From a virus, in IMG/VR virus record IMGVR_UViG_3300046787_000438, positions 88,412 through 152,411 of that record: a stretch of DNA of 64,000 bases. One strand, 5' to 3'. Shown in pieces: positions 1 to 64,000 of the stretch; positions within the stretch are counted from its first letter, which is position 1, and each line of letters begins with the position of its first letter. The translations under genes were made by a program, and so were the position numbers. The notes below the pieces were generated by a model. The model searched no databases. It saw only the letters and a list, made by a program, of their open reading frames with translations, and was not told the DNA's origin.

Positions 1-2
1 AC

Positions 3-68
3 GAGGATAAGAAGAGCGCAAAAGACCTAGTTAAAGAGATCCTTGGAAAGGATAGTCATGGACATTGA
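3..68 (+). CDS. C-terminal end of an unknown protein (partial, starts before the window)
   Basis: Frame 3 is open from the window edge to TGA at 66-68 and encodes a short lysine- and aspartate-rich tail (EDKKSAKDLVKEILGKD...). It overlaps the next start at 58 by 11 nt, which is normal in this compact genome. The rest of the gene is outside the window and no function can be given. Confidence 0.4.
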   Translation, partial: EDKKSAKDLVKEILGKDSHGH

Positions 69-345
69 GGAATTCAAAGAAGTATCAAAGCCATATTACG
101 GTGAGACATATCAAGTACTTGTAAAAAAGCAGATGGACTATGGGCCATTCAACATTGCTCGCTCGCCTGGTGGCCCGCTTAATGGTCTCCGTGTTCGTAT
201 GCATGACAAGCTAGCTCGTATCAATCACCTGATTGATAGCGGTGCAACCCCTGAAAATGAGAGTTTGCGTGACTCGTTCCTGGATCTAGCTAACTACAGC
301 ATGATTGCAATGATGGTTATTGATGACAAGTGGCCAACTGAGTAA
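58..345 (+). CDS. DUF1599-like protein (nucleotide modification associated domain 1)
   Basis: A 95-residue protein. It carries the pattern typical of DUF1599 (Nmad1): K-x-DYG-x-x-N-I near the N terminus, then a G-x-x-x-R-x-x-DK-x-x-R block and a C-terminal ES-x-x-D-x-x-x-DLANY segment. The family occurs in phages and is thought to be linked to nucleotide or DNA modification; no biochemical role is shown by the sequence. The ATG at 58 is preferred over an upstream TTG at 43 because GGAAAGG (45-51) lies 6 nt before it. It overlaps the next small ORF. Confidence 0.75.
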   Translation: MDIEEFKEVSKPYYGETYQVLVKKQMDYGPFNIARSPGGPLNGLRVRMHDKLARINHLIDSGATPENESLRDSFLDLANYSMIAMMVIDDKWPTE

Positions 346-514
346 CGAAGAGGCAGAGAATTTTCGCCAAGAAGGTCGCGAAGAAGTCCTGGACTATTTA
401 GTTGCTAGAGAGATTTTAAACTACAGCAGCTATGATAATGAGTACTTCAAGTATGACTGGAAGTCCGAGCGATTGACTCTATTCCCTTGGCGGAAAGCCG
501 CTAATAAAGATTAG
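323..514 (+). CDS. Small hypothetical protein
   Basis: An ORF of about 63 codons overlapping the end of the DUF1599 gene by 23 nt. It is acidic at the N terminus and ends with a basic tail, with no transmembrane segment and no motif I recognise. The start could also be TTG at 320. The overlap and same orientation suggest translational coupling with the upstream gene. Confidence 0.45.
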   Translation: MTSGQLSNEEAENFRQEGREEVLDYLVAREILNYSSYDNEYFKYDWKSERLTLFPWRKAANKD

Positions 515-582
515 CTCTCCAAGGTAAAATTAGTTATAAAGCATCCATTATTGCTACCATGTAGTAGAAAAGATAGAGGAAC

Positions 583-882
583 ATGAGCAGCATTAGAGCC
601 ACGGAAAAGCAGCTTCGTAAGCTTCAGAAGCAACGCCATATGTATGACATTCAGCAGATGATTTTGGCTAATCCTCTACTAAAAAACCTAACTAGTCATG
701 ACCAGAAGGTACTCCAGAAGTTACTATATAAAGCTGAAATGATTGAAGTCTTCATGAGAGATAAGCAGATTGTTCGCGTCAATGAGTCTTTCGATGATAT
801 TATCAATAGCTTCAATGACATGATCAATGATGCCCTAGATGGAGACATTCGTGGCGAAGAAGATGATGACTTTAGGCCTTAA
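583..882 (+). CDS. Hypothetical helical protein
   Basis: A 99-residue protein with a good ribosome binding site (AGAGGA) 6 nt before ATG. The first half is basic and probably helical, and the last 15 residues are strongly acidic (DGDIRGEEDDD). No family recognised. Its 3' end overlaps the start of the downstream oxygenase gene, so the two are probably co-translated. Confidence 0.65.
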   Translation: MSSIRATEKQLRKLQKQRHMYDIQQMILANPLLKNLTSHDQKVLQKLLYKAEMIEVFMRDKQIVRVNESFDDIINSFNDMINDALDGDIRGEEDDDFRP

Positions 883-1426
883 CTACAGTGTGCTAGCAGA
901 TAGAGTAGTTCTATTTCATAATGCACTTGGTGATTCTTTATTAGTCACTACTATGGCTGACGAGGGAGAATGGCGTAGTAATCAGCGAGACAACTATGAT
1001 GATGGTGTGACTCGCAGATATGAGCAGGATATCGAAATCACTAAGTCTCTTCCTTTTGGAAAATCTGTACTAGAGGACCTAAATATAGTCCTAAAGACCT
1101 ATGCATCCCTAATCAACTCGCCTGCGCATGATGGGCGCGATACCATTGTTGGCGAAATGTGGTTAGCGCACGTATCAAAATATGTTTTGGGAGGGTACAT
1201 AGTACCTCATAGAGATGAAGACTACACGTCTGACAATGGTATCTATACCTGTATTGTCTACTTAAATGAAGACTATACTGGAGGACATGTTGGCTTCACT
1301 GATTTTAATGTAGAGATAAAACCATCTATTGGGGATATACTAATGTTCCCTAGCTACTACATGCACTATGGCACTCCCGTAACGTCAGGAAGTAAATACA
1401 TGGCAATCTCTAGACTTGAATTTTAA
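863..1426 (+). CDS. 2-oxoglutarate-Fe(II) dioxygenase, prolyl-4-hydroxylase type
   Basis: The C-terminal half shows the double-stranded beta-helix iron site: H-x-D in PHRDED, a distal His in YMHYGTP about 50 residues later, and a following basic residue suited to bind 2-oxoglutarate. Such enzymes hydroxylate proteins, nucleic acids or small molecules using Fe(II), O2 and 2-oxoglutarate; the substrate is unknown. The start is uncertain: ATG at 839, 863 or 866 are in frame, and all overlap the upstream gene. One of three unrelated-looking oxygenases of this fold in the window (others at 10631 and 16245). Confidence 0.8.
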   Translation: MMTLGLNYSVLADRVVLFHNALGDSLLVTTMADEGEWRSNQRDNYDDGVTRRYEQDIEITKSLPFGKSVLEDLNIVLKTYASLINSPAHDGRDTIVGEMWLAHVSKYVLGGYIVPHRDEDYTSDNGIYTCIVYLNEDYTGGHVGFTDFNVEIKPSIGDILMFPSYYMHYGTPVTSGSKYMAISRLEF

Positions 1427-1434
1427 CTAAGTAC

Positions 1435-1463
1435 TTGACAAATAGTTTTAAGTGTAGTACTTT
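1435..1463 (+). promoter_or_regulatory. Sigma70-like promoter for the secreted FN3-like protein gene
   Basis: A perfect TTGACA (1435-1440) is followed after 17 nt by TACTTT (1458-1463). The transcript would carry a short leader with AGAAAGGA just before the ATG at 1492. Confidence 0.6.
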
Positions 1464-1491
1464 CTAAATAAGCCTTTAGAAAGGAAACTAA

Positions 1492-2643
1492 ATGAACAAG
1501 GCAATCGCAACACTCTCTGCGGTACTTATTGCCGCTACAACCCTAGTATCTGGCGGAGCTGCTTCGGCAGCACCTATCCAAGAAGCATCTGGGGTTAGCG
1601 CGTACTATCGAGCTGACCTGGGTTACAAAGTGGCTTGGCAGCTACCTTCTGACAAGACTGGCATCACTGGATATGTGGTAACCGCTAACAGCGGGCAGAC
1701 CTGTGCCGTAGTTGGTGGCCTGACTAATACCTGTACTTTTAAAGCCATTCAGCTAGGGTATTCGGGAAGTTTTAACTTTACAGTGTCTACTAAGAGTGGC
1801 GCTAATACTCTAGCAGTCTCTTCAGTATCTAATACCGTGGGGCCTGCTTCTACCCCTACTGCTCCAATTCTACTAACCTCTGAAGCAGCTTCTAGCACCA
1901 TAATCAATGTTGCATGGATTCCTAGCCCTGGTACTGGAAACCTAGACCTGTATGGCTACAAGGTGACTTATTGGAAGTCGGACTTGGTTGGCACCCCTGT
2001 AAATGCGACCAAGATTGTAAAGGTTGTTAGTGAAACTTCTACATCTTTGTCGGTCTCGCCTAAGACGATGTACATCATCGATGTAGCTGCCTGTAACGCG
2101 CTCGGATGTAACTCGACCAACTACTGGTCATACGTGGCTACGGACCCTGCATCTGCTGAAGTTAAGGCTGTAAAGCTCCCTACCATCATTAGTGGTGGCT
2201 CTGCTTCTACTACGTGCTTCGACTCTATCTATGATGCAAACACTGGTGAATCGGCCACTGGTAACTGCGGTTCTGTAGTGGCTAACCCTAGTACTTATCC
2301 AGTGATTAATTCAAGTGCTACTGAGCTAGTGCTCCCTAACCTAGCTACTAAGCTTGCTAACCAGGCTGTACTATCTAACTTCTTGAAGTCTTACTCGCTC
2401 AGGACCTGGGCACCAATTGGTATCCCGTGGTTCGCTAACTTGACTAGTACGAGCAAGTCAACAACTCTAGGCTTCACTACTACTGCCACGGTTAGCTCCT
2501 CTACCCCTGCAATATGTTCTGTGGTTGGAGAAAAGATTATGCTTACTGCAATCGGAACCTGTAAACTTGCTGGGTACGTAGATGGCAATAGTGTATTTAA
2601 ACCAAGCAATACTGCTAGCGCTTCATTTACTGTCACTAATTAG
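1492..2643 (+). CDS. Secreted protein with fibronectin-III-like and Ig-like domains
   Basis: A 383-residue protein with a clear Sec signal peptide (basic start, hydrophobic stretch, AASA cleavage region near residue 27). Two FN3-like beta domains follow (about 28-120 and 125-225), then a linker and a C-terminal Ig-like repeat with paired cysteines (the C-x-V...L-x-G-x-C pattern common in actinobacterial surface proteins). It has its own promoter and a strong terminator, so it is a stand-alone unit. A cell-surface or adhesion role in the infected host is inferred; it may equally be host-derived cargo. Confidence 0.7.
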   Translation: MNKAIATLSAVLIAATTLVSGGAASAAPIQEASGVSAYYRADLGYKVAWQLPSDKTGITGYVVTANSGQTCAVVGGLTNTCTFKAIQLGYSGSFNFTVSTKSGANTLAVSSVSNTVGPASTPTAPILLTSEAASSTIINVAWIPSPGTGNLDLYGYKVTYWKSDLVGTPVNATKIVKVVSETSTSLSVSPKTMYIIDVAACNALGCNSTNYWSYVATDPASAEVKAVKLPTIISGGSASTTCFDSIYDANTGESATGNCGSVVANPSTYPVINSSATELVLPNLATKLANQAVLSNFLKSYSLRTWAPIGIPWFANLTSTSKSTTLGFTTTATVSSSTPAICSVVGEKIMLTAIGTCKLAGYVDGNSVFKPSNTASASFTVTN

Positions 2644-2658
2644 TACGACAAAAGAAAT

Positions 2659-2692
2659 CCCCCTAGATTAAAACCTAGGGGGTTTCTCTTTA
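2659..2692. terminator. Bidirectional rho-independent terminator
   Basis: CCCCCTAG (2659-2666) pairs with CTAGGGGG (2675-2682) across an 8-nt loop. It is flanked by A-rich sequence on one side and T-rich on the other, so it can stop transcription of the convergent genes 1492-2643 (+) and 2704-3549 (-). Confidence 0.85.
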
Positions 2693-2703
2693 TCTTGTCG
2701 GGA

Positions 2704-3549
2704 TTAGTCTAGGAAAGCCCAAGTCTTAGGACCAACGATACCGTCAACCTTTAGACCATGCTTACTCTGCAGTGCTTCGACTGCTACGTGGGTTTTCTCA
2801 CCAAAGGTTCCATCAACAACAACCTTAAGCTGCTGCTGAATGAACTTAACTGAGTTACCTGTTGCACCTTTCTGAACATAGTGTCCAGGGTATCCAGGGT
2901 TAGAGATAACTACAGGAGCCACTACAGTAGGAGCTGCTGGTGTAGCTTTAGACACTGCCTTCTTCTGTGCAATAACTGCATCGACCTTAGCTGCCTGTGC
3001 TTCGTTGTGCTCTGGTGCATCCTCTACTGGATCGTCATCAGTCGCAACAACTGCAGCTGAAGCGATAGCTTTCTCCTTAGCAATAAGAGCCTTAAAGAAT
3101 GCGATTGGTTCGATGTAGTTCTTACCCATTGCATCCCATGTATGAACCTTGCCGAGACGTAGCTCCCAGTGGAGGTGCTTGCCAGTTGACATACCAGTTG
3201 TGCCCATCTTGCCTAGCATCTGACCTGCTGTGACCTTGTCGCCCTTCTTAACTTTAAGAGAGCCGTCCTTCATGTGAGCATAAAGTGTGGTGTAGAACTT
3301 GCCATCAATCTTGTGTAGAAGGATAACGTAGTTACCGAAGCCACCGCCTGGACTGGTTGACTTCTTTGCCTCTAAAACCTTACCGTCATATGGAGCCTCG
3401 ATGATGCATGGTTCGTGTGGCGACCAGATGTCGGTACCATTGTGGTGCTTCTTTTGCTTGGTGACTGGGTGGATGCGCATACCCATGAGGCTGGTTGCCT
3501 TAAAGTCTTTACCAAGTTTTCCGTCGATTGGATATTGGGCCTTAGCCAT
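2704..3549 (-). CDS. Endolysin: M23 (LytM) metallopeptidase plus peptidoglycan-binding domain
   Basis: A 281-residue protein. Residues 20-140 hold an M23 domain with all zinc/catalytic residues visible: H36 and D40 (HHNGTD), H91 (YAHM) and H125-x-H127 (KHLHWEL). Residues about 217-281 form a PG_binding_1 domain. A linker rich in Ala, Lys and Pro joins them. There is no signal peptide, as expected of an endolysin released by a holin. The 8-nt overlap with the upstream small ORF (3542-3775) indicates one operon. It cleaves peptide cross-bridges in peptidoglycan by family analogy. Confidence 0.88.
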   Translation of the reverse strand: MAKAQYPIDGKLGKDFKATSLMGMRIHPVTKQKKHHNGTDIWSPHEPCIIEAPYDGKVLEAKKSTSPGGGFGNYVILLHKIDGKFYTTLYAHMKDGSLKVKKGDKVTAGQMLGKMGTTGMSTGKHLHWELRLGKVHTWDAMGKNYIEPIAFFKALIAKEKAIASAAVVATDDDPVEDAPEHNEAQAAKVDAVIAQKKAVSKATPAAPTVVAPVVISNPGYPGHYVQKGATGNSVKFIQQQLKVVVDGTFGEKTHVAVEALQSKHGLKVDGIVGPKTWAFLD

Positions 3550-3775
3550 TTTGGCTCCTTTGTATTAGTTTGTTCTTAGCTGTTACGTGGCAAAACTCCC
3601 TCATGTAGGCTCCCGTGAAAGCCGTGAAGTTGATCCTGTACGCATCAGTAGATCGTTGTAATTGTTGGCCCATGCACCATTCTCGGGCTGCCTTTGTAGC
3701 CTGTGCACGAACCTCTTTAGTGTCTGCCTCGAAGCTATACTTCAGGTAGAAAAAAAGGCGGGAGAGTCCTCTCAT
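3542..3775 (-). CDS. Small hypothetical protein in the endolysin operon
   Basis: A 77-residue, basic, soluble-looking protein encoded directly upstream of the M23 endolysin and overlapping it by 8 nt. No motif recognised and no membrane segment, so it is not an obvious holin. Its ATG lies 6 nt after a TAAAAT box, so it would be leaderless. Confidence 0.55.
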   Translation of the reverse strand: MRGLSRLFFYLKYSFEADTKEVRAQATKAAREWCMGQQLQRSTDAYRINFTAFTGAYMREFCHVTAKNKLIQRSQNG

Positions 3776-3776
3776 A

Positions 3777-3790
3777 CGGTAATTTTACCG
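3777..3790 (-). promoter_or_regulatory. Candidate leaderless promoter with overlapping inverted repeat
   Basis: CGGTAA-TT-TTACCG (3777-3790) is an inverted repeat that contains TAAAAT on the minus strand (3782-3787), placed 6 nt before the ATG at 3775. The overlap of a symmetric site with the -10 box suggests an operator. No convincing -35 box is visible. Confidence 0.4.
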
Positions 3791-3807
3791 CAGAGTTAGA
3801 TAGGTGA

Positions 3808-4845
3808 TTAGATTCCTAGCCAGTACTTGCGCTCTAAGGTCCAGTTGACTGTATTCTTCAAAGACTCATCAAATGGCACTACAGGCAGCCATCCCCACTC
3901 TTCTAGGGTTCCGCGCTCTAATCCGTAACGTAGATCGTGGCCAGGGCGTGTATTCCCGACGTCATTGTATTCCACCCAGTCGCCATCTAGCCCCATGAAT
4001 GACGCAATCAGATTAGCCATCTCGTCATTAGATACTTCGCGCTCGCCACCTACGTGGAAGCGGAGTGGGCGGGAAACCCCTTCAGACTTTCTAAGACTAT
4101 GGCTAGAGGCATTCTTAATTATGTAAGTCAATGCGTCAGCTTGATTGCGAGCGTGTAGGTAAAATCTACTGCCAGATTTCCAGACTCCGTCAATCATCTG
4201 GCCGTGTACTGGCATTTTCTCGCCAGCTAAAAGTTTCTTTATAGTCTTTGGGACGAACTTCTCTGGGTCTTGGCGCTCGCCGATGATGTTCATTGTATTG
4301 GTGATAACAACTGGGACATCGTAGCTTCGCCAGTATGCAATGGAAATTGCTTCCTGAGCTGCCTTAGATGCAGAGTACGGATTAGATGGAAGAATCGAAT
4401 CATACTCTGGATGAGCTGTGCCATTTATTGCTGGACCATATACTTCATCAGTGCTAATTTGAATGAATAAGTCTAGATTTGGTAGTGTGCGTGCATAGTC
4501 AAGCATTGTCGTGACTAGCATTATGTTATTTTCTATGAAATGTCTAGGCTCTTCTAAGCTTCTGTCGACATGAGACTCGGAGGCCATGTTGATAATCACA
4601 TCTACATGACCGATTTCTCTAGCTGTTATAGGGTCTATTGGTGCCACAATATTGTGAGTCAAGATTAATACTCGGTGGCGCTCTGTTGGATTAGCATCTA
4701 GGACTTCGCGTAATCGGGAACTAATGCCCTTATGTCTAAAGCTCTCTAAGCAGACTACCTCCCAGTCTGTAGTCTTTAGGATATGCTCGAGCGTGTGATG
4801 GCCAATAAATCCGCCAGCACCTGTTAGTAGAATTCGCTTCGACAT
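3808..4845 (-). CDS. NAD-dependent sugar-nucleotide dehydratase/epimerase, dTDP-glucose 4,6-dehydratase-like
   Basis: A 345-residue extended short-chain dehydrogenase. The Rossmann motif GAGGFIG is at 9-15, the dehydratase active-site triad is in STDEVYG (131-137), and YSASK (157-161) is the catalytic Tyr/Lys. SHVDRS around 91 is also typical of RmlB. RmlB makes dTDP-4-keto-6-deoxyglucose; the true nucleotide sugar here is unknown. It is divergent from a GT8 glycosyltransferase with which it shares a symmetric promoter, so the two probably supply one glycan used on host wall, virion or DNA. Confidence 0.85.
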   Translation of the reverse strand: MSKRILLTGAGGFIGHHTLEHILKTTDWEVVCLESFRHKGISSRLREVLDANPTERHRVLILTHNIVAPIDPITAREIGHVDVIINMASESHVDRSLEEPRHFIENNIMLVTTMLDYARTLPNLDLFIQISTDEVYGPAINGTAHPEYDSILPSNPYSASKAAQEAISIAYWRSYDVPVVITNTMNIIGERQDPEKFVPKTIKKLLAGEKMPVHGQMIDGVWKSGSRFYLHARNQADALTYIIKNASSHSLRKSEGVSRPLRFHVGGEREVSNDEMANLIASFMGLDGDWVEYNDVGNTRPGHDLRYGLERGTLEEWGWLPVVPFDESLKNTVNWTLERKYWLGI

Positions 4846-4847
4846 GG

Positions 4848-4860
4848 TAGGATAAGCCTA
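4848..4860. promoter_or_regulatory. Shared divergent promoter, symmetric -10 boxes
   Basis: TAGGATAAGCCTA (4848-4860) holds a TAGGAT -10 box on the plus strand and TAGGCT on the minus strand in one near-palindrome. Each box ends exactly 9 nt before its ATG (4863 plus, 4845 minus). Both transcripts would have leaders of only 2-3 nt. A related TAGG-N5-CCTA sequence lies at the macro-domain gene (5733-5745). Confidence 0.5.
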
Positions 4861-4862
4861 TC

Positions 4863-5705
4863 ATGAAGACTGCTATTGCCATAGTGTTTGACGCTAACTA
4901 TATAGAGAAAGCGGCAATATTCATTGACTCCCTGTCAGAGAACTATCATGGCAGCGAGAAGCTCGATATTACATGTGTAGTGCCAGAGTATGAATCTAAA
5001 GCTTTTGATGATCTAAAGAAGTTAGTATCAATTACCCCTCGTATTCACTTGATAAAAGTTGTATATCCTAAAGACTTGTCTGACTGGATATCAGGAGCAG
5101 TTAAACAAAGATTCTCTTGGGTACCGTCTATGACCTGGTACCGTCTATTCCTAGGCACGGTATTGCCTGACTATGACAAGGTTATCTACTTTGACGTAGA
5201 TGCCTTGGTTGTGGATAACATTCAACCAATACTTGATCACAAGATGTATAGCCCCTTCATGGCAACGGTTGATGTAACTGGCTTTGAAATTATGTTTCTA
5301 AAATCTCGTGGTGAGCTGCCTAGGCTACATGCTGGAACTCTAATAGCTGATCTTAACTGGTGGAGAGACTCTGGTATTGAGGATGAATTTAGAGCTGCCA
5401 TGGAAGAGTGGGATTTGACACTCGGATCGGATGAGGATCTTCTAAATAGGAATGAAACTATTAGATCTAATTGGACGCTAATCCCTTTCACGTTCAACTT
5501 TCTATTCTTTACGCGAGATGCTTACGGTATTCCAGACTTCGATAGCTCTGAGTCATTACCCTTGTACTACAAACATGCAATCATGATTCACTTTGCTAGT
5601 CAGATAAAACCATGGAACTATAAAAAGATTGTTGGTAAAGAGGATCCTTCTCGTATAGGCGCTGAGTGGCGTAGGCGAGAAGCTTTAATTAAGGCTAGAA
5701 AATAG
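4863..5705 (+). CDS. Glycosyltransferase family 8 protein
   Basis: A 280-residue GT-A fold enzyme. The metal/nucleotide-sugar motif DVD is at 111-113 (YFDVDALV), preceded by the conserved W-YRLFL helix. The C-terminal HFASQIKPW block resembles the H-x-x-x-x-KPW motif of GT8 (glycogenin/LgtC group). It would transfer a sugar, probably one derived with the help of the divergent RmlB-like enzyme. The acceptor is unknown. Confidence 0.85.
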   Translation: MKTAIAIVFDANYIEKAAIFIDSLSENYHGSEKLDITCVVPEYESKAFDDLKKLVSITPRIHLIKVVYPKDLSDWISGAVKQRFSWVPSMTWYRLFLGTVLPDYDKVIYFDVDALVVDNIQPILDHKMYSPFMATVDVTGFEIMFLKSRGELPRLHAGTLIADLNWWRDSGIEDEFRAAMEEWDLTLGSDEDLLNRNETIRSNWTLIPFTFNFLFFTRDAYGIPDFDSSESLPLYYKHAIMIHFASQIKPWNYKKIVGKEDPSRIGAEWRRREALIKARK

Positions 5706-5709
5706 CTAC

Positions 5710-5738
5710 TTGACATAATATCTTGACTATGTTAGGTT
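5710..5738 (+). promoter_or_regulatory. Promoter of the macro-domain gene, leaderless
   Basis: TTGACA (5710-5715), a 17-nt spacer, and TAGGTT (5733-5738). The ATG at 5745 lies 6 nt after the -10 box, at or near the expected transcription start, and no Shine-Dalgarno is possible. Confidence 0.7.
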
Positions 5739-5744
5739 AAACCT

Positions 5745-6278
5745 ATGACAGTTAAGACAAGAGCCGTTTCGGCAATAATGACAGACATAACTACAATGGG
5801 CGTTGACGCGATTGTAAATGCTGCTAATGAAGATATGGCTGGTGGTGGTGGAGTTGATGGTGCTATCCATCGTGCTGCAGGCCCACTACTTAAGTTAGAG
5901 ACAATCAAACATGCTCCTCTCTATGTAGCTAAGACTGCTATAACTGATGGCTACAATCTAAAGGCGAAGTTTATTGTCCACACGGTTGGACCTAAATATG
6001 GTCATGGTGGTTCTGGTGAGTACCTAGCACTGGAGACTTGCTACCAAAGAGCTATTGTTGCTGCCCACTACAAAGGTGCTAAAAGTGTTGCAATCCCAGC
6101 TATCAGTGCTGGTGTTTATGGATTCCCTAGAGAGCGAGCTGCAAAGATTGCAGTTGAGGCTTCTATTAGGACCGTTGAGTCGCTTGAAGAATTATATGAA
6201 GGTAATGGCCTAGAGGTAATACTTGTTGCATATGACAAAGAAACCCTCGACCTATACCTTAAATATCTAAAGGCATAA
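5745..6278 (+). CDS. Macro-domain ADP-ribose-binding/hydrolase protein
   Basis: A 177-residue single macro domain. VDAIVNAAN (20-28) and the glycine-rich GGGGVDGAIHRAAG (33-46) form the ADP-ribose pocket, and the AIPAISAGVYGFP segment is the second phosphate loop. Members with these residues deacetylate O-acetyl-ADP-ribose or remove ADP-ribose from macromolecules. The same genome carries an ADP-ribosyltransferase-like domain (50522-52654), so roles in reversing or controlling ADP-ribosylation, or in countering NAD-based defence, are plausible inferences. Confidence 0.9.
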   Translation: MTVKTRAVSAIMTDITTMGVDAIVNAANEDMAGGGGVDGAIHRAAGPLLKLETIKHAPLYVAKTAITDGYNLKAKFIVHTVGPKYGHGGSGEYLALETCYQRAIVAAHYKGAKSVAIPAISAGVYGFPRERAAKIAVEASIRTVESLEELYEGNGLEVILVAYDKETLDLYLKYLKA

Positions 6279-6303
6279 GCCGAGGGCTTAGTTGTTAGAT
6301 GGT

Positions 6304-6492
6304 TTAGTCGTCTTCTGGCTTCTCGTAACGAAGTGGGAAGGTGATTACCCAAATCGAAAGTACTACGAGAATAAGGGTTCCAGTTAGTTCTTTGGCTGAG
6401 CCTTCAAGAACGAGCCATGCAACAACCATACCTAGTAAGGTCCATGCCTGGTCAATGATGTCCTTGAATAGGGCTACGAGGAAATTCTTCAT
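6304..6492 (-). CDS. Small two-helix membrane protein, holin candidate
   Basis: A 62-residue protein with two predicted membrane helices (about 16-30 and 37-53) and a charged C terminus (RYEKPEDD). It ends a four-gene minus-strand operon and overlaps the upstream membrane protein gene by one base. Size and topology fit a holin or holin partner, but position is not next to an endolysin, so this is inference. Confidence 0.65.
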   Translation of the reverse strand: MKNFLVALFKDIIDQAWTLLGMVVAWLVLEGSAKELTGTLILVVLSIWVITFPLRYEKPEDD

Positions 6493-6728
6493 TAGTCTTC
6501 TTCTTTCTTGTTATTATTGTTAGTTGCTTTTGCTCCAAAGTAGCCACCGAGAATACCGATGATTCCACCGAGAGCTGTCTGTACTAGGGTCATAACATCT
6601 GATGAAACTTCTACTGGCTCTCTTGTTGTCTGAGTTTCGATTGCAGCAACCACGTAATCACCAACGATTGCAAATAGAATTGCAAGCATTACGCCAGCTG
6701 CTAGAATCAGCATTGTTTTTTCTTTCAT
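6492..6728 (-). CDS. Small two-helix membrane protein, holin candidate
   Basis: A 78-residue protein with an N-terminal helix (about 6-24), a polar segment, a second glycine-rich helix (about 48-66) and a tail of Asn, Lys and acidic residues. The topology resembles small phage holins. It is translationally coupled to both neighbours by 1-nt TAATG-type overlaps. Confidence 0.65.
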   Translation of the reverse strand: MKEKTMLILAAGVMLAILFAIVGDYVVAAIETQTTREPVEVSSDVMTLVQTALGGIIGILGGYFGAKATNNNNKKEED

Positions 6729-8644
6729 TACTTAATCTTTCTTGTTGAGGTATTTTCTGAGCGTCGTGAGCCGCCTGATGCGCCTCCGCCTCCGCCCGAG
6801 CTAGCTGCTGCTGAAGTTGCTGCGCCTGCTGCTCCTGTTGCTGCTGCGATAGCTGCGTTACCTGCAACAACTGCTGCAACAACTACCTTCTCTGACTCTT
6901 CACGAACCGCGGGTGCCATGTCAGCGCCAACGTTTGACATGAAGTTAATTGCATCAACGAGGGCTGCAGCACCTGGGATTGCTGCAAGCTCTGGAGAGAT
7001 AACGATGTCATCGGCAGCAGCTGCAATATACAAAGCATCGAGTGCTTGCTCGTATGCTGCTGAGCCCTTCTCTGCTGTCTCGAAGGTTTCGAGTGCTGCA
7101 TCCTTCAAGGCTTCTGCTTGCTTAGGTGATAGGTCAGTGGCTACAATCTCGGTGAGGTCGATCTTCGTTAGAAGTTCGGCGCTGATGATTTCTGGAAGTT
7201 GTTCAGCAGAAGTAATCTCTTCTTCTTTTACAACTGGCGGTTCTGGTTCCACTGGTGTAGGCTCTGGAGTAGGTTCAGGTTCCACGGCTGGTGGTTCTGG
7301 TGCAACGACGGGAGGTTCAGGTGTCGGTTCAACAACAGGTGGTTCAGGTACTACTACTGGCGGTTCTGGTTCCGCTGGTACCGTTGGTTCTGGTGTTGGC
7401 GCTACTGGTGGCTCTGGAGTGGGAGTCGGTGCTGGTGTTGGCTCTGGTTGCGGTTCTGGCGACGGACTTGGTGCTGGAGGCAAAGTTGGCTCTGGCTGTG
7501 GAGTCGGAGTCGGAGTCGGGGTTGGAGTAGGAGTAGGTTCTGGTACTACAACTGGTGGAACTGTAGGGGTAGGTTCTGGAGTTGGAGTAGGTACTGGCAC
7601 TGGTTCATATGCAACTACAAATATAAGAACTTTAACTGTGCCACCTGCTGGATCGCCGTAAATGTTTGACGACTCAATTGTTACAGAAGTCTGCCCACTA
7701 GCTAACTGAGTTAGTTGTGATGAAACTTCAACGCCTCGGGATCCATCATTAGGGTCACCATACCAAGCAGTAATGCTCAAGATACGTTGACCTTCAGGAG
7801 CTACTACTTGAACACTTGAGCCCTCTCCTAGAAGTGTTGCGCCTTCAGGAATATACGGAGCTGAGATAGGTGGAACAGTTGGTTCAGGTGTTGGCTCTGG
7901 AGTTACTACAGGTTCTGGTGTTACAACTGGTTCAGGAGTAGGAGTAGTGGTAGGAGTAGGCTCTACAGTTGGAGTCGGGGTTGGGGTCGGGTCAACTGTG
8001 GGTGCTGGGGTTGGTTCTAGTGTCGGTTCAGGTGTTGGCACAACGGGTTCTGGTGTTAGCACGGGCGGAGTCTCGACCTGAATGACACCATATTCTTCCA
8101 GAGTAACTACCTGACCACTAGTTAAAGTAACGCCAGTTCTTGTCTGACCTTCATAGGTGGGTCCAACAATTGAATAGGAGATAGCAACTGTTCCATCAAC
8201 ATTGATTGCGGCAACAATGTTAATGTTTGTCGGTTCTGTGGCGTTTTGTAGCCAGATAGGTCTGGCGGATATGTCTACTTGGAATCCGCCATCAGAGGCT
8301 GCAATAGTTAAGTGTTCGTCTGCTCGCGCCCAAGGGAACACAACCCAGTCCATCGAGTAGAGCGAGATCGACGGGGTTTGCGGGTAAGTCCAGTATGTTC
8401 CATCGGGACGTCCGAAGGTAATTACAGAGTTTGTTGTAGCAAAAACGTCAGTGTATTGAACTCCGTCAAAAGTTACAGTGGTTGTCAGAGGGATCTGATA
8501 CGAAGAATCATCTCCACCAGGTGTAGTTACTACTACCACTACGGGCTCTACTATGCTATCATCTGCAAAAGCAGTGGTTGCAGCTAGTAAAGGCCACCCT
8601 AGCGCTAACATTAAACTAAGGTATAGTCTGAAATATTTACGCAT
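6728..8644 (-). CDS. Large secreted proline/threonine-rich surface protein
   Basis: A 638-residue protein with a Sec signal peptide (cleavage near AFADD, residue 27). Residues 40-180 form a beta domain that resembles nidogen-like domains of actinobacterial surface proteins. A second beta domain around 265-350 is bracketed by long PTPEPTPEP-type low-complexity stretches (about 190-260 and 355-480). The C terminus is an alanine-rich helix, then a glycine/serine run and a basic tail. It lies in an operon with small membrane proteins. A role in modifying the host surface, for example blocking further adsorption, is possible but unproven. The repeats generate long spurious ORFs on the other strand. 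Confidence 0.7.
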   Translation of the reverse strand: MRKYFRLYLSLMLALGWPLLAATTAFADDSIVEPVVVVVTTPGGDDSSYQIPLTTTVTFDGVQYTDVFATTNSVITFGRPDGTYWTYPQTPSISLYSMDWVVFPWARADEHLTIAASDGGFQVDISARPIWLQNATEPTNINIVAAINVDGTVAISYSIVGPTYEGQTRTGVTLTSGQVVTLEEYGVIQVETPPVLTPEPVVPTPEPTLEPTPAPTVDPTPTPTPTVEPTPTTTPTPEPVVTPEPVVTPEPTPEPTVPPISAPYIPEGATLLGEGSSVQVVAPEGQRILSITAWYGDPNDGSRGVEVSSQLTQLASGQTSVTIESSNIYGDPAGGTVKVLIFVVAYEPVPVPTPTPEPTPTVPPVVVPEPTPTPTPTPTPTPQPEPTLPPAPSPSPEPQPEPTPAPTPTPEPPVAPTPEPTVPAEPEPPVVVPEPPVVEPTPEPPVVAPEPPAVEPEPTPEPTPVEPEPPVVKEEEITSAEQLPEIISAELLTKIDLTEIVATDLSPKQAEALKDAALETFETAEKGSAAYEQALDALYIAAAADDIVISPELAAIPGAAALVDAINFMSNVGADMAPAVREESEKVVVAAVVAGNAAIAAATGAAGAATSAAASSGGGGGASGGSRRSENTSTRKIK

Positions 8645-8645
8645 A

Positions 8646-8948
8646 TTACTTGTCCCCTAACTCTTCAGCGTTCTTTAGGCGGACAACCTGAGAGAAAATA
8701 GCGTTAACTTCGTCCTGATCGATCTTTCCATCTTCAAGAAATGCGAGTGCAAGTTTCTCTACAACCTTGGCTACCGCTAGTAATCCTCCAAGGGATGCGG
8801 ACAGCCAGACGTCGATACCAATAATAGATCCAGCACCGATAACGGATAGGGCAGACGCGATAAACGTAGCTATAACTCTGTACGAGATGTCAAGAGTTAG
8901 CTTGGCTTTTTTGGTTTTGCTTTTAGGCTTTGATTTAGTGCTAGACAC
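8646..8948 (-). CDS. Membrane protein with EF-hand-like motif, holin-type
   Basis: A 100-residue protein: a lysine-rich N terminus, two close hydrophobic helices (about 24-65), then a loop LEDGKIDQDEVNAIF that resembles a calcium-binding EF-hand. Similar small proteins are called holins or membrane proteins in actinobacteriophages. The GTG start at 8948 is supported by AGGAG 7 nt upstream. It is the first gene of the four-gene minus-strand operon. Confidence 0.7.
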   Translation of the reverse strand: MSSTKSKPKSKTKKAKLTLDISYRVIATFIASALSVIGAGSIIGIDVWLSASLGGLLAVAKVVEKLALAFLEDGKIDQDEVNAIFSQVVRLKNAEELGDK

Positions 8949-8982
8949 TAGAGGCTCCTGTGTGCTGGATGGCCTCTCCCTG

Positions 8983-9010
8983 TAACTATTTTACCAGAAA
9001 TGCTTGTAAA
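8983..9010 (-). promoter_or_regulatory. Promoter of the minus-strand membrane-protein operon
   Basis: On the minus strand TTTACA (9005-9010) and TAGTTA (8983-8988) are 16 nt apart, about 35 nt upstream of the GTG start with its own AGGAG ribosome binding site. Confidence 0.45.
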
Positions 9011-9026
9011 TGACTGTGATTGGGTA

Positions 9027-9158
9027 TATACTGTAAGTGGTTCATTAAGTGCTCCAATCCATTTTGTGAACTCCTTTCTATTGTGTGCGGAAAGGCGGTC
9101 CAGGAACTTTAGGGTTTATTCATTCCCCTTCTTTCCGCCTGGGCCGCCTTTCTATTTT
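9027..9158 (+). other. Promoter-like box followed by long inverted repeat; possible leader or small RNA
   Basis: TATACT (9027-9032) is followed by a 15-nt arm (9090-9104) whose reverse complement returns at 9138-9152 with one mismatch, then TCTATTTTTG. A second, competing pairing exists (CGGAAAG 9089-9094 region with CTTTCCG 9131-9137). This could be an attenuator, a terminator or a short non-coding RNA between two divergent operons. No ORF here looks real. Confidence 0.35.
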
Positions 9159-9178
9159 TGGGGGTATACTCTAAAACT

Positions 9179-9493
9179 ATGGATGAAGAGTATGAAATAG
9201 AGGTTCCTATTGAGCGGGAGCCTGTCGAGGGCTACGCTACCCCTAGTGACATCCAAAGGATTAGAGCTGAGTTCCTATCTGAATGGCTTAAGAGATGGGA
9301 AGGTATCTATATCTCTGAACGTAAGATACTTGAAGTATTTGGGGCTATGGGAATGACTATTGAGCTAGATGATCGTAATGGGGCTACTGCAATGGAAGCT
9401 CTTAAATACCTTGACTATGAGATAGATTCTGATAGTATCGATCCTATAAGCTTGGCTAGATATAAAATTAGCCGAGACAAAAAGAAGTACTAG
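9179..9493 (+). CDS. Hypothetical acidic protein
   Basis: A 104-residue acidic protein with no recognised domain. The ATG at 9179 is chosen because TATACT (9165-9170) lies 8 nt before it, giving a leaderless transcript; an in-frame TTG at 9158 lies upstream of that box. It starts a cluster of four small plus-strand genes. Confidence 0.65.
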   Translation: MDEEYEIEVPIEREPVEGYATPSDIQRIRAEFLSEWLKRWEGIYISERKILEVFGAMGMTIELDDRNGATAMEALKYLDYEIDSDSIDPISLARYKISRDKKKY

Positions 9494-9514
9494 GAAAGAA
9501 TAAAAGGAGAGAAC

Positions 9515-9805
9515 ATGACGACTTCAGTTCCAGCTATAGCTCTACTACTTGGCACTCTTGAAAAGGGCTACGTACTAGACATCTATGTTGAAGGCGAAGA
9601 CAAGCGAGCCTACGATGGCGGCTTGAATAAGGATGAAATAATTCACGTTGCGGAAGACGGAATTATCTATAGGACCGATGCGGACAATGAAGTAGTCTAC
9701 ATCCCTATGTCACGAATCAATCACCTGTCAGTGAATAAGATGTTTGACTTTGAAAATGATATTGACTTTATTGATGTAAAAAACAAAAGAGAGGTTAGCT
9801 TCTAA
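9515..9805 (+). CDS. Hypothetical protein
   Basis: A 96-residue acidic protein of beta-rich appearance with no recognised domain. A strong ribosome binding site (AAGGAGA) lies 5 nt before the ATG. Its stop overlaps the next ATG by one base (TAATG). Confidence 0.7.
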   Translation: MTTSVPAIALLLGTLEKGYVLDIYVEGEDKRAYDGGLNKDEIIHVAEDGIIYRTDADNEVVYIPMSRINHLSVNKMFDFENDIDFIDVKNKREVSF

Positions 9806-9981
9806 TGACTATTGACTGGAGTTGGTGGGCGTTCGTTGCTGGAGTACTGGCAACGCTAACCGTTGAGTTCTGGGTAGTAATTGCTATTGCTTGGAAGCAG
9901 TGGAAGAAGCAGCAGAAGAAGGCTACGTCATTCGCTGATGACTGGACTGTAGATAGAATGTTCGGTTCAGGTAATAAGTAA
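9805..9981 (+). CDS. Small single-pass membrane protein
   Basis: A 58-residue ORF beginning MTIDWSWWAFVAG. It has one hydrophobic helix (about 8-30), then a basic stretch (KQWKKQQKK) and an acidic tail, suggesting an N-out, C-in single-pass protein. Coupled by TAATG to the upstream gene. Function unknown. Confidence 0.65.
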   Translation: MTIDWSWWAFVAGVLATLTVEFWVVIAIAWKQWKKQQKKATSFADDWTVDRMFGSGNK

Positions 9982-10016
9982 AGCTTGATACCCTTGCCAT
10001 GTGTTAGCATGTTATT

Positions 10017-10208
10017 ATGACAAGCTTTCAGGTGGCCCTAATAACCCTCGCTGCCCTTTGGGTAGTGGGGGTTGTTTCTTTTATGCTATGGCTAACCTTT
10101 AAGGTCATCCCTAAGATCCATAATGAGTTGGATGAGATGGGTATGAGTGAGGGCGAAAAGCGTAAGACGCTAACTAAGGTTGCCTATCCACCTAGGTTCT
10201 TTAAGTAA
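10017..10208 (+). CDS. Small single-pass membrane protein
   Basis: A 63-residue protein with one N-terminal membrane helix (about 6-28) and a charged, probably cytoplasmic tail. The ATG lies 6 nt after TAGCAT (10005-10010), so it is predicted leaderless. Function unknown. Confidence 0.6.
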   Translation: MTSFQVALITLAALWVVGVVSFMLWLTFKVIPKIHNELDEMGMSEGEKRKTLTKVAYPPRFFK

Positions 10209-10225
10209 TACTTAATACTTAATAC

Positions 10226-10253
10226 TTGACAAATAAACGTAATGCTGTACTAT
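10226..10253 (+). promoter_or_regulatory. Leaderless promoter
   Basis: TTGACA (10226-10231), 16-nt spacer, TACTAT (10248-10253). The ATG at 10260 is 6 nt downstream of the -10 box. Confidence 0.7.
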
Positions 10254-10259
10254 TGAAGT

Positions 10260-10634
10260 ATGGATTACGAAACTTATGCAGCTTATACAACTCCTAAGGC
10301 CTACAAAGCTTGGGCGCTTGGGGCTCTTGTAGCGGGGGCTATAGCCTTCTTTGGTGGAGTAGTGGGGGTGCTGGCATCTATCCCTGTCGGAATAGCGGTG
10401 GCTTTGGCGTTATATCGCTGGGTATTCTGCAACGCTGAGGAGCGTGCCTTTTTCGATAGTGAAGAATATTCGACATTACAGGCCTCATACAGAAGACGTC
10501 AGAGTGTTGCGTTGGACGCCCGTATTTATTACGAGTCGTTAATCCCTAAGGCAAAAGAGGACAGGTATGTGGCCGAAGTGCTAGAGGAAGTTGTACAGAT
10601 TGCTAAGACAACTGCTAAGTCTGGCAGACGCTAG
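10260..10634 (+). CDS. Two-helix membrane protein with helical C-terminal domain
   Basis: A 124-residue protein. Two adjacent hydrophobic segments (about 18-36 and 38-52) are followed by a charged helical domain of about 70 residues. It is convergent with, and slightly overlaps, the oxygenase gene on the minus strand. No family recognised. Confidence 0.65.
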   Translation: MDYETYAAYTTPKAYKAWALGALVAGAIAFFGGVVGVLASIPVGIAVALALYRWVFCNAEERAFFDSEEYSTLQASYRRRQSVALDARIYYESLIPKAKEDRYVAEVLEEVVQIAKTTAKSGRR

Positions 10635-11224
10635 AGGGTCCCTAGAGAATCCCTAAATGCATTGACTTCGTCAAAGATGGGTAGGGATGGGTCTAGCTGA
10701 CTTAGGTGTGAGAAGTCTGAGTGTGGATGCTGAACGAACCTAAAAAACATAACGCGAATATATTCGTTGTCTTTGAAAGTCTTGCGTGGCCTCCAATGGA
10801 CGTTCCTATTTGGGTGAAATAGTAGGGCGGAGTTATCTTCTAAAGTGTAGAGATCCATATCGATACCTAATGGCCAATAGGTGTTTGGACTGGAACTTAG
10901 CTGGAAGTCAATGATGTAGTCTGTGAAATCGCCATCATAGTGTGGACGTAACTTAGGGACGCCGTACTTACTACTGTATTCAACGCAAAGTGGTGGGTTC
11001 ATAACTTCAAGCTCTAAGTTGGGGAAGAGCTCTTTAATTAGCTTATTGAGCTTAAGTTCGATCTCTGGTGGTAACGTACCGTTCTCTAGGTGAACCCTAC
11101 CTAGCTCCTGATATGTGTAGACGTCACTATCTGGAAGAGTAGCTAACGCGTGGTTTATGGCAACTAGCTCTTCTGAAGTGAATAGGTTGGGTAAAAGTAT
11201 TGGAGTGGGTGGGCTAATCTTCAT
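10631..11224 (-). CDS. 2-oxoglutarate-Fe(II) dioxygenase-like protein
   Basis: The iron-binding H-x-D is seen in RPHYDGDF (H95, D97), with a distal His in NVHWRP (H143) and nearby Arg. The spacing fits a small 2OG oxygenase fold. The ATG at 11224 gives an 11-nt overlap with the upstream gene; a longer start at 11263 would overlap it by 50 nt. Substrate unknown. It is distinct in sequence from the oxygenases at 863 and 16245. Confidence 0.75.
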   Translation of the reverse strand: MKISPPTPILLPNLFTSEELVAINHALATLPDSDVYTYQELGRVHLENGTLPPEIELKLNKLIKELFPNLELEVMNPPLCVEYSSKYGVPKLRPHYDGDFTDYIIDFQLSSSPNTYWPLGIDMDLYTLEDNSALLFHPNRNVHWRPRKTFKDNEYIRVMFFRFVQHPHSDFSHLSQLDPSLPIFDEVNAFRDSLGTL

Positions 11225-11438
11225 CTTCGTCTGGCCCCCAAACGTAACGCCTAACGGTTCCATATAGATCGATTACTTCGGATACTAGCTTCTCTGTTGC
11301 GATTAGAAGGTCTGCCTTTGATTCGGCATCTATTGGTTCGTCAACCTCTGTGTGGATCTCCTGAACTGCATACGCGCATAAATCTAAACGCCGTAGTGCA
11401 TTAACTAGGGATGCGTGTGGGAGTCGATCTGTGGACAT
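11214..11438 (-). CDS. Small hypothetical protein upstream of the oxygenase
   Basis: A 74-residue, mainly helical, acidic protein. TACAAT (minus strand, 11446-11451) lies 7 nt before the ATG, so it is predicted leaderless and heads a two-gene operon with the oxygenase. No motif recognised. Confidence 0.6.
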   Translation of the reverse strand: MSTDRLPHASLVNALRRLDLCAYAVQEIHTEVDEPIDAESKADLLIATEKLVSEVIDLYGTVRRYVWGPDEDED

Positions 11439-11887
11439 GGTTTCTATTGTAGCCGAGGGATTTAGGGGTGTTATTTGAGGTTAGAGGGGGGTTGGGAGGG
11501 AGTTGGAGAGGGGGAGCCTGTGGATAACTTTCAGAGATGGAGGGTGAATTTTGTGATAATAGACGCCAATATTGACAGAAGAAGAGTCGGAATGGGAGAG
11601 GAAGTTATTATCGAGAAAAGTTTGGAGTAGAGGGGAAAGTTGATAATAAAAGGAGGGAGTTATTATCAGAGAAAGTTTGTAAGGAAGGGAAGATTTTTGA
11701 TAATAAACAGGGTTTAATAGACCTTAGTTTATATTGCTAACAATTATTTCCAATACGCGTATAGAGTTCTCTTAGGGCCTTAGGTAAAAAATTGTTGCAT
11801 ATATAAAATAACGTCTATAGAACATATATACTGGTAACCTGTGGATAACTTTGTGGAAAGCAGGGGAGGTTGGCAGGGAAAATTTAA

Positions 11888-11928
11888 TATTGAATATTGA
11901 TTAATTACTATTGACTAATAACTATTGA
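11888..11928 (+). repeat. TATTGA repeats with 7/14/14-nt spacing
   Basis: TATTGA occurs at 11888, 11895, 11909 and 11923. Spacings are 7, 14 and 14 nt. The third copy overlaps the -35 box of the promoter at 11911-11939, so a protein reading this repeat could control the downstream operon or act at the neighbouring origin. Confidence 0.55.
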
Positions 11929-11939
11929 AGGTGTAGGGT
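11911..11939 (+). promoter_or_regulatory. Leaderless promoter of the 11.9-13.1 kb operon
   Basis: TTGACT (11911-11916), 17-nt spacer, TAGGGT (11934-11939), ATG at 11946 after 6 nt. Confidence 0.7.
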
Positions 11940-11945
11940 GTAGAT

Positions 11946-12233
11946 ATGAAACCTGAGAGTGCAGAGAGTGCAGATTGGATACTTGAAGAACTTTCAAACG
12001 CTCGAGCCTTTGGAGAGTCAGAGGAAATACTCAAGCTGTTGGATCTTTATGTAGCTACTAGTCAAGAGTTGAAGTATGTATCTACTAATCAAGAGTTAAA
12101 ACCTGCTAGGCAGATAAAAGTTTCTGATGCTGGTTGGTATCAGAATTCAGATGGAAAGTTATTTCATTATGACGGTGTCGTATGGGATGAAGTTCCTTCT
12201 GAGAAACAAGGCGACCTAGAGTTCCTTGGCTAA
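11946..12233 (+). CDS. Small protein with DUF2510-like C terminus
   Basis: A 95-residue protein. The N-terminal half is helical and contains a short internal repeat (TSQELKYV / TNQELKPA). The C-terminal segment GWYQNSDGKLFHYDGVVWDE matches the pattern of DUF2510 (GWYxDPxGxxxxRYWDGxxW), a domain common in Actinobacteria. Function unknown. First gene of a leaderless operon beside the candidate origin. Confidence 0.7.
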   Translation: MKPESAESADWILEELSNARAFGESEEILKLLDLYVATSQELKYVSTNQELKPARQIKVSDAGWYQNSDGKLFHYDGVVWDEVPSEKQGDLEFLG

Positions 12234-12254
12234 TAGAGAGATAGAGAGAAGCAA

Positions 12255-12611
12255 ATGATTAAAGCAAATGCTGGAAAGATGCGAGGAGTTCGTGTAATGC
12301 GAGACCCTGATGGCATCCTGATTGATCCTTTCACTGATGTGGATGGTTCAAAGTATGGCTACGTTGTTGTTTACGGTGAGGGTGAGCCTGCTGTATTCGA
12401 TGGTGAAGTATGGCACCCAGTTATCACTGGGTCAGCTGACGAGTGGGAAAACTCACTTCAGCAGGTTATTTATGACCAGGGAACTGCCATTGCACAAGCT
12501 GCGATTAGTAGCCCTGTTTATGCTGAACTGGCAAAGGTTATGAATATTATGGTTGGTGCTGGAGTAAATGCTCCGACTGACACTGTGTTTACGTTTGGAG
12601 CAACTTCCTAA
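12255..12611 (+). CDS. Hypothetical protein
   Basis: A 118-residue protein, beta-rich at the N terminus (VVYGEGEPAVFDGEVWHP) and helical later. It ends in a 1-nt TAATG overlap with the zinc-ribbon gene, so the two are coupled. No family recognised. Confidence 0.7.
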   Translation: MIKANAGKMRGVRVMRDPDGILIDPFTDVDGSKYGYVVVYGEGEPAVFDGEVWHPVITGSADEWENSLQQVIYDQGTAIAQAAISSPVYAELAKVMNIMVGAGVNAPTDTVFTFGATS

Positions 12612-13147
12612 TGTCTTTCATGGATGCGTTTGATATTGACGAGCACAAGCTCGAGTTGATTGATAAGACTCTAGCTAAGAACCCTCGTAAGAATGACAAG
12701 CGTATCTGCGCATGTGGACACCCAATGTCCAGACACGATGCAGATAACGAGATGCACTGCAAGCCTGCTAGGTTTGACTGTCCATGTCGTATCCCAACCG
12801 CTGTACTTGAAGTACCAGACAACCGATACTTCCTAGCAAGGAATGAAGGATCTGGGGAGAAGCATGCATTGATGCGTGGAATCTTCATGGCTCGTAAAGG
12901 TATGCAAGAGAAGTTTGACCAAGAAGCCAACTGGCTGATTGATTTCAAATGTCAGAACCCAACCTGCGGCAAAGACACAAAAGCATATCCAGTCCGATGC
13001 GATGTGGATTTCTACCGAATCTATGACTCTAATAAAGATCAAGGCATCACCATGTTCTACTGTGAAACATGCCGAGAAGTTTATTACGACTCCGATGAAG
13101 CAATCGCTGCAAAGCGAGCAATGCTGATTCAAAGAAACACAAAGTAG
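12611..13147 (+). CDS. Protein with two cysteine/histidine metal-binding clusters
   Basis: A 178-residue protein. Cluster one spans about 33-60 (CACGHPMSRHD...C...CPC) and cluster two about 117-156 (CQNPTCG...C...CETC), both suited to bind zinc. The middle is helical. Such proteins are often nucleic-acid binding or regulatory. No specific family assigned. Confidence 0.7.
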   Translation: MSFMDAFDIDEHKLELIDKTLAKNPRKNDKRICACGHPMSRHDADNEMHCKPARFDCPCRIPTAVLEVPDNRYFLARNEGSGEKHALMRGIFMARKGMQEKFDQEANWLIDFKCQNPTCGKDTKAYPVRCDVDFYRIYDSNKDQGITMFYCETCREVYYDSDEAIAAKRAMLIQRNTK

Positions 13148-13202
13148 CAAAACTGGCACAAACTGTGCTAGCATAATAAATCGATAAGTTAGGAGCCATA
13201 AC

Positions 13203-13553
13203 ATGGCAAAGATCACCACTTGGGACAAGGTACGTAACTCACTAGGTCTCGGATTCTCAAAGGGAACTGAAGCAGAGCTAGCTCGTGAAGCTGCAGAGTT
13301 TGTTGCAACTTTGGCTGAGGCAGCCGAGGAGCGTAAGGCAGCTCTTGCAAAGAAGGCTACTGAAGAGAAGAAGGCAGCTGAATCAGTAAAGCCAGTTGCA
13401 AAGAAGCCAGTTGAAAAGGCTGCCCCAGCAAAGAAGCCAGTTGCAAAGACCACTGCAAAGAAGGATGCCATCAAGAAGGATCTTGCTGACACTCCTGTTG
13501 CAAAGAAGACTCCTGCTGCAAAGAAGCCAACTCCAAAGAAGCCTTCAAAGTAG
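13203..13553 (+). CDS. Histone H1-like lysine/alanine/proline-rich protein
   Basis: A 116-residue protein. A short helical N-terminal part (1-60) is followed by repeats of the AKKPVAKK/PAKK type like the C-terminal tail of histone H1 and of actinobacterial HupB. It probably binds DNA non-specifically, for example in nucleoid takeover or genome compaction. AGGAG lies 8 nt before the ATG, and TAGCAT or TAATAA boxes lie about 40 nt upstream. Confidence 0.7.
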   Translation: MAKITTWDKVRNSLGLGFSKGTEAELAREAAEFVATLAEAAEERKAALAKKATEEKKAAESVKPVAKKPVEKAAPAKKPVAKTTAKKDAIKKDLADTPVAKKTPAAKKPTPKKPSK

Positions 13554-13570
13554 TAGTAGAATAAAATTCT

Positions 13571-13620
13571 CCACTGGGAGTTAGCGAGCGGGAAGCTCGG
13601 GAAGAACTAACTCCTAGTGG
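13571..13620 (+). other. Nested stem-loop element after the H1-like gene
   Basis: A 14-bp stem (13571-13584 with 13607-13620, one G-U pair) encloses a second stem CGAGC/GCTCG (13585-13589 with 13595-13599). No T-run follows directly; TTTTTTG comes about 20 nt later. It may act as terminator, RNA-stability element or protein site. Confidence 0.55.
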
Positions 13621-13693
13621 GGAACATAACTTAAAAGTTTTTTGTCTCTGCGGGAGAGGTAGGGACAAAAATAAACCCAGCTAGGGTTGGAAA

Positions 13694-13736
13694 AACCGTC
13701 TCGTCATGTTAAAGTGATGAGGCGGTTATTTCTTTC
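13694..13736 (+). terminator. Hairpin with T-rich tail upstream of a small HTH gene
   Basis: AACCG(T)CTC(G)TCA pairs with TGA(T)GAG(G)CGGTT (13694-13706 with 13715-13727), then ATTTCTTTC. It may end upstream transcription or act as leader attenuator for the gene starting at 13747. Confidence 0.5.
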
Positions 13737-13746
13737 TGGAGGACAT

Positions 13747-13983
13747 ATGAGTGATGGTTTAGTCAAGATACCCTTGATGGCTGAAGAACTTGGCATTACT
13801 ACCAAAACCTTGTACAATTGGATTAACTCTGGAAAGCTAGTCATGCCCACCCCTGGGTTCGTCAATCAGACCTCCGCCTACGAAGTGTGGCTCCAACAGA
13901 AGTCCCTGAAGAGTATCCAGTCCTACTTCATGGCTATAAAGATTCCCCGCGACTCCTCTGGGAAGTTCTTCCCTAAAGACTAA
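13747..13983 (+). CDS. MerR/excisionase-like winged HTH DNA-binding protein
   Basis: A 78-residue protein. MAEELGITTKTLYNWINSGKL (about 11-31) is the typical HTH of the MerR/excisionase group. The ATG at 13747 follows TGGAGGAC by 5 nt and is preferred to the longer frame. Likely DNA-binding; could be a regulator or a recombination directionality factor, but no integrase is seen. Confidence 0.75.
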   Translation: MSDGLVKIPLMAEELGITTKTLYNWINSGKLVMPTPGFVNQTSAYEVWLQQKSLKSIQSYFMAIKIPRDSSGKFFPKD

Positions 13984-14036
13984 GTTCTTAATTTAATAAG
14001 AAAATCAATAAGAAAAAATAATGCTATTCTAAAGTC

Positions 14037-14714
14037 ATGTGTCAAAAATGTATTGATGAAGTTGTAGACCTGAAGCCTAAGGTTAAGTTTAGGATGTCGA
14101 AAGAAGATAAGGCTAAACTCCCAGGTAAGCTGATTCCTAATAAGCTAGTTTCCGATATGTCTCCCGAGGAGTATCAAGAGCATCGTCTATACGCTAGAGC
14201 CTACAAAAAAGCGTACAATGACTTCCATGCAGCAAACGGTAACGGCACCAAAATATATCAGGATGCCTATCAAAAAGCATACAAGCGTAATCACTATGCC
14301 CAATATATGGAGTACTTGAATCGGTATCGCAAAGAGAATCCAGAGTGGGGAAATAGAAGTCACCGCCGCCGCAGAGCTAGACACGCTGCTGTTGATTCCG
14401 AGGTTTATTATCCTAATCAAATCATCGAGTTGTGGGGGACGGATTGTTACCTCTGTGGTGAGGCCATAGATCTTGAAGCTAATCGCGGCGTCGGACAGAT
14501 CGGATGGGAGCGAGGGCTACACTTAGACCATGTAATTCCCATTTCGGCGGGGGGACCAGATACGGTAGATAACGTGAGACCAACCCACGGGCAATGTAAT
14601 TTAAGGAAGCAATCATCAATTGTAGTTACCTTAAACGATGAAGCAGAACGAGTTAAGGTACTATTTCAAGAGCGTTATGGTGCACCCAAAAAAGGTAGAC
14701 CGAGACTTGACTAA
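14037..14714 (+). CDS. HNH endonuclease
   Basis: A 225-residue protein. CYLCGEAID and a later CN...K form the zinc pair, HLDHVIPISAGG is the HNH catalytic core and N-x-x-PTHGQCN-x-x-K completes the fold (about 140-200). The N-terminal part is rich in Tyr, Lys and Arg and carries its own CxxC. It may be a free-standing homing enzyme, since it is far from the terminase. The ATG lies 6 nt after TATTCT (14025-14030), so it looks leaderless. Confidence 0.85.
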   Translation: MCQKCIDEVVDLKPKVKFRMSKEDKAKLPGKLIPNKLVSDMSPEEYQEHRLYARAYKKAYNDFHAANGNGTKIYQDAYQKAYKRNHYAQYMEYLNRYRKENPEWGNRSHRRRRARHAAVDSEVYYPNQIIELWGTDCYLCGEAIDLEANRGVGQIGWERGLHLDHVIPISAGGPDTVDNVRPTHGQCNLRKQSSIVVTLNDEAERVKVLFQERYGAPKKGRPRLD

Positions 14715-14971
14715 CTGGTTGAAATCAAATAATGCTTAATGAAGGGCAAAACCCCTGCGTTTACCCTCACCTCGTCCAAAAAATTCGTCCAACGAATAAT
14801 CAACAACTTTTCATGATTGTACAATTGTTGCTATGTTTACTGCAGCTAAAACTAGTGGCGTCCACAATACCCTACAATTGATGGAGAAGGCGGCCTTACC
14901 ACAGTCCTCTCCCCAGTTGGTAGGGTCGCTTTCGCCTTCCTGTCTAAGTTGCATCATCATTAAGAAGTTGC

Positions 14972-15000
14972 TTGACATTAGGGACGTACATTGTTAGAAT
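14972..15000 (+). promoter_or_regulatory. Promoter-like match that conflicts with the start of the next ORF
   Basis: TTGACA (14972-14977), 17-nt spacer and TAGAAT (14995-15000) form a near-ideal promoter, but the only in-frame start of the following ORF, TTG at 14991, lies inside it. AGGGA (14980-14984) could serve as ribosome binding site for that TTG on a longer transcript. Either the match is fortuitous or translation starts at an unusual codon. Confidence 0.4.
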
Positions 15001-15947
15001 TAAACGGCGAGTCAAAAGAGACCGATCCACTGGATTATGTCCTCGAAGATCCAACCGCGATCCTCGCTGACCTTTCAGCCCTCGGTATTGAAGAAGTCGA
15101 TAAAGGCGTTTGCGAGGACTCATTCGAGAACCGTGCTATATTACGGCGAGCGCACCTAATCTGGGAACCTGTTTACTCGAGCACGGGCGGATCAACGGGC
15201 CTGTTAAAAGTACGGTCAGCTGAATCAACTCGCGAACGTCGCATCCAATCTCTAGCCGAGAAACGGCCTGTTCTCGTTAACCCCTCAGATAATAACTCCG
15301 ACTACCTAACGGGTCTAGATCTAATAGCTGAAGAAGCTTCCGACTACCTAGTACCGCCTTGGGTTATTGGTGCCACCCGTAAGTGGTTGAAAGAGCAAGA
15401 AGCTGGTGGACCCCCAACCGCTAAGCGCCAGCCAGTTCCACTACCTCACCGTTGTCGCCAGGTAAAGTTTGACGGGATCCGATGCATGCTCTGGGGATCA
15501 GGGCGTCCAGTTGATGACGGCCTGTGTCGAGTACATTTGCGTACACTGAAGTCGAAGACATCTGATGACATCGAACGAGCCCGTGAAAAGTTAATGCAAG
15601 CTGCACCGTATGCTGTAGACAAACTTGAAGATCTTATGGAAAACGCCGAGTCGGAGCCTGTAAGATTAAAAGCAGCAACAGAAATTCTTGACCGTGCTGG
15701 TGTACGTGGTGGTGTTGAAATTGATACCAACGTCAATATCGACGTGCGGCCTGCTGCGTCTATCATTGCCGAACGTTTGGAACGGTTGGCCATGGGAGCT
15801 GCAACCGCTGCGTCTCTTCTACAAGAGAGCGGCGCGGATGTAGTAGATGCTGAAGTTGTAATTGAAGAGACCGCGAGCGCGACCGATCCTAACCAGGAGC
15901 GGCCTGCGTCTACTACTAAAGAAGAAACCGAGATAACGAATGAGTAA
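14991..15947 (+). CDS. Small-terminase-like / DNA-binding protein
   Basis: A 318-residue protein. The middle has a Cys/His cluster (HRCRQVKFDGIRC...C-x-x-H) as seen in actinophage proteins near small terminase subunits. The region RLKAATEILDRAGVRGG with preceding helices (about 200-260) resembles the small terminase subunit. The C terminus is acidic and low in complexity. The start is TTG, as no ATG or GTG lies upstream in frame. It lies 27 kb from the large terminase, which is unusual. Confidence 0.5.
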   Translation: MLELNGESKETDPLDYVLEDPTAILADLSALGIEEVDKGVCEDSFENRAILRRAHLIWEPVYSSTGGSTGLLKVRSAESTRERRIQSLAEKRPVLVNPSDNNSDYLTGLDLIAEEASDYLVPPWVIGATRKWLKEQEAGGPPTAKRQPVPLPHRCRQVKFDGIRCMLWGSGRPVDDGLCRVHLRTLKSKTSDDIERAREKLMQAAPYAVDKLEDLMENAESEPVRLKAATEILDRAGVRGGVEIDTNVNIDVRPAASIIAERLERLAMGAATAASLLQESGADVVDAEVVIEETASATDPNQERPASTTKEETEITNE

Positions 15948-16248
15948 CGGACACGACTACGGTCAGATTCTTAAAGCGGCCCGCGATCACTACAATAACC
16001 TGAAGACGGATATCGCAAACGCGTCTAACCGTATAGAGCACATCCGACTAAGCGCTCTAGCTCAGGAAGCTCATAATCTTTTAACGGAGCTTCAGATGTT
16101 CGAGATCGGACTCGTCTACACTCACACTGGATCAACCGAAGCATATTTCGCTAAGCTCCAGGAAGAGGGACGTTCGTCAACCGATGAATCAGATCTCACT
16201 CTGGACCTTCCAGAATTCAAGAGCCCCTTCAATCCAGACGTAAAATGA
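15940..16248 (+). CDS. Hypothetical helical protein
   Basis: A 102-residue protein with a long central helix and acidic C terminus. It overlaps the upstream gene by 8 nt and the downstream oxygenase gene by 4 nt (ATGA), so it sits in one operon with both. No family recognised. Confidence 0.7.
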   Translation: MSNGHDYGQILKAARDHYNNLKTDIANASNRIEHIRLSALAQEAHNLLTELQMFEIGLVYTHTGSTEAYFAKLQEEGRSSTDESDLTLDLPEFKSPFNPDVK

Positions 16249-16916
16249 AACAGCTAACCCTCGAAGACATTCAGGGCCTAGGTTTTGACGTCGAGGAAAT
16301 CCTGCCGCGGGTTTTCAAGATACGTAACTTTTTATCAATCGAAGAGACTGCAGCTGTTCTAGCTGAAGCTCGAAGCTACACTGAAGAAGACTGGCGATTC
16401 AGGTACATGTCTGAGATGCGTCGAAGCTGTCTTGAAAAGTTTGGCCGCGATGACATCGAAGCTTTGGTTGAAGAGGGCCTGCTTGAGGTAACCTGGAATT
16501 TTGCAGACAAGAACTGCGGGTACCACAACGAAGAGTTCGCTGAAACTTTGCGCTTGCGTGCGCAGCAGATGTTTGATATAGTTGGCGGGATACAGCTGAA
16601 TGGGTTCCTTGTTGTGCACAGACTCTATGAAGGATCTGACCTCAAGTCTCACTACGACCAGTACTCTGACAAGCTGATTGAATATGCTGCAGTACTTTAC
16701 ATCAACGATGACTACACTGATGGTGAGCTCTTCTTCCCAAAGTTTGATTTCAAATTGCGGCCAGAGCCTGGTACATTGATGGTCTTCCCTGGAACTGAGG
16801 AGTATGAACATGGCGTTCATCCAGTGGGACCAGGACCAGTACGTTATAACTTGCCAACGTTCATCAAACGTCAACACCCAGATGGTGACATGGCAGGGTG
16901 GGCAAGCTTCGGCTAG
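16245..16916 (+). CDS. 2-oxoglutarate-Fe(II) dioxygenase, prolyl-4-hydroxylase type
   Basis: A 223-residue protein. H136-x-D138 (SHYDQY), a distal His (H189 or H192 in YEHGVHPV) and R200 after a PVR motif form the Fe(II)/2-oxoglutarate site; INDDYTDGELFFP is a typical strand turn of P4H-like enzymes. The substrate is unknown. The coupled genes upstream suggest work on a phage or host protein. Better matched to the classic fold than the other two oxygenases here. Confidence 0.85.
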   Translation: MKQLTLEDIQGLGFDVEEILPRVFKIRNFLSIEETAAVLAEARSYTEEDWRFRYMSEMRRSCLEKFGRDDIEALVEEGLLEVTWNFADKNCGYHNEEFAETLRLRAQQMFDIVGGIQLNGFLVVHRLYEGSDLKSHYDQYSDKLIEYAAVLYINDDYTDGELFFPKFDFKLRPEPGTLMVFPGTEEYEHGVHPVGPGPVRYNLPTFIKRQHPDGDMAGWASFG

Positions 16917-16946
16917 CAGCAGCAATGCATGCGATAGGATGAACTT

Positions 16947-17798
16947 ATGAGATTCCGTAAACGCCAAGATCCTGCTGCAGCAGCTGAACTTTTCATCAGC
17001 AAAGCTCAGCAATACCTGGGCTACACAGCTGAGATGCTTGGCCGTAACATGTTCGGCCAGAAGGTTGGCTATGACTCAACCCCATGGAGCGGCGCGTTTA
17101 TTGACGTAGTCGCCCGTGAGGCAGGCCTCCACCTACCAAGCTTTGTCTACACTCCTGCCGCGCTCGCAGAATTCATTCGCCAGGGAAACTTTTCACGGGT
17201 ACCGCAGCTTGGCAGCGTAGCGATCTATAACTTTTCATCAGAAGTTGGAGCTGCGGCGAGCGCCTTCTCAATGCCCCATTGCGGAATCGTGACCGACGTC
17301 CGCGAGTTCGAGACCACGGGACGGTTTATAACCGTTGAGGGAAACACCGAAGGTTCAACAACTCATACCAAGAAGGATGGCGTGCATCAACGGATCCGCA
17401 CAATTAACGATGTAGTTATTTTTTGTCAGCTGCCTGCAGCACGGATCTCAACTTTTAACGGAAGATTGATTAAGCTCCTGGATCGCGGCCGCACAACTTT
17501 TAACGGCGAGGATCTTAAAGCTATAGACGACGCGGCCCGCATTCCTTCAATACTTCGCATCAACAACGAGATCAAGCACGGATCACGTAACCGCGATATC
17601 GAGATCCTGCAGCTAGCGCTTGCAACTGTTACTGACTTACGTGGCTGCGTACCTGGTAAGTGGGACACAATAACCGCGTCTGCTTGCGCAAGATATCAAC
17701 GTATGATAGGATTCGTTGGAGCAGATGCAAACGGCCTGCCTAACCTAAACACGCTGAAGCGCTTAGCTAAAGAGACGGGACTCTTCACAATTGCCTAA
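16947..17798 (+). CDS. CHAP/NlpC-like amidase domain lacking its cysteine, with C-terminal PG-binding-like region
   Basis: A 283-residue protein. Residues about 10-165 follow the CHAP pattern, but the usual catalytic Cys position reads TPWSGAFID (Ser codon AGC at 17098-17100). The His in MPHCGIVTD is kept. Residues about 205-280 resemble a peptidoglycan-binding helical domain. It may be a non-catalytic wall binder, or use another nucleophile. ATG follows TAGGAT (16935-16940) by 6 nt, so it is leaderless. Confidence 0.65.
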   Translation: MRFRKRQDPAAAAELFISKAQQYLGYTAEMLGRNMFGQKVGYDSTPWSGAFIDVVAREAGLHLPSFVYTPAALAEFIRQGNFSRVPQLGSVAIYNFSSEVGAAASAFSMPHCGIVTDVREFETTGRFITVEGNTEGSTTHTKKDGVHQRIRTINDVVIFCQLPAARISTFNGRLIKLLDRGRTTFNGEDLKAIDDAARIPSILRINNEIKHGSRNRDIEILQLALATVTDLRGCVPGKWDTITASACARYQRMIGFVGADANGLPNLNTLKRLAKETGLFTIA

Positions 17799-18120
17799 AG
17801 AATTTAATCTGGATGACTACCAGTACTCTGAAGAGCACATAACTTTTGATGAGTTCCTCAGGTACCAGCCGCTGAAGAACGATCTAGATCCAGCTGCATC
17901 TTTTGACGGAGCATTGTTTCGTCATGAAGGAGATCAGTGGGTCCACATTGCGAAACTATCTGCTGCCAATATCTGGACACTTTTCACGGACCGAGACGGC
18001 TCGCTGCGCATTCGAAACGGATACCAGGTAGACGGACGGCTCGGGTACTTCCACTGTGCTCAGATGCACAACGCTCACAGGACCATCATTGTTGACGGCC
18101 TGGATCTGAACAACTTTTAA
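17791..18120 (+). CDS. Hypothetical protein
   Basis: A 109-residue protein with a TTG start overlapping the CHAP-like gene by 8 nt. The sequence is mixed alpha/beta with many aromatic residues and no recognised motif. Overlap suggests co-translation with the upstream gene. Confidence 0.6.
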   Translation: MPKEFNLDDYQYSEEHITFDEFLRYQPLKNDLDPAASFDGALFRHEGDQWVHIAKLSAANIWTLFTDRDGSLRIRNGYQVDGRLGYFHCAQMHNAHRTIIVDGLDLNNF

Positions 18121-18131
18121 CGGAGAGTTTG

Positions 18132-18386
18132 ATGAAGCTATTCACCTTCAGCATTATGCATCCTGCAGCAGAAGACGGACCGCTCACTGCGATCGTCCCA
18201 GCGGCTAGCGAAAGCGCGGCGAGGAAACTCCTAGCAACCGAGTTCTTCTTCAACCAAGACTTGGTCAACGGATACATGTTCGACGTCAAGCTGGTCCGAT
18301 CAGCTGAGCTGCCACTTTCCATGAAAAGATTGAATGTCATCACAGTGCAGCTGCCTGACGGACGGATGATGGAGAAAGCTTTCTAA
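18132..18386 (+). CDS. Hypothetical protein
   Basis: An 84-residue alpha/beta protein. GGAGAG (18122-18127) lies 4 nt before the ATG at 18132, which is preferred to TTG at 18129. No domain recognised. Confidence 0.6.
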   Translation: MKLFTFSIMHPAAEDGPLTAIVPAASESAARKLLATEFFFNQDLVNGYMFDVKLVRSAELPLSMKRLNVITVQLPDGRMMEKAF

Positions 18387-18403
18387 CTGCGGCGAGCGCT
18401 GAT

Positions 18404-18432
18404 TTGCATCGACGGCCTGCTGTAGGTAAACT
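18404..18432 (+). promoter_or_regulatory. Leaderless promoter of tandem-HTH gene
   Basis: TTGCAT (18404-18409), 17-nt spacer, TAAACT (18427-18432), then 6 nt to the ATG at 18439. Confidence 0.6.
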
Positions 18433-18438
18433 AGCGGC

Positions 18439-18870
18439 ATGCCCACACTAGTCACGCAAGATGAAGCAGCACGGATCCTCCACGTCTCACGGGGAATGAT
18501 TCAGTACTGGGTCCGCAAGGGAGCTACGCGGTACCCTAAACCGAGAAAGCCTGGAGCACGCTATGCCCCGTCGACTCGCGAGAGACTTGGACCGACATGT
18601 AACCGCAACTACCTCCTGGACCTGGAAGAGCTGCAGCTCAAACTTTTCACGAATGCTGTAAAGAATCTGGAGCAGCAGAATCCTGAGGCCCATCTCATGA
18701 CCGTTCGCGAGGCAGCCAAGCGAACTAATAGAAAACACGAGACCATTGCCACGTACGTAAAGAAATTCCAACTGAAGAAGTATTTCCTTCACGAAGGCAC
18801 CTCCCACTACTTGATAGATGGCGAGGAACTGGCGGACGCAATGGAATCCAGGGGCCTAGCGCTTACTTGA
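18439..18870 (+). CDS. Tandem helix-turn-helix protein
   Basis: A 143-residue protein with two excisionase/MerR-like HTH units: VTQDEAARILHVSRGMIQYW (about 5-24) and MTVREAAKRTNRKHETIATY (about 87-106), each followed by a short wing. It probably binds DNA as a regulator; the target is unknown. Confidence 0.7.
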   Translation: MPTLVTQDEAARILHVSRGMIQYWVRKGATRYPKPRKPGARYAPSTRERLGPTCNRNYLLDLEELQLKLFTNAVKNLEQQNPEAHLMTVREAAKRTNRKHETIATYVKKFQLKKYFLHEGTSHYLIDGEELADAMESRGLALT

Positions 18871-18895
18871 CTTATTAGCGCTGCAGTGGTACATT
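18867..18895 (+). promoter_or_regulatory. Leaderless promoter of a cysteine-rich protein gene
   Basis: TTGACT (18867-18872), overlapping the stop codon of the upstream gene, 17-nt spacer, TACATT (18890-18895), ATG at 18902 after 6 nt. Confidence 0.65.
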
Positions 18896-18901
18896 TGACC
18901 C

Positions 18902-19198
18902 ATGACTACTAAATGTGATTGCAACAAAGTGAATGCCATGGCGTTCAGGTGCTGGGACTGCAACATGTGTACTCTCTGTAACGATGAGTACTACATGGTT
19001 GATGATGGCGTATGGGAAGTTGCCACTGAAGACTTCGGGGGCCATGGCATGTTATGCATTGGCTGCCTTGAGGCACGCCTTGGTGGAAAGCTTGTAGCTA
19101 GCGACTTCCCTGATTACCCAATCAATATGGGCGTCTTCCCGCAATCAACACGCCTACGAAATCGTTTGACAAATAGCGCAGATGCTGCTAACTTTTAA
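18902..19198 (+). CDS. Cysteine-rich metal-binding protein
   Basis: A 98-residue protein. The first 60 residues hold CDC, CWDCNMCTLC and CIGC, enough for two zinc sites of a treble-clef or RING-like kind. Function unknown. Confidence 0.65.
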   Translation: MTTKCDCNKVNAMAFRCWDCNMCTLCNDEYYMVDDGVWEVATEDFGGHGMLCIGCLEARLGGKLVASDFPDYPINMGVFPQSTRLRNRLTNSADAANF

Positions 19199-19221
19199 TT
19201 ACACATAGAAAGGGGTTCCAA

Positions 19222-19383
19222 ATGTATGGTTTGGACTTGACAGACCCAATGGTTAAGAAGGCTTACCAATTGGGATTTAACGATGGCCTGACCTGCGCGG
19301 TAGATAACGCGAAGGAGTTCGAGTACATCGACGAAGAGCAGGCAGATGACCTGCTTACTGAACTAGTAGAGATTGAGGCCTAG
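19222..19383 (+). CDS. Small acidic protein
   Basis: A 53-residue ORF starting MYGLDLTDPMVKKAYQLG, strongly acidic at the C terminus. GAAAGGGG (19208-19215) lies 6 nt before the ATG, in the same cassette (GAAAGGGGTT-CCAAATG) that precedes the genes at 20330 and 27150. It is followed after 2 nt by the next gene. Confidence 0.65.
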   Translation: MYGLDLTDPMVKKAYQLGFNDGLTCAVDNAKEFEYIDEEQADDLLTELVEIEA

Positions 19384-19385
19384 TC

Positions 19386-19868
19386 ATGGGATTAGATATG
19401 TACCTTGAGGCACGCCGCTTTGTTAGCGGGTACGCGCACTCGGATGCAGCAGAGCGACAAATTTACGATACCGTTCTCGATGCAATCGGCCAGAGCGGTA
19501 AGGGTGATGAGCGGTTCGTCTATGTCAACTTCAACGTTGCGTACTGGCGCAAGACCAACCACATTCATAACTGGTTTGTGGCCAACGTTCAGGGCGGCGA
19601 GGATGACTGTAAGTCTTACTACGTCTCTCGCGAGAAGTTGCTGGAACTCGAGCAGTTGTGTAGGGACGTTGCTTCTAACGGAACCGAGGAGTACGCGCAA
19701 GAACATCTACCTACGGGTTCAGGTTTTTTCTTTGGCGGTACAGACTACGACGAGTACTACTTTGAGCAAACCGACTGGACAGCAAAGCGGCTTGCCGAGA
19801 TACTGGTAAGCATCCCAGAGAAGCCGAGCCTCACAGGTATCGACTTCTACTATTCAGCAAGTTGGTAG
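19386..19868 (+). CDS. MGLDMYL-type conserved phage protein
   Basis: A 160-residue protein beginning MGLDMYLEAR and carrying VAYWRKTNHIHNWFV, a pattern I know from a widespread phage and bacterial family of unknown function. It starts 2 nt after the preceding stop. The gene at 20330 begins MGMDVYG and may be a distant relative. Confidence 0.7.
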   Translation: MGLDMYLEARRFVSGYAHSDAAERQIYDTVLDAIGQSGKGDERFVYVNFNVAYWRKTNHIHNWFVANVQGGEDDCKSYYVSREKLLELEQLCRDVASNGTEEYAQEHLPTGSGFFFGGTDYDEYYFEQTDWTAKRLAEILVSIPEKPSLTGIDFYYSASW

Positions 19869-19928
19869 AAGCGGCATGCGGCGAGCGCGTTCCAAATCAA
19901 GGGCGTGCGCTCGTTGTATGCTACTATC

Positions 19929-20234
19929 ATGCGCTCACTAGAAGTACACCTGTTCGAAACCGACTCTGACCTAGACTCTGCTATCGCTAGCGGAGCTGTA
20001 CTACCAGAGCAACTCATCCGAACCGTATGCATCGATTGCCAAGGACCAGTAGGTTTTGCTGGACTGGAGTTCGAACCCTTCGTTGTAGTCATAGACGAGA
20101 ATGACCAAGACTGGTTAGCATGCACCGATTGCGCAAAAGCTATCCTCAACTACGTGGACACATTCTTTCCGCCAGTCACAAAAAGTCACTTCGCTCATCA
20201 CCTCACAGATGACGAAGAATTCGACGCCTTCTAA
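19929..20234 (+). CDS. Protein with paired CxxC motifs
   Basis: A 101-residue protein with CIDC and CTDC (about 39-42 and 68-71), a likely zinc ribbon. The ATG at 19929 is chosen because TATGCT (19917-19922) lies 6 nt upstream (leaderless). Function unknown. It is the last gene before the first 17-mer element. Confidence 0.6.
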   Translation: MRSLEVHLFETDSDLDSAIASGAVLPEQLIRTVCIDCQGPVGFAGLEFEPFVVVIDENDQDWLACTDCAKAILNYVDTFFPPVTKSHFAHHLTDDEEFDAF

Positions 20235-20235
20235 C

Positions 20236-20300
20236 TGTATTTATTTTTTGTCCAACACGCCGTAGTTCGTGTTGCGTAATGTTATACCCTTTGCTATAGT
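20236..20300 (+). promoter_or_regulatory. 17-mer regulatory element, copy 1, with promoter
   Basis: TGTATTTATTTTTTGTC (20236-20252), then 19 nt to TTGCGT (20272-20277), 17-nt spacer, TATAGT (20295-20300). It drives the DnaJ-zinc-finger-like gene at 20330. Confidence 0.8.
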
Positions 20301-20329
20301 TGGATTACCAATAGAAAGGGGTTTCCCAA

Positions 20330-20848
20330 ATGGGAATGGATGTTTATGGCAAGAACCCAGTAAATGAAACTGGGCAATACTTCCGCCGAAATGTGTGGGG
20401 CTGGCATCCTCTATGGGGTTATGTGGAAGACACTTACCCAGAGATTGCCGAACTGGTCGAACACGCACACAGCAACGATGGCGATGGCTTGGGTGCGAGA
20501 AATGCTAAGAAGTTAGCGAAACTTTTGATGAGCGATTACGAAACTGGCAAAGCCAAGGAGTATGTCGAGGAACGCAACAAGGCTATTTCAGAGTTGCCTT
20601 TTGATGAGTGCCGTCTATGTGCTGGCACAGGTATTCGCACAGACGAGATTGCGGTAAATGCTGGTATGCCAACTCAAGAGTTGCGACCAGACATTGCGAT
20701 TATCGTTGGTCGAACTCACGGAACTTGTAATGCTTGTAGTGGCCTAGGTAAGACAGAGCCTTGGGCAAGCAACTACTACCTAGAGCCAGACGACATAAAA
20801 GAGTTTGCCGAGTTCCTAGTGAACTCTGGTGGATTTGAGATTTGCTAG
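20330..20848 (+). CDS. Protein with DnaJ-type zinc-finger motifs, MGMDVYG family
   Basis: A 172-residue protein. CRLCAGTGIR and CNACSGLGK (about 99 and 142) are CxxCxGxG motifs like those of the DnaJ cysteine-rich domain, but there is no J domain. The N terminus MGMDVYGKNP is typical of a phage-encoded family of unknown role. Strong GAAAGGGG ribosome binding site. Confidence 0.75.
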   Translation: MGMDVYGKNPVNETGQYFRRNVWGWHPLWGYVEDTYPEIAELVEHAHSNDGDGLGARNAKKLAKLLMSDYETGKAKEYVEERNKAISELPFDECRLCAGTGIRTDEIAVNAGMPTQELRPDIAIIVGRTHGTCNACSGLGKTEPWASNYYLEPDDIKEFAEFLVNSGGFEIC

Positions 20849-20871
20849 ACCCTGACTAAAAGTCAAACACC

Positions 20872-20905
20872 TGAGCCAAGTGTCTAAACTGGCTCATCTT
20901 TTTGA
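20872..20905 (+). terminator. Rho-independent terminator
   Basis: TGAGCCA (20872-20878) pairs with TGGCTCA (20890-20896), followed by TCTTTTTG. It ends the unit begun at element copy 1. Confidence 0.8.
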
Positions 20906-20913
20906 TTGGAAGT

Positions 20914-21004
20914 TGTATTTATTTTTTGTCTACCCCCGAGGGGCGACACGCCGAAAAAGATTTTCATAGATAGATTTGACATTCCGTAAAAAGTTTGCTT
21001 TACT
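20914..21004 (+). promoter_or_regulatory. 17-mer regulatory element, copy 2, with promoter
   Basis: Exact 17-mer at 20914-20930, 45 nt to TTGACA (20976-20981), 17-nt spacer, TTTACT (20999-21004). This is the one copy whose spacing falls outside the 19/29/39 series. It drives the operon 21056-22779. Confidence 0.75.
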
Positions 21005-21055
21005 TTACTTACTGACCAAAAGGGCAGACACGACACACGAAAGGGGCTAGTCGAA

Positions 21056-21670
21056 ATGACTACCACAGCAACAGCAACACCAAAGATTGTAGGCAACGCA
21101 CTCTACCTAGAGTTGGTTGGCGACACTACTATGCCCGAGGACAAACTACGCCAAATGCTCGGGTGGCAACACAAGGGAACTAAGCAGGTTCTCATGTTCC
21201 CCGAGTATCAGGACGACATGGGCAAGACCCACAGCGCAGTCATTATGACCAGAGTTATCACAGAGAACTCCCCACGCGCTCAATGGGACATGAACTACAT
21301 GGCTCGCAATCGTCCGAAGCCACAGTTGGCAGATAACGATTCTTACTACGCCAACTACCCAGAATACAGCAACGCCGAGTGGGACGCACTAACAAGTCGT
21401 GAGCAGTTTGAGGCTCGTAAGCGTGCCATAGCAATCCTGCTCAAGAATGTAGTGCTTGACACTTACTACTCCGAGCCAGACGCAGAGGGCAATCGCACAA
21501 CGCTCGCAGGGCAGGGTTGGGTTGTTCGTGAGGGAAAACCAATCGCAGTTGAGATTACTGACCAAGACATGACAGAACTTCACAGCGACAGCAAAACTCC
21601 ACAGGCAGTTATTCGCCGAATCAACAAAGTTCGCACGACACTTGACAAGTTCCCAGCAAAACTTGTATAG
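21056..21670 (+). CDS. Hypothetical protein upstream of the MoxR ATPase
   Basis: A 204-residue alpha/beta protein, with no recognised fold. The strong GAAAGGGG ribosome binding site and only a 44-nt gap to the MoxR gene suggest a shared operon and possibly shared function with the MoxR/VWA pair. Confidence 0.7.
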   Translation: MTTTATATPKIVGNALYLELVGDTTMPEDKLRQMLGWQHKGTKQVLMFPEYQDDMGKTHSAVIMTRVITENSPRAQWDMNYMARNRPKPQLADNDSYYANYPEYSNAEWDALTSREQFEARKRAIAILLKNVVLDTYYSEPDAEGNRTTLAGQGWVVREGKPIAVEITDQDMTELHSDSKTPQAVIRRINKVRTTLDKFPAKLV

Positions 21671-21714
21671 TTTCTAATAGATACACACGACACGACACGA
21701 AAGGGGCGAAAGCC

Positions 21715-22779
21715 ATGTATCAGCAAAAAGTAGTAGCAGAACACACGAACCCAGACCTAGCAGGATTGGACTTCGACAAACTGGCAGAGGCGGTTTCTAG
21801 CGCAGTATCAAGCAAGGCGTTTGGAATCACAACTTCGGTGATTGACGACTTGCTAACTCCAGCAGGACGAGCAACTATCAGAGTAAAGACAGGGGCAAAG
21901 CCTACTTCACCTATCTCACTTGATTCTCTTGTAGAATCGAAAGAGGAAAAGGCAGAGGTAAGCATGGAACTTGGTGAAACACTTGAGGGCGCAGAATCAT
22001 ACGCTCGTCCAAATGGCGACTTGTATTATGGTCGCAAGTGGGGCGAAAATGTAGATGTCGAAGTTCTACGCAAAGCACGAGAAGCAGGTGCTTATGTCAT
22101 GTTGTATGGAGTCCCTGGAACTGGTAAGACCGCTATGGTCGAAGCCGCTTTTCCAGATGAACTTTACACAATCTTGGGTTCGGGCGACACAGAGGTTTCT
22201 GACTTGGTGGGTGGCTATGTCCAGACCCCGAGTGGCGGTTTTGAGTGGGTGGACGGAGTTTTGACTCGTTCGGCACTTGAGGGCAAAGTTCTACTGATTG
22301 ACGAGATTGGTCTGATTGACCCAAAGGTTCTTTCGGTGGTCTATGGTCTAATGGACGGCAGACGAGAACTGACCATTAGCGCAAACCCAGAGCGAGGCAC
22401 TATCAAAGCACAAGAGGGTTTTTATGTCGTGTCAGCGACTAACCCAAATGTCGCAGGTGTTCGCTTGTCAGAGGCACTTCTATCTCGCTTCGCCATTCAG
22501 GTCGAAATGACAACTGACTGGGCGTTGGCAAAGAAGTTGGGTGTTCCGCAGAGTGCCGTTGTCGCTTCACAGAACTTGGCAAAGAAAATGGAGAATGGCG
22601 AAACTTCATGGTCGCCACAGTTCCGAGAGTTGCTTGCGTTCAGGGACTTGTCAAAGTTGTTCGGAACGAAGTGGGCGGTTCAGAACTTGCTCGCTTCTGC
22701 CCCAGAGATTGACAGACCAGTTGCGTCAGATGTATTCACCCGAGTATTCGGAGAGGCGATTCTGCCAGCCAAGATTTAG
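21715..22779 (+). CDS. MoxR-type AAA+ ATPase
   Basis: A 354-residue protein. Walker A GVPGTGKT (132-139), Walker B VLLIDEIG (192-199), a sensor-1 region SATNPN and an arginine-finger region (SRFAIQ) place it in the MoxR/CbbQ group. These ATPases act with VWA-domain partners in metal insertion or remodelling of protein complexes. A VWA-like partner is encoded next (22909). The first 120 residues are outside the ATPase core and unfamiliar. Confidence 0.88.
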   Translation: MYQQKVVAEHTNPDLAGLDFDKLAEAVSSAVSSKAFGITTSVIDDLLTPAGRATIRVKTGAKPTSPISLDSLVESKEEKAEVSMELGETLEGAESYARPNGDLYYGRKWGENVDVEVLRKAREAGAYVMLYGVPGTGKTAMVEAAFPDELYTILGSGDTEVSDLVGGYVQTPSGGFEWVDGVLTRSALEGKVLLIDEIGLIDPKVLSVVYGLMDGRRELTISANPERGTIKAQEGFYVVSATNPNVAGVRLSEALLSRFAIQVEMTTDWALAKKLGVPQSAVVASQNLAKKMENGETSWSPQFRELLAFRDLSKLFGTKWAVQNLLASAPEIDRPVASDVFTRVFGEAILPAKI

Positions 22780-22807
22780 TAGGTGGTCGTGTCCCTACTG
22801 AAACCCC

Positions 22808-22870
22808 GAGAGTAGCGCAAGAAAAATGTTTGCGAAAACACTTGCGCTACTCTCAAAAGGGTGTATAGTT
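22808..22870 (+). promoter_or_regulatory. 14-bp perfect inverted repeat plus promoter between the MoxR and VWA genes
   Basis: GAGAGTAGCGCAAG (22808-22821) is repeated in inverted form at 22841-22854 across a 19-nt loop. A TATAGT box follows at about 22864, with TTGCGC inside the right arm 16 nt upstream. The hairpin may attenuate read-through while the promoter re-starts transcription. Confidence 0.5.
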
Positions 22871-22908
22871 AGACATACAACAACAAAGCCAGATGAAAGG
22901 GAAAGCAA

Positions 22909-24774
22909 ATGGCACACTACAGTTCTAAGGGAAAATCAAGACTTACCAAGCGCACTAGCGCAACTCCGTCAGAGTGGTATCGTGTTTGCTCACAGATTGG
23001 TCGTCTAGTAAACGACTGGTCATGGAGAAGCGACCTTGCCGTTTATGGTGGCGAGGATTCATGCGAGGGTCGTGCGATAGCAGGATACTACGCCGAGATT
23101 GCCGAGATTGAGATAGATGTTCGCAAGGCGTTTGGAGAGGGCGTTAGCCCAGACTTCGTTGGCGACCTAAACGAAAAGGCAACTCGCTACGAGTTCCCAA
23201 TGGTTTCAGGAATCCTATTCCATGAGGCACTTCACGCTCGCCACACAGGCTGGGACACAGCCTACTTGTCAGAGCAGTTTGAGAACATAGAAGCACAGGC
23301 GTTCATGGCACTTGAGGAATCTCGTATCGAATCTCGTGGCGTGAAAGAGCGACCAGAGAATCGTTTGTTCCTACGCACTTCGGCGTTGGACATGGCACTT
23401 GAGGGCGTAAACGAATCAGCACTCGCAAAACTTGGTGGCGACAAATGGATTACAGCGAATCTCGCAACTCTATCTATCGCACGAGTGGACGCAGGTGTTC
23501 TTGAGGTTTCAGACATCAGCGAGATTTACAAAGAGGTTGTCAGCGTTCTTGGTCAAGACTTGTTTGACGAACTACGCAAAGTTTGGATTGCGTTTCAGGC
23601 ACTAGGCGTTCCACAGATTGACGAGGCGATTGCGCTCGCTAAGAAGTGGGTCGAACTTTTGCGTGAGGCAGACCCAGAGGGCGAGCCAAACAAGGACGAA
23701 GTTGGCGACCCATTCGCAGAGGAATCTGGCGAGGGTGAGGGCGAGGGCGAAAGCGAATCTGGCGAGGGCAAGGGCGAAATGTCAGAAGCCATGAAGCAGT
23801 TGGTTTCTAAACTTTCAGATTCAGCGAGCAAGACAGAAGCAAACGCAGAGCAAGCACTTGGCGACCAAGAGCGCAAAGAGAAGTGGGACGAGGAATCAAA
23901 GGCACGCCAGAGCGAAGCGCAGAAAAACAATCAGCGCAAGCAGGAAGCCAAAAAGATTTTCGACAAGAGCCACAACGAAAGTGGTTCTGGTTCTAACTCA
24001 CGAGTAAGCGAACGCCGAGTGCCAACTGGCGCAGAGCGAGCCAGCGCAGTCCAGATTGCTAAGGCGTTGGAAAAGGCGAAGTATCGTGAGCGTTCTGTCC
24101 ATGTTCGCAAGCACCAAGCACCACAGGGTCGCTTGATTGCTCGCAACGCAGTCCAGAACAAGGCTATGGAATCTATGGGATTGCGTGGCGAGTTGCCAGC
24201 GTGGAAGTCAAAGACACGCAAGCACACAGACGACCCAACTCTCAAGATTGGTGTCATGGTGGACATCTCTGGTTCTATGGGTTCGGCTATGGAATCTATG
24301 GGAACTACGGCTTGGGTTCTATCGGAAGCAGGTCGCCGAATCCAAGCGGAAACCGCTATGATTTACTACGGCTCGGGTGTCTTTTCAACTCTACGCCGAG
24401 GTCAGCGATTGAGCGAGGTTTCTATCTACACCGCACCAGACGGAACGGAAAAGTTTGCCGAGGCGTGGGAAGCACTTGACGGCGAACTCGGATTGACTTT
24501 CACAGACGGCGTGCGTTTGTTGGTAATCGTGTCGGACGGAAACTACACACCGAAGCAGACCGAGAGTGCCAAGCAGATTCTCCAAGAGTGTAAACGGAAC
24601 GGCGTGGCAGTCTTGTGGATTACCCCGAAAGATTGCTACTCGCTTGGGGCAAGGCACATCATCAACGGCTCGGGTTGGGGAATCCACTTGGATAACCTTG
24701 ACACGAATGAGATTGCTTCACTTGTCGGCAAGACGGCAAGCGAAGCGTTGGGTAAGGTCGGCTCGCTCATGTGA
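22909..24774 (+). CDS. VWA-domain protein with HExxH motif, partner of the MoxR ATPase
   Basis: A 621-residue protein. HEALH at 105-109 lies in a helix followed by HTGWDT and fits a zinc-metallopeptidase motif, as in some CobT/VWA-type proteins. A long acidic Glu/Gly/Ser linker (about 260-295) leads to a C-terminal VWA domain with the MIDAS motif DISGSMG (about 450) and VSDGN later. MoxR-VWA pairs in cells load metals or remodel targets; here the pair is phage-borne and the target is unknown. The protease activity is only inferred. Confidence 0.8.
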   Translation: MAHYSSKGKSRLTKRTSATPSEWYRVCSQIGRLVNDWSWRSDLAVYGGEDSCEGRAIAGYYAEIAEIEIDVRKAFGEGVSPDFVGDLNEKATRYEFPMVSGILFHEALHARHTGWDTAYLSEQFENIEAQAFMALEESRIESRGVKERPENRLFLRTSALDMALEGVNESALAKLGGDKWITANLATLSIARVDAGVLEVSDISEIYKEVVSVLGQDLFDELRKVWIAFQALGVPQIDEAIALAKKWVELLREADPEGEPNKDEVGDPFAEESGEGEGEGESESGEGKGEMSEAMKQLVSKLSDSASKTEANAEQALGDQERKEKWDEESKARQSEAQKNNQRKQEAKKIFDKSHNESGSGSNSRVSERRVPTGAERASAVQIAKALEKAKYRERSVHVRKHQAPQGRLIARNAVQNKAMESMGLRGELPAWKSKTRKHTDDPTLKIGVMVDISGSMGSAMESMGTTAWVLSEAGRRIQAETAMIYYGSGVFSTLRRGQRLSEVSIYTAPDGTEKFAEAWEALDGELGLTFTDGVRLLVIVSDGNYTPKQTESAKQILQECKRNGVAVLWITPKDCYSLGARHIINGSGWGIHLDNLDTNEIASLVGKTASEALGKVGSLM

Positions 24775-25025
24775 GTCCCTTGCCCTAACGGAGTGCCTAA
24801 CCGATTGGATTGAGCATAGTGCCAGACCCCCCTTACTGGTCGCTCTCCTAACGGACGGGACACTAGAAGCCCCTATCAACTCTTTCCCCCATTGGTTGGT
24901 AGGGGTTTCGCCATACCCAAGACGGATAGGTGCTTGCGTGGTATTAGCGTGCTAGGGATTGACGGCTCGTCAGAAGTTCTCGTGAAAAGCAGGTGACAGA
25001 CTTTTCTGATTTTCGAGCCAGAGGT
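24775..25025 (+). other. Non-coding stretch with two hairpins
   Basis: About 250 nt without a gene. A terminator-like hairpin CCCCTA/TAGGGG (24870-24905, then TTTCG) ends the VWA unit. A second, larger hairpin pairs GGCTCG (24964-24969) and TCAGAAG with CTTTTCTGA and CGAGCC (25001-25019), just before element copy 3. I see no ORF in it. Confidence 0.6.
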
Positions 25026-25090
25026 TGTATTTATTTTTTGTCGAAAACTTCGTATCTTGATTTGACATGACTAAAAAAGTCAGGTAAGTT
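25026..25090 (+). promoter_or_regulatory. 17-mer regulatory element, copy 3, with promoter
   Basis: Exact 17-mer (25026-25042), 19 nt, TTGACA (25062-25067), 17-nt spacer, TAAGTT (25085-25090). Drives the gene at 25143. Confidence 0.8.
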
Positions 25091-25142
25091 TGGAACTACC
25101 AAACAGGGACGAACAAGAAGTAGTCCCAAAGGGGGTGTCAGA

Positions 25143-25481
25143 ATGGCAACAGCCACTAAGACCCAAGACCAGACCCAGACGAAAGTCTTGGTCAAAGTTT
25201 CACGCAAGTTCGTTGCTATGTTGGACGAACTCAAAGATGTTCGTGCTACTTACAATCAGGCAGACAAGCGTATTGCCGAACTGCGTAAGGACATCTTTGC
25301 CGTAGTTGGCGAACAAGCCCAGACTCTAACCCACAATGGGGTTGAGGTCGCCGTAATCGTTGCCCAGACCAAAGAGGTTGTGGACATGGACTTGCTGAAA
25401 GCCAACTTCCCAGAGGTGTATCAGGCTTGCCTAGTGAGCAAGACCCAATACCCTATTCGTGCGGTATCTCGCTCGAAGTAG
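25143..25481 (+). CDS. Coiled-coil protein, paralogue of the protein at 33399
   Basis: A 112-residue protein. An N-terminal helical part (about 15-60) is followed by LTHNGVEVAVI, a VDMDLL segment and FPEVYQAC. The same order LTHNGIEFARI, VDTEKL, FPEAYEAC occurs in the protein at 33399. I recognise the pattern from phage proteins but not its function. Confidence 0.7.
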   Translation: MATATKTQDQTQTKVLVKVSRKFVAMLDELKDVRATYNQADKRIAELRKDIFAVVGEQAQTLTHNGVEVAVIVAQTKEVVDMDLLKANFPEVYQACLVSKTQYPIRAVSRSK

Positions 25482-25486
25482 TCGAG

Positions 25487-25518
25487 AGGGGCAGGGGGAA
25501 ATCCTTGCCCCTTTTTTC
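25487..25518 (+). terminator. Rho-independent terminator
   Basis: AGGGGCAGG pairs with CCTTGCCCCT (one bulge), followed by TTTTTTC. Confidence 0.85.
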
Positions 25519-25529
25519 TGAAGCGAGTA

Positions 25530-25603
25530 TGTATTTATTTTTTGTCTGCGATTCCGACCCGCCGTCAAAAGTTGTGGCGAATGTCGCAACGCCGTAGTAA
25601 GTT
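25530..25603 (+). promoter_or_regulatory. 17-mer regulatory element, copy 4, with promoter
   Basis: Exact 17-mer (25530-25546). TAAGTT (25598-25603) is the likely -10 box; the -35 region (TGGCGA at 25575, 28 nt from the element) is weak. Contains the sub-motif CCGTCAAAAGTTG. Confidence 0.7.
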
Positions 25604-25629
25604 AGAACTATAAGAAAGGGGAGTTCACA

Positions 25630-25965
25630 ATGAGTGAGCCATTAGAACTACAAGACATAGCAGGACTTAGCCTGACGATTATTGGCGTGTTGATTGAGAG
25701 TTATGTGAACGAGGGATACGCCGACCCAACAATGTATAAGGCGTTGTCTGCGACTGCCGAACTAGCAGAGCAGTTTCAGGCACGAGCAAAGTATGACAAC
25801 GCACCTAGCGATGTTGTCGAATCTATCGCCGACTTGCTAGTGAATCTCAAACTCACAGCGATTGAGTGCGGAGAAGTTGTAGAGCGAATCATCAAAGAGC
25901 AGGGAATCGAAGTCAAGGGCGATTGGTCTGCCCACACTTGCGACGACCCAGAACACGACCACTAG
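25630..25965 (+). CDS. Hypothetical helical protein
   Basis: A 111-residue, mostly helical, acidic protein ending in a His/Asp-rich tail (CDDPEHDH) that could bind metal. No family recognised. It is followed 9 nt later by the ClgR-like regulator gene. Confidence 0.65.
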   Translation: MSEPLELQDIAGLSLTIIGVLIESYVNEGYADPTMYKALSATAELAEQFQARAKYDNAPSDVVESIADLLVNLKLTAIECGEVVERIIKEQGIEVKGDWSAHTCDDPEHDH

Positions 25966-25974
25966 GAGAGAATC

Positions 25975-26277
25975 GTGAATCTAAACTTTAGAACTGCCCT
26001 CGGAGAAATCTTGCGAGAGAAGCGACACGAGTTAGGTCTGAACTTGCGTCAGGTTTCCAGCAAAGGTTTCGTGGCACTCGGATACTTGAGTGAAGTTGAG
26101 CGTGGACAGAAAGACGCTTCATCAGAAACTCTAGAAGCGATTGCTCAAGGCTTGGGCGTAGAAGTTTACGAACTTGTCGTAGAAGCAGGGTTGCGGATGG
26201 CAAATGCCCCAGACAGCCCAGAAAGTCTTTTCACTCGGAACGCCGATTGGTCAAAGCAATACGCCGACCTCTCATAG
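25975..26277 (+). CDS. ClgR-like HTH transcription regulator
   Basis: A 100-residue protein. Residues 5-75 are an XRE-type HTH with GYLSEVERGQKDASSETL, very close to the recognition region of actinobacterial ClgR. The GTG start follows AGGAGAG by 6 nt. ClgR activates protease and stress genes in its hosts; this phage version could redirect that regulon or control the phage module in which it lies, where 14 identical sites await a regulator. The latter is inference. Confidence 0.8.
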   Translation: MNLNFRTALGEILREKRHELGLNLRQVSSKGFVALGYLSEVERGQKDASSETLEAIAQGLGVEVYELVVEAGLRMANAPDSPESLFTRNADWSKQYADLS

Positions 26278-26299
26278 CCCCGATAGCCACAACTCAAAG

Positions 26300-26332
26300 C
26301 CCCTAAGCAGATTGCTTGGGGGTTTTGTTTTG
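26300..26332 (+). terminator. Rho-independent terminator
   Basis: CCCCTAAGCA pairs with TGCTTGGGG around GAT, followed by TTTTGTTTT. Confidence 0.85.
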
Positions 26333-26356
26333 CCCGATTATTTTGCGCCGTGCGTC

Positions 26357-26430
26357 TGTATTTATTTTTTGTCGCAGAGTTTTCGCCACGAACGATTTTG
26401 GTTTGCCAAATGTCGGTAGCAGGGTATAGT
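26357..26430 (+). promoter_or_regulatory. 17-mer regulatory element, copy 5, with promoter
   Basis: Exact 17-mer (26357-26373), 29 nt, TTGCCA (26403-26408), 16-nt spacer, TATAGT (26425-26430). Drives two zinc-ribbon genes. Confidence 0.8.
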
Positions 26431-26457
26431 ATCGAACTATCAAAGAAAGGGGACAGA

Positions 26458-26712
26458 ATGTCCAGCAACTATCCAGAGGGGTCAATGCGTGGTTCGGGTA
26501 TCTATGCCGAGGACTACACAGGAACTTTTTATTGCTCGGCTTGTGATGATGAATACTCGCTAGATGGAACTACTGACGATTGGGGCTACAACGCTTCAGC
26601 CGAATGTCCAGACTGCGGTGCGACTTTGGAGGTAGAACTTCCAAGCCGAGAAGAACGAGATGAGGACGCTGATTACGATTCTTATCGTGATAGCCAAATG
26701 GATTGGAACTAA
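26458..26712 (+). CDS. Small zinc-ribbon protein
   Basis: An 84-residue acidic protein with CSAC and CPDC (about 24-27 and 47-50), a zinc ribbon. The ATG at 26458 follows GAAAGGGG and is preferred over a longer frame that would begin inside the promoter. Confidence 0.7.
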   Translation: MSSNYPEGSMRGSGIYAEDYTGTFYCSACDDEYSLDGTTDDWGYNASAECPDCGATLEVELPSREERDEDADYDSYRDSQMDWN

Positions 26713-26713
26713 A

Positions 26714-26950
26714 ATGAGTCGTATCGCAAGAGAAAACCCAGAAGCAACATACGAAGAACTTTTTGATTTAGGACTGCGTGGAAGCGTGCGGGTCAGAGAG
26801 GGAGAGCAACTCCACCAATACGATTGCCGTCAATGCGGAGAGATTGTAATGGTAGACCAAGAGCAACACGAACGCTTACAGTATTTCCGTAGCCACCCAA
26901 AAGAGTTTGGGACTAGAACGCCAAAGTGCGGAGATTGTTGGGTGAACTAG
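26714..26950 (+). CDS. Small zinc-ribbon protein
   Basis: A 78-residue protein with CRQCGE and CGDC motifs. It begins one base after the upstream stop. Like the neighbour it is a probable zinc ribbon; the two might work together. No family assigned. Confidence 0.65.
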   Translation: MSRIARENPEATYEELFDLGLRGSVRVREGEQLHQYDCRQCGEIVMVDQEQHERLQYFRSHPKEFGTRTPKCGDCWVN

Positions 26951-26964
26951 CCCACCAAAGTCTT

Positions 26965-27012
26965 CCCCCGAATAATCAGGAACAGAGATTCCGATTCGGG
27001 GGATTTTCTTTT
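26965..27012 (+). terminator. Rho-independent terminator
   Basis: CCCCCGAAT (26965-26973) pairs with ATTCGGGGG (26994-27002), followed by ATTTTCTTTT. Confidence 0.85.
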
Positions 27013-27043
27013 GTCTGGTGCGTTTTTATTTTTTAGGTTTGGG

Positions 27044-27118
27044 TGTATTTATTTTTTGTCCAGCTTCGACACACGCTCGCGGGATTGGTTTGCGGTTTGC
27101 TAGCGCTCGCCGTATGAT
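27044..27118 (+). promoter_or_regulatory. 17-mer regulatory element, copy 6, with promoter
   Basis: Exact 17-mer (27044-27060), 29 nt, TTGCGG (27090-27095), 17-nt spacer, TATGAT (27113-27118). A truncated T-rich look-alike lies just upstream (about 27022-27036). Confidence 0.8.
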
Positions 27119-27149
27119 TAGATTGTTCACAAAAGGAAGGGGTTCCCAA

Positions 27150-27539
27150 ATGGGTTCACGAACAGAATGGATTATCAAGACGAACACTAGCGATAGTGCG
27201 CTTCACCTATACAGCCACTATGGTGGAGAGTCAAAGTTTGAGGATACACAGCAAGCGCTATTCAAGGCTCAGCCTCGCTGGAACGACATTAGTTATGGCG
27301 CTCGTATCTTCACTAGCCAAATTATTGGCAACGATTGGGGCAGCGAAACTGGATTCGGCATTGCCATTGGTAATGACACAGACAACATGTTTGAGGAGAG
27401 TTACTTTCACGCCGTCATTGACTTTCCAAATCAGTTAGTTACTTTCGGTTCTATGACTTGGACTTTTGATGAGTTCGTGGTTGCCGACAACTTTCAAGAG
27501 ATTCTGGTTGAGGAGTATTGGGCAGAGGTGAGCGTCTAA
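27150..27539 (+). CDS. Hypothetical protein
   Basis: A 129-residue alpha/beta protein rich in aromatic residues, no recognised domain. Start ATG 27150 in the GGAAGGGGTTCCCAAATG cassette. Overlaps the next gene by 1 nt. Confidence 0.7.
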   Translation: MGSRTEWIIKTNTSDSALHLYSHYGGESKFEDTQQALFKAQPRWNDISYGARIFTSQIIGNDWGSETGFGIAIGNDTDNMFEESYFHAVIDFPNQLVTFGSMTWTFDEFVVADNFQEILVEEYWAEVSV

Positions 27540-27829
27540 TGGGCGCACTTCACGCTAACGCCATTGCCGCCGATACAGCGATTCCACTAGAGAAACAACT
27601 GGAGTGGCACTTACAAGGTAATCACTTTCCGCCGATTCCAAAATCTATGGTCATTCCATGCGAGGAAGCGATTCAGGCTTTCTGGGAAGATGACTTAGAG
27701 AGGTTGATTAGTCTTCCAGATGGAGTTGGATACAAAGGTTTGACAGTTGCCCCTGCGAGGGCGATTATTATCGAACACCACCTAGACGCCTGGTGCGTTG
27801 AGTATGACGAAGAGGATTCAGACTTCTAG
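27539..27829 (+). CDS. Hypothetical protein
   Basis: A 96-residue acidic protein coupled to the upstream gene by TAATG. It has a conserved-looking central region (GNHFPPIPKSMVIPCEEAI) but no domain I recognise. Confidence 0.65.
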   Translation: MGALHANAIAADTAIPLEKQLEWHLQGNHFPPIPKSMVIPCEEAIQAFWEDDLERLISLPDGVGYKGLTVAPARAIIIEHHLDAWCVEYDEEDSDF

Positions 27830-27851
27830 TCAATAAGAGATAGACCCCGTC

Positions 27852-27960
27852 AGCGATTAGCATTGACGCTAATCGCTTTCGGCTTGCTAGGGTTTATCCC
27901 CCTTTTCCCTAGCATGCGGGTAGCAGATTCCCCCCTTTTCTGCTACCCGCTTTTCTTTTT
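27852..27960 (+). terminator. Two consecutive perfect hairpins, the second a terminator
   Basis: First hairpin: AGCGATTAGC (27852-27861) with GCTAATCGCT (27868-27877). Second: GCGGGTAGCAGA (27916-27927) with TCTGCTACCCGC (27939-27950), then TTTTCTTTTT. The doubled structure is stronger than at other unit ends in the module. Confidence 0.85.
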
Positions 27961-27995
27961 GCCGTTTTGTTTTTCTTTTTTTTTGTTTTACAAAG

Positions 27996-28069
27996 TGTAT
28001 TTATTTTTTGTCTGTCAGATCAAAGCGCCGTTCGCAAAGGTGGAAAATGTCAGAGGATTTTAGTAAAGT
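27996..28069 (+). promoter_or_regulatory. 17-mer regulatory element, copy 7, with promoter
   Basis: Exact 17-mer (27996-28012). TAAAGT (28064-28069) is the likely -10 box; the -35 position (TGGAAA, 28041, 28 nt from the element) is poor, so this promoter may depend most on an activator. Confidence 0.7.
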
Positions 28070-28107
28070 TGTAGTAGTTGGAAGTTCCAACAGATAAGGG
28101 GGCAGAG

Positions 28108-28470
28108 ATGCCAAAGACAGCAGTCATTGTGACTACCAAGGCGGAGGTCAGCATTATTGACATTGCCGAAGGTTCACTAAAGAAATTACAAAGCGCCGTA
28201 GATGGCTTGATTCAGCCAATCGACCTAGACGCAAATGTGACTATGTGGGTGAACGAAGAGGGCTTGCTACGCAGTGACCTTGAGATGAACGACATTGCCA
28301 CAAGCCTTTACGCTCAAATGTATGACATCACTAACCCACTAATGGGAGATGTTGTCTTCACTGGTGGCACAGATGGAGAGGGCGAAACGCTCGGACTAGG
28401 CGACGACTATGTGAACGCAATCTACGCCCTAGTCGATAACTACAAACAGGTTATGTCGCAGTTCGCATAA
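28108..28470 (+). CDS. DUF3846-like protein
   Basis: A 120-residue protein. The order LKKLQSAVDGLIQPIDL, a WVNEEGLL segment, then N-x-x-AT-S and GDVVFTGGTDGEGETLGL fits DUF3846, a small phage and bacterial family of unknown function. Start ATG 28108 after AAGGGGG. Confidence 0.75.
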   Translation: MPKTAVIVTTKAEVSIIDIAEGSLKKLQSAVDGLIQPIDLDANVTMWVNEEGLLRSDLEMNDIATSLYAQMYDITNPLMGDVVFTGGTDGEGETLGLGDDYVNAIYALVDNYKQVMSQFA

Positions 28471-28485
28471 CTAACAAAGACACAG

Positions 28486-28517
28486 CCCCTCGCAGAAATG
28501 CGGGGGGTTTCTTTTTA
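28486..28517 (+). terminator. Rho-independent terminator
   Basis: CCCCTCGC pairs with GCGGGGGG around AGAAAT (two mismatches), followed by TTTCTTTTT. Confidence 0.75.
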
Positions 28518-28548
28518 CCCTAAACAAAAACTTTACGCGCTCGCGGGG

Positions 28549-28623
28549 TGTATTTATTTTTTGTCAAGCTGCCGTATTATGCGCCGTGAAAAGTTTGCGC
28601 TTGTCAGAGGTTGGTGGTAGGTT
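28549..28623 (+). promoter_or_regulatory. 17-mer regulatory element, copy 8, with promoter
   Basis: Exact 17-mer (28549-28565), 29 nt, TTGCGC (28595-28600) within CCGTGAAAAGTTTGCGC, 17-nt spacer, TAGGTT (28618-28623). Drives the three-gene operon 28647-29700. Confidence 0.8.
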
Positions 28624-28646
28624 TGGAACAAGGAAAGGGGACAGAG

Positions 28647-28883
28647 ATGTCAATGCTAAAGACTAAGAACTACAACGCAGAGTTTGCGTTCGAGCAAGTC
28701 ATTCGCCTAGTAGGTGGCGCAAGCGAGTATGGCGACAGCACCAAGGCTAGTATCTGGGCAGAGTGCCACAACAACGAAACTATCGAGATGTTGGCGGGTA
28801 TGTATCTGGTTGGTTCATCAGAGCGTGCGGAACGCAACCTTGCTCGTCTAAACGATAAGTTGCGACAGGTATTCGGTATCTAA
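28647..28883 (+). CDS. Small hypothetical helical protein
   Basis: A 78-residue helical protein, no known motif. ATG at 28647 follows GAAAGGGG. Coupled to the next gene by TAATG. Confidence 0.65.
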   Translation: MSMLKTKNYNAEFAFEQVIRLVGGASEYGDSTKASIWAECHNNETIEMLAGMYLVGSSERAERNLARLNDKLRQVFGI

Positions 28884-29230
28884 TGGCTATGACTTATCAA
28901 GAGCGTAAAGCCAAGGGCTTGCGACAGCGTGCGGAGTATCGTAATCGTCTACACCACGCAGAACACCTTGCCGTAATGTTTCGTGGGTTCGGTATTGGAT
29001 TTAGTTTTATTACAGTAATGACAGCCGTTGCTGGAGTTCACGGAACTTTAGCGATTGCGTTGTTCATTATGTTTATGTTGATTGCTGGTTCAGGTTTTAT
29101 TGGCGCAGAACACATTATGTTTTGGGCAGAGCAAAGCCGTTATCCAAAGAGTCGCCGTAGAACTTTACGAAGCGAGTTCGCAGATGAGTGGCGTAGATTT
29201 AGACAGTACCGAAAAGTAGAAAAGGGTTAG
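28883..29230 (+). CDS. Two-helix membrane protein
   Basis: A 115-residue protein. The basic N-terminal 35 residues are followed by two membrane helices (about 36-54 and 57-77) and a basic C-terminal tail, so both ends are likely cytoplasmic. Function unknown. Confidence 0.7.
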   Translation: MAMTYQERKAKGLRQRAEYRNRLHHAEHLAVMFRGFGIGFSFITVMTAVAGVHGTLAIALFIMFMLIAGSGFIGAEHIMFWAEQSRYPKSRRRTLRSEFADEWRRFRQYRKVEKG

Positions 29231-29232
29231 AA

Positions 29233-29700
29233 GTGAAAATGGTAACGATAGGTGACTCGGTTGCCTCGCTAGAAGTTAGAAATAACGCAGACAATACTGG
29301 ACTAGAACTAGAAGTTTGGGTCACTAAGCGTGTTGGCTCGTTCTATGCTCTATTGGGCTACGGAGTATTCGGAGTGCCATTAGGCATGAGTGAAGTAGAT
29401 TTCTACACAGATACCCTATACCCGATTATGAAGAGCGCACCCCTCACCACAAGTCAGCCAAGCCGAATGGCGTTGGATTTTGATGGCTCTATGAAAAGAG
29501 CAGAGGCACACATAATCAGCCATAGAAACAACCACCCATTCTCAAATAAAACTCGGTCTGTATCCCCTGAAGAGGGCTTAGCAAAAATGCTAGGCGCAGG
29601 GGCAAAATACTTGACTATTTTGGCGGAGATAAATGGAGTTACGCCACGCACTATGGAAACTATGCGTAAGAGGTCAAAAGAGTATTACGCAAAACAATAA
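29233..29700 (+). CDS. Hypothetical protein
   Basis: A 155-residue protein. The N-terminal half is beta-rich, the C-terminal half helical and basic (a possible nucleic-acid-binding end, GVTPRTMETMRKRSKEYY). The GTG start at 29233 or ATG at 29239 are both possible. No family recognised. Confidence 0.65.
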   Translation: MKMVTIGDSVASLEVRNNADNTGLELEVWVTKRVGSFYALLGYGVFGVPLGMSEVDFYTDTLYPIMKSAPLTTSQPSRMALDFDGSMKRAEAHIISHRNNHPFSNKTRSVSPEEGLAKMLGAGAKYLTILAEINGVTPRTMETMRKRSKEYYAKQ

Positions 29701-29724
29701 GAGTTAGCCCCCCACTAACAAAAG

Positions 29725-29760
29725 CCCCCATTATGTTCATTCATAGTGGGGGTTTTGTTT
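29725..29760 (+). terminator. Rho-independent terminator
   Basis: CCCCCATTATG pairs with CATAGTGGGGG, followed by TTTTGTTTTG. Confidence 0.85.
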
Positions 29761-29795
29761 TGCTCGAAGCGTTTTGTGTTTTTTTACACTCGCCG

Positions 29796-29879
29796 TGTAT
29801 TTATTTTTTGTCTATATGTGGGGCAACTTTTTACGGAGCGCCGTAAGATGTTTGATTTATTTGGTTTATAGGATACGAT
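29796..29879 (+). promoter_or_regulatory. 17-mer regulatory element, copy 9, with promoter
   Basis: Exact 17-mer (29796-29812), 39 nt, TTGATT (29852-29857), 16-nt spacer, TACGAT (29874-29879). TAGGAT (29869-29874) is an alternative -10 box. Contains CAACTTTTTACGG, the inverse form of the sub-motif seen at other copies. Confidence 0.7.
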
Positions 29880-29902
29880 TGAACTACATAGAAGGGGAGC
29901 AA

Positions 29903-30589
29903 ATGCTAGTAAACAACAAAATGATGTCTTATAGGACTACACCGACTGAAAAATTGCTGGGCACAGTAAACAAGTATGCCGTGATTGGCTACCTAGAGGG
30001 AATAAAGACTTTAGTTTCAGATAGCGAAACACTAATCAAGGCGCAGGAGCAGAAGTTCACTGACGCAATAGTAAAAGCGGAGGCGCAAGTTTCTGAGTGG
30101 GAAGCCGAGTATATTCAACTACATACAAAGGCATTGCGAGCAGAACTTAAGCGTAAACTCGAAGCACCGACCAGCGCTACTCATTGGCTGAGTGCCGAGG
30201 AGATTCGTCTGCCTATCAGAGATGAAGTAATCTCTAACGAGATTGCTGAACTTTTAAAGCGCCGCCCTGATTATCGAACTTATCAGATTGCTAGGGGAGA
30301 TGTCGGAGCGCCTCATGACATTCAGTATTCTAGAGCGTGGAGCAAAGGCAATAAGACTTTGGTAGGTATAAATAGACTCACCACGCGCCGTGTGGAGCAG
30401 TGGCAAGCCTCACTAGATAGTCTGATTTCTGACCTAAAGGATAGAAACAAGCAAGAAGTTTACATAGCGCAGGTTATGGAACTCAAGCGCACCACAGCAA
30501 CTATTCTTGCGAACTGGGGTATAGATACCACCAAGACTGAGCGCAAGGACAGGGATAAACCAAAGCCACGAAGCAAAACTAAAAAGTAA
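29903..30589 (+). CDS. Hypothetical coiled-coil protein with basic tail
   Basis: A 228-residue protein with long helices (about 25-90), a middle region with RRPDYRTYQIARGDVG, and a lysine/arginine-rich C terminus that may bind nucleic acid. ATG 29903 follows AAGGGGAG; the longer frame would start inside the promoter. No known family. Confidence 0.65.
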   Translation: MLVNNKMMSYRTTPTEKLLGTVNKYAVIGYLEGIKTLVSDSETLIKAQEQKFTDAIVKAEAQVSEWEAEYIQLHTKALRAELKRKLEAPTSATHWLSAEEIRLPIRDEVISNEIAELLKRRPDYRTYQIARGDVGAPHDIQYSRAWSKGNKTLVGINRLTTRRVEQWQASLDSLISDLKDRNKQEVYIAQVMELKRTTATILANWGIDTTKTERKDRDKPKPRSKTKK

Positions 30590-30605
30590 CAACCAAAGAC
30601 CCAAG

Positions 30606-30637
30606 CCCCGCTAGATTTCTGGCGGGGTTTCTTTTTA
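30606..30637 (+). terminator. Rho-independent terminator
   Basis: CCCCGC pairs with GCGGGG, then TTTCTTTTT. Confidence 0.8.
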
Positions 30638-30649
30638 TCGTGCTATTCG

Positions 30650-30724
30650 TGTATTTATTTTTTGTCTGAAGCCCGCCGCAACTTTTGATGAGAGTTGCGA
30701 AGTGTCACAGACCTAGGGTAAGAT
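30650..30724 (+). promoter_or_regulatory. 17-mer regulatory element, copy 10, with promoter
   Basis: Exact 17-mer (30650-30666), 28 nt, TTGCGA (30695-30700), 18-nt spacer, TAAGAT (30719-30724). Drives the four-gene operon 30753-31481. Confidence 0.8.
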
Positions 30725-30752
30725 TTAAGTATCAAAGAAAGGGGAAGCGATT

Positions 30753-30968
30753 ATGGCAAAGCCAAGCGTTTCAGCAGTAAAAGAATGGGACACAGTTTAC
30801 GAGAGTGACCTAGTCGAACTCGCAGTAGGGACAGCAGTATTTGCCGAGGACTACTGGCGTATGACGAATGTTGTTACTGGCAAGAAGAAGTATTTCTATG
30901 GCGAACTTGCGTGGGCAGATTCACGCCGAGAAGCAAGCGACCTAGACTTTGAGGCGTGGAACGTATGA
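30753..30968 (+). CDS. Small hypothetical protein
   Basis: A 71-residue acidic protein with a mixed alpha/beta sequence. Overlaps the next gene by 4 nt (ATGA). No motif recognised. Confidence 0.65.
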   Translation: MAKPSVSAVKEWDTVYESDLVELAVGTAVFAEDYWRMTNVVTGKKKYFYGELAWADSRREASDLDFEAWNV

Positions 30969-31138
30969 ACGAGTTGAAGCGTTGCCCAAAGTGCGCTGGA
31001 CACATTCCGAACAACAAGACCCCTGGGGCATACCCTGGTGCGATTTCACGCCGAGACAACACGACAGAGATTTGTTCAGCGTGCGGAACAATGGAAGCGC
31101 TGGAAGATTTCTTTGAGCGTGAAAAGGTTGGTGCGTAA
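30965..31138 (+). CDS. Small zinc-ribbon protein of a common actinophage family
   Basis: A 57-residue protein with CPKC and CSAC and the block ISRRDNTTEICSACGTMEALEDF, which I recognise as a recurrent small actinobacteriophage protein of unknown role. The ATG at 30965 overlaps the previous stop. Confidence 0.75.
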   Translation: MNELKRCPKCAGHIPNNKTPGAYPGAISRRDNTTEICSACGTMEALEDFFEREKVGA

Positions 31139-31281
31139 TGGCAACAACCTTAGAGCAGACAACTTGCTACAAGTGCGAAGCCGAGATTGAGGCAGAGGTT
31201 GGGCAGGTTCACCCTTTGTGTTCAGAGTGCCAAGACGATTTCGATAGTTGGTTCAATAGCCAGTTAGGAATGTTCAAGTGA
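31138..31281 (+). CDS. Very small zinc-ribbon protein
   Basis: A 47-residue ORF (MATTLEQTTCYKCEAEIE...) with CYKC and CSEC, so a probable zinc ribbon. It is coupled on both sides: TAATG with the upstream gene and GTGA with the downstream one. Confidence 0.65.
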   Translation: MATTLEQTTCYKCEAEIEAEVGQVHPLCSECQDDFDSWFNSQLGMFK

Positions 31282-31481
31282 GCAAGCAAGTATTTTTTGT
31301 TATTGGCGTTGATTTAGATGACAAAGAGGTTTTTATCGCAGATGACACTTATTCAGCGCGGTTCAGCGAAGACGAGCAAGTCTGGGACACCGACATAAAC
31401 GAATGGGTTGAAGATGAAGATAGGAAACACTATCTTGACGCATTAGACCTTTTGAACAATAAAAAGTTAGCAAGAGATTAG
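31278..31481 (+). CDS. Small acidic protein
   Basis: A 67-residue acidic protein, GTG start overlapping the previous stop by 4 nt. No motif recognised; last gene of its operon. Confidence 0.6.
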   Translation: MSKQVFFVIGVDLDDKEVFIADDTYSARFSEDEQVWDTDINEWVEDEDRKHYLDALDLLNNKKLARD

Positions 31482-31488
31482 ATTTCTG

Positions 31489-31540
31489 CCCCCCCCCCCT
31501 AAAAGAAAAAGCGCTCGCCGAAAGGGGGGCGTTTTTTTTT
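31489..31540 (+). terminator. Terminator beginning with an 11-C run
   Basis: CGCTCGCC pairs with GGGGGGCG around GAAA, then a long T run. Eleven consecutive C (31489-31499) precede it and could pair with the G run instead. The homopolymers make this spot prone to length change and sequencing error. Confidence 0.75.
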
Positions 31541-31569
31541 GCGTGCGGGAGATTTATTCGAGTCCCGTG

Positions 31570-31643
31570 TGTATTTATTTTTTGTCGAAGTTTAGGGGAG
31601 CGCCGTTGAGGAGTTTGCGTTTATCGTTGGTTGCTTGTATAGT
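31570..31643 (+). promoter_or_regulatory. 17-mer regulatory element, copy 11, with promoter
   Basis: Exact 17-mer (31570-31586), 28 nt, TTGCGT (31615-31620), 17-nt spacer, TATAGT (31638-31643). Confidence 0.8.
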
Positions 31644-31687
31644 TATAGATGTCAGGAAAACTTGACACTAAGTAGGGAGATAGAAAA

Positions 31688-31912
31688 ATGAAGTTTTACA
31701 TTCGCAGAGCAGTAGTCGGAGTTATCGCAGTTCCAGTTGTCGCAGGTCTTTACACTTTTGCTTACCTATGGTTGGTAATCGCAGGGGGAGAGCCTAACGT
31801 TTCAAGTGAAGAAGTATTCAACAATGGGTTGTGGCTAGGCGCGTTGATTGCCGTAATGCTTACATTCTCACCGCAGGTTTCTAAGTTGCTAAACAGAATT
31901 GTGGGTGCGTAA
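31688..31912 (+). CDS. Small two-helix membrane protein
   Basis: A 74-residue protein with two membrane helices (about 9-31 and 46-62). Coupled by TAATG to the next membrane protein. Function unknown. Confidence 0.65.
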   Translation: MKFYIRRAVVGVIAVPVVAGLYTFAYLWLVIAGGEPNVSSEEVFNNGLWLGALIAVMLTFSPQVSKLLNRIVGA

Positions 31913-32058
31913 TGAGCAACGCCGATTGGGCATTATTGTTTGGAGTAGTGAGCCTATCAGTTGGTTCATTCCTATTAGGTTTCGTGATTAGCGGATTGCC
32001 AAAGCGTGAGGGTCGTAATGGTCGCCACGCAAATGGCAGGGGTCGCCACACGAGTTAG
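31912..32058 (+). CDS. Very small single-pass membrane protein
   Basis: A 48-residue ORF starting MSNADWALLFGVVSLSVG. One membrane helix (about 6-27) and a basic, His/Arg/Gly-rich tail. Coupled to the gene upstream. Confidence 0.6.
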   Translation: MSNADWALLFGVVSLSVGSFLLGFVISGLPKREGRNGRHANGRGRHTS

Positions 32059-32085
32059 AGTTGTCCCCCTACAACAAAATAAGAA

Positions 32086-32122
32086 ACCTCACGAGTGTTC
32101 ATTCCTCGTGGGTTTTCTTTTT
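32086..32122 (+). terminator. Rho-independent terminator
   Basis: ACCTCACGAG pairs with CTCGTGGGT, followed by TTTCTTTTTG. Confidence 0.8.
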
Positions 32123-32157
32123 GTTTGGGTTGGCGTTCGTTGTTTTTTTCTGCCGAG

Positions 32158-32242
32158 TGTATTTATTTTTTGTCGCGCTCGCTGCGGGCAACAACTCGCC
32201 GTTCGTGAAAAGTTTGGGAATGTCGTAGGTAGTTAGTAAAAT
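32158..32242 (+). promoter_or_regulatory. 17-mer regulatory element, copy 12, with promoter
   Basis: Exact 17-mer (32158-32174), 39 nt, TTGGGA (32214-32219) within GTGAAAAGTTTGGGA, 17-nt spacer, TAAAAT (32237-32242). Confidence 0.8.
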
Positions 32243-32283
32243 AGAACTATCCCAAAAGGGACAAAAGGAAAAGGGGAAACAGA

Positions 32284-32616
32284 ATGTCAAGAGTTGCTAA
32301 CTATCAGATAAATGGTTTGATTCAAAAGTTTCAAGAGTTTGTGAACTACAACGGAACTATTACTGCCGAGATAGATGACAAGGGGATTTACCGTATTACG
32401 CATTGGCGAACTACTATCCTCGAATACGATGTCTACAACCACCAGATTGTTTCGCTAACATACGGATACATTAGCCAGACAACCAGCACACTAGTCGGTC
32501 GTATCTTGCGCTCGCTACCGCAACCAGCCGTTGAGAACTATCTAGGCTATTTCTCACCGTCAGCCGAGAAGCGTCGCTTAGTGAAGATGTTGAACACTAG
32601 GGCTTACGCCTACTAA
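32284..32616 (+). CDS. Hypothetical protein
   Basis: A 110-residue basic protein with beta-strand character in the middle and a helical end. No family recognised. Single gene between element 12 and its terminator. Confidence 0.65.
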   Translation: MSRVANYQINGLIQKFQEFVNYNGTITAEIDDKGIYRITHWRTTILEYDVYNHQIVSLTYGYISQTTSTLVGRILRSLPQPAVENYLGYFSPSAEKRRLVKMLNTRAYAY

Positions 32617-32633
32617 CCACCAATACAAAGAAG

Positions 32634-32662
32634 CACCCGTCAGAAGTGGCGGGTGTTTTTTT
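32634..32662 (+). terminator. Rho-independent terminator
   Basis: CACCCG pairs with CGGGTG, followed by TTTTTTT. Confidence 0.85.
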
Positions 32663-32692
32663 ATTTGTGCGGGAGATTTGTTTGCCGCAGCG

Positions 32693-32776
32693 TGTATTTA
32701 TTTTTTGTCTGAGGTGCGACACGGTTCGTGAAAAGTTTGGAATACGATTTGACTTTTGGTTCGATAGCGATAAACT
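32693..32776 (+). promoter_or_regulatory. 17-mer regulatory element, copy 13, with promoter
   Basis: Exact 17-mer (32693-32709), 39 nt, TTGACT (32749-32754), 16-nt spacer, TAAACT (32771-32776). Contains GTGAAAAGTTTGG. Confidence 0.8.
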
Positions 32777-32825
32777 TGAGTTATCAAGTAAACCGCTTGA
32801 TAGAGAAAGATAAAGGGGATACAAA

Positions 32826-33077
32826 ATGTCAGCAGTTCTAACCACCCAGAACATCGTTACCGTAGTTGCTAAGGTCGTAGACATCAACACAGGCGAAACC
32901 ATTGAGCCAGTTTACGAAGCATACGGATACGAGAAGTTTCAGGAGTTCGTGGACTTTTACCGCAAGCAGAACTACATCAACAAGATTGTTTGGGTTCGTG
33001 GCTTTGGATACAACGACGAGAACGGCGCAAGCCAAGTTCTAGCAACCGAGTTCGTTGGCGTTGGAAGTTTCGAGTAA
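32826..33077 (+). CDS. Small hypothetical protein
   Basis: An 83-residue alpha/beta protein with no recognised motif. Coupled to the next small gene by TAATG. Confidence 0.65.
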   Translation: MSAVLTTQNIVTVVAKVVDINTGETIEPVYEAYGYEKFQEFVDFYRKQNYINKIVWVRGFGYNDENGASQVLATEFVGVGSFE

Positions 33078-33190
33078 TGGAGACCCTAGAGAGCCTACTA
33101 GAGGGGGTAGCGTTTGAGATTGAGAACGAAACAGGAATACCGATAGAGGTTATCTTTGAGGGAAACCTAATCACCATCAAGCAAGGCTAA
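33077..33190 (+). CDS. Very small acidic protein
   Basis: A 37-residue ORF (METLESLLEGVAFEIENETG...). It is coupled by TAATG to the upstream gene and ends just before a terminator, which supports it despite its size. Function unknown. Confidence 0.55.
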   Translation: METLESLLEGVAFEIENETGIPIEVIFEGNLITIKQG

Positions 33191-33203
33191 CCACAGAGAG
33201 AAG

Positions 33204-33238
33204 CCCCCAAGCCGAAAGGCTAGGGGGTCTTTCTTTTG
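33204..33238 (+). terminator. Rho-independent terminator
   Basis: CCCCCAAGCC pairs with GGCTAGGGGG around GAAA, then TCTTTCTTTT. Confidence 0.85.
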
Positions 33239-33273
33239 CCGTAGTTGGCTTTGGCGTTTTTTGTTCCCGTGCC

Positions 33274-33348
33274 TGTATTTATTTTTTGTCGAAACCGACA
33301 CGCCCAGCCGTAAAAAGATTTGACTTATTTTGGAATAGCGTTTAGGCT
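33274..33348 (+). promoter_or_regulatory. 17-mer regulatory element, copy 14, with promoter
   Basis: Exact 17-mer (33274-33290), 29 nt, TTGACT (33320-33325), 17-nt spacer, TAGGCT (33343-33348). This is the last direct copy. Confidence 0.8.
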
Positions 33349-33398
33349 GATTACATCAGCAAAAGTTGATACACACAAAAAGAAAAAGGGGCTACAAA

Positions 33399-33743
33399 AT
33401 GACCACCACCACCACCCAGAACGCAACCACCACCAAGGCAACCAAGGTTGTTCTTGAGCAGGTAAAGCAGTTGGTCGAAGTTCGTGCCGAGATTGCTCGC
33501 CTAGAGAAGATGAAGGTCGCATTGACCTCCCAGATTGAGGGCGTGTTTGGTGTAGACAAGGAAGCCAAGACTGCCGAGTTCACTACCTTGACCCACAACG
33601 GCATTGAGTTTGCTCGCATTGACCTACGCACTCGCAAGGGTGTAGATACCGAGAAACTTGCCGTAGAGTTCCCAGAAGCCTACGAGGCTTGCTTTGACCC
33701 AGAGATGACCAAGTATTTCCAGATTGTGAGCCTCTACAAGTAA
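33399..33743 (+). CDS. Coiled-coil protein, paralogue of the protein at 25143
   Basis: A 114-residue protein. Threonine-rich N terminus, coiled-coil helix (about 22-58), then LTHNGIEFARI, VDTEKL and FPEAYEAC as in the paralogue. ATG 33399 follows AAAGGGG. The pair suggests duplication of one transcription unit, element included. Confidence 0.7.
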   Translation: MTTTTTQNATTTKATKVVLEQVKQLVEVRAEIARLEKMKVALTSQIEGVFGVDKEAKTAEFTTLTHNGIEFARIDLRTRKGVDTEKLAVEFPEAYEACFDPEMTKYFQIVSLYK

Positions 33744-33759
33744 GCCACTAGCCAAGAAG

Positions 33760-33790
33760 CCCCTGCCGTTAGTTCGGTAGGGGTTTTTTG
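33760..33790 (+). terminator. Rho-independent terminator closing the 17-mer module
   Basis: CCCCTGCCG pairs with CGGTAGGGG, followed by TTTTTTG. Confidence 0.85.
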
Positions 33791-33826
33791 CTTGCCGAGG
33801 CACTTGATTGGTGTCAAGGGGGGCTA

Positions 33827-33843
33827 GACAGAAAATAAATACA
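33827..33843 (-). repeat. Inverted near-copy of the 17-mer (16 of 17)
   Basis: GACAGAAAATAAATACA on the plus strand reads TGTATTTATTTTCTGTC on the minus strand, one base from the consensus. It is the only reverse-oriented copy and marks the right edge of the module. No matching minus-strand promoter is evident. Confidence 0.7.
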
Positions 33844-34470
33844 CAGGGCAGGGCTCTATTCACTCATAGGGCTTGCCCGTAGAGAGTTCCACCAGATAGA
33901 GCAGGGGCAGGACATACATAGACCACACAAGACCCATCAAGATAGTCGCCCACCATTCTTTAGCCCCTAGAAGCCTCATAGAAGCCACAGGCATAGCCTT
34001 AGCCACCAGATACCCACCAAGACCCCTAGAAGTCCACAGAGGCACTCATAGCCCAGAGCAGGGAGATAGCCACACAGAGGGGGGGGGTGTCTATTAGTTC
34101 ACAGTCATAGACATACAACACATCACACATCACAGCCCAGAGCAAGAGAGCAACACACATCACACATCACACATCACACATCACACAAGCACTCAGGTAG
34201 AAGCACAGAGAAACTTTTTTATTGCTAGTGAAATGTTTGAAGCACATCAGTAATGAACGCAGACCCCTTCCGTTTTTGGAAACAAATCAACACGCACCGA
34301 AAATATACCGCTGCCTTCTCACCCGCCAAAAGCAGTAGACGTTAAGGTACTAAATCTTCCGTTACCGTACACTCCCCCTCTTTTAATAAACGCCCCTACC
34401 CCCCTTCTTTTTGGAGGACAAAAAATTTCCAAAAAATTTTTTAAAAAATTTACGTAAAGGTGCCTAGTGG
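33844..34470. other. Gene-poor boundary region with 7-bp tandem repeats
   Basis: More than 600 nt without a convincing gene. The plus strand is rich in C and A. CACATCA is repeated in tandem twice at 34119-34132 and four times at 34156-34183. A nine-G run lies at 34079-34087. The last 60 nt are very AT-rich (34420-34451). A minus-strand GTG ORF at 33860-34045 has no ribosome binding site and was not accepted. The role of the region is unknown; an origin, packaging or recombination site are possibilities. Confidence 0.5.
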
Positions 34471-34482
34471 TAGGATTAGCTC

Positions 34483-35433
34483 ATGCATGACACTAGAAAA
34501 GACGCGTTATCCATCGCAAAAAACGTCTTAACTGATCCCATCACATATAGAGATATGACTGAGTTCATCATAAATGGGGTAAACACTGAGTTCATGCATA
34601 AAGAGGATCCGCACAATGACTACATACCAAATAATAAAGGTTTGCGTGGCCCCGATATAGCCTTAGCCGATATTGTGACCATAGGATGCTCGCAAACCTT
34701 CGGAGTCGGGGTACAAGAAGAGCAGACCTGGCCAGCTGTCTTATCCAAGATGACAAATAAGTCTTATGTCAACCTGGGAACACCAGGGATATCTCCACAA
34801 GCTATGGTGAACTCGGCGATAGCGTACGTCCGTGATTTTGGTATGCCAAAATATGTATGCGCAAATTTTCCTAGCTTATTTAGATTCACTCTGCCAACAA
34901 AGTCAGATCTACTCATCTACCAAGATCCAGGGAATTACGCAACAGACACCCCCCGTACCGACGTCTATAACATGAATCTGCTACCAGACGGGGGGTTCTC
35001 TCGCGGATATGCGCAGGAGTGGCCGAGCTACTCTAAGAGACCTCACAAGATTCGAGAGGTACTCCCAAATGAGGTAGCGCTCTATCTATCTATGATGGCA
35101 ATCAATCATCTAATAGAATTCTGCAGCGCCGCTGGGATACAACTGCTATTCACAACTTGGTACCTAGAGACTCAAGAATTCTTAGATGAGAAGGCGAGGC
35201 GGTCAGCGGACCCATACCTACACGACGACAAGCTAGACATGTCCTCTTACATGCCACTACCCGAACTTGAGAGATTCCCCGCTCATGCGCGGGAGCTTCT
35301 TTGCCATTCCGATCACCCTAAAACCATCTCTTGGCATGAAGGTACCGATATAAGCCAGCATATGGGCGTTCATCAGCACCTACACTATGCAGAACTATTC
35401 GCAGCTAGAATAAACGCCCCTACTAGCTACTAA
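34483..35433 (+). CDS. SGNH-family hydrolase
   Basis: A 316-residue protein. GCSQT (68-72) is the block I serine motif, NLGTPGIS the block II glycine, and the C-terminal HMGVHQHLHYAELF region holds the catalytic His. SGNH enzymes are esterases or lipases that act on acetylated sugars or lipids. In a phage this could remove or trim acyl groups on wall polymers or serve on the virion. It is leaderless: TAGGAT (34471-34476) ends 6 nt before the ATG. Confidence 0.75.
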   Translation: MHDTRKDALSIAKNVLTDPITYRDMTEFIINGVNTEFMHKEDPHNDYIPNNKGLRGPDIALADIVTIGCSQTFGVGVQEEQTWPAVLSKMTNKSYVNLGTPGISPQAMVNSAIAYVRDFGMPKYVCANFPSLFRFTLPTKSDLLIYQDPGNYATDTPRTDVYNMNLLPDGGFSRGYAQEWPSYSKRPHKIREVLPNEVALYLSMMAINHLIEFCSAAGIQLLFTTWYLETQEFLDEKARRSADPYLHDDKLDMSSYMPLPELERFPAHARELLCHSDHPKTISWHEGTDISQHMGVHQHLHYAELFAARINAPTSY

Positions 35434-35443
35434 AATAACTACT

Positions 35444-35950
35444 ATGCCTAGAAGATCAGCGCGTGGCCAGAAGCTCCCTCCTCAGGAGGTTGAGCTACTC
35501 AATTCAATTACTATGGATGCCCTTATTGTTCGAGTAAATGACCTTTACCAAGCTGGATGGTCTCTACAAAGTATCGGCGAGGCACTCTCTCCCCAACGTC
35601 CAAGAACTACCATCCGCAGTTGGGTATTGAAGGCCCCTTCACAGACTCCAGCAAGCAAAGTAGTAGACGCCCCTATTCCATCCCCCGCTCTGAGAACAGA
35701 AGAGAGCGGTTATCAGAAGAAGCGTGTCTCTCCAGGCATCCCTCAGGACATTTACGAAGATATCCAGCGACTTGCCCCCCTTGCACGTACTTTCCGCTCT
35801 AGGATGTCATCGACTTCGGCACCATCAGTTGCTAACGGGCGTCTAACTGATCTATGTAAGAATCTCAATACTAAGGGCGTTTCCGTTAAAGAGCTCGCTG
35901 AGGCAGCAGGAGTAACCTACCGAGCTATGTACAAGAGAATTAAGCTTTAA
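35444..35950 (+). CDS. Two-domain HTH protein, relative of the protein at 38251
   Basis: A 168-residue protein. A first HTH (about 28-62, LYQAGWSLQSIGEALS) and a C-terminal HTH (about 147-166, VSVKELAEAAGVTYRAMYKR) flank a proline-rich linker. The protein at 38251 has the same plan. Probably a DNA-binding regulator. Confidence 0.65.
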   Translation: MPRRSARGQKLPPQEVELLNSITMDALIVRVNDLYQAGWSLQSIGEALSPQRPRTTIRSWVLKAPSQTPASKVVDAPIPSPALRTEESGYQKKRVSPGIPQDIYEDIQRLAPLARTFRSRMSSTSAPSVANGRLTDLCKNLNTKGVSVKELAEAAGVTYRAMYKRIKL

Positions 35951-36020
35951 GCTTTACCTGTCTAGCTTTATGGTATCTAGTCTGCCCCATATATCCCAGT
36001 AATCCACTGGTTTTCTCGAT

Positions 36021-36049
36021 TTGACAAGCGTAATTTGACCTACTAGGGT
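36021..36049 (+). promoter_or_regulatory. Strong sigma70-like promoter
   Basis: TTGACA (36021-36026), 17-nt spacer, TAGGGT (36044-36049). A terminator-like hairpin follows only about 30 nt after the expected start. Confidence 0.7.
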
Positions 36050-36055
36050 TTTTTC

Positions 36056-36116
36056 TATGCTATTCTGTTTAGACGGAGGGCACATTCTTTCACTAAAAGA
36101 AAGGGTGTGCTTTTTG
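36056..36116 (+). ncRNA. Candidate small RNA or attenuated leader
   Basis: From the predicted start (about 36056) to a hairpin GCACA-CTTTC/GAAAG-TGTGC (36080-36110) followed by TTTTT. No ORF fits. A second promoter directly after it serves the next gene, so the short transcript could be an independent RNA of about 60 nt, or a terminated leader. Confidence 0.45.
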
Positions 36117-36143
36117 GCATCTCTAGGACCCATGTGCTAGGGT
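36114..36143 (+). promoter_or_regulatory. Promoter of the NlpC/P60 gene
   Basis: TTGGCA (36114-36119), 18-nt spacer, TAGGGT (36138-36143). The leader to the ATG at 36247 is about 95 nt and A-rich. Confidence 0.55.
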
Positions 36144-36246
36144 GAACACCACAACTTAATATCAAATACTAAACCGAAAGATAACAACCCCCAAACAATA
36201 AACGACCGAGTACTAAAGTATTCACTTCTGAAAGGTAGGTCGCTAA

Positions 36247-37017
36247 ATGCATAAAAGGTTCATTTCAATAGGTGTAATCGCACTGATAATGACTACGTCG
36301 AACGCAGCACTTGCAAATATGGACGGGAATCAAAACCCAGACAGCAATCAAGCTTTGGCACAGGTAACACGAGTAACACAAGTAACAATCCCGCCAACAA
36401 TTGTTGGAGGCGCACCAGTAAGAGTTCAAAACGCAGTTTCAGGTCCAGTTAAGACCGCGGAGCTGGCATCTGGACCAGTGGTAATGACCGAGACCCCCGA
36501 AGTGGGTTCGGTAGAGTGGCTAGCTCAAGAAAAAGCAGACAGAGATAAGATCCAATCGGACGCTGAGCGCAAGCAGGCGGAACTCGAAGCAGAGATCGCT
36601 CGTCTAGAAAAAATCGCTAAAGATACCAGGAACCTGAATAAGGCCGTTGCCGCTACTAAAAAGTATGTTGGTAGAACCTGGTACGCCCTTAGTGGCTCAA
36701 CTCCAGATGCATGGGACTGCTCGGGTCTTGTTATGTGGATGTATGGACAAATTGGGTACTCACTGGAACACCGAGCTTCTTTACAAAAGAATGCAGGAGA
36801 ACTGGTAGAAGATCCAAAAATCGGAGATATCGTAGCCTTTACATATAAGGGTTCGAACTCTGCATACCACGTTGGCGTATACGTGGGTCCAAACGAGATG
36901 ATACACGCTGGTGGAAAACGAGGAGATAGGACAGAAATCGTGTCCGTAAGCCAGTGGGCAAAAGGCAACGGCAACACCGTTGTAACATACACTCGCATCA
37001 TTGAGACCAATAACTAA
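36247..37017 (+). CDS. Secreted NlpC/P60 peptidoglycan hydrolase
   Basis: A 256-residue protein with a signal peptide (residues 1-23, cleavage after LALA-type ANAALA). A coiled coil (about 88-130) leads to an NlpC/P60 domain with C158 (WDCSGLV), H208 (YHVGVYVG) and H220 (IHAGG). All three catalytic positions are present. Such enzymes cut the stem peptide of peptidoglycan. Because it is exported by Sec, it may act from outside during infection, unlike the M23 endolysin. Confidence 0.88.
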   Translation: MHKRFISIGVIALIMTTSNAALANMDGNQNPDSNQALAQVTRVTQVTIPPTIVGGAPVRVQNAVSGPVKTAELASGPVVMTETPEVGSVEWLAQEKADRDKIQSDAERKQAELEAEIARLEKIAKDTRNLNKAVAATKKYVGRTWYALSGSTPDAWDCSGLVMWMYGQIGYSLEHRASLQKNAGELVEDPKIGDIVAFTYKGSNSAYHVGVYVGPNEMIHAGGKRGDRTEIVSVSQWAKGNGNTVVTYTRIIETNN

Positions 37018-37038
37018 AACAAGTTATAGTCGGAAAAG

Positions 37039-37070
37039 CCCCTCCAGAGACGGAGGGGTTTTTCTTTTTT
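37039..37070 (+). terminator. Rho-independent terminator
   Basis: CCCCTCC pairs with GGAGGGG around AGAGAC, followed by TTTTTCTTTTTT. Confidence 0.88.
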
Positions 37071-37080
37071 TATTTTGGAT

Positions 37081-37110
37081 TTGACAAAAGAAAACATAAC
37101 ACGCTAATGT
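37081..37110 (+). promoter_or_regulatory. Promoter of the small-membrane-protein genes
   Basis: TTGACA (37081-37086), 18-nt spacer, TAATGT (37105-37110). Confidence 0.6.
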
Positions 37111-37151
37111 GTAGCTACAGCTAATTATTTAGCCCAACGAAAGAGATTAAA

Positions 37152-37403
37152 ATGAAAGACATATACAGAAGCCTCGTTATCGCGGTTGTATTTGGAAATG
37201 CCATCGCATTTCCGATCGTTGCATTCAACTTCCCTTGGAACACCTACCTAATTGACCCGACTCCGTACTACATCATTCAATCAGAGTCTCTAGGATTCCT
37301 AATTGCCGCCTGTGTGTTTACATACGAGTGGGTAAAGTACGCAGACCACCGAGTTGTTCGCCGTTTGGTTGATAAACTAAAAACTACAAAGAAGAAGGGA
37401 TAA
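37152..37403 (+). CDS. Small two-helix membrane protein
   Basis: An 83-residue protein with two hydrophobic segments (about 6-28 and 43-62) and a lysine-rich tail. Function unknown; first of a run of four tiny membrane proteins. Confidence 0.65.
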   Translation: MKDIYRSLVIAVVFGNAIAFPIVAFNFPWNTYLIDPTPYYIIQSESLGFLIAACVFTYEWVKYADHRVVRRLVDKLKTTKKKG

Positions 37404-37445
37404 TATCCCAGTTGTTCTTGTTGACAACTATGATATGCTGACATT

Positions 37446-37625
37446 ATGAGCATCCTAAATATTCCCCCTGTAGTTGGCTGGTTACTCCTCACTGCGATCT
37501 TTATTGGACCGTCCGCGTATAGGCTTGTCAAAAGACTTTACCGCCACTGGCGTATTCGCCGTCACATGAAGACCATTCCTGGCCCCCTACTGGGCGTCAT
37601 CTTCCCAGAAATGAAGAAGAAATGA
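37446..37625 (+). CDS. Small single-pass membrane protein
   Basis: A 59-residue ORF (MSILNIPPVVGWLLLTAIF...) with one helix and a very basic tail. TATGCT lies 6 nt before the ATG, so it may be leaderless. It overlaps the next ATG by 4 nt (ATGA). Confidence 0.6.
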   Translation: MSILNIPPVVGWLLLTAIFIGPSAYRLVKRLYRHWRIRRHMKTIPGPLLGVIFPEMKKK

Positions 37626-37783
37626 AATTCTATCTTTTCCTACGCTCAATCATTTGGACTTCAGTCCTTTCGGTTGTTACTGCTATTGCCGCTCTAATAA
37701 CGGCGTTCATTAATTTACCCCTAGCTACTCCACTAGGCCTAGTTGCAATTACTTTTGCACTACTAGCTCCTCGGACTCAGTGA
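37622..37783 (+). CDS. Small hydrophobic protein
   Basis: A 53-residue ORF (MKFYLFLRSIIWTSVLSVVT...), two hydrophobic stretches, almost wholly membrane-embedded. Overlaps the upstream gene by 4 nt. Confidence 0.6.
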   Translation: MKFYLFLRSIIWTSVLSVVTAIAALITAFINLPLATPLGLVAITFALLAPRTQ

Positions 37784-37786
37784 CCC

Positions 37787-37963
37787 ATGACGCCTTTTCA
37801 CTGGACAGCGCTTCTTATTATTCTTGGAGCAATATCCGCGTCTCTTATTTTTCTATCTCTGATACTTTTCTTCGGACCTCCAGATAGCTTTGATATCGAG
37901 CTAGAGACAGAGAAATTAGAGAAAGACCACACTAGAAAGACAGGTACAAATACATGGCAGTAA
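37787..37963 (+). CDS. Small single-pass membrane protein
   Basis: A 58-residue ORF (MTPFHWTALLIILGAISASL...). One membrane helix, then an acidic/basic cytoplasmic-type tail. Starts 3 nt after the previous stop and overlaps the next gene by 10 nt. Confidence 0.6.
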   Translation: MTPFHWTALLIILGAISASLIFLSLILFFGPPDSFDIELETEKLEKDHTRKTGTNTWQ

Positions 37964-38235
37964 ATGCCCACACGCTTTTAGTTAAAACTTACGATGACTT
38001 TAGAGATGCCCTACCAACCAGCGGCCTCTTCGAGATGACAGACTGTGAAGTGGAGATCTGGTGTCCAGAGCTCTCTGACGTAGCCGAGGTAGAGCGCATG
38101 GTAAGCCTGATAGAGTCCATGGTTCACGTCAAGGACATGAAGATTGGCTCTACCATTCAGGATCTACTTTCCGAAGACTACCGAGTTGTAATAACCGAAG
38201 TACCCAACGACATCAGAAAGAAATATGCCCGCTAG
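37954..38235 (+). CDS. Hypothetical protein
   Basis: A 93-residue soluble alpha/beta protein, acidic. No domain recognised. Overlaps the preceding membrane protein gene. Confidence 0.65.
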   Translation: MAVNAHTLLVKTYDDFRDALPTSGLFEMTDCEVEIWCPELSDVAEVERMVSLIESMVHVKDMKIGSTIQDLLSEDYRVVITEVPNDIRKKYAR

Positions 38236-38250
38236 GGCTAAGAGGATTTT

Positions 38251-38847
38251 ATGAGCGACGAAAAGACCTACATCACAAAGAATCAACAGCTACCTGAATA
38301 CATTCGCATTGAGTTCAGCGCCTCGAGTGGAAATAACCCACGCCGTGATCGACTAATCAAAGAGCTTGTTGACGCTAAGTGGACTTACGAAGCAATCTCC
38401 AATGCTTCAGGATTAACTCGCGAGCGCGTTCGCCAGATTTCAAATGCTATTGGTAAGCTCCCAGCGGACTTACTAGGTGCCCTGGATATCGACATCCCGT
38501 CTCCTCCCCTAAAGCCAGAGAAAGTCGGACCGAAGTACGTAGAGCCGAGCCCAGAGATTTTGAAGCGCCTATTAGAGCTTCAGCCATATGCCCAGCAGGT
38601 TCGTGCTAATGGCGCAAAGTATCGCAAGGAAGCTGAAGAATACACTGCCCTACTAAACCAGGCGCATACCGTTGACGGTGTAACCCTCTATCGCTTGGCA
38701 AAGCGTCTCGGTGTAACTCACGGTGCCCTTCGTTTCCGTCTTGTACGCTACGGCTACAAGAAGCCAGTTACAGCAACATCAAAGGTTTATGCTCCAATCG
38801 TTAGAGACAACCGAGCCCTAGAGGAGAATAATGCAAAGCTTGATTGA
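38251..38847 (+). CDS. Two-domain HTH protein, relative of the protein at 35444
   Basis: A 198-residue protein. First HTH about 33-60 (DAKWTYEAISNASGLTRERVRQI), second about 145-175 (VDGVTLYRLAKRLGVTHGALRFRL), with a PYAQQVRANGAKYR segment between like PLARTFRSRM in the relative. Likely DNA-binding. Overlaps the next gene by 17 nt. Confidence 0.65.
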   Translation: MSDEKTYITKNQQLPEYIRIEFSASSGNNPRRDRLIKELVDAKWTYEAISNASGLTRERVRQISNAIGKLPADLLGALDIDIPSPPLKPEKVGPKYVEPSPEILKRLLELQPYAQQVRANGAKYRKEAEEYTALLNQAHTVDGVTLYRLAKRLGVTHGALRFRLVRYGYKKPVTATSKVYAPIVRDNRALEENNAKLD

Positions 38848-39037
38848 GCAGTACGACGTAGAGCTACAGGAGCAGAACTTCACTGATCTTGTTGCACGTA
38901 TCTACACACTGAAGGTGCAAAACAACTACTCGAACATCGAGATTCAGCCAACTGGTGGTTGGTACGTATCTCGAGAGGACCAACTAACCCAGAAGGCAGA
39001 GCGTATTGCTGATGCCATCATTGCAACAGGACTTTAA
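38831..39037 (+). CDS. Small protein, tandem paralogue of the next one
   Basis: A 68-residue acidic protein. NFTDLVARIYTLKVQNN...EIQPTGGWYVSREDQLTQKAERIADAI lines up with the protein at 39049 (RFAYLVAARVVDYQNK...AIHTAAGQFQTFEEEQLMFADRVAQRV) in length and order. GAGGAG lies before the ATG. Function unknown. Confidence 0.65.
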   Translation: MQSLIEQYDVELQEQNFTDLVARIYTLKVQNNYSNIEIQPTGGWYVSREDQLTQKAERIADAIIATGL

Positions 39038-39048
39038 GGAATAAAAAC

Positions 39049-39279
39049 ATGGCCGATTTGGATGAACTATACGAGGTAGTACAGAAGCAGGAACGCTTCG
39101 CTTATCTAGTAGCTGCTCGTGTAGTAGACTATCAAAACAAGACCGCTCAGCCGCTGGCAATTCACACTGCTGCAGGGCAATTTCAAACATTTGAAGAAGA
39201 ACAGCTAATGTTTGCTGACCGTGTTGCACAGAGAGTGCACCAGGCGCTTACAAAGCTGGAGACTGAAGAGAAGGCATAA
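39049..39279 (+). CDS. Small protein, tandem paralogue of the previous one
   Basis: A 76-residue acidic protein similar in plan to the one at 38831, so probably a tandem duplication. It ends directly at the ATG of the peroxiredoxin gene. Confidence 0.65.
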   Translation: MADLDELYEVVQKQERFAYLVAARVVDYQNKTAQPLAIHTAAGQFQTFEEEQLMFADRVAQRVHQALTKLETEEKA

Positions 39280-39861
39280 ATGCTAACAATTGGCGACAAG
39301 GTAGAAGATTTTAAAGTTATTGGAGTTTTTCCAGAGGTTCTAGAAGATGGAACCTATTTCCAGGAAATCACCGATAAGTCATTCGAGGGTCAGTGGAAGG
39401 TTATTGTCTTCTACCCTAAGGACTTTACTTTTGTCTGTCCTACCGAGATCATCGAGTATGACAAGTTGAATACCGAGTTCCTATTGCGTAACACGATTCT
39501 TATGTCTGGTTCAACAGACAACGAGTTCTGCAAGCTTGCATGGAAAGAGTCACACCCAGATCTAGCAAAGCTAACTAGTATTATGTTTGCCGATACTAGA
39601 ACTGGTCGCGGCTACGGTCTGTATGATGATGATGACACAGGGCGTTATGGGTCGCTAGTTGATCAGCTAGGAGTTCGTCACGAGTCAGGTGTTGCACTAC
39701 GCGCAACATTTATTCTTGACCCTGACAATGTAATTCAGCACGTGACCGTAAATGGTCTAGACACTGGACGCAACGCTCAGGAGACTCTACGCGTACTCGA
39801 TGCACTACAGACTGGTGAGTTAACTGCTTGCAGTCGCCCAATCGGCGGAGCAACTCTCTAA
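39280..39861 (+). CDS. ahpC: AhpC-type 2-Cys peroxiredoxin
   Basis: A 193-residue protein of actinobacterial AhpC type. The peroxidatic Cys is C53 in FVCPTE, with the supporting T and downstream R of the family, and the resolving Cys is near residue 184 (ELTACSRPIGG). The block TLRVLDALQTGEL is typical of AhpC. It reduces hydrogen peroxide and organic peroxides, recycled by the thioredoxin system encoded in the next two genes. It begins directly after the stop of the preceding gene. Confidence 0.9.
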   Translation: MLTIGDKVEDFKVIGVFPEVLEDGTYFQEITDKSFEGQWKVIVFYPKDFTFVCPTEIIEYDKLNTEFLLRNTILMSGSTDNEFCKLAWKESHPDLAKLTSIMFADTRTGRGYGLYDDDDTGRYGSLVDQLGVRHESGVALRATFILDPDNVIQHVTVNGLDTGRNAQETLRVLDALQTGELTACSRPIGGATL

Positions 39862-39862
39862 C

Positions 39863-40783
39863 ATGCGCGACTTAATCATTATTGGATCTGGCCCAGCTGG
39901 GTACACTGCTGCACTCTATGCAGCTCGTGCTCAGTTGAAGCCTCTTATGCTTGCTTCTAGCGTTTCCGCTGGCGGTGAGCTAATGAAGACCACCGAGGTC
40001 GAGAACTTCCCTGGCTTCCCAGAGGGTATTCTCGGGCCAGATCTAATGATGAACATGCAGGTACAGGCAGAGAAGTTTGGTGCTGAAATCCTGAACGAGG
40101 ACGTAGTTGAGGTCGACCTAAAGGGCGACATCAAGATCGTTAAGACTGGCGATGGAAATACTTACGAAGCTAAAGCTGTAATTATTTCTACAGGTGCCGC
40201 GTATAGATCCCTAGGCTTAGATAGAGAATCCGAGCTATCAGGTCGAGGTGTTTCATGGTGTGCGACTTGCGATGGCTTCTTCTTCCGCGAGAAGTTGGTG
40301 ACCGTTGTCGGTGGAGGAGACTCTGCTCTTGAAGAAGCAGACTTCCTCTCGAAGTTTGCATCTAAGGTCTACCTAGTTCACCGTCGTGCCTCATTCAAAG
40401 CATCCAAGGCAATGCAGGAGCGAGTCTTCAATAATCCGAAGATTGAAGTTATATGGGACTCTGCCGTATCCTCGTTACACGGGGTAGATAAGCTCTCGGC
40501 TGTTACCCTAGTTAGTACTAAAGATGGATCTGTTTCAGAGTTACCTACCGATGGCCTATTTATAGCCATTGGCTCTGACCCGCGTTCAGAGCTTTTTGCT
40601 AGCCAAGTAGCCCTGGCAGAGGATAAATTTATAATTGTAGAGGGACGTTCATCTAGAACTAACCTCCCTGGTGTATTCGCTGCAGGCGATGTCATCGACC
40701 CGACTTACCGTCAAGCGATTACAGCAGCTGGCTCTGGCTGTGTAGCCGCTCTAGATGCAGAGCACTATATTTCAACACTTTAG
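39863..40783 (+). CDS. trxB: Thioredoxin reductase
   Basis: A 306-residue low-molecular-weight thioredoxin reductase. GSGPAG (8-13) binds FAD, CATC (133-136) is the redox disulphide, VGGGDSALEEA binds NADPH, and AAGDVID near the C terminus completes the FAD site. It transfers electrons from NADPH to the thioredoxin encoded next. One base separates it from ahpC. Confidence 0.92.
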   Translation: MRDLIIIGSGPAGYTAALYAARAQLKPLMLASSVSAGGELMKTTEVENFPGFPEGILGPDLMMNMQVQAEKFGAEILNEDVVEVDLKGDIKIVKTGDGNTYEAKAVIISTGAAYRSLGLDRESELSGRGVSWCATCDGFFFREKLVTVVGGGDSALEEADFLSKFASKVYLVHRRASFKASKAMQERVFNNPKIEVIWDSAVSSLHGVDKLSAVTLVSTKDGSVSELPTDGLFIAIGSDPRSELFASQVALAEDKFIIVEGRSSRTNLPGVFAAGDVIDPTYRQAITAAGSGCVAALDAEHYISTL

Positions 40784-40790
40784 GAGTGTC

Positions 40791-41123
40791 ATGCTAAAAA
40801 TTGCAACAACCGAGACCTTCACTGAGGGTGTAATTGATGCATCGCTAAACAAACTAGTAGTCGTAGACTTTTGGGCAACCTGGTGCAGCCCTTGCCGCAT
40901 GCTCAAGCCAATCCTAGAGCGAGTATCTGCCGAGGAAGGTATAGCTGACTTAGTAGACTTCGTTCTAGTTGACGTCGAGACTAACGCTGAGCTTGCTGAC
41001 TTGTATCAAGTGTCTAGTACCCCTACAGTAATTTTCTTCAAAGATGGTGTAGAGGTTGGAAGAAAGTCTGGCCTTATGATGAAGCCAGAGTTTCTAGAAG
41101 CTATGTCAGAGCACCTGGACTAA
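40791..41123 (+). CDS. trxA: Thioredoxin
   Basis: A 110-residue thioredoxin fold with WCSPC (31-35), a variant of the usual WCGPC, and the cis-proline turn in SSTPTVIFF. The ATG at 40791 follows TAGGAG. It likely links TrxB to the AhpC peroxiredoxin, and may also serve a phage ribonucleotide reductase not in this window. Confidence 0.9.
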   Translation: MLKIATTETFTEGVIDASLNKLVVVDFWATWCSPCRMLKPILERVSAEEGIADLVDFVLVDVETNAELADLYQVSSTPTVIFFKDGVEVGRKSGLMMKPEFLEAMSEHLD

Positions 41124-41132
41124 TATAAGTTC

Positions 41133-41720
41133 ATGCTTTACAAGCTAGTCAGAGAAGCCACGTCAGATAGCCACGCTGCGTCTATGCAACACCCACTTAT
41201 GGTTGCATTCATGCAGGGTGGCATTTCTGCTGGATCCTTCTTTGACTACCTAGGTCAACTGAAGCGAGTCTATGAGATATTGGACTCATGGGGGCAAGAC
41301 TTATCAATATATGATTCTCGCCTAAAGCGCACTCCAATAATCAACGAGACACTTCAACTAAGTGGGCATGTAGTTAGGCGCTATCCAGCCACAGATGCCT
41401 ACGTGGGTCACCTTCAAAATTTAATTGACACCAAAGACACCGTTGCAGTTTTAGCTCACCACTACACAAGATTTATGGGTGACCTTGCTGCTGGCCCCAT
41501 GATTGGATTTTTATCAAATAACCTAGGTATCCCAGACGAGATGCTTAAGTTTTACGAATTCAGTGACCTAGGTGACCTAATAGAGTATCGACTATCTTAT
41601 GGAGCTGCAATTCAGCAAATAGTCCCACACTCAGACCAGGATAGATTCATCTTTGAAATATTATTAGCTTTTAAGTATTCTCAAAATATACTCGATGAAT
41701 TAAGTTCCTATTGGCAGTAA
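41133..41720 (+). CDS. Heme oxygenase
   Basis: A 195-residue all-helical protein. The signature YTRFMGDLAAG (111-121), preceded by HH, matches the heme oxygenase signature (YTRYLGDLSGG). H14 in REATSDSHAASM is the candidate proximal heme ligand. Heme oxygenase cleaves heme to biliverdin, CO and Fe2+. It is the last gene of a redox operon, 9 nt after trxA, so it may draw on the same reducing supply or provide iron. One conserved Gly of the signature is Ala here. Confidence 0.85.
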   Translation: MLYKLVREATSDSHAASMQHPLMVAFMQGGISAGSFFDYLGQLKRVYEILDSWGQDLSIYDSRLKRTPIINETLQLSGHVVRRYPATDAYVGHLQNLIDTKDTVAVLAHHYTRFMGDLAAGPMIGFLSNNLGIPDEMLKFYEFSDLGDLIEYRLSYGAAIQQIVPHSDQDRFIFEILLAFKYSQNILDELSSYWQ

Positions 41721-41755
41721 TTGCGTAGATTATATTTTTGCTATAGTCTCAGTCT

Positions 41756-42295
41756 ATGAGCAGATGGGTATATGAACCAACGATTCGAAATGAAGCAGAC
41801 GCGTCAGCTGTGGGCTGGCTCCGTCAGTCAGCTTTCCTAGCAACCCCTGAAGCTAACCGTCGCTACTCAGAGGGTGACATCTGGGAGATTTGGCAGCATA
41901 GTATTGCAGCTCTCTCTGAAATTGCTTTTGCAGCAATGATGGGAACTCCAAATTTCATTCCCAGCTACAACACTCATAAAAATGAGCCAGACTTCGGTCA
42001 ATGGGAAGTGCGCTACGGATTCAGTCAAGAAAATGGACTGCCTCCCACTCACATGCGTTTAAGTGGCTCGGTCGATAAGTTGAAAGCCCCGTATGTATTC
42101 ATGACTGGCGGTGCAGAAAAGAAGTTTAAGAGAAGTGCCATGAATGACTACAAGAGCCTATCCATCAAAGCCGAAGGTTGGATTTGGGGATTTGAAGGCG
42201 CGGTACCAGAAAACTATCTCGGAGACAATGATAAAGGCGAGCCGATGTATGGGGTACCAATCTCATCTCTACGTTCAATGTCTGAGCTAGAATAG
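41756..42295 (+). CDS. Conserved protein next to terminase, possible PD-(D/E)XK nuclease-like
   Basis: A 179-residue protein. SEIAFAAMMG is followed by PDFGQWEVRYG, i.e. an E...D...ExR/K order that fits a restriction-endonuclease-like core, though the Lys is Arg. It lies directly upstream of the large terminase gene, where small terminase subunits usually sit, so a DNA-recognition role is also possible. TATAGT (41742-41747) is 8 nt before the ATG. Confidence 0.5.
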   Translation: MSRWVYEPTIRNEADASAVGWLRQSAFLATPEANRRYSEGDIWEIWQHSIAALSEIAFAAMMGTPNFIPSYNTHKNEPDFGQWEVRYGFSQENGLPPTHMRLSGSVDKLKAPYVFMTGGAEKKFKRSAMNDYKSLSIKAEGWIWGFEGAVPENYLGDNDKGEPMYGVPISSLRSMSELE

Positions 42296-42299
42296 CTCT

Positions 42300-43733
42300 A
42301 TGGGTAAAAGTATCATGGAACAGATCTCGTCGCTTCCAGATCAGGAGCGATACGAGATTCTCGCTGGCATGGATCCAGATGCTCTCGTCTGGGACTGGTC
42401 CGTTTGGGGTAGACCTGAACAGTTCTGCCCACCTGGAATTGACTGGAACGTTTGGCTAGTTCTTGCTGGTCGTGGTTTTGGTAAAACCCGTCTAGCCTCC
42501 GAATGGGTCCGCGAGCAAGCAAAATATACAACCACTGGACAACGCCGTTTCGCACTTGTTGCTCGTACTGCTGCTGACGTTCGTGACGTTATCGTTGAAG
42601 GCGAGTCTGGAATTATAAATGTCTCGCCTCCTTCCGAGAAGCCACTCTACGAACCTTCGAAGCGTCGTCTAACTTGGCCCAACGGAAATACCGCTACCCT
42701 TTTTACTGCAGATGAGCCTGACTCGCTTCGTGGTCCTCAGTTCACCCATGCATGGGGCGATGAGATTGCAGCTTGGCGTCAGACCCCAGATGCCGCAGGT
42801 ATGACCGCGTTTGACAACTTACGAGTTGGTACTCGTCTTGGGGCAAACCCTCAGATGGTAGTAACTACTACCCCGAAGCGCGTCCCGCTTCTCTACAAAC
42901 TTATTGAAGAATCTCGCACTGATCGATCTGACGGTAGACCACCTAACGTGAAGATTACTCGAGGATCTACTCTAGATAATGCTGGTAACCTTTCTCAGGC
43001 GTACTTGGATACTATTACTGGCGTTTATGAAGGCACGTCTCTAGCTCGTCAGGAGCTTTATGGTGAGATGCTGGATGACGTCGAAGGTGCTCTATGGAAT
43101 GAAGAGATGGTCGAGTCGGCCCGTGAATCCATCTACCCATTTTCGACTCCTCTACGAGTTATTGGTGTTGACCCATCTGTTGCTGAAAATCCCCGCGACG
43201 AGTGTGGAATTGTGGTCGTGGCTTCCTCTGCAGAGGGCGATCTATATAAGCGCAATGCCTGGGTGCTCGAAGATGCGTCAATTCATGGATCTCCAGACAC
43301 CTGGGCGAGAAAAGTCGTTGAGATGGCTCGCAAATGGGGCTGTCCAGTTGTCGCTGAGGTCAATCAGGGTGGTGCATTGGTTAAAAATGCCATTCTTTCA
43401 ATTGACCCAACGATTAAAGTGCTTGAAGTTCATTCAAAATATGGAAAGCAACTTCGTGCAGAGCCAATTGTGCTTGCATATGAGCAGGGACGCGTCCACC
43501 ACGTCGGGTATTTGCAAGATTTAGAGTCTCAGATGTACTCATGGATACCAGAAAGCTCATCGAAATCTCCTGACCGAGTGGATGCACTCGTTCACGCCCT
43601 CACTGCGCTCCTAATTAAGCCACCTCCAGGCTTTTCAGGCGGAAAAATACGTGCAAAGAGCTTCGCTGACCGTAAATTGGGCGTGACTAGCCCAAATAGT
43701 CGTCCTGCTGGAAGAATTTTCAGGGTTAAGTAG
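42300..43733 (+). CDS. Terminase large subunit
   Basis: A 477-residue packaging motor. ATPase: Walker A AGRGFGKT (56-63) and Walker B region HAWGDEIAAW. Nuclease: IGVDPSVA as first metal site, and KSPDRVDALVHALT near the C terminus with the final acidic residue. It cuts and pumps concatemeric DNA into proheads. It starts 4 nt after the preceding stop and leads the head operon. Confidence 0.93.
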   Translation: MGKSIMEQISSLPDQERYEILAGMDPDALVWDWSVWGRPEQFCPPGIDWNVWLVLAGRGFGKTRLASEWVREQAKYTTTGQRRFALVARTAADVRDVIVEGESGIINVSPPSEKPLYEPSKRRLTWPNGNTATLFTADEPDSLRGPQFTHAWGDEIAAWRQTPDAAGMTAFDNLRVGTRLGANPQMVVTTTPKRVPLLYKLIEESRTDRSDGRPPNVKITRGSTLDNAGNLSQAYLDTITGVYEGTSLARQELYGEMLDDVEGALWNEEMVESARESIYPFSTPLRVIGVDPSVAENPRDECGIVVVASSAEGDLYKRNAWVLEDASIHGSPDTWARKVVEMARKWGCPVVAEVNQGGALVKNAILSIDPTIKVLEVHSKYGKQLRAEPIVLAYEQGRVHHVGYLQDLESQMYSWIPESSSKSPDRVDALVHALTALLIKPPPGFSGGKIRAKSFADRKLGVTSPNSRPAGRIFRVK

Positions 43734-44092
43734 TGAAAATACTGATGGATCGGTTCCCATGCCACCTAGCGGCTATCGGACCAGACCAAATTGACGATGT
43801 AACTACTATGCGTAGCTATGAACCCACACCTGGATCCAATTATTTGGAAATTACTAGGGTATTAATCACTGATACCCACATAGTCGTGGCAAAAGACGGC
43901 AATTCTGGTCCTCAGATAGTATTTAGAGAGACCTACGAGACGTTCATAGCATCAAAAGAAGCAACTAAGGACTCTTTTGTTGTAACTTCATCGGGAAAGA
44001 TGCTAGCATTCAAGAAAGACACTGGTTGCGGCTGTGGATCTCGACTCCGAGGGTGGAACCCATACGGCACATTAGGATCGATGAAGGATTAA
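43733..44092 (+). CDS. Conserved protein between terminase and portal
   Basis: A 119-residue protein with a GTG start that overlaps the terminase stop by 1 nt. The N-terminal part looks beta-rich; the C terminus holds CGCGSRLRGWNPYG, which I recall from small proteins beside terminase in actinophages. Function unknown. Confidence 0.7.
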   Translation: MKILMDRFPCHLAAIGPDQIDDVTTMRSYEPTPGSNYLEITRVLITDTHIVVAKDGNSGPQIVFRETYETFIASKEATKDSFVVTSSGKMLAFKKDTGCGCGSRLRGWNPYGTLGSMKD

Positions 44093-44383
44093 ATGGAAAT
44101 TACGCTTCTAACATTTATCGTTTATTGCCTAGCGGCATTTAGACTTACTCGACTAGTCACTACCGACACAATTGCTGAAGGTCTACGCAACAAAATCTGG
44201 TCAAAGTGGCCACCAACAACAAAAATTGGATATCTAATCACATGCAACTGGTGTACTGGATATTGGGTAGCAATATTGCTAGTAATTTTTGTATTTATTT
44301 TACCCCAACTGGCCTTTGTGGTATCATTAGTGTTGGCTATTTCTGCTGCAGTCGGGCTGATCTCAGCCTGGACTGAGCGCTAA
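44093..44383 (+). CDS. DUF1360 membrane protein
   Basis: A 96-residue protein with FRLTRLVTTDTI, GYLITCNWCTGYWVA and two to three membrane helices, matching DUF1360, a sporulation/phage-associated family of unknown function. Immediately follows the previous stop. It contains by chance a 12-nt match to the 17-mer (44288-44299). Confidence 0.8.
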   Translation: MEITLLTFIVYCLAAFRLTRLVTTDTIAEGLRNKIWSKWPPTTKIGYLITCNWCTGYWVAILLVIFVFILPQLAFVVSLVLAISAAVGLISAWTER

Positions 44384-44400
44384 CAAGTAGGGAGCCCATT

Positions 44401-46128
44401 TTGGGTATTTTCAAGAAAGAAAACGCTAAACCGAGTGCTCCTCGGCAGAACGTTCGCGCTTCGGCCCCTAAAAATGCCACTCGCGTTGCTCCAGGGATTT
44501 CTGTTGACTCTTTTGGCATAGTGTATGCCGAGCCACAGACATTTAACTCACCGCGCCCACTTACCGCTGCTGCCGCGCAGGTAAATCTCCAGGACAAGGG
44601 CGAGGCAGAGCTATTTAAATCACGTAGACAGTCTGCATCGTCAAGCTGGCAGTCAGAGGCGTGGGAATACTACGACTCAATCGGCGAGATCAAATACGCA
44701 TTCAACCTAGTTGCATCCGTTGTCTCGCGTATTAGACTTTATGCTGCTGCTATCTCCAACCCAAACGAGACCCCGTCTCCAATTGACTCTGTAGAGAAAA
44801 TTGATGCTCGTCTATCTGCAGCTGCAACACGCGCACTCGATCGACTAAGTTCTGCATTCGGTGGACAGCCTGGCCTTTTAAAGGATGCTGCCCTAAACCT
44901 CCAGGTTACTGGCGAGTGCTACCTAGTTCAAATACCAGAGCGTGTTGGCTCTGGACTCCCTGAGACATGGGACATGCGCTCAGTTGATGAACTTCAGGTT
45001 GACTCTAAGGGTAATTACGTCATCAACCCTCGCCGTGATGTTGGCGGTGGAAGCTCAATGATGTCGCAGGCGAGTAAGGACATCCTCGCTCTCCCTAAGG
45101 GAGCATTCGTTGGTCGCATTTGGCGTGCCCACCCACGGTACACTCAAGAGGCTGACAGCTCGCTACGCGGACTTCTAGACCTCTGTGCGGAACTATTGCT
45201 ACTCAACCGTACTTTCCGCGCTACGGCCCGTTCTCGCCTCAATGCGGGTGCTTTGTATCTGCCTGATGGTTTGTCAGTAGCTGCGTCTCCAGACCCAGAC
45301 TACCCATACGACGAAGATGGCAACTACAACGAGAATTTCACTGCTGAAGAAGCTGCTGACGACTTCGAAGACCAGCTCATCGATGCAATGACTACTCCAA
45401 TCAAGGACGAGGACTCTGCTAGCGCAGTTGTTCCACTTATCATCCGTGGTCCTGCAGAGCTTGGTGACAAGATCAAGCAGTTCAAGTTTGAGCGTTCATT
45501 CGACCCAGCTCTCGCTCAGCGTGCTGACCGCGTGCTAGAGCGCATCATGCAGGGTCTTGATGTTCCGAAGGATGTTGTAACAGGTCTAGCAAACGTTAAG
45601 TACTCAAACGCACTTCAGATTGACGAAGCACTTTACAAGGCACACATCGAGCCTCTAATGCTCCTTATTGTCGATGCGCTTACCGTCATGTACTTGCGTC
45701 CATACCTAATTGCAAACGGATACTCCGAGGATGAAGTTCGTAATGTTTGCATCTGGTACGACCCATCTCTAGTTGCTACTCGCAATGACCGCGCAGCAGA
45801 TGCTGACATGGGCTTCGACAAGATGGCTGTCTCGTATGACGCATGGCGTCGTGCTCATGGTTTCTCTGAGGCAGACGCTCCAGACCCAACTGAGCTCGCA
45901 CTTCGCCTAGTTGTCAATAAGGGTATGGTTACTCCAGAATTTACTGAAGCCATGCTTGCAGCAGTTGCTCCTGATCTCATGAATAAGATTCGTCAGATCG
46001 CGTCTGAAGCTACTGGCGCAGCTATTCCACCAGAGGTGGAGCAGATGTTGCAAGGCCAGCCTGGCCCTGCAGCCACAGAACCAGCAGCTACTGAAGCTGC
46101 ACCGCCACTAGCAGAACCAGAGGCATAA
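44401..46128 (+). CDS. Portal protein
   Basis: A 575-residue protein at the portal position directly downstream of terminase. The SSWQSEAWEYYDSIGEIKYAFNLV segment, the long helical middle (GEC-YLV, TFRATARSRL) and the C-terminal acidic Ala/Pro-rich tail fit actinophage portals. The start is TTG at 44401, supported by GTAGGGAG 8 nt upstream. Twelve copies form the DNA channel of the prohead. Confidence 0.85.
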   Translation: MGIFKKENAKPSAPRQNVRASAPKNATRVAPGISVDSFGIVYAEPQTFNSPRPLTAAAAQVNLQDKGEAELFKSRRQSASSSWQSEAWEYYDSIGEIKYAFNLVASVVSRIRLYAAAISNPNETPSPIDSVEKIDARLSAAATRALDRLSSAFGGQPGLLKDAALNLQVTGECYLVQIPERVGSGLPETWDMRSVDELQVDSKGNYVINPRRDVGGGSSMMSQASKDILALPKGAFVGRIWRAHPRYTQEADSSLRGLLDLCAELLLLNRTFRATARSRLNAGALYLPDGLSVAASPDPDYPYDEDGNYNENFTAEEAADDFEDQLIDAMTTPIKDEDSASAVVPLIIRGPAELGDKIKQFKFERSFDPALAQRADRVLERIMQGLDVPKDVVTGLANVKYSNALQIDEALYKAHIEPLMLLIVDALTVMYLRPYLIANGYSEDEVRNVCIWYDPSLVATRNDRAADADMGFDKMAVSYDAWRRAHGFSEADAPDPTELALRLVVNKGMVTPEFTEAMLAAVAPDLMNKIRQIASEATGAAIPPEVEQMLQGQPGPAATEPAATEAAPPLAEPEA

Positions 46129-46129
46129 T

Positions 46130-46585
46130 ATGGACAGCAAATACATGGACCTAGCTCAAAAACTGGCTGGCGTTCTATCCGACACGGTGAGCGCAAAGTT
46201 TATCTTGCATGGCTACCACTGGAACGTTCTCGGTCCAGACTTCGGCGAGTATCACGAATTCTTCGGGACACTATATTCTGACGTAGATGGGTCTATCGAT
46301 CCACTGGCCGAGAATATCCTAAAGCTTGGCTACCCAGCGCCCTACCTACTGGCTGATTTCCTGGAGATGTCTTCTATCAATGAAGAGCGTCTAGACGGTA
46401 CTTCATCTCAGTTCTTGCTCCAGTCAGCTCTTCGCATTATGGAGAGTTTGGAGAACAGCCACACTGAGGCGTTCCACATTGCAGAAGCACATGACAAGCA
46501 GGGATTGATGGACTTCCTTGCTGGTAGAATTGACATGTATGCCAGGTGGGTTTGGCAGATCAAGGCCTTCCTAGGAGTTCGCTAA
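46130..46585 (+). CDS. Dps/ferritin-like protein
   Basis: A 151-residue four-helix protein. LHGYHWNVLGPDFGEYHEFF and the following SDVDGSIDPLAENIL reproduce the Dps pattern (HxxHWNVxGxxFxxxHxxF...DxxAExI) including the ferroxidase His, Asp and Glu positions. Dps proteins bind DNA or store iron. The gene lies between portal and head genes in the morphogenesis operon, so it could be packaged or decorate the virion; that is inference. Confidence 0.8.
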   Translation: MDSKYMDLAQKLAGVLSDTVSAKFILHGYHWNVLGPDFGEYHEFFGTLYSDVDGSIDPLAENILKLGYPAPYLLADFLEMSSINEERLDGTSSQFLLQSALRIMESLENSHTEAFHIAEAHDKQGLMDFLAGRIDMYARWVWQIKAFLGVR

Positions 46586-46588
46586 ACC

Positions 46589-47200
46589 ATGTCATATGTC
46601 GAGCAGGTATTACAGGCGTCTGGGGGTTCAGCTGCGCCTGCCGAAAATCTAGACCTATCTAAGGTTAAAAAGAAGAAGCTGACTCTGTCGGCAAAGACTG
46701 AATCCGCTATCTCGAAAAAAGCATCTGAATGCGGAATTGCTGAAGACACTCTTCGTGCCGTGTACCGCCGTGCCGCTAACGTCTACTCTGCCTCAGCGGC
46801 GGATAGAATGAAGCTACACGACTGGGCAATGCTACGCGTAGATGCATTCTCTGTACTAGTAGAGAAGGGGGAGCCTAAGGTCTCTTCCTACACCGCAGAT
46901 AATGACCTACTGCCAGCGGGGCATGCACTCGCTGCATCTGCATTTGATGTTGACTACGTATCTAGTCAGTTAGAAGTTGAATTGAACGAGTACGAAACTT
47001 ACAGCTCTAAGGATCACGCTATCCACGCACTAGCAGAGTACTCAGGGCTAGGATATGAAATCATCCCTAATATCACTGCGGTATGGCTTCGCGCTGACGC
47101 ATCTGGTGATGACCCATACTTGAGATCAATGGCCTTCGTAAGCCGTCTATATGACAGTGCTGACAGTGACCTACTACCTAGAAGGGCTGAAAATGTATAA
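46589..47200 (+). CDS. Head-region protein with DUF5824-like domain
   Basis: A 203-residue protein. ISKKASECGIAEDTLRAVYRRAANVYSAS...WAMLRVDAF (about 40-90) follows the DUF5824-type pattern (AxxxGxxxxxLxxVxRRGAGxYSxS...WAxxRVxxF) found in actinophage head proteins. The rest is unfamiliar. Overlaps the next gene by 8 nt. Confidence 0.65.
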   Translation: MSYVEQVLQASGGSAAPAENLDLSKVKKKKLTLSAKTESAISKKASECGIAEDTLRAVYRRAANVYSASAADRMKLHDWAMLRVDAFSVLVEKGEPKVSSYTADNDLLPAGHALAASAFDVDYVSSQLEVELNEYETYSSKDHAIHALAEYSGLGYEIIPNITAVWLRADASGDDPYLRSMAFVSRLYDSADSDLLPRRAENV

Positions 47201-47699
47201 GCAGACCTGGAATGATTTTGTCACTGCCGAGGACGTAGTCTCTATTGTAGATTCTTACAATGCAGAATCATCCAACATTAGAGCTGTAGATGGTGATACA
47301 GCACTAAAGGTCGTCGAGCTAGCCTCTGACTACTACAACTACTTAGATTCAGCTGACCGAGCTGCTGCAATTAAGTATGACCTGCACAGCTTTGTAGAAT
47401 TTGCAACTACTGGATTTACTTCTGATGGCGACCTAGAATTTATCGATCGCTACGAAACACTTCTAGCCTCGGGGCACCCTTACGTTGCCACCGATGCAAC
47501 TGCCACGGCTAACTGGCTAGCTGGCGCTCCAGAACTAGATGAAGTGTCTCGTACTGCAGTGATTGCATCGGTCGCTCCAGGAGCTAGCGATATGCAGAAG
47601 CTCCACGCATACACACGTTTGACTGTTCTAGCAAGCAATAACCAACTATCTCCAGAGACTATGACTCTATTGGAGCAAGTTCTAGCCAAGCAGTCCTAA
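47193..47699 (+). CDS. Hypothetical head-region protein
   Basis: A 168-residue helical, acidic protein. ATG at 47193 is preferred over 47151 because the longer form would overlap the upstream gene by 50 nt. No domain recognised; conserved position within the head operon. Confidence 0.6.
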   Translation: MYKQTWNDFVTAEDVVSIVDSYNAESSNIRAVDGDTALKVVELASDYYNYLDSADRAAAIKYDLHSFVEFATTGFTSDGDLEFIDRYETLLASGHPYVATDATATANWLAGAPELDEVSRTAVIASVAPGASDMQKLHAYTRLTVLASNNQLSPETMTLLEQVLAKQS

Positions 47700-47762
47700 C
47701 TAACAACTTCCGCTAGCGGGTAGAATTGTATGTAGTTTCTACCTTTATAACAAGGACAGTAC

Positions 47763-50525
47763 ATGCTTGAATTGACCCCACTGATTGCCGATGGTAACTC
47801 TGACGCAGCCCGCCGTGCACGCGTAAAGCTTCAGCCTCGTGACAAGAAGGGCCGCTGGATTCCAACTGGTGCTAGCCTATTCGCGTCTATCAGGGACGCT
47901 GCTGGCAAGGTTTTCCGTATTAATGGAAAAGCTATTGGTGGAACTGCCACTAAGAAGGGCGAGCGCAACGACATCCGCATGCTCGTTGGTAAGGGATACG
48001 AGAGCCTAGGCATCTCACCTAACACAGTTCTTACTGTTAACCCTAAGAATGGTGAGCTTGAGTCTAAGATCAAGCTAAACAGAGACTTTTTGAAGAAAAA
48101 GGGTATCGACCCTGACCTTCAGCACACACTGCCTAAGGCTCTAGACAAGCAGCCTCAGACCCTAGCCGAGATGAAGCCAGAGAAGGCTGACAAACTAGAT
48201 ATCGATCTAGCTTCAGCTGGCCTGACCGCAGATGAAGACAAGACTTTCCGCGCAGAGCGCGACCAGGAGCCACTAGCTAAGCTCCCGCCAGCTATGGAAG
48301 ATCAGGCAGTTACTGGCGAGGATGTGAATGCCTTAGTTGATGATGTACCTGACTTCAAGTCTGGTGACTCAGCTGACTCTGCAATTGCAGATGCCTTGGC
48401 CGATGCATTTTATGGTGGCGACGTACCAGAGCTTGACCAGCTTGTAGATAAGGCCGCGACTCCAGCACCGAAAGCCGAAGCTGTAAAACTTTCAGACCTA
48501 CAAAAGGGCGACATCGTCGCTGGTCCAACTGGTCCGCTAAAGTTCGATCGCGCAGAGAAGCGCATCAACGGGAACTGGGATATTTATGTAGACGATGGTA
48601 GCGGTCGTGGCCCTATCAACATGGTCGCAAAGAGCCACCCGAGCGGTCTATCTGACTCGGATTTCCAGGGCGCTACCATGAAGAGACTTAAGAAGGCAGA
48701 TGCTACTGCAGCACCAGCTACGAAAGCTACTCCTGCAGCACCAGCAAAGCCTTCAGCAACTAAGCCAGCAAAGCCTGCTGCCAAGCCAGCTAAATCACCA
48801 AGCAAGTCTCCAGCACCTAAGAAGGCTGCTGTCCCTGCTGTTGCAACTAAGGTAGACGCAAGTCGCAAGGATGACGGCAAAGACATCGTACCGTCAATCG
48901 TTCCTCAGGAGCAGATGCGCAACATTAAAGTTGCCCAGCTTATGGACGAGAATGGTAAGCCACTATGGACTCGCAACAACACTGGCAAGCGTGTTGCAGT
49001 TGAAGATCCGAATGCGCTATACAACGCCATCCTAGAGAATAACCCCCAGGCTAAGGTGAAAGACAACGGCGCGATTGTTCTAGAGCGCGGAAACTTCACC
49101 GACCACAATGGTGACGTATACAAGTATGAAGTCGCTCTAGCTAAGACTCACGGAAACAAGTACGTTGAGCAGTACTCATTTACCGACAGCAACGGCAAGA
49201 CTCAGAGCTTCCAGCACTACGACTATAAAGACTCTATCGCGGCAATCTACGGTGATAAGAATGGTGTTCGCACGTTCCGTGACCAGATGCTTGGAGTGTC
49301 AATTCCAGGAAAGCAGCCGCCGACTCGCGACACCCTTAACTACTTTGGTAAGGACAAGACTCTTGCTGACCGTATTAGGTACTTCCGCGGAAAGCGTGCC
49401 GAAGGATATACCCCTACACCAGCCGATCTAGCTGATAATAAGAAGCACATCAAGCTACTAACCCCTGAGGAAGTAGTTCAGAAATACCTAAATGGTAGAC
49501 CTGAAGTATTTAACGAATCTGGCGAGGCTGCTGGAACTAAGCTACAGAGTTTCGTTGGCGACGCATGGGAGGCCATCGCAAATGATGACTCTCAGACTTT
49601 CGAACAGATGATGGTTCAGCTTCTTGGAAGACTTCCAGACAACGAGGAGTCTCGCAACCTTCTAGTCAACACCCTGCGTGACGGGATCAAGCAAAAGTTT
49701 AATGGAACTACTAAGGGTCGTTCGCTAGCTACCTTAGCTAACAACATCGAGAAGAAGATTATGCAGGAAGGCTGGGATCTTCGAGACACTAACAAGCGTC
49801 CTTGGACCAGCCGCGACGGCAAGACTATCGTCATGCCAGGCAATAAGGTTCGTTATTGGAACTCTACTGGCGAGTGGTCTATCGGTGAGGTGTCGTCTGT
49901 TAACAAGCCAAAACAGGGCTACGATGACATGGCGACTATTACATTCGCCAACGGCAAGAAGGCAGTACTTAGAACTGACAAGCTAGATGTACTAGGCGCG
50001 GAATTAGACCCATGGTTGAATGAGCACGACCAAGATTCTACAGTCAGCGAATACAAGCCGAGCCCTAAGGGCAAGGAACTTCGCGAAGCCCGAGGATATC
50101 TAAACTTTGGTGACGAGCAGCTTCAGCAGGATGACAACTCTTCGACTCCAACTGGACAGCCAAGCACTACTAATCAAAATGCGACAGCTCCATACCTAGG
50201 AACTGCTGGACAGGATAATAGCTCTAACGCTACTCCTACTCCTGACGCCACTCCTGCCGCTCCCGCTGCACCTGCAGCTCCAGCTCCAGCTCCAGCTCCA
50301 GCTCCAGCTCCAGCTCCAGCTAATGCTCCAGATCCAATAGAGGATATGGAAGCTGGCGACTCCTGGCATAGTGAGGATGGCGACTATCTAGGGTCGTTTG
50401 TAGAAGCTCAGCTAGTCACCTCGGACGATGGGACTACCGAAGCCTGGGCAGTAATCTACATGGATGCTAACGGGGACGAGCAGTTAGAGATAGTTCCGAA
50501 GGGTGAAACCCGCGGCCCAAAATAG
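47763..50525 (+). CDS. Large structural protein; 0-frame part of a -1 frameshift pair
   Basis: A 920-residue protein. The start RVKLQPRDKKGRWIPTG and the basic N-terminal part resemble actinophage proteins placed after the portal. Alanine/lysine/proline-rich linkers (about 310-375) and an Ala-Pro repeat (about 835-855) separate folded parts, two of which look like small beta barrels (about 240-290 and 690-745). The ORF ends at TAG directly after the slippery heptamer CCCAAAA. A fraction of ribosomes would continue in the -1 frame and add 710 residues with protease and ADP-ribosyltransferase-like domains. Confidence 0.75.
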   Translation: MLELTPLIADGNSDAARRARVKLQPRDKKGRWIPTGASLFASIRDAAGKVFRINGKAIGGTATKKGERNDIRMLVGKGYESLGISPNTVLTVNPKNGELESKIKLNRDFLKKKGIDPDLQHTLPKALDKQPQTLAEMKPEKADKLDIDLASAGLTADEDKTFRAERDQEPLAKLPPAMEDQAVTGEDVNALVDDVPDFKSGDSADSAIADALADAFYGGDVPELDQLVDKAATPAPKAEAVKLSDLQKGDIVAGPTGPLKFDRAEKRINGNWDIYVDDGSGRGPINMVAKSHPSGLSDSDFQGATMKRLKKADATAAPATKATPAAPAKPSATKPAKPAAKPAKSPSKSPAPKKAAVPAVATKVDASRKDDGKDIVPSIVPQEQMRNIKVAQLMDENGKPLWTRNNTGKRVAVEDPNALYNAILENNPQAKVKDNGAIVLERGNFTDHNGDVYKYEVALAKTHGNKYVEQYSFTDSNGKTQSFQHYDYKDSIAAIYGDKNGVRTFRDQMLGVSIPGKQPPTRDTLNYFGKDKTLADRIRYFRGKRAEGYTPTPADLADNKKHIKLLTPEEVVQKYLNGRPEVFNESGEAAGTKLQSFVGDAWEAIANDDSQTFEQMMVQLLGRLPDNEESRNLLVNTLRDGIKQKFNGTTKGRSLATLANNIEKKIMQEGWDLRDTNKRPWTSRDGKTIVMPGNKVRYWNSTGEWSIGEVSSVNKPKQGYDDMATITFANGKKAVLRTDKLDVLGAELDPWLNEHDQDSTVSEYKPSPKGKELREARGYLNFGDEQLQQDDNSSTPTGQPSTTNQNATAPYLGTAGQDNSSNATPTPDATPAAPAAPAAPAPAPAPAPAPAPANAPDPIEDMEAGDSWHSEDGDYLGSFVEAQLVTSDDGTTEAWAVIYMDANGDEQLEIVPKGETRGPK

Positions 50526-50561
50526 ATAGGGCTGTAGCTCCAGGAACACCTGCTGCAGCCC
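50516..50561 (+). promoter_or_regulatory. Predicted programmed -1 ribosomal frameshift signal
   Basis: Slippery heptamer C-CCA-AAA (50516-50522) in the required X-XXY-YYZ phase, directly followed by the 0-frame stop TAG (50523-50525). After 6 nt a stem-loop begins: 50529-50537 pairs with 50553-50561 (9 bp, one G-U), with an inner 4-bp stem 50541-50544/50549-50552 and a 4-nt loop. The -1 frame is open without a stop from here to 52654. Confidence 0.8.
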
Positions 50562-52654
50562 CGAAAGCCGCTAAAAGCTTACAGGGCGTAACATTCTCTA
50601 AGTCTCTATCTGGGATCAGAGAGTTGAAGACTGGCGCTACCCTAGGTAGACCTCGAACTACCCCTATTGACCCCAGCTTCCATGATTTGAAGAATATTGA
50701 AGCTCATATCTTCAGCACCCTTCCAGCTTCAGTAGATCTAGACGGTCTAGACGACAAGATCCAAGCCGTCCGTTCTGCTAGAACTGACATGTCTACAGAT
50801 ATCAACGTAGACCCAGCGAAGCAGTCGATCTACGAGGCAGCGCTTAAGGATCTTCTAGACTTCCACCACGATCAGTTCGATAAGGGCGAGAGCTACACCT
50901 TCCCGCTATCACTGATCAAGTCAGATCAGGCACTAAGCCCACGTGGCATTGCTAAGATTGCTGCTGCCTCTCATGGTAGAGACAGGTCTGGAAATGCTCC
51001 TAAGTCTGTAGACACTCTAGTTGACGAGTCTGTCAAAAACTTTAGAGACAAAACCCCTAGAATCAATGATGTCTTGTCAGCTCTCGGCAGCGAGTGGCAG
51101 GCACAGGGAGCTAAAGAGTATCACGATGAACTTACTAGTAAGTTCTCTAAAAAGTATTCTGACCTAGGTCTCCCTCGCGCAGAAGCTGATTTTAGGTCTA
51201 AGGTTAGAGCATCGAACATGCTCAACAATCAGGCAGGCAATCCAGCGCTTGCCCAGGTAAAAGTATCATCTAGCTCGGCCAACGCGGATATTTTCGTCTA
51301 CATGAACGATAACGGCGACGGCACATTAACGCCAAGCCTAAGTGGCGCTCAGGCTAAATACGTGAATGATGCAATCGCTAAGTCGCGTGCCTTCAGATTC
51401 AACAAGGACAAGACCACTGTACACGCGCTAGGCAATTCAACATATCTACCGCCAGCAGTTGCCAGCACTATCGGTGATAGCGATGCAGCATTTACCTACT
51501 TCGGGGGTGACGGGGTTTACCTATATCCAGACAGAGTTTCTGGCATTTTAGGAAAGCTCCCAGATGACCCTAAGTTCTACTCGACTGACATAAAGACCGA
51601 AGCAGACGCCTTCAACCACATCGTCGTCCATGAAACTGGGCACCTTCAGATGTACAAGCTATGGGGCGACGACAAGAATAGCGGTAGAGCTGCACTAGCT
51701 GCAGACATGGCTAAGCTCAATGTTTCTCAGGATGTTGGCACCTACTCGCGCAATAGTGCCTCAGAGAGTTTCGCGGAGCAATACGCTAAGTATCTACTAA
51801 CTGGAGATGCCTCTCAGCAGTTCCTAGATCTGCTCTCTTCTAAGGGCCTAACAAAAGCCCAGATAAACAAGAAGTGGCGAGACGCATACACTGCTAAGTC
51901 AGCTCAGCACGCAGCGTTCATAGATAACTTAGTTAAATTTGCCTCCGACTTCGGAGACGGAACTAATCCAAATGATCCTGAAAACACCATTGATTATGGA
52001 ACTAAAGATAGCCTTTATGGATCTAAATGGGCAAGTAAGGTTGCCAGACTAGTCGGATATCGTCAGAATCTGCCAGCAACTGTCTCGGCCATTGACCCTA
52101 GTACTCACCATGTTATTTATCGTGGAGTGGATGCTTTCGGCAATAAGACTGGCTGGGACCTGCACAATGACTTTAGAACTAAGTCAGAGCCATGGTATGG
52201 ATTCGGAATCTTCGGAGATGGTCAGTACTTCAGCACCATAGAGTCTACAGCAAGAAGCTTTGGCTCCGTAGTGGCAAAGATGGGCATAGATAAGAATGCT
52301 AATTTGGCATCCTACTATTACAACAGAGGCGGAAAACCCGTTATTGCTAAGAACGGATCTCAGTTCAACATAGAGGAATTCTATGCTGACCTATATAGCA
52401 ACATAATTCCAGACTATATCCGCAATGAAATAGACCCAGACATGTCTGACCAAGAAGTAGCCAGACTGGCTCGAAAGATGCTGAACTCTGCGGGCCTCGG
52501 AGGAGGAAGTGTGCTAGATCAAGATGACGCTGCAATCGTTGCTGGTTGGGCAGGGTTCGATGGACTAGAGGTCGTCAGAGGTGGCGAGTCATATTTCGTG
52601 GTTCTAAATAGAGGAATAATCCAAATGTTGCTACCTAAGGGATATACAAGTTAG
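50522..52654 (+). CDS. -1 frame extension: zincin metalloprotease plus ADP-ribosyltransferase-like domains
   Basis: Reached by -1 frameshift from the 47763 gene, giving a 1630-residue fusion; a TTG at 50624 is a weaker independent start with no clear ribosome binding site. Around residue 335 (from 50624), VVHETGHLQMYK is a zinc-protease HExxH, followed by an ESFAEQYAKYLL helix that could supply the third ligand. The C-terminal 170 residues look like an ADP-ribosyltransferase: YRGVDAF (R motif), FGIFGDGQYFSTIESTARSFG and a terminal GGESYFVVLNRG with the candidate catalytic Glu. Virion-borne transferases are injected with phage DNA in other phages; here that role is inferred. Confidence 0.75.
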   Translation: MDRAVAPGTPAAAPKAAKSLQGVTFSKSLSGIRELKTGATLGRPRTTPIDPSFHDLKNIEAHIFSTLPASVDLDGLDDKIQAVRSARTDMSTDINVDPAKQSIYEAALKDLLDFHHDQFDKGESYTFPLSLIKSDQALSPRGIAKIAAASHGRDRSGNAPKSVDTLVDESVKNFRDKTPRINDVLSALGSEWQAQGAKEYHDELTSKFSKKYSDLGLPRAEADFRSKVRASNMLNNQAGNPALAQVKVSSSSANADIFVYMNDNGDGTLTPSLSGAQAKYVNDAIAKSRAFRFNKDKTTVHALGNSTYLPPAVASTIGDSDAAFTYFGGDGVYLYPDRVSGILGKLPDDPKFYSTDIKTEADAFNHIVVHETGHLQMYKLWGDDKNSGRAALAADMAKLNVSQDVGTYSRNSASESFAEQYAKYLLTGDASQQFLDLLSSKGLTKAQINKKWRDAYTAKSAQHAAFIDNLVKFASDFGDGTNPNDPENTIDYGTKDSLYGSKWASKVARLVGYRQNLPATVSAIDPSTHHVIYRGVDAFGNKTGWDLHNDFRTKSEPWYGFGIFGDGQYFSTIESTARSFGSVVAKMGIDKNANLASYYYNRGGKPVIAKNGSQFNIEEFYADLYSNIIPDYIRNEIDPDMSDQEVARLARKMLNSAGLGGGSVLDQDDAAIVAGWAGFDGLEVVRGGESYFVVLNRGIIQMLLPKGYTS

Positions 52655-52663
52655 GATTTATGT

Positions 52664-53143
52664 ATGACTACTCTATCTAAGGATCAGCTAAAGCGATCAG
52701 CCAGATACTCTCAGAGGTTTGCTGAAGTTCTCTCGCAGGCTATTCCATCTGACTACTATAGCTCTGACGGCCAAACCTGGGATCCAAAGGCAGACTGGAA
52801 CGAGAGCCCAGAGTTCATCAAAACTTCGGATGAGTTCAAGTCTGCCCTGACGGTCGCTGTAAATGCTGCAGTAGATGAAGGGTCCGAAGAGCAGGACGTT
52901 CTCCCAGAACTAATGGACTTAGCAGTTAGAGTAGAGACGCGTAACAATGACTACCTGAAGCCTAAGCCAGAAGGTCGCCAGCACCGTACGAAAATCACTT
53001 ACTACAGTGAAGATTTTATAAATAAGCCAAAAGAAACGACAATAGACTTGTCCACTATGGAGGATTCAGAGCTAGAGCAGCTTGTCCTTCAAATTCCAGA
53101 AGCCGTTTCTGAACTCGTATACCGCGAATTATACGGGAAGTAG
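52664..53143 (+). CDS. Hypothetical protein following the transferase-like gene
   Basis: A 159-residue acidic protein with no recognised domain. It starts 9 nt after the transferase stop. The position makes a partner, chaperone or immunity-type role thinkable, but the sequence gives no direct sign. Confidence 0.65.
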   Translation: MTTLSKDQLKRSARYSQRFAEVLSQAIPSDYYSSDGQTWDPKADWNESPEFIKTSDEFKSALTVAVNAAVDEGSEEQDVLPELMDLAVRVETRNNDYLKPKPEGRQHRTKITYYSEDFINKPKETTIDLSTMEDSELEQLVLQIPEAVSELVYRELYGK

Positions 53144-53224
53144 AATCACAAGGCAAAAAACAATGCTAAAATATTGTTAGCCATCACTCAGTAAATCATT
53201 GCGCAAAGATTAGAAAGATAGGCC

Positions 53225-53599
53225 ATGGCAACTAGTAGCATTAGCGACGTATGGTTTTACGTCAACCCAGAAAACGAGCAGATTGATGCCGTTTTGTGCT
53301 ACTTTCCTCTTGGTATGTCCATTAGACAGGGCAAAGACTGGGAAATCACCACTAAAGAGGACTCTGGCATCTACGATGTCCTAACTAACCACAACGTATA
53401 TCAGCTCGACTGGGACTCAGACACTAAGGTCATCGACGATTCTTTCGACTTCGATAACTATGACGATGTTACCCACATTGCACTAAAGATGTATGACAAC
53501 GGGGAGCTAAACCTAGCTGAGCTTAAGAAGTACGCTGAGCTAATCTACACTGCATCTAGCGCCGAGGATATGCCTCAGGCGGAAGATGCCAAGGAGTAA
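53225..53599 (+). CDS. Hypothetical acidic protein
   Basis: A 124-residue acidic, beta-rich protein; no family assigned. An 80-nt gap with a TAAAAT box (53167-53172) precedes it, so it may have its own promoter. Its stop is followed directly by the protease gene, whose ribosome binding site lies inside this ORF. Confidence 0.65.
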   Translation: MATSSISDVWFYVNPENEQIDAVLCYFPLGMSIRQGKDWEITTKEDSGIYDVLTNHNVYQLDWDSDTKVIDDSFDFDNYDDVTHIALKMYDNGELNLAELKKYAELIYTASSAEDMPQAEDAKE

Positions 53600-53600
53600 A

Positions 53601-56600
53601 GTGCCAAAATTTCTAGGTATTGCTAATGACTTGGCAATTTTCACTAACAACGGTCTATATGCTGCTGTAAACACTTCCACAAATTTTGTAGAGGACTACA
53701 CCCAGTCTGAGCTATCTGCAATCGTTCAGTCGGAATTCCTTAAGACACTGCAGGTAGTTGTAGAAGATTCAGTGGTAGAGCTAGCCGAGGCAGCTCTGCT
53801 ATCTATCGAGTCAATTACTGCAGGAGGCGCACCTGCTAGCCGTCTCTATACTATTCCTGGTGGCGTTCAGGCAGAGGCTAAGAAGGCACTTAAGTGGCGT
53901 CACGAATCTAAGCGTGGCGGAACTCCAGTCGGCCTAAACACTGCTCGCACTCTTGCAAAGGGTGGCCAGATTGGCATCGAAAAGGTTCGCCACATCGCTA
54001 AGTATTTCCCTCGTCACGAAGTTGACAAAAAGGGCAAAGGCTGGGAGCCAGGCGAAGAGCACTTCCCATCTAACGGCCGCATCGCTTGGGCACTCTGGGG
54101 TGGCGACGCTGGACAGCGCTGGGCCTCTGCAATTGTAGAGCGTGAAAATAAGAAGGCTCTTACATCTGGCGGATACGCACTGCCAGGCTATGAAGAAGAT
54201 GCTGCAATCTACACCTCTGAAGATTCATATGGTGCAGACATCTCTGCCTTCAAGGAAGCTCACGAGCTTGACCCATACGAAGGTCCAGAATTTATGGTCA
54301 GAGTACGTTTAGACGACTCTGGCATTGACCGTTTATATAAAATTGACATTGACGGTCAGGTGTATCTGTGGGACGGCTCGGCATGGGACAACCTAGGTCA
54401 CGTTGATGGTGACGTTTACTCGTATGACCAGGCTTTAGACGATCCGTACGACACCTGTGAGAAGACTCACGTAATTATTGACCCTTCTTCAGCAGTAGTT
54501 ATTTCGGCATTCCTACAGGAGCGCCCGTTCCAGCCAGTTACCCTAGACGAGATCGATCCAGAAGAAGCTCAGCTAATGAGTGACGGGTTGGCTGACGAAG
54601 ATTTCACAATGATCGATAGAGTCATGACTGCTGCAGGAGAGCCAGTAGCTAAGCCTGCAACTGCCACTGACGGTAACTACACTCCTGAAGAGCGTGCGAA
54701 GAATACCCAGGCGCAGCCGCGCGATGCTGGTGGTCTCTTTGTTAAGGTAGGAAGCCGTACTGTAGTTGGTGGAGACGCTAGACGTGGTTCTGGCACGATC
54801 ACCGACATCGACACCACCACTGGTAAGGTTCGCGTAAGACTTGACTCTGGCAAGGTCATAAACGTAGATGCTGGGTTTACCCAGGCCGAGTCTAGTGTTG
54901 ACGCACCGACAATGGTCCCTGGCAGAGATTCACTGCCTCCAATTGATTTTGATTCAATCCTAGGCGAGCCTAGAACCCCTATTGATTCTCCTATAGCCCA
55001 TCTACCAGGCACTCTTCCTAAGTTGACTACTAAGGATATCCACTCTCTAATCAATGGCTTGCCTGCATACTACAAGAGCTCTAGAGACTACAAGCTACTT
55101 CCAGATAAGCCAAAAGGCATGAAGGCTTACGACAAGAAGTACATAAAAGAGCGTTACGGTATTAACGCAGCCGCTACCCCTGAAGATGGAGCTATAGCTT
55201 CGCCTGCAGAGTCAGACGTCACCCCAAAATACCTAGCACTTGTATCGCCTGACGACATGACTGCCGTTATGGATGTTGTCGCATTAGTGCCAGCTAGTTC
55301 AACTTCGACCGAGACAGTACTGTATGAGCGCAGAGAGGGTAAGTGGCAGCCAAACGGTCAGATTCTAAGTGACCTAAAGTCAGCGACACCGCCTCCAGTA
55401 ATCGAGCTCGACACTCAGGAAATTCTGAACGATGTGTTGAAGCAGGCCGATGATGCTTCTAAGCCAGTACAAGCTTCTGCATACCAGTTCTCGATTTTCT
55501 GGGAGCGAGTTGTAGAGCCACTACTAGCGGCTCGTAGAGAGAACTTTGGCTACAAAGACACGGATTCATCTCTGACTGAACACTCCGATGAGGACCCGTG
55601 CTGGGACGGGTATAAGCAGATCGGCTTTAAGGATAAAGACGGTAAGCATGTACCTAACTGCGTAAAGGCAACCTCTACAATTGCTGCAGCTGGCGGATTT
55701 GATCGTAACCGAGGCAATGCAGAGGCTCTTCGAGAGTACTGGACCCACGGTAAGGGTGCTGCCAAGATCCGCTGGGGAACTCCTGGTGACTGGACCCGCT
55801 GCGTTCGTAATCTTTCAAAGTACATGGGACCTCGTGCAAAGGGCTACTGCCAGCTTCGTCACAAGGAAGTTACTGGTGTATACACTGGAAGCCGAATGAA
55901 CCCAGGGCACAAGAACGGCTCTAAGAACTTCTCTTCTCTATATCAGAGCGAGCAGCAGTTCGCTGACACCATGATTGAGAAGGCCCGTCTATCGGCAATT
56001 GCAGCAGATGCTCGCGAGAAGATTAGCCTAATTGCTTCAGCTGACTCGGGCGTTGCTGGCTCTAAATTTTCGATCCCTATGCTAGTACCAGAGGGCGTCG
56101 AGTCTGGTGACGGACGTAAGTTCGCAGAAAACGCGATCTCTGTTCGTGAACTTCCAGTTCCGCTTCTATGGCAGATCAAGACTGGTGCTGGCCACGATGG
56201 TTCCGTTGTAGTTGGTCGAATCGACTACATCGAGCGTATCGAAGGCGGCATGGGAAATGCTTATGGTGTATTTGACAACGGTCCTTACGGCCGTGAAGCA
56301 GAGCGCCTAGTGCGTAACGGCTTCCTACGTGGAGTTTCGGTTGACCTAGACAAGTTCGAGGCCAAAGAAGATAAGCAGCCTAAGGAAGAGATGGCTGAAG
56401 ATGGTGGCCAAGAGATAGGTAAGGATAAACTTACCATAAACAAGGCCCGCATTATGGCTGCTACAATTGTAGCTAAGCCAGCATTTCAAGAATGCTCTAT
56501 TTTATTGCAAAAAAGCGGGGATCAGGAGGATAACGTGACCCCAGAAGACGGCGTATACGAAGAGACTACACAGGATTTTTCAGATCTAGAGCCGATGCTT

Positions 56601-57722
56601 GCATCTGGGTTCCTGGAGTCTGAGATTCCTATGACTCCTCCAGCTGATTGGTTCGAGAACCCAGGTTTCACTAAGGCAACCCCATTGACAGTAGATGCTG
56701 ACGGCCGTGTATACGGACACATCGCTGCGTGGAACGTGAACCACATCGGACTACCTCGTGCAACCAAGCCACCTCGCTCGCGTAGCAAGTATGCATACTT
56801 CCACACTGGAGTAATTCGTACCGAAGCTGGTACCGACGTTCCAGTAGGTCAGCTAACTCTCGCTGGCGGACACGCCCCTCTTAATGCTGATGCAATGTCA
56901 GCAGCTAAGCACTACGACGATACAGCTTCAGCTGTAGCAGACATTCACGTTGGTGAAGATGAGTACGGTATCTGGTGCGCTGGGTCCCTACGTCCAGGAC
57001 TGGAAGAAATGCAAATTCGCGCTCTACGTGCGTCTGCTCCTTCAGGTGACTGGCGTCCAATTCAAGGTTCACTAGAACTTGTGGCAATTTGCCAGGTAAA
57101 CGTTCCAGGCTTCCCAACCGCTCGCGCAATGATTGCATCTGGCAAGATTCTTGCCCTTGTTGCAGCAGGCGCTAACTACATGGCACTAATGAAGAGCCAT
57201 GCAGTAGTTACACTCACAAACAAGGCTGACTTGCTAGGTCAATTAGCCAATACAGCTCCAGACCTCAAGTCTAGAGTTAGAGAGGCTAAAAAAGCGATGC
57301 GTGAAGCAAACCTACAGGCCATCACCGCTAGTGCAGCAGATCTACGCGATCGTGCTCTAGTAGCGGCTGCAATTGCAGAGCTTGCTACCATTCCAGAGAA
57401 AGAGCGCCTAGCTCTTGCTAAGGAAGGTAAGGCAATGCCTGATGGTTCATTCCCTATTCGTAATGAAGAAGACCTTAAGAATGCGATTCACGCTTACGGT
57501 CGCGCTAAGGCTTCTGACCGCAGAGAGGTGCGCAAGCACATCACCAAGCAGGCTCGCTCACTCAAGCGTGCTGACCTCATCCCTGAGCAGTGGAAGAATG
57601 CTGACTCTATGGAAGCTGCGGCAAAGGTAGCATCTATGCGTGCTACCATCACTGCATCTGCAAATAGCGAGGCGGTGGTGGCTGCAGCCCCAAAAGTGAT
57701 GAGATCTCAGACGCAGATTTAA
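53601..57722 (+). CDS. Prohead (capsid maturation) protease polyprotein; 0-frame part of a second frameshift pair
   Basis: A 1373-residue protein with GTG start 4 nt after AAGGAG (ATG at 53586 would overlap the upstream gene). Around residues 90-195 lies a head-protein domain (KALKWRHESKRGGTPVG...GRIAWALWGGDAG). Residues about 700-770 are Cys/Trp-rich. Residues about 810-980 match the actinophage capsid protease: LPVPLLWQ, GHDGSVVVGRI, YGREAERLV-x-x-GFLRGVSVDLD and ATIVAKPAFQEC. C-terminal modules follow (residues 1000-1200 and AMPDGSFPIRNEEDL). It would process the capsid and scaffold regions during maturation. Confidence 0.82.
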   Translation: MPKFLGIANDLAIFTNNGLYAAVNTSTNFVEDYTQSELSAIVQSEFLKTLQVVVEDSVVELAEAALLSIESITAGGAPASRLYTIPGGVQAEAKKALKWRHESKRGGTPVGLNTARTLAKGGQIGIEKVRHIAKYFPRHEVDKKGKGWEPGEEHFPSNGRIAWALWGGDAGQRWASAIVERENKKALTSGGYALPGYEEDAAIYTSEDSYGADISAFKEAHELDPYEGPEFMVRVRLDDSGIDRLYKIDIDGQVYLWDGSAWDNLGHVDGDVYSYDQALDDPYDTCEKTHVIIDPSSAVVISAFLQERPFQPVTLDEIDPEEAQLMSDGLADEDFTMIDRVMTAAGEPVAKPATATDGNYTPEERAKNTQAQPRDAGGLFVKVGSRTVVGGDARRGSGTITDIDTTTGKVRVRLDSGKVINVDAGFTQAESSVDAPTMVPGRDSLPPIDFDSILGEPRTPIDSPIAHLPGTLPKLTTKDIHSLINGLPAYYKSSRDYKLLPDKPKGMKAYDKKYIKERYGINAAATPEDGAIASPAESDVTPKYLALVSPDDMTAVMDVVALVPASSTSTETVLYERREGKWQPNGQILSDLKSATPPPVIELDTQEILNDVLKQADDASKPVQASAYQFSIFWERVVEPLLAARRENFGYKDTDSSLTEHSDEDPCWDGYKQIGFKDKDGKHVPNCVKATSTIAAAGGFDRNRGNAEALREYWTHGKGAAKIRWGTPGDWTRCVRNLSKYMGPRAKGYCQLRHKEVTGVYTGSRMNPGHKNGSKNFSSLYQSEQQFADTMIEKARLSAIAADAREKISLIASADSGVAGSKFSIPMLVPEGVESGDGRKFAENAISVRELPVPLLWQIKTGAGHDGSVVVGRIDYIERIEGGMGNAYGVFDNGPYGREAERLVRNGFLRGVSVDLDKFEAKEDKQPKEEMAEDGGQEIGKDKLTINKARIMAATIVAKPAFQECSILLQKSGDQEDNVTPEDGVYEETTQDFSDLEPMLASGFLESEIPMTPPADWFENPGFTKATPLTVDADGRVYGHIAAWNVNHIGLPRATKPPRSRSKYAYFHTGVIRTEAGTDVPVGQLTLAGGHAPLNADAMSAAKHYDDTASAVADIHVGEDEYGIWCAGSLRPGLEEMQIRALRASAPSGDWRPIQGSLELVAICQVNVPGFPTARAMIASGKILALVAAGANYMALMKSHAVVTLTNKADLLGQLANTAPDLKSRVREAKKAMREANLQAITASAADLRDRALVAAAIAELATIPEKERLALAKEGKAMPDGSFPIRNEEDLKNAIHAYGRAKASDRREVRKHITKQARSLKRADLIPEQWKNADSMEAAAKVASMRATITASANSEAVVAAAPKVMRSQTQI

Positions 57723-57758
57723 AAGAGCTTAAGAAGGCCAAAACAGAGGCCGATAAGC
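57689..57758 (+). promoter_or_regulatory. Predicted second -1 frameshift site, same heptamer
   Basis: C-CCA-AAA at 57689-57695 in the same phase as the site at 50516. The 0-frame stops 8 codons later (TAA 57720-57722). The -1 frame is open from here to 58366. A hairpin (57727-57758) lies about 31 nt downstream, further than is usual, so the stimulator is less clear than at the first site. Confidence 0.65.
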
Positions 57759-58366
57759 AAACTGCAGACGAGATCAAAGCCGCCGAAGAAGTTTCAAAAA
57801 ACAAAGGTAAGCCCGCTCCTACCGATGGAGAGATAGACCCAAAGACTGGTACTCCTAAGTACGTGTCTGGTGTTAACCAACCCCGTGATGCTAAGGGTAA
57901 GTACCGCACAGTTCTTGCACGACTAAAGCAGAACCTTGGAGTTGCTGGATTGGCTAAAGCCCTAAAGCAGGCTGAAGAGGCAGAGAATCTTGACTTCGCT
58001 GGTGACTATGTCGCGTCAGCTGGAGCTAGCGCTAAGCTGCTCGATACCATTGATAGAATTGACTCTGGAGCTTTGAACGCCAAGGCCCTAGAAAATGTTA
58101 AAACATCAGCTGCTGAACTAGGTAAGGTAATTTCAAACCTACCGCTACCTTTCGGTCAAGATGCACAAAAGATAAAGTTTAGCGATTTGCCTTCGGGGCT
58201 CAAGGATCTTGTAGATTCTATGATCACCCGCGTGGAGGCAAAAATCGGTAAAAAGGATGCAGATATTGCTACGCAAGATCTAAAGTCCTACATGGCTGGA
58301 GCAGATCTCTACTCGCAAGGTGAGATCCAATCTCAAATGAGTAAGCTGCTCCGACTCCTTACCTAA
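57695..58366 (+). CDS. -1 frame extension of the prohead protease gene
   Basis: 223 residues would be added, making a 1588-residue product instead of 1373. The sequence is charged and helical at first (KELKKAKTEAD), then PRDAKGKYRTVLARLKQNLG, which echoes the RDKKGRW motif at the start of the 47763 protein, then a helical bundle. A GTG at 57863 has no ribosome binding site, so expression by frameshift is the better explanation. Confidence 0.65.
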   Translation, partial: SDEISDADLKELKKAKTEADKQTADEIKAAEEVSKNKGKPAPTDGEIDPKTGTPKYVSGVNQPRDAKGKYRTVLARLKQNLGVAGLAKALKQAEEAENLDFAGDYVASAGASAKLLDTIDRIDSGALNAKALENVKTSAAELGKVISNLPLPFGQDAQKIKFSDLPSGLKDLVDSMITRVEAKIGKKDADIATQDLKSYMAGADLYSQGEIQSQMSKLLRLLT

Positions 58367-58375
58367 AAAGTAAGG

Positions 58376-58479
58376 TAAAATTATCCATAGGTGGAGCGCC
58401 TCACGCCTTGTGCGTCGAGTCCCTCGGCCTTGACTGTAAATCGGACACAACCGTGTCCAATACTAACTGGCCTAGGAGG
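58376..58479 (+). promoter_or_regulatory. Promoter-like box and structured leader of the major capsid gene
   Basis: TAAAAT (58376-58381) precedes a leader of about 100 nt with a perfect hairpin GGACAC-AACC-GTGTCC (58443-58458) and ends with a strong AGGAGG (58474-58479). No -35 box is evident. Leader structure may raise mRNA stability for this highly expressed gene. Confidence 0.5.
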
Positions 58480-58483
58480 TACA

Positions 58484-60697
58484 GTGTACGACCAGATTAA
58501 GACTCAGCTAGACACTATCACTGAGCTTAGCGATGAAACACTCGCAGAGCTTCAGGCAGATATTGTCAGCCAGTTTGAAATGGTTGAGGGTGAAGACCCG
58601 ACTCCTGAGACAGTTGATGCTATGACGTCACTAGCTGACTCTCTTGACATCGTTCGCGGCGAGCTTGCAAACCGCGAGGCTATGACTGCTGAACTAGCAG
58701 CCAAAGCTGCCGAGGCAACCGCCCGTGTCAAGGGTGAAGTTGCTGGCGACGAGGGAGAAGAAATGGCTATAGACGAAAACCAGCCAACAGAAGAGGAAAC
58801 TCCTGCAGAGGACCAGCCAGTGGAAGAAACTCCAGTGGACGAGGCTCCTGTAGAAGAAGTTCCTGCAGAAGAGACCGCCGCAGCTGAGGAAACTCCAGCT
58901 GAGGAAGAAGCTCCTGCCGAGTCTGAGACTGAAGAGACCCCTGCTGATGAAGCAGAGGAAACTTCAGAGGAAGCTAAGAAAGAAGAAGAAGACGGAACAG
59001 AGAAGGCCATGAGCGCTTCTGTTGAAACCGAGACTACTTCTGATGTAGCTACTACAGATGAAGCTGCTGTTACTGTAGCTCCAGTCGAGGCTGAAGCATC
59101 AGTCGTTGAGACTGTTGCTGCGGCCGAGGAGATCGTAGAGGCATCCGCAGATGTTTCAGAGGTTGCTGAGCTTTCAGCTACCGACGAAGCCGCTGCAGAA
59201 GCTGTAGCCGAGACCGATGAGGTCGAGGAAGCATCAACCGCTCAGGAAGACGGTTCTGAACTATCAACCACAACCGAGGAAGCCACTGAGCTTTCTACCG
59301 ATGAGACTGCAGAAGCAGTAGCAGAAGTAGAGACAGCTGCAGAGCTTTCTTCAGAAGCAACTATTGAAACATCAACCGCTCTTGTAGAAGAGCAGAATCA
59401 GGAGCAGGCAGTGACCGCTGCAGCAGAACAGCCTTTCGAGGCCCCAGCTGACCGTCAGCCTGTAGTTCAGGAAACCGTAGCACCAGTAGCAATTACTGCT
59501 GGCGCTGACATCCCAGGCTACAGCGCGGGAAGCACCATCAACGATCTAAACGAAGTTGCAACTCTTATGGAGAAGCGCCTTCACTCACTACGCCGTGTTA
59601 ACGGTGGCGACGGAGAACAGCACATTGTTGCTTCATTCTCTACTCAGTACGCTGAGGACCGCTTCCTAGGCACCGACGCTGAGGCTAACACTGCTAAGAT
59701 CAACGCGAGCACCGCTCTTGTTGCATCTGGTGGTCACGGTGCCCCAGTCGAGACCAAGTACGATATCTTCGGTATTGGGTCAACCACCAACCGTCCAGTT
59801 CGTGACGCACTTCCTAAGTTCCAGGCAGACCGTGGCGGTATCCGTTACGTAACCGCACCTTCATTCGCTTCTGGCGACTATGCAGATGCTGTTGGCGTAT
59901 GGACTGCTGCAGTTGATGAGGACCCGCAGGGTGCAACTAAGTCATCTCTAACCGTTACAGCTGCTGCTGAGAACACTGCCGTCACCGACGCAGTTACTCT
60001 ACAGCTACAGTTCGGTAACTTGATGACCCGCGCGTATCCAGAGCTAATCGCTCGCCACAACGAGCTTGCTCTAGTACAGCACGCTCGCGAGGCAGAGGTT
60101 AACTTGCTTACCAAGATTGGTGCAGCTTCGACTGCAGTTACTTCTGGAACCATCATTGGTTTTGGTCGCGACTTCCTAGTCTCAGTACGCAAGGCTGCTG
60201 TTGCCTATCGTTCACGTCACCGTATTGCTTCAACTACTAAGTTGACCGCAATCGTTCCTGACTGGATCTTCGATGCAATGGCTTCTGACCTAGCTATCTC
60301 AATGCCTGGAGACAACACCCTTGGTGTCACCAAGTCTGAGATCGAGGGCTACCTAGCTCTAAGCAACGTTAACCTAGTTGCCTCTCCTGACCTAAACTAC
60401 TACGGTGCACAGGCTGGTTCAGCTGCGCTTACCGAGTGGAAGGACAGCTTCGTCTGGTACCTATTCTCAGAGGGCACATTCTTGTTCCTTGACGGTGGTA
60501 CTCTAGACCTAGGTATCATCCGCGACTCATCACTAGTTGGAACTAACGACTACAAGATGTTCGTTGAGACCTTCGAAGGTATCGCAAAGGTTGGTATCGA
60601 ATCACTAGCAATCACCCAGACCGTTAACATTAACGGTGTGGCTGCTGCTCTTCGCGACACCACTGGTGGCGCAACTGCAGCTGCTGTCGAGCTCTAA
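58484..60697 (+). CDS. Major capsid protein with long acidic N-terminal region
   Basis: A 737-residue protein with a GTG start after AGGAGG. Residues 1-90 are helical (YDQIKTQLDTITELSDETLAEL) as in scaffold/delta domains of actinophage capsid proteins. Residues about 90-330 are Glu/Ala/Pro/Thr-rich low complexity. Residues about 340-737 hold the HK97-type core (YDIFGIGSTTNRPVRDALPKF...IPDWIFDAM-type segment, FVWYLFSEGTFLFLDGGTLDLG). The acidic part probably acts as internal scaffold removed by the upstream protease. Confidence 0.82.
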   Translation: MYDQIKTQLDTITELSDETLAELQADIVSQFEMVEGEDPTPETVDAMTSLADSLDIVRGELANREAMTAELAAKAAEATARVKGEVAGDEGEEMAIDENQPTEEETPAEDQPVEETPVDEAPVEEVPAEETAAAEETPAEEEAPAESETEETPADEAEETSEEAKKEEEDGTEKAMSASVETETTSDVATTDEAAVTVAPVEAEASVVETVAAAEEIVEASADVSEVAELSATDEAAAEAVAETDEVEEASTAQEDGSELSTTTEEATELSTDETAEAVAEVETAAELSSEATIETSTALVEEQNQEQAVTAAAEQPFEAPADRQPVVQETVAPVAITAGADIPGYSAGSTINDLNEVATLMEKRLHSLRRVNGGDGEQHIVASFSTQYAEDRFLGTDAEANTAKINASTALVASGGHGAPVETKYDIFGIGSTTNRPVRDALPKFQADRGGIRYVTAPSFASGDYADAVGVWTAAVDEDPQGATKSSLTVTAAAENTAVTDAVTLQLQFGNLMTRAYPELIARHNELALVQHAREAEVNLLTKIGAASTAVTSGTIIGFGRDFLVSVRKAAVAYRSRHRIASTTKLTAIVPDWIFDAMASDLAISMPGDNTLGVTKSEIEGYLALSNVNLVASPDLNYYGAQAGSAALTEWKDSFVWYLFSEGTFLFLDGGTLDLGIIRDSSLVGTNDYKMFVETFEGIAKVGIESLAITQTVNINGVAAALRDTTGGATAAAVEL

Positions 60698-60715
60698 GCC
60701 GATAGAAAATCGTGA

Positions 60716-60741
60716 GGGGGAGGTCAGCAATGGCCTCCCCC
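60716..60741 (+). terminator. Strong hairpin after the capsid gene, without a T run
   Basis: GGGGGAGG (60716-60723) pairs with CCTCCCCC (60734-60741). The tail TATACGAAAAAATTT lacks a T run, so it may partly stop transcription or protect the 3' end of the capsid message. Confidence 0.6.
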
Positions 60742-60781
60742 TATACGAAAAAATTTAGACTTTAATCAAAGGATTTAAAAG

Positions 60782-61657
60782 ATGGCTTTCCAAAAGAATG
60801 GCGTTGTAGAGGCACCAAAGATCGTGCCCTCCGCTTTTGGTCTACTTGCAGTAGTCAAGCCTGAGAATTCAGCAGACGAAGATCGCTGGATCAGGGGATT
60901 CGCCCAGGAATGGGAAACAGAGGTAAGTAACCTAGTAGTTTGGGATGACACCGACTCTACCGTAGATGTTGTTGGGACTAGAACTACCCCAACTCGTCAC
61001 AGCCGTGTAAAGCCATTTTTTATCGAGGCTACTGAAGACATCTCCACGCTAGGCTTCACTGCCATTGACCGTATAGCTAGACTTTCTAGACAAATCGAAG
61101 GTGGCTCTCAAAAAGCTATCGAGAAAGAGCTTTGGGACGGCGTAATCCGTAAGACCGAGACTCACGACAACGTTGCGCTATCTTCGGATACCGTAACTAT
61201 TCTAGGCGGAGGAACTGCTTACTCTGCTAAGCGAGCTCTTGCAGTCTTGGAGCAGGGTATCGCTGAGGCTTCTCAGTTCGGCGAGCAGGGCATTATTCAC
61301 ATGACTCGTGACGTAGCTGCCCTACTCTCGAGCAACAGCCAGATGCTCTTTCACAATAAGGTGAAGGATCACCTTCAGACTATGGGGGGAACTCCAGTAG
61401 TTGTCGGTAACGGATACTCTGGTAACGGCCCTGCAGGCGACGATAATGAAGAAGCGTCTGCTGCTAATAAATGGATTTACGCCACTGGCACTGTCAAGGT
61501 ATACCTTGGTGATGTCGATGTCGTGAACGACAATCTAAGCCAGGCTTACGATGTGTCGGGTAATGCGAATGACATGCGTCTCAAGGGGATCCGCCCAGCT
61601 GCGGTCTACTTTGATACATCAATCCACCTAGCTGTTCGAGTAGATCTTACAGCGTAA
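60782..61657 (+). CDS. Second capsid-associated structural protein
   Basis: A 291-residue protein encoded right after the major capsid gene. Features such as PFFIEATEDISTLGF, the EKELWDGVIRKTE helix and ALLSSNSQMLFHNKV segment recall capsid-fold proteins (a minor capsid or penton-like subunit), but I cannot fix its role. AAAGGA ribosome binding site. Confidence 0.6.
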   Translation: MAFQKNGVVEAPKIVPSAFGLLAVVKPENSADEDRWIRGFAQEWETEVSNLVVWDDTDSTVDVVGTRTTPTRHSRVKPFFIEATEDISTLGFTAIDRIARLSRQIEGGSQKAIEKELWDGVIRKTETHDNVALSSDTVTILGGGTAYSAKRALAVLEQGIAEASQFGEQGIIHMTRDVAALLSSNSQMLFHNKVKDHLQTMGGTPVVVGNGYSGNGPAGDDNEEASAANKWIYATGTVKVYLGDVDVVNDNLSQAYDVSGNANDMRLKGIRPAAVYFDTSIHLAVRVDLTA

Positions 61658-61678
61658 TAAAACAAGGAGAATAGCTAT

Positions 61679-62809
61679 ATGGCTACTCAAGAATATGCAG
61701 CTAGCATCCAGGGTGTGTCAATCCGTGTCACCCGCCTAGACGCTGCTGGTAACCTAATGGGCGGAGCAGGTAATTCATACACTACCTCTTCATTCATGCG
61801 TGTATCTTTCACCCCAGAGTACGAAGAGGGCGACGAGATCACTGAAAAGGGTGCAAACGGTGTTGTATGCGTAACATACAAGGCTCCAGACACTCTAAAG
61901 CGAATCACCATGGAACTTGCAATCTGTGAGCCAGATCCAGAGCTAACCTCTCTACTATCTGGCGGTCTACTTCTTCGCAAGAACCTAGGAACTGCTGGTG
62001 ACCCAAACAACAAGTCAATCGGTTGGGCCGCTCCTGGCGTAGGCGATGACCCTGCTGGCAATGGTGTTGCGATCGAAGTTTGGTCACACGCTGTTAAGGA
62101 TGGAAAGCGTGCAGGCGTTCTTCCATACTTCCACTGGATCTTCCCATTCGCTAAGTTCCGTCAGTCAGGCGACCGCGTTATTGAAAACGGTCTAATGGCT
62201 AACACCTTCGAAGGCTATGGTCTTGGAAACGCTAACTTCAAGTCAGGTATCGATGGCCGCTGGGAGTTCCCAATCGCTGCCGAGCGTCCATATGCTTACG
62301 CACGCGCTGACTGGGCTCCAACTGGTCTTAACGGATTCTACACTTGGACAGACGGTTCTGGTCCAGTTGTATTCACCTCTAACTCGGTGGCTGCTTCTGA
62401 CCGTAGCTCTGTAACTCTAAACAGTTACTACGCTACTGCATCTGGAACTGCTGGAAACCTAGTATTCAGCGGATCTCCTTCAATCTCAGACGGCGATCTA
62501 TTGAGTGTCAGTAACCTATCTCCAGTACTGAACGGTGACCACATTGTTACTGACGTGTCTGGAAACACAGTGACATTTGTCTCTAGCTCAATCACTGCTG
62601 ATATTGCATCAAGCGGAACCCCTAACTCGGTTCCTCGTGCTGCTAAGGTCATCGTGGTTAACTCTGCTGACGAGGCCGCAACTCCAGTAGCTACTGCGGT
62701 TACAACTCTTGCTGCAGGTGGAGACACTTACAACGTTCCTGGTAACAGAGACTACACCGCGGATGCTGCAATTGACAACATCATTGCATCAAACGAAAAC
62801 CCTAGCTAA
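61679..62809 (+). CDS. Virion structural protein, possible tail-tube or head-decoration protein
   Basis: A 376-residue protein. The N-terminal 230 residues carry GGLLLRKN, GVAIEVWSHAVKDGK, PYFHWIFPFAKFRQSGDRVIENGL, a conserved block in actinophage structural proteins. The C-terminal third is a Ser/Thr/Val-rich Ig-like domain. AAGGAGA precedes the ATG. Confidence 0.65.
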   Translation: MATQEYAASIQGVSIRVTRLDAAGNLMGGAGNSYTTSSFMRVSFTPEYEEGDEITEKGANGVVCVTYKAPDTLKRITMELAICEPDPELTSLLSGGLLLRKNLGTAGDPNNKSIGWAAPGVGDDPAGNGVAIEVWSHAVKDGKRAGVLPYFHWIFPFAKFRQSGDRVIENGLMANTFEGYGLGNANFKSGIDGRWEFPIAAERPYAYARADWAPTGLNGFYTWTDGSGPVVFTSNSVAASDRSSVTLNSYYATASGTAGNLVFSGSPSISDGDLLSVSNLSPVLNGDHIVTDVSGNTVTFVSSSITADIASSGTPNSVPRAAKVIVVNSADEAATPVATAVTTLAAGGDTYNVPGNRDYTADAAIDNIIASNENPS

Positions 62810-62820
62810 TAACTAGTACT

Positions 62821-62863
62821 AACGGGTGGTAGCTTGAGCAATTAGCTTAGGCTGCCACCCGTT
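62821..62863 (+). terminator. Long hairpin between structural genes
   Basis: AACGGGTGGTAGC (62821-62833) pairs with GCTGCCACCCGTT (62851-62863) with one mismatch. It has only a weak T tail and may act as partial terminator or processing site. Confidence 0.7.
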
Positions 62864-62883
62864 AAACTTATAAAGAGGAAAAG

Positions 62884-64000
62884 ATGACAAGTAACCTTTG
62901 GGTGCTCCCAGAAGAAATGGGAGACTACGCATACACCGAGTTTACGCTTGAGGCGGCTCAGGTTGCGTCAAACTTACTCTGGGCAATGTCGGGTCGTAAA
63001 TATACTGGCGAGACTATTGTTACGGAGAGATATACTTGTACCCTACGCAATAATCGCATGGGACCGTCTAGCAAAACAACATCACCAGCTCTTTTCGGTG
63101 GAGATGTTTATAACATTCCTTCTGGCGACTATGACGAATACTCAGAGCTAACCTCTGACGGTATGTCTCCAGATTCTCGCATCAGACTTCGCGGACGTCC
63201 AGTCACCCGCATCATTTCTATGAGAAATAGACTTGGTAAAGTTATGGACCCTTCTAGCTACTACCTAGTCGATCACTCTACTATCCACGTAAAAGCTGGC
63301 ACTCCTTGGACTCCATGTAACACCGAGATTACTTATTCATACGGAGTTCCAGTACCTACCGCTGGAAAAATGGCTGCTCGTAAGTTAGCCATCGAGTTTG
63401 CCCGCCTATGGTCTGGCGACGAGGAGTGCGAGCTCCCTCAGCGTGTCACTTCAGTGTCGCGTCAGGGTGTGTCATACACAATTCTTGATAACCAGGAGTT
63501 CATTGACGAGCTCCGCACTGGTCTATACGAGATTGACCTATTCCTAAAGGTAGTCAACCCAGACAATGCTCGCCGTAAGTCAAAGGTCTTCTCTCCAGAC
63601 CAACCACGCGCACGTAAGTATGTTGCTAAGCCTCTTAGGCTTCTATCGGATACTGGCAAGGATCTAGTGCTTCGTGCCCTAAGCAACGAGGCATCCATCA
63701 GCTGGTCCTCAGAGGGTGAAGGGGTAGACCTAAGCAACTTCTTCCCGCAGAATACAGACTTCACTCCTAAGGTAATTCTCAGAAACTACGGGGAACTAAC
63801 TTCTGTGGCATTGGATGAGGCTAGCATCACTTTGGACTACAACGCCGAGACTTTAGATTTCACTATCCCATACAGCAAGGCTAAAGCTGCGCTAGGAATG
63901 GTGGACCCAGGAACCTGGACACTCTACGCTTCTTCAACCGAAGATGGCATCGAGAGCCTGGTCGAACTTGCATCTGGAAACCTCCAGATCAAGATGTACT
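62884..64000 (+). CDS. Head-to-tail adaptor-like protein (3' end beyond the window)
   Basis: The frame is open from ATG 62884, after AGAGGAAAAG, to the window edge (at least 372 residues). The N-terminal SNLLWAMSGRKYTGETIVTERYTC and the later QRVTSVSRQGVSYTILDNQEFIDELRTGLYEIDLFLKVVNP block are typical of actinophage head-to-tail adaptors. The extra C-terminal part is beta-rich and may be an Ig-like add-on. Confidence 0.75.
   Translation, partial: MTSNLWVLPEEMGDYAYTEFTLEAAQVASNLLWAMSGRKYTGETIVTERYTCTLRNNRMGPSSKTTSPALFGGDVYNIPSGDYDEYSELTSDGMSPDSRIRLRGRPVTRIISMRNRLGKVMDPSSYYLVDHSTIHVKAGTPWTPCNTEITYSYGVPVPTAGKMAARKLAIEFARLWSGDEECELPQRVTSVSRQGVSYTILDNQEFIDELRTGLYEIDLFLKVVNPDNARRKSKVFSPDQPRARKYVAKPLRLLSDTGKDLVLRALSNEASISWSSEGEGVDLSNFFPQNTDFTPKVILRNYGELTSVALDEASITLDYNAETLDFTIPYSKAKAALGMVDPGTWTLYASSTEDGIESLVELASGNLQIKMY

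Follow-up and report, generated by a model that had tools for sequence, protein, structure and literature searches.

A conserved −1 frameshift signal predicted to append a zincin-like and ADP-ribosyltransferase-like module to a phage head-region protein

The stretch of DNA analysed here (the window, which makes up the last 64 kb of an uncultured virus record 152 kb long) holds an open reading frame (the N-part) ending on a slippery heptamer, followed in the −1 frame by a second long ORF (the C-part). That this CCCAAAA junction is a programmed −1 ribosomal frameshift appears almost certain, and frameshifting and an effector role of the long product are, taken jointly, likely. The slip signal, kept through deep divergence, would govern the attachment of enzyme-like cargo to a head-region protein.

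The junction and its conservation

The elements of the junction are the following:

47763..50525, + strand: 0-frame ORF (N-part), 920 aa, dN/dS 0.05-0.14
50516..50522, + strand: slippery heptamer C_CCA_AAA, with Pro CCA in the P-site and Lys AAA in the A-site, invariant in 11/11 records
50523..50525, + strand: 0-frame stop TAG adjoining the heptamer, TAA in L034 and L035
50523..50528, + strand: spacer TAGATA from heptamer to stem, stop included, 6 nt in all members
50529..50561, + strand: stem-loop, probable frameshift stimulator, with an invariant outer helix GGGCTG/CAGCCC and an inner helix that varies in sequence and is paired in all
50522..52654, + strand: −1-frame ORF (C-part), 710 codons from ATA 50522, stop at 52652-52654, predicted to be expressed as an extension of the N-part

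The original prediction described CCCAAAA in the X-XXY-YYZ phase, with TAG adjoining and a stem-loop after 6 nt, and a direct reading of the sequence agrees throughout, the 0-frame ending in ...GGC CCA AAA TAG. The hairpin at 50529-50561 (GGGCUGUAGC UCC AGG AACA CCU GCUGCAGCCC, 10 + 3 bp) has a stability of -21.4 kcal/mol (z = -3.2), which was equalled by 0/200 shuffles, and just 0.8% of the window's 53-nt stretches fold as stably. Its distance from the heptamer, constant in all members, lies inside the range of about 5-9 nt expected for −1 frameshift structures. The absence of a good start in the 710 open codons of the −1 frame, also part of that prediction, is borne out as well: a stop lies 12 nt before the heptamer, the frame is then open through 52654, and the earliest possible start in the window (TTG 50624) is not conserved, the first −1-frame start codon being located 66 to 396 nt past the heptamer depending on the member, with no conserved position. 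Read-through of the stop was rejected, as a second 0-frame stop follows 12-123 nt past the first. Purine-rich AGGG/GAGG sequences were seen 5' of the heptamer in most members (weak in L015; judged by eye, unscored), and no tRNA gene that might favour slipping was found in the 64-kb window.

The same junction occurs in 10 further IMG/VR contigs, none of them from an isolated phage, so that all 11 records with a C-part hold an intact signal, consisting of CCCAAAA, a stop (TAG; TAA in two), the 6-nt spacer and GGGCTG...CAGCCC; the check in relatives suggested at the outset thus found heptamer and stem kept in each of the ten. A protein search with the −1 ORF gave four relatives, an exact DNA pattern scan gave four further contigs, a profile of the −1 ORF recovered the same eight, and three more came from a profile of the 0-frame ORF, a C-part being present in two of these. 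Six of the ten relatives are therefore independent of the junction search, having been found by protein searches alone, and the protein-profile scans found no C-part copy without the signal. The ten are not all fully independent, as one pair comes from a single sample (3300047300) and shares 94% identity. The C-parts have diverged to about 31-45% identity despite the unchanged junction, and in the most distant contigs (L034 and L035), where TAA replaces TAG and Asn replaces Asp as the fourth junction residue, the heptamer, the spacer length and the outer stem are unchanged. No host-integrated copy was found by a GTDB genome scan with the N-part, and the C-part gave no match among isolated phages (DNA search, tblastn).

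The outer helix never varies and is therefore uninformative by covariation. As the MAFFT DNA alignment gapped the hairpin, pairing in the inner helix was counted on ungapped hairpins of equal length: the seven available have two-sided changes at four pairs (T-A/G-C, C-G/T-A, G-C/C-G and G-C/C-G), every sequence being paired there. In-register pairing reaches 38/42 cells, against at most 20/42 when slid by 1-3 nt, these cells not being independent events because the pairs were chosen from predicted folds and the sequences are related. When the inner segment was shuffled with the outer stem fixed, 6% of the shuffles were as stable as the native hairpin in L034, and 0-1.6% in nine members.

Codon usage at the junction is constrained as well. 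The residues P K I D R A are each encoded by a single codon in all 8 aligned members (6/6), against 3/148 of the other invariant residues in the same members; the corresponding hypergeometric p is about 5e-9, a value whose weight is lowered because 4/8 of these members came from the DNA pattern, and the four that did not show the same invariance when taken alone. The first base of the heptamer is always C, though it falls in Gly, Ser, Val or Leu 0-frame codons. In close pairs, the dN/dS range given above applies to the N-part and the C-part alike, and both frames are under purifying selection.

The two halves and their neighbourhood

The genes and domains surrounding the junction are listed below:

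42300..43733: terminase, upstream of the N-part
44401..46128: portal, upstream of the N-part
51596..51805, + strand: zincin-like core (HETGH 51629-51643; ESFAEQYA 51764-51787)
51965..52651, + strand: ADP-ribosyltransferase (ART)-like C-terminal domain (YRG ... GIFGDGQYFST ... GFDGLEVV)
52664..53143, + strand: small ORF of 159 aa directly behind the C-part, with the motif YYSxDGxTWDxxA
53586..57722: 1378-aa protein with prohead-protease-like similarity, downstream of the C-part
58391..60697: major head protein (MCP), downstream

The order portal, N-part, C-part, small ORF, protease, MCP is kept in relatives as far as their contigs extend. Among named phages, the portals closest to that of the window belong to Actinomycetia phage DSL-LC01 (a lake-water assembly) and to phages of Microbacterium and Arthrobacter, and the host is for this reason probably an actinobacterium. 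These named phages carry single ORFs of 1764-3289 aa at the place of the N-part, with which they have an N-terminal RDxxGRWIxMG region in common (profile E 5e-14 to 3e-6); one of them, Mimi gp77, has UvrD helicase domains and a HExxH motif near its end, and the site is therefore one occupied by large multidomain proteins. Pumpernickel gp82 gives a weak PI3/PI4-kinase match at its C-terminus. The motif RDxxGRWIxMG (or RGADGRFIHKG) is found near the N-terminus of several actinophage head-operon proteins, at 47838-47870 in the window and in L009-L013, and is a possible prohead targeting or cleavage signal.

The N-part consists of an N-terminal RDKKGRWIPTG, Ala/Pro-rich linkers and a conserved small C-terminal domain whose last residues, PK, lie at the slip site. 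Tandem CTCCAG repeats (50260-50322) encode its Ala-Pro run, whose length varies among close relatives. Its initial description as a head protein agrees with the place between portal and protease/MCP and with the shared N-terminal motif, and finds no counterpart at the level of families: neither N-part nor C-part matched a Pfam or PHROG family, and PDB sequence searches returned nothing significant. In one contig (L036, 7989-12101), a relative of the N-part lacks the frameshift end and is instead joined, in one frame, to another tail, which has HELWH; judged by this arrangement, it represents the same gene place built without a frameshift.

The C-part comprises a helical region, the zincin-like HExxH with the downstream ESFAEQYA, and the C-terminal domain. 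HE[TS]GH and the downstream E are invariant or nearly so in the alignment of 8 members, and zincins have been described in polyvalent proteins (PMC5512222). Modelled alone, the ART-like domain reaches pLDDT 79 and pTM 0.77, and the full-length C-part (pLDDT 72, pTM 0.47) is without a usable PDB match. The top PDB fold matches of the domain are a cyanophage ejectosome protein, 6kyf, MbcT (two chains), eIF3d, PARP10 and tankyrase 2, with weak E-values of 0.009 (best) to 0.9 across these seven. Five of the seven have the ART fold (6kyf, both MbcT chains, PARP10 and tankyrase 2; E 0.03-0.9), 6kyf being an anti-CRISPR that we take to be AcrIF11, an ART. A viral structure library gave a match to an ART-PolyVal-like protein at probability 0.90. 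Pfam ART-PolyVal (PF18760) did not match the C-part at E <= 10, nor was there a match to MuF or to the ADP-ribosyltransferase exoenzyme family (PF03496), and the name ART is therefore a structural one. The protease/ART call of the original prediction is in this way upheld by the HExxH...E motif and by a weak but consistent resemblance of the modelled C-terminal domain to ADP-ribosyltransferases, and is not echoed in Pfam.

L034 (11288-14230) and L035 (9638-12652) carry an insert of about 280 residues that separates the zincin-like from the ART-like part; its sequence (DAWLANWD...VDPGGSLLFRAQG) suggests a possible kinase-type fold.

Between the window and L002/L003, identity is 99% for the portal, 95-98% for the protease and only 59% for the ART-like domain, an indication that this domain changes fast or has been swapped. 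The 159-aa ORF is also fast-changing (79-81% identity in the same comparison); it is present in all ten relative loci with a C-part and absent in L036, which has no C-part, and may encode a cognate chaperone or inhibitor. A fast-changing ART-like domain next to such a small ORF would fit an effector and its partner, as a lead only.

Proposed mechanism and competing explanations

Ribosomes translating the N-part would arrive at C_CCA_AAA right before the stop, and some of them would pause at the stem-loop 6 nt downstream, allowing both tRNAs to slip back by one base and pair anew with CCC AAA, after which translation would go on in the −1 frame. Two products with 920 N-terminal residues in common would result, a short form and a form of about 1630 residues to which the zincin-like and ART-like module is added. 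The shared N-part probably brings the short and the long form alike into the prohead, and the slip rate would set the count of effector-bearing copies per capsid. On infection the long form, whole or as a fragment released by its own zincin or the prohead protease, would be ejected along with the phage DNA and modify proteins of the host, in the manner of T4 Alt.

The analysis establishes the signal, its conservation, coding selection on both frames and the position in the genome; for the rest of this scheme we infer a useful slip rate, a virion location, injection and the enzyme activities. The role of the frameshift is probably to ration host-modifying cargo per virus particle. More tentative, and somewhat more doubtful than probable as a whole, is the extended proposal in which injected effectors are dosed by the slip rate, cargo cassettes (ART, kinase-like insert) are exchanged behind a fixed junction, and the small ORF protects the producer or chaperones the cargo. 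Rationing of this kind would be a simple possible answer to how a phage limits bulky cargo per capsid, with one heptamer as the handle. Gene callers can be expected to split such proteins, since the C-part lacks its own start codon; in annotations it would either be cut short at a false start or stand apart from the N-part. Neither a conserved frameshift adding a zincin/ART module to a head-region protein, nor a frameshift serving to dose injected effectors, was found in the open-access literature searched.

A real frameshift might instead yield a long product with a structural or processing function (a scaffold or an internal maturation protease), the ART-like domain being inactive or of another fold. 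The position of the gene among head genes, the weak fold E-values and the proposal that zincins process multidomain polypeptides (PMC5512222) are in keeping with this, but the ART-like domain changes fastest, as expected of one that meets host targets, and L034, L035 and L036 insert or swap tail domains as polyvalent effectors do, so that we regard a structural or processing product as unlikely.

Production of the C-part by termination-reinitiation, at ATA 50522 or TTG 50624, is very improbable. The stop does overlap an invariant ATA, with some purine-rich sequence upstream, but reinitiation would not explain why CCC and AAA never vary, why the spacer is always 6 nt or why the stem covaries. 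ATA is, moreover, a very poor start codon. Initiation at TTG 50624, which the original prediction had set against its own reading, is excluded as a general mechanism because this codon has no counterpart in several relatives (L002, L004, L015, L017 and L020) while the upstream PKIDRA is conserved. Neither the always-C base nor the codon invariance would be expected under reinitiation or gene decay.

Transcriptional slippage on the A run, for which the AAAA before the stop might speak, deserves still less credence: there are four A residues only, and slippage of the polymerase needs neither an invariant CCC nor a covarying stem at 6 nt, both of which are features of ribosomal slipping. An assembly error at the short A run of a metagenome, or a decayed gene, has a negligible chance of accounting for a junction repeated in 10 other contigs from several samples, with low dN/dS in both halves and a TAG to TAA change that is still a stop; that repetition by itself excludes the frame-merging sequencing error considered in the original prediction.

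Comparison with known frameshifts and effector fusions

Programmed ribosomal frameshifting, the reading favoured here, is mainly known in phages for producing two forms of a tail chaperone or capsid protein. The lambda G/GT tail assembly chaperone likewise comes in a long and a short form through a −1 shift close to where its upstream ORF ends, but its genes, place and size differ, and the part added here is a 710-residue enzyme-like module. Assignment of the present pair to G/GT, a small ORF pair just before the tape measure gene, was rejected on account of its 920 + 710 residues and its portal-protease/MCP place.

Frameshifted head proteins also include T7 10B and that of PSA. Another example is the major head protein of Lactobacillus phage A2, as cited in PMC10885494. 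In all three, as here, one head gene yields two products through frameshifting, but the frameshift there extends the major capsid protein, whereas the extension described here is enzyme-like and belongs to a non-MCP gene. The original view was that attaching effector domains to a head-region protein by a frameshift would be unusual; head-gene frameshifts as such exist, and what is unusual is the addition of an effector-like module.

The giant proteins of Microbacterium phages (Pumpernickel gp82, Zooman gp70), of the Arthrobacter phage Mimi (gp77) and of DSL-LC01 occupy the same portal-to-protease/MCP place and carry the RDxxGRWIxMG region, but they are uninterrupted ORFs in which the C-part has no clear homologue. 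The MuF-VIP2 ART fusions of Microbacterium phage clusters EH and EJ (PMC7302621) also place an ART on a minor head protein, predicted to be virion-located, but the fusion there lies in one frame, and the MuF and VIP2-type families give no match here. The unconfirmed frameshift predictions of PRFect (PMC10885494) include VIP2 and MuF-like genes, and similar junctions may therefore exist.

Closest in content are the polyvalent phage proteins (Iyer et al. 2017, PMC5512222), presumed to enter the host from the virion together with the packaged phage DNA. They combine a zincin-like peptidase and an ART-like domain in one large polypeptide, a make-up that the long product, with its conserved zincin motif and weak ART-fold matches, may share, and they are likewise coded beside portal/terminase genes. 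Their domains, in contrast, share one frame, and the word 'frameshift' does not occur in PMC5512222; in the present case the predicted catalytic half would be added by a −1 frameshift, and two products would therefore be made.
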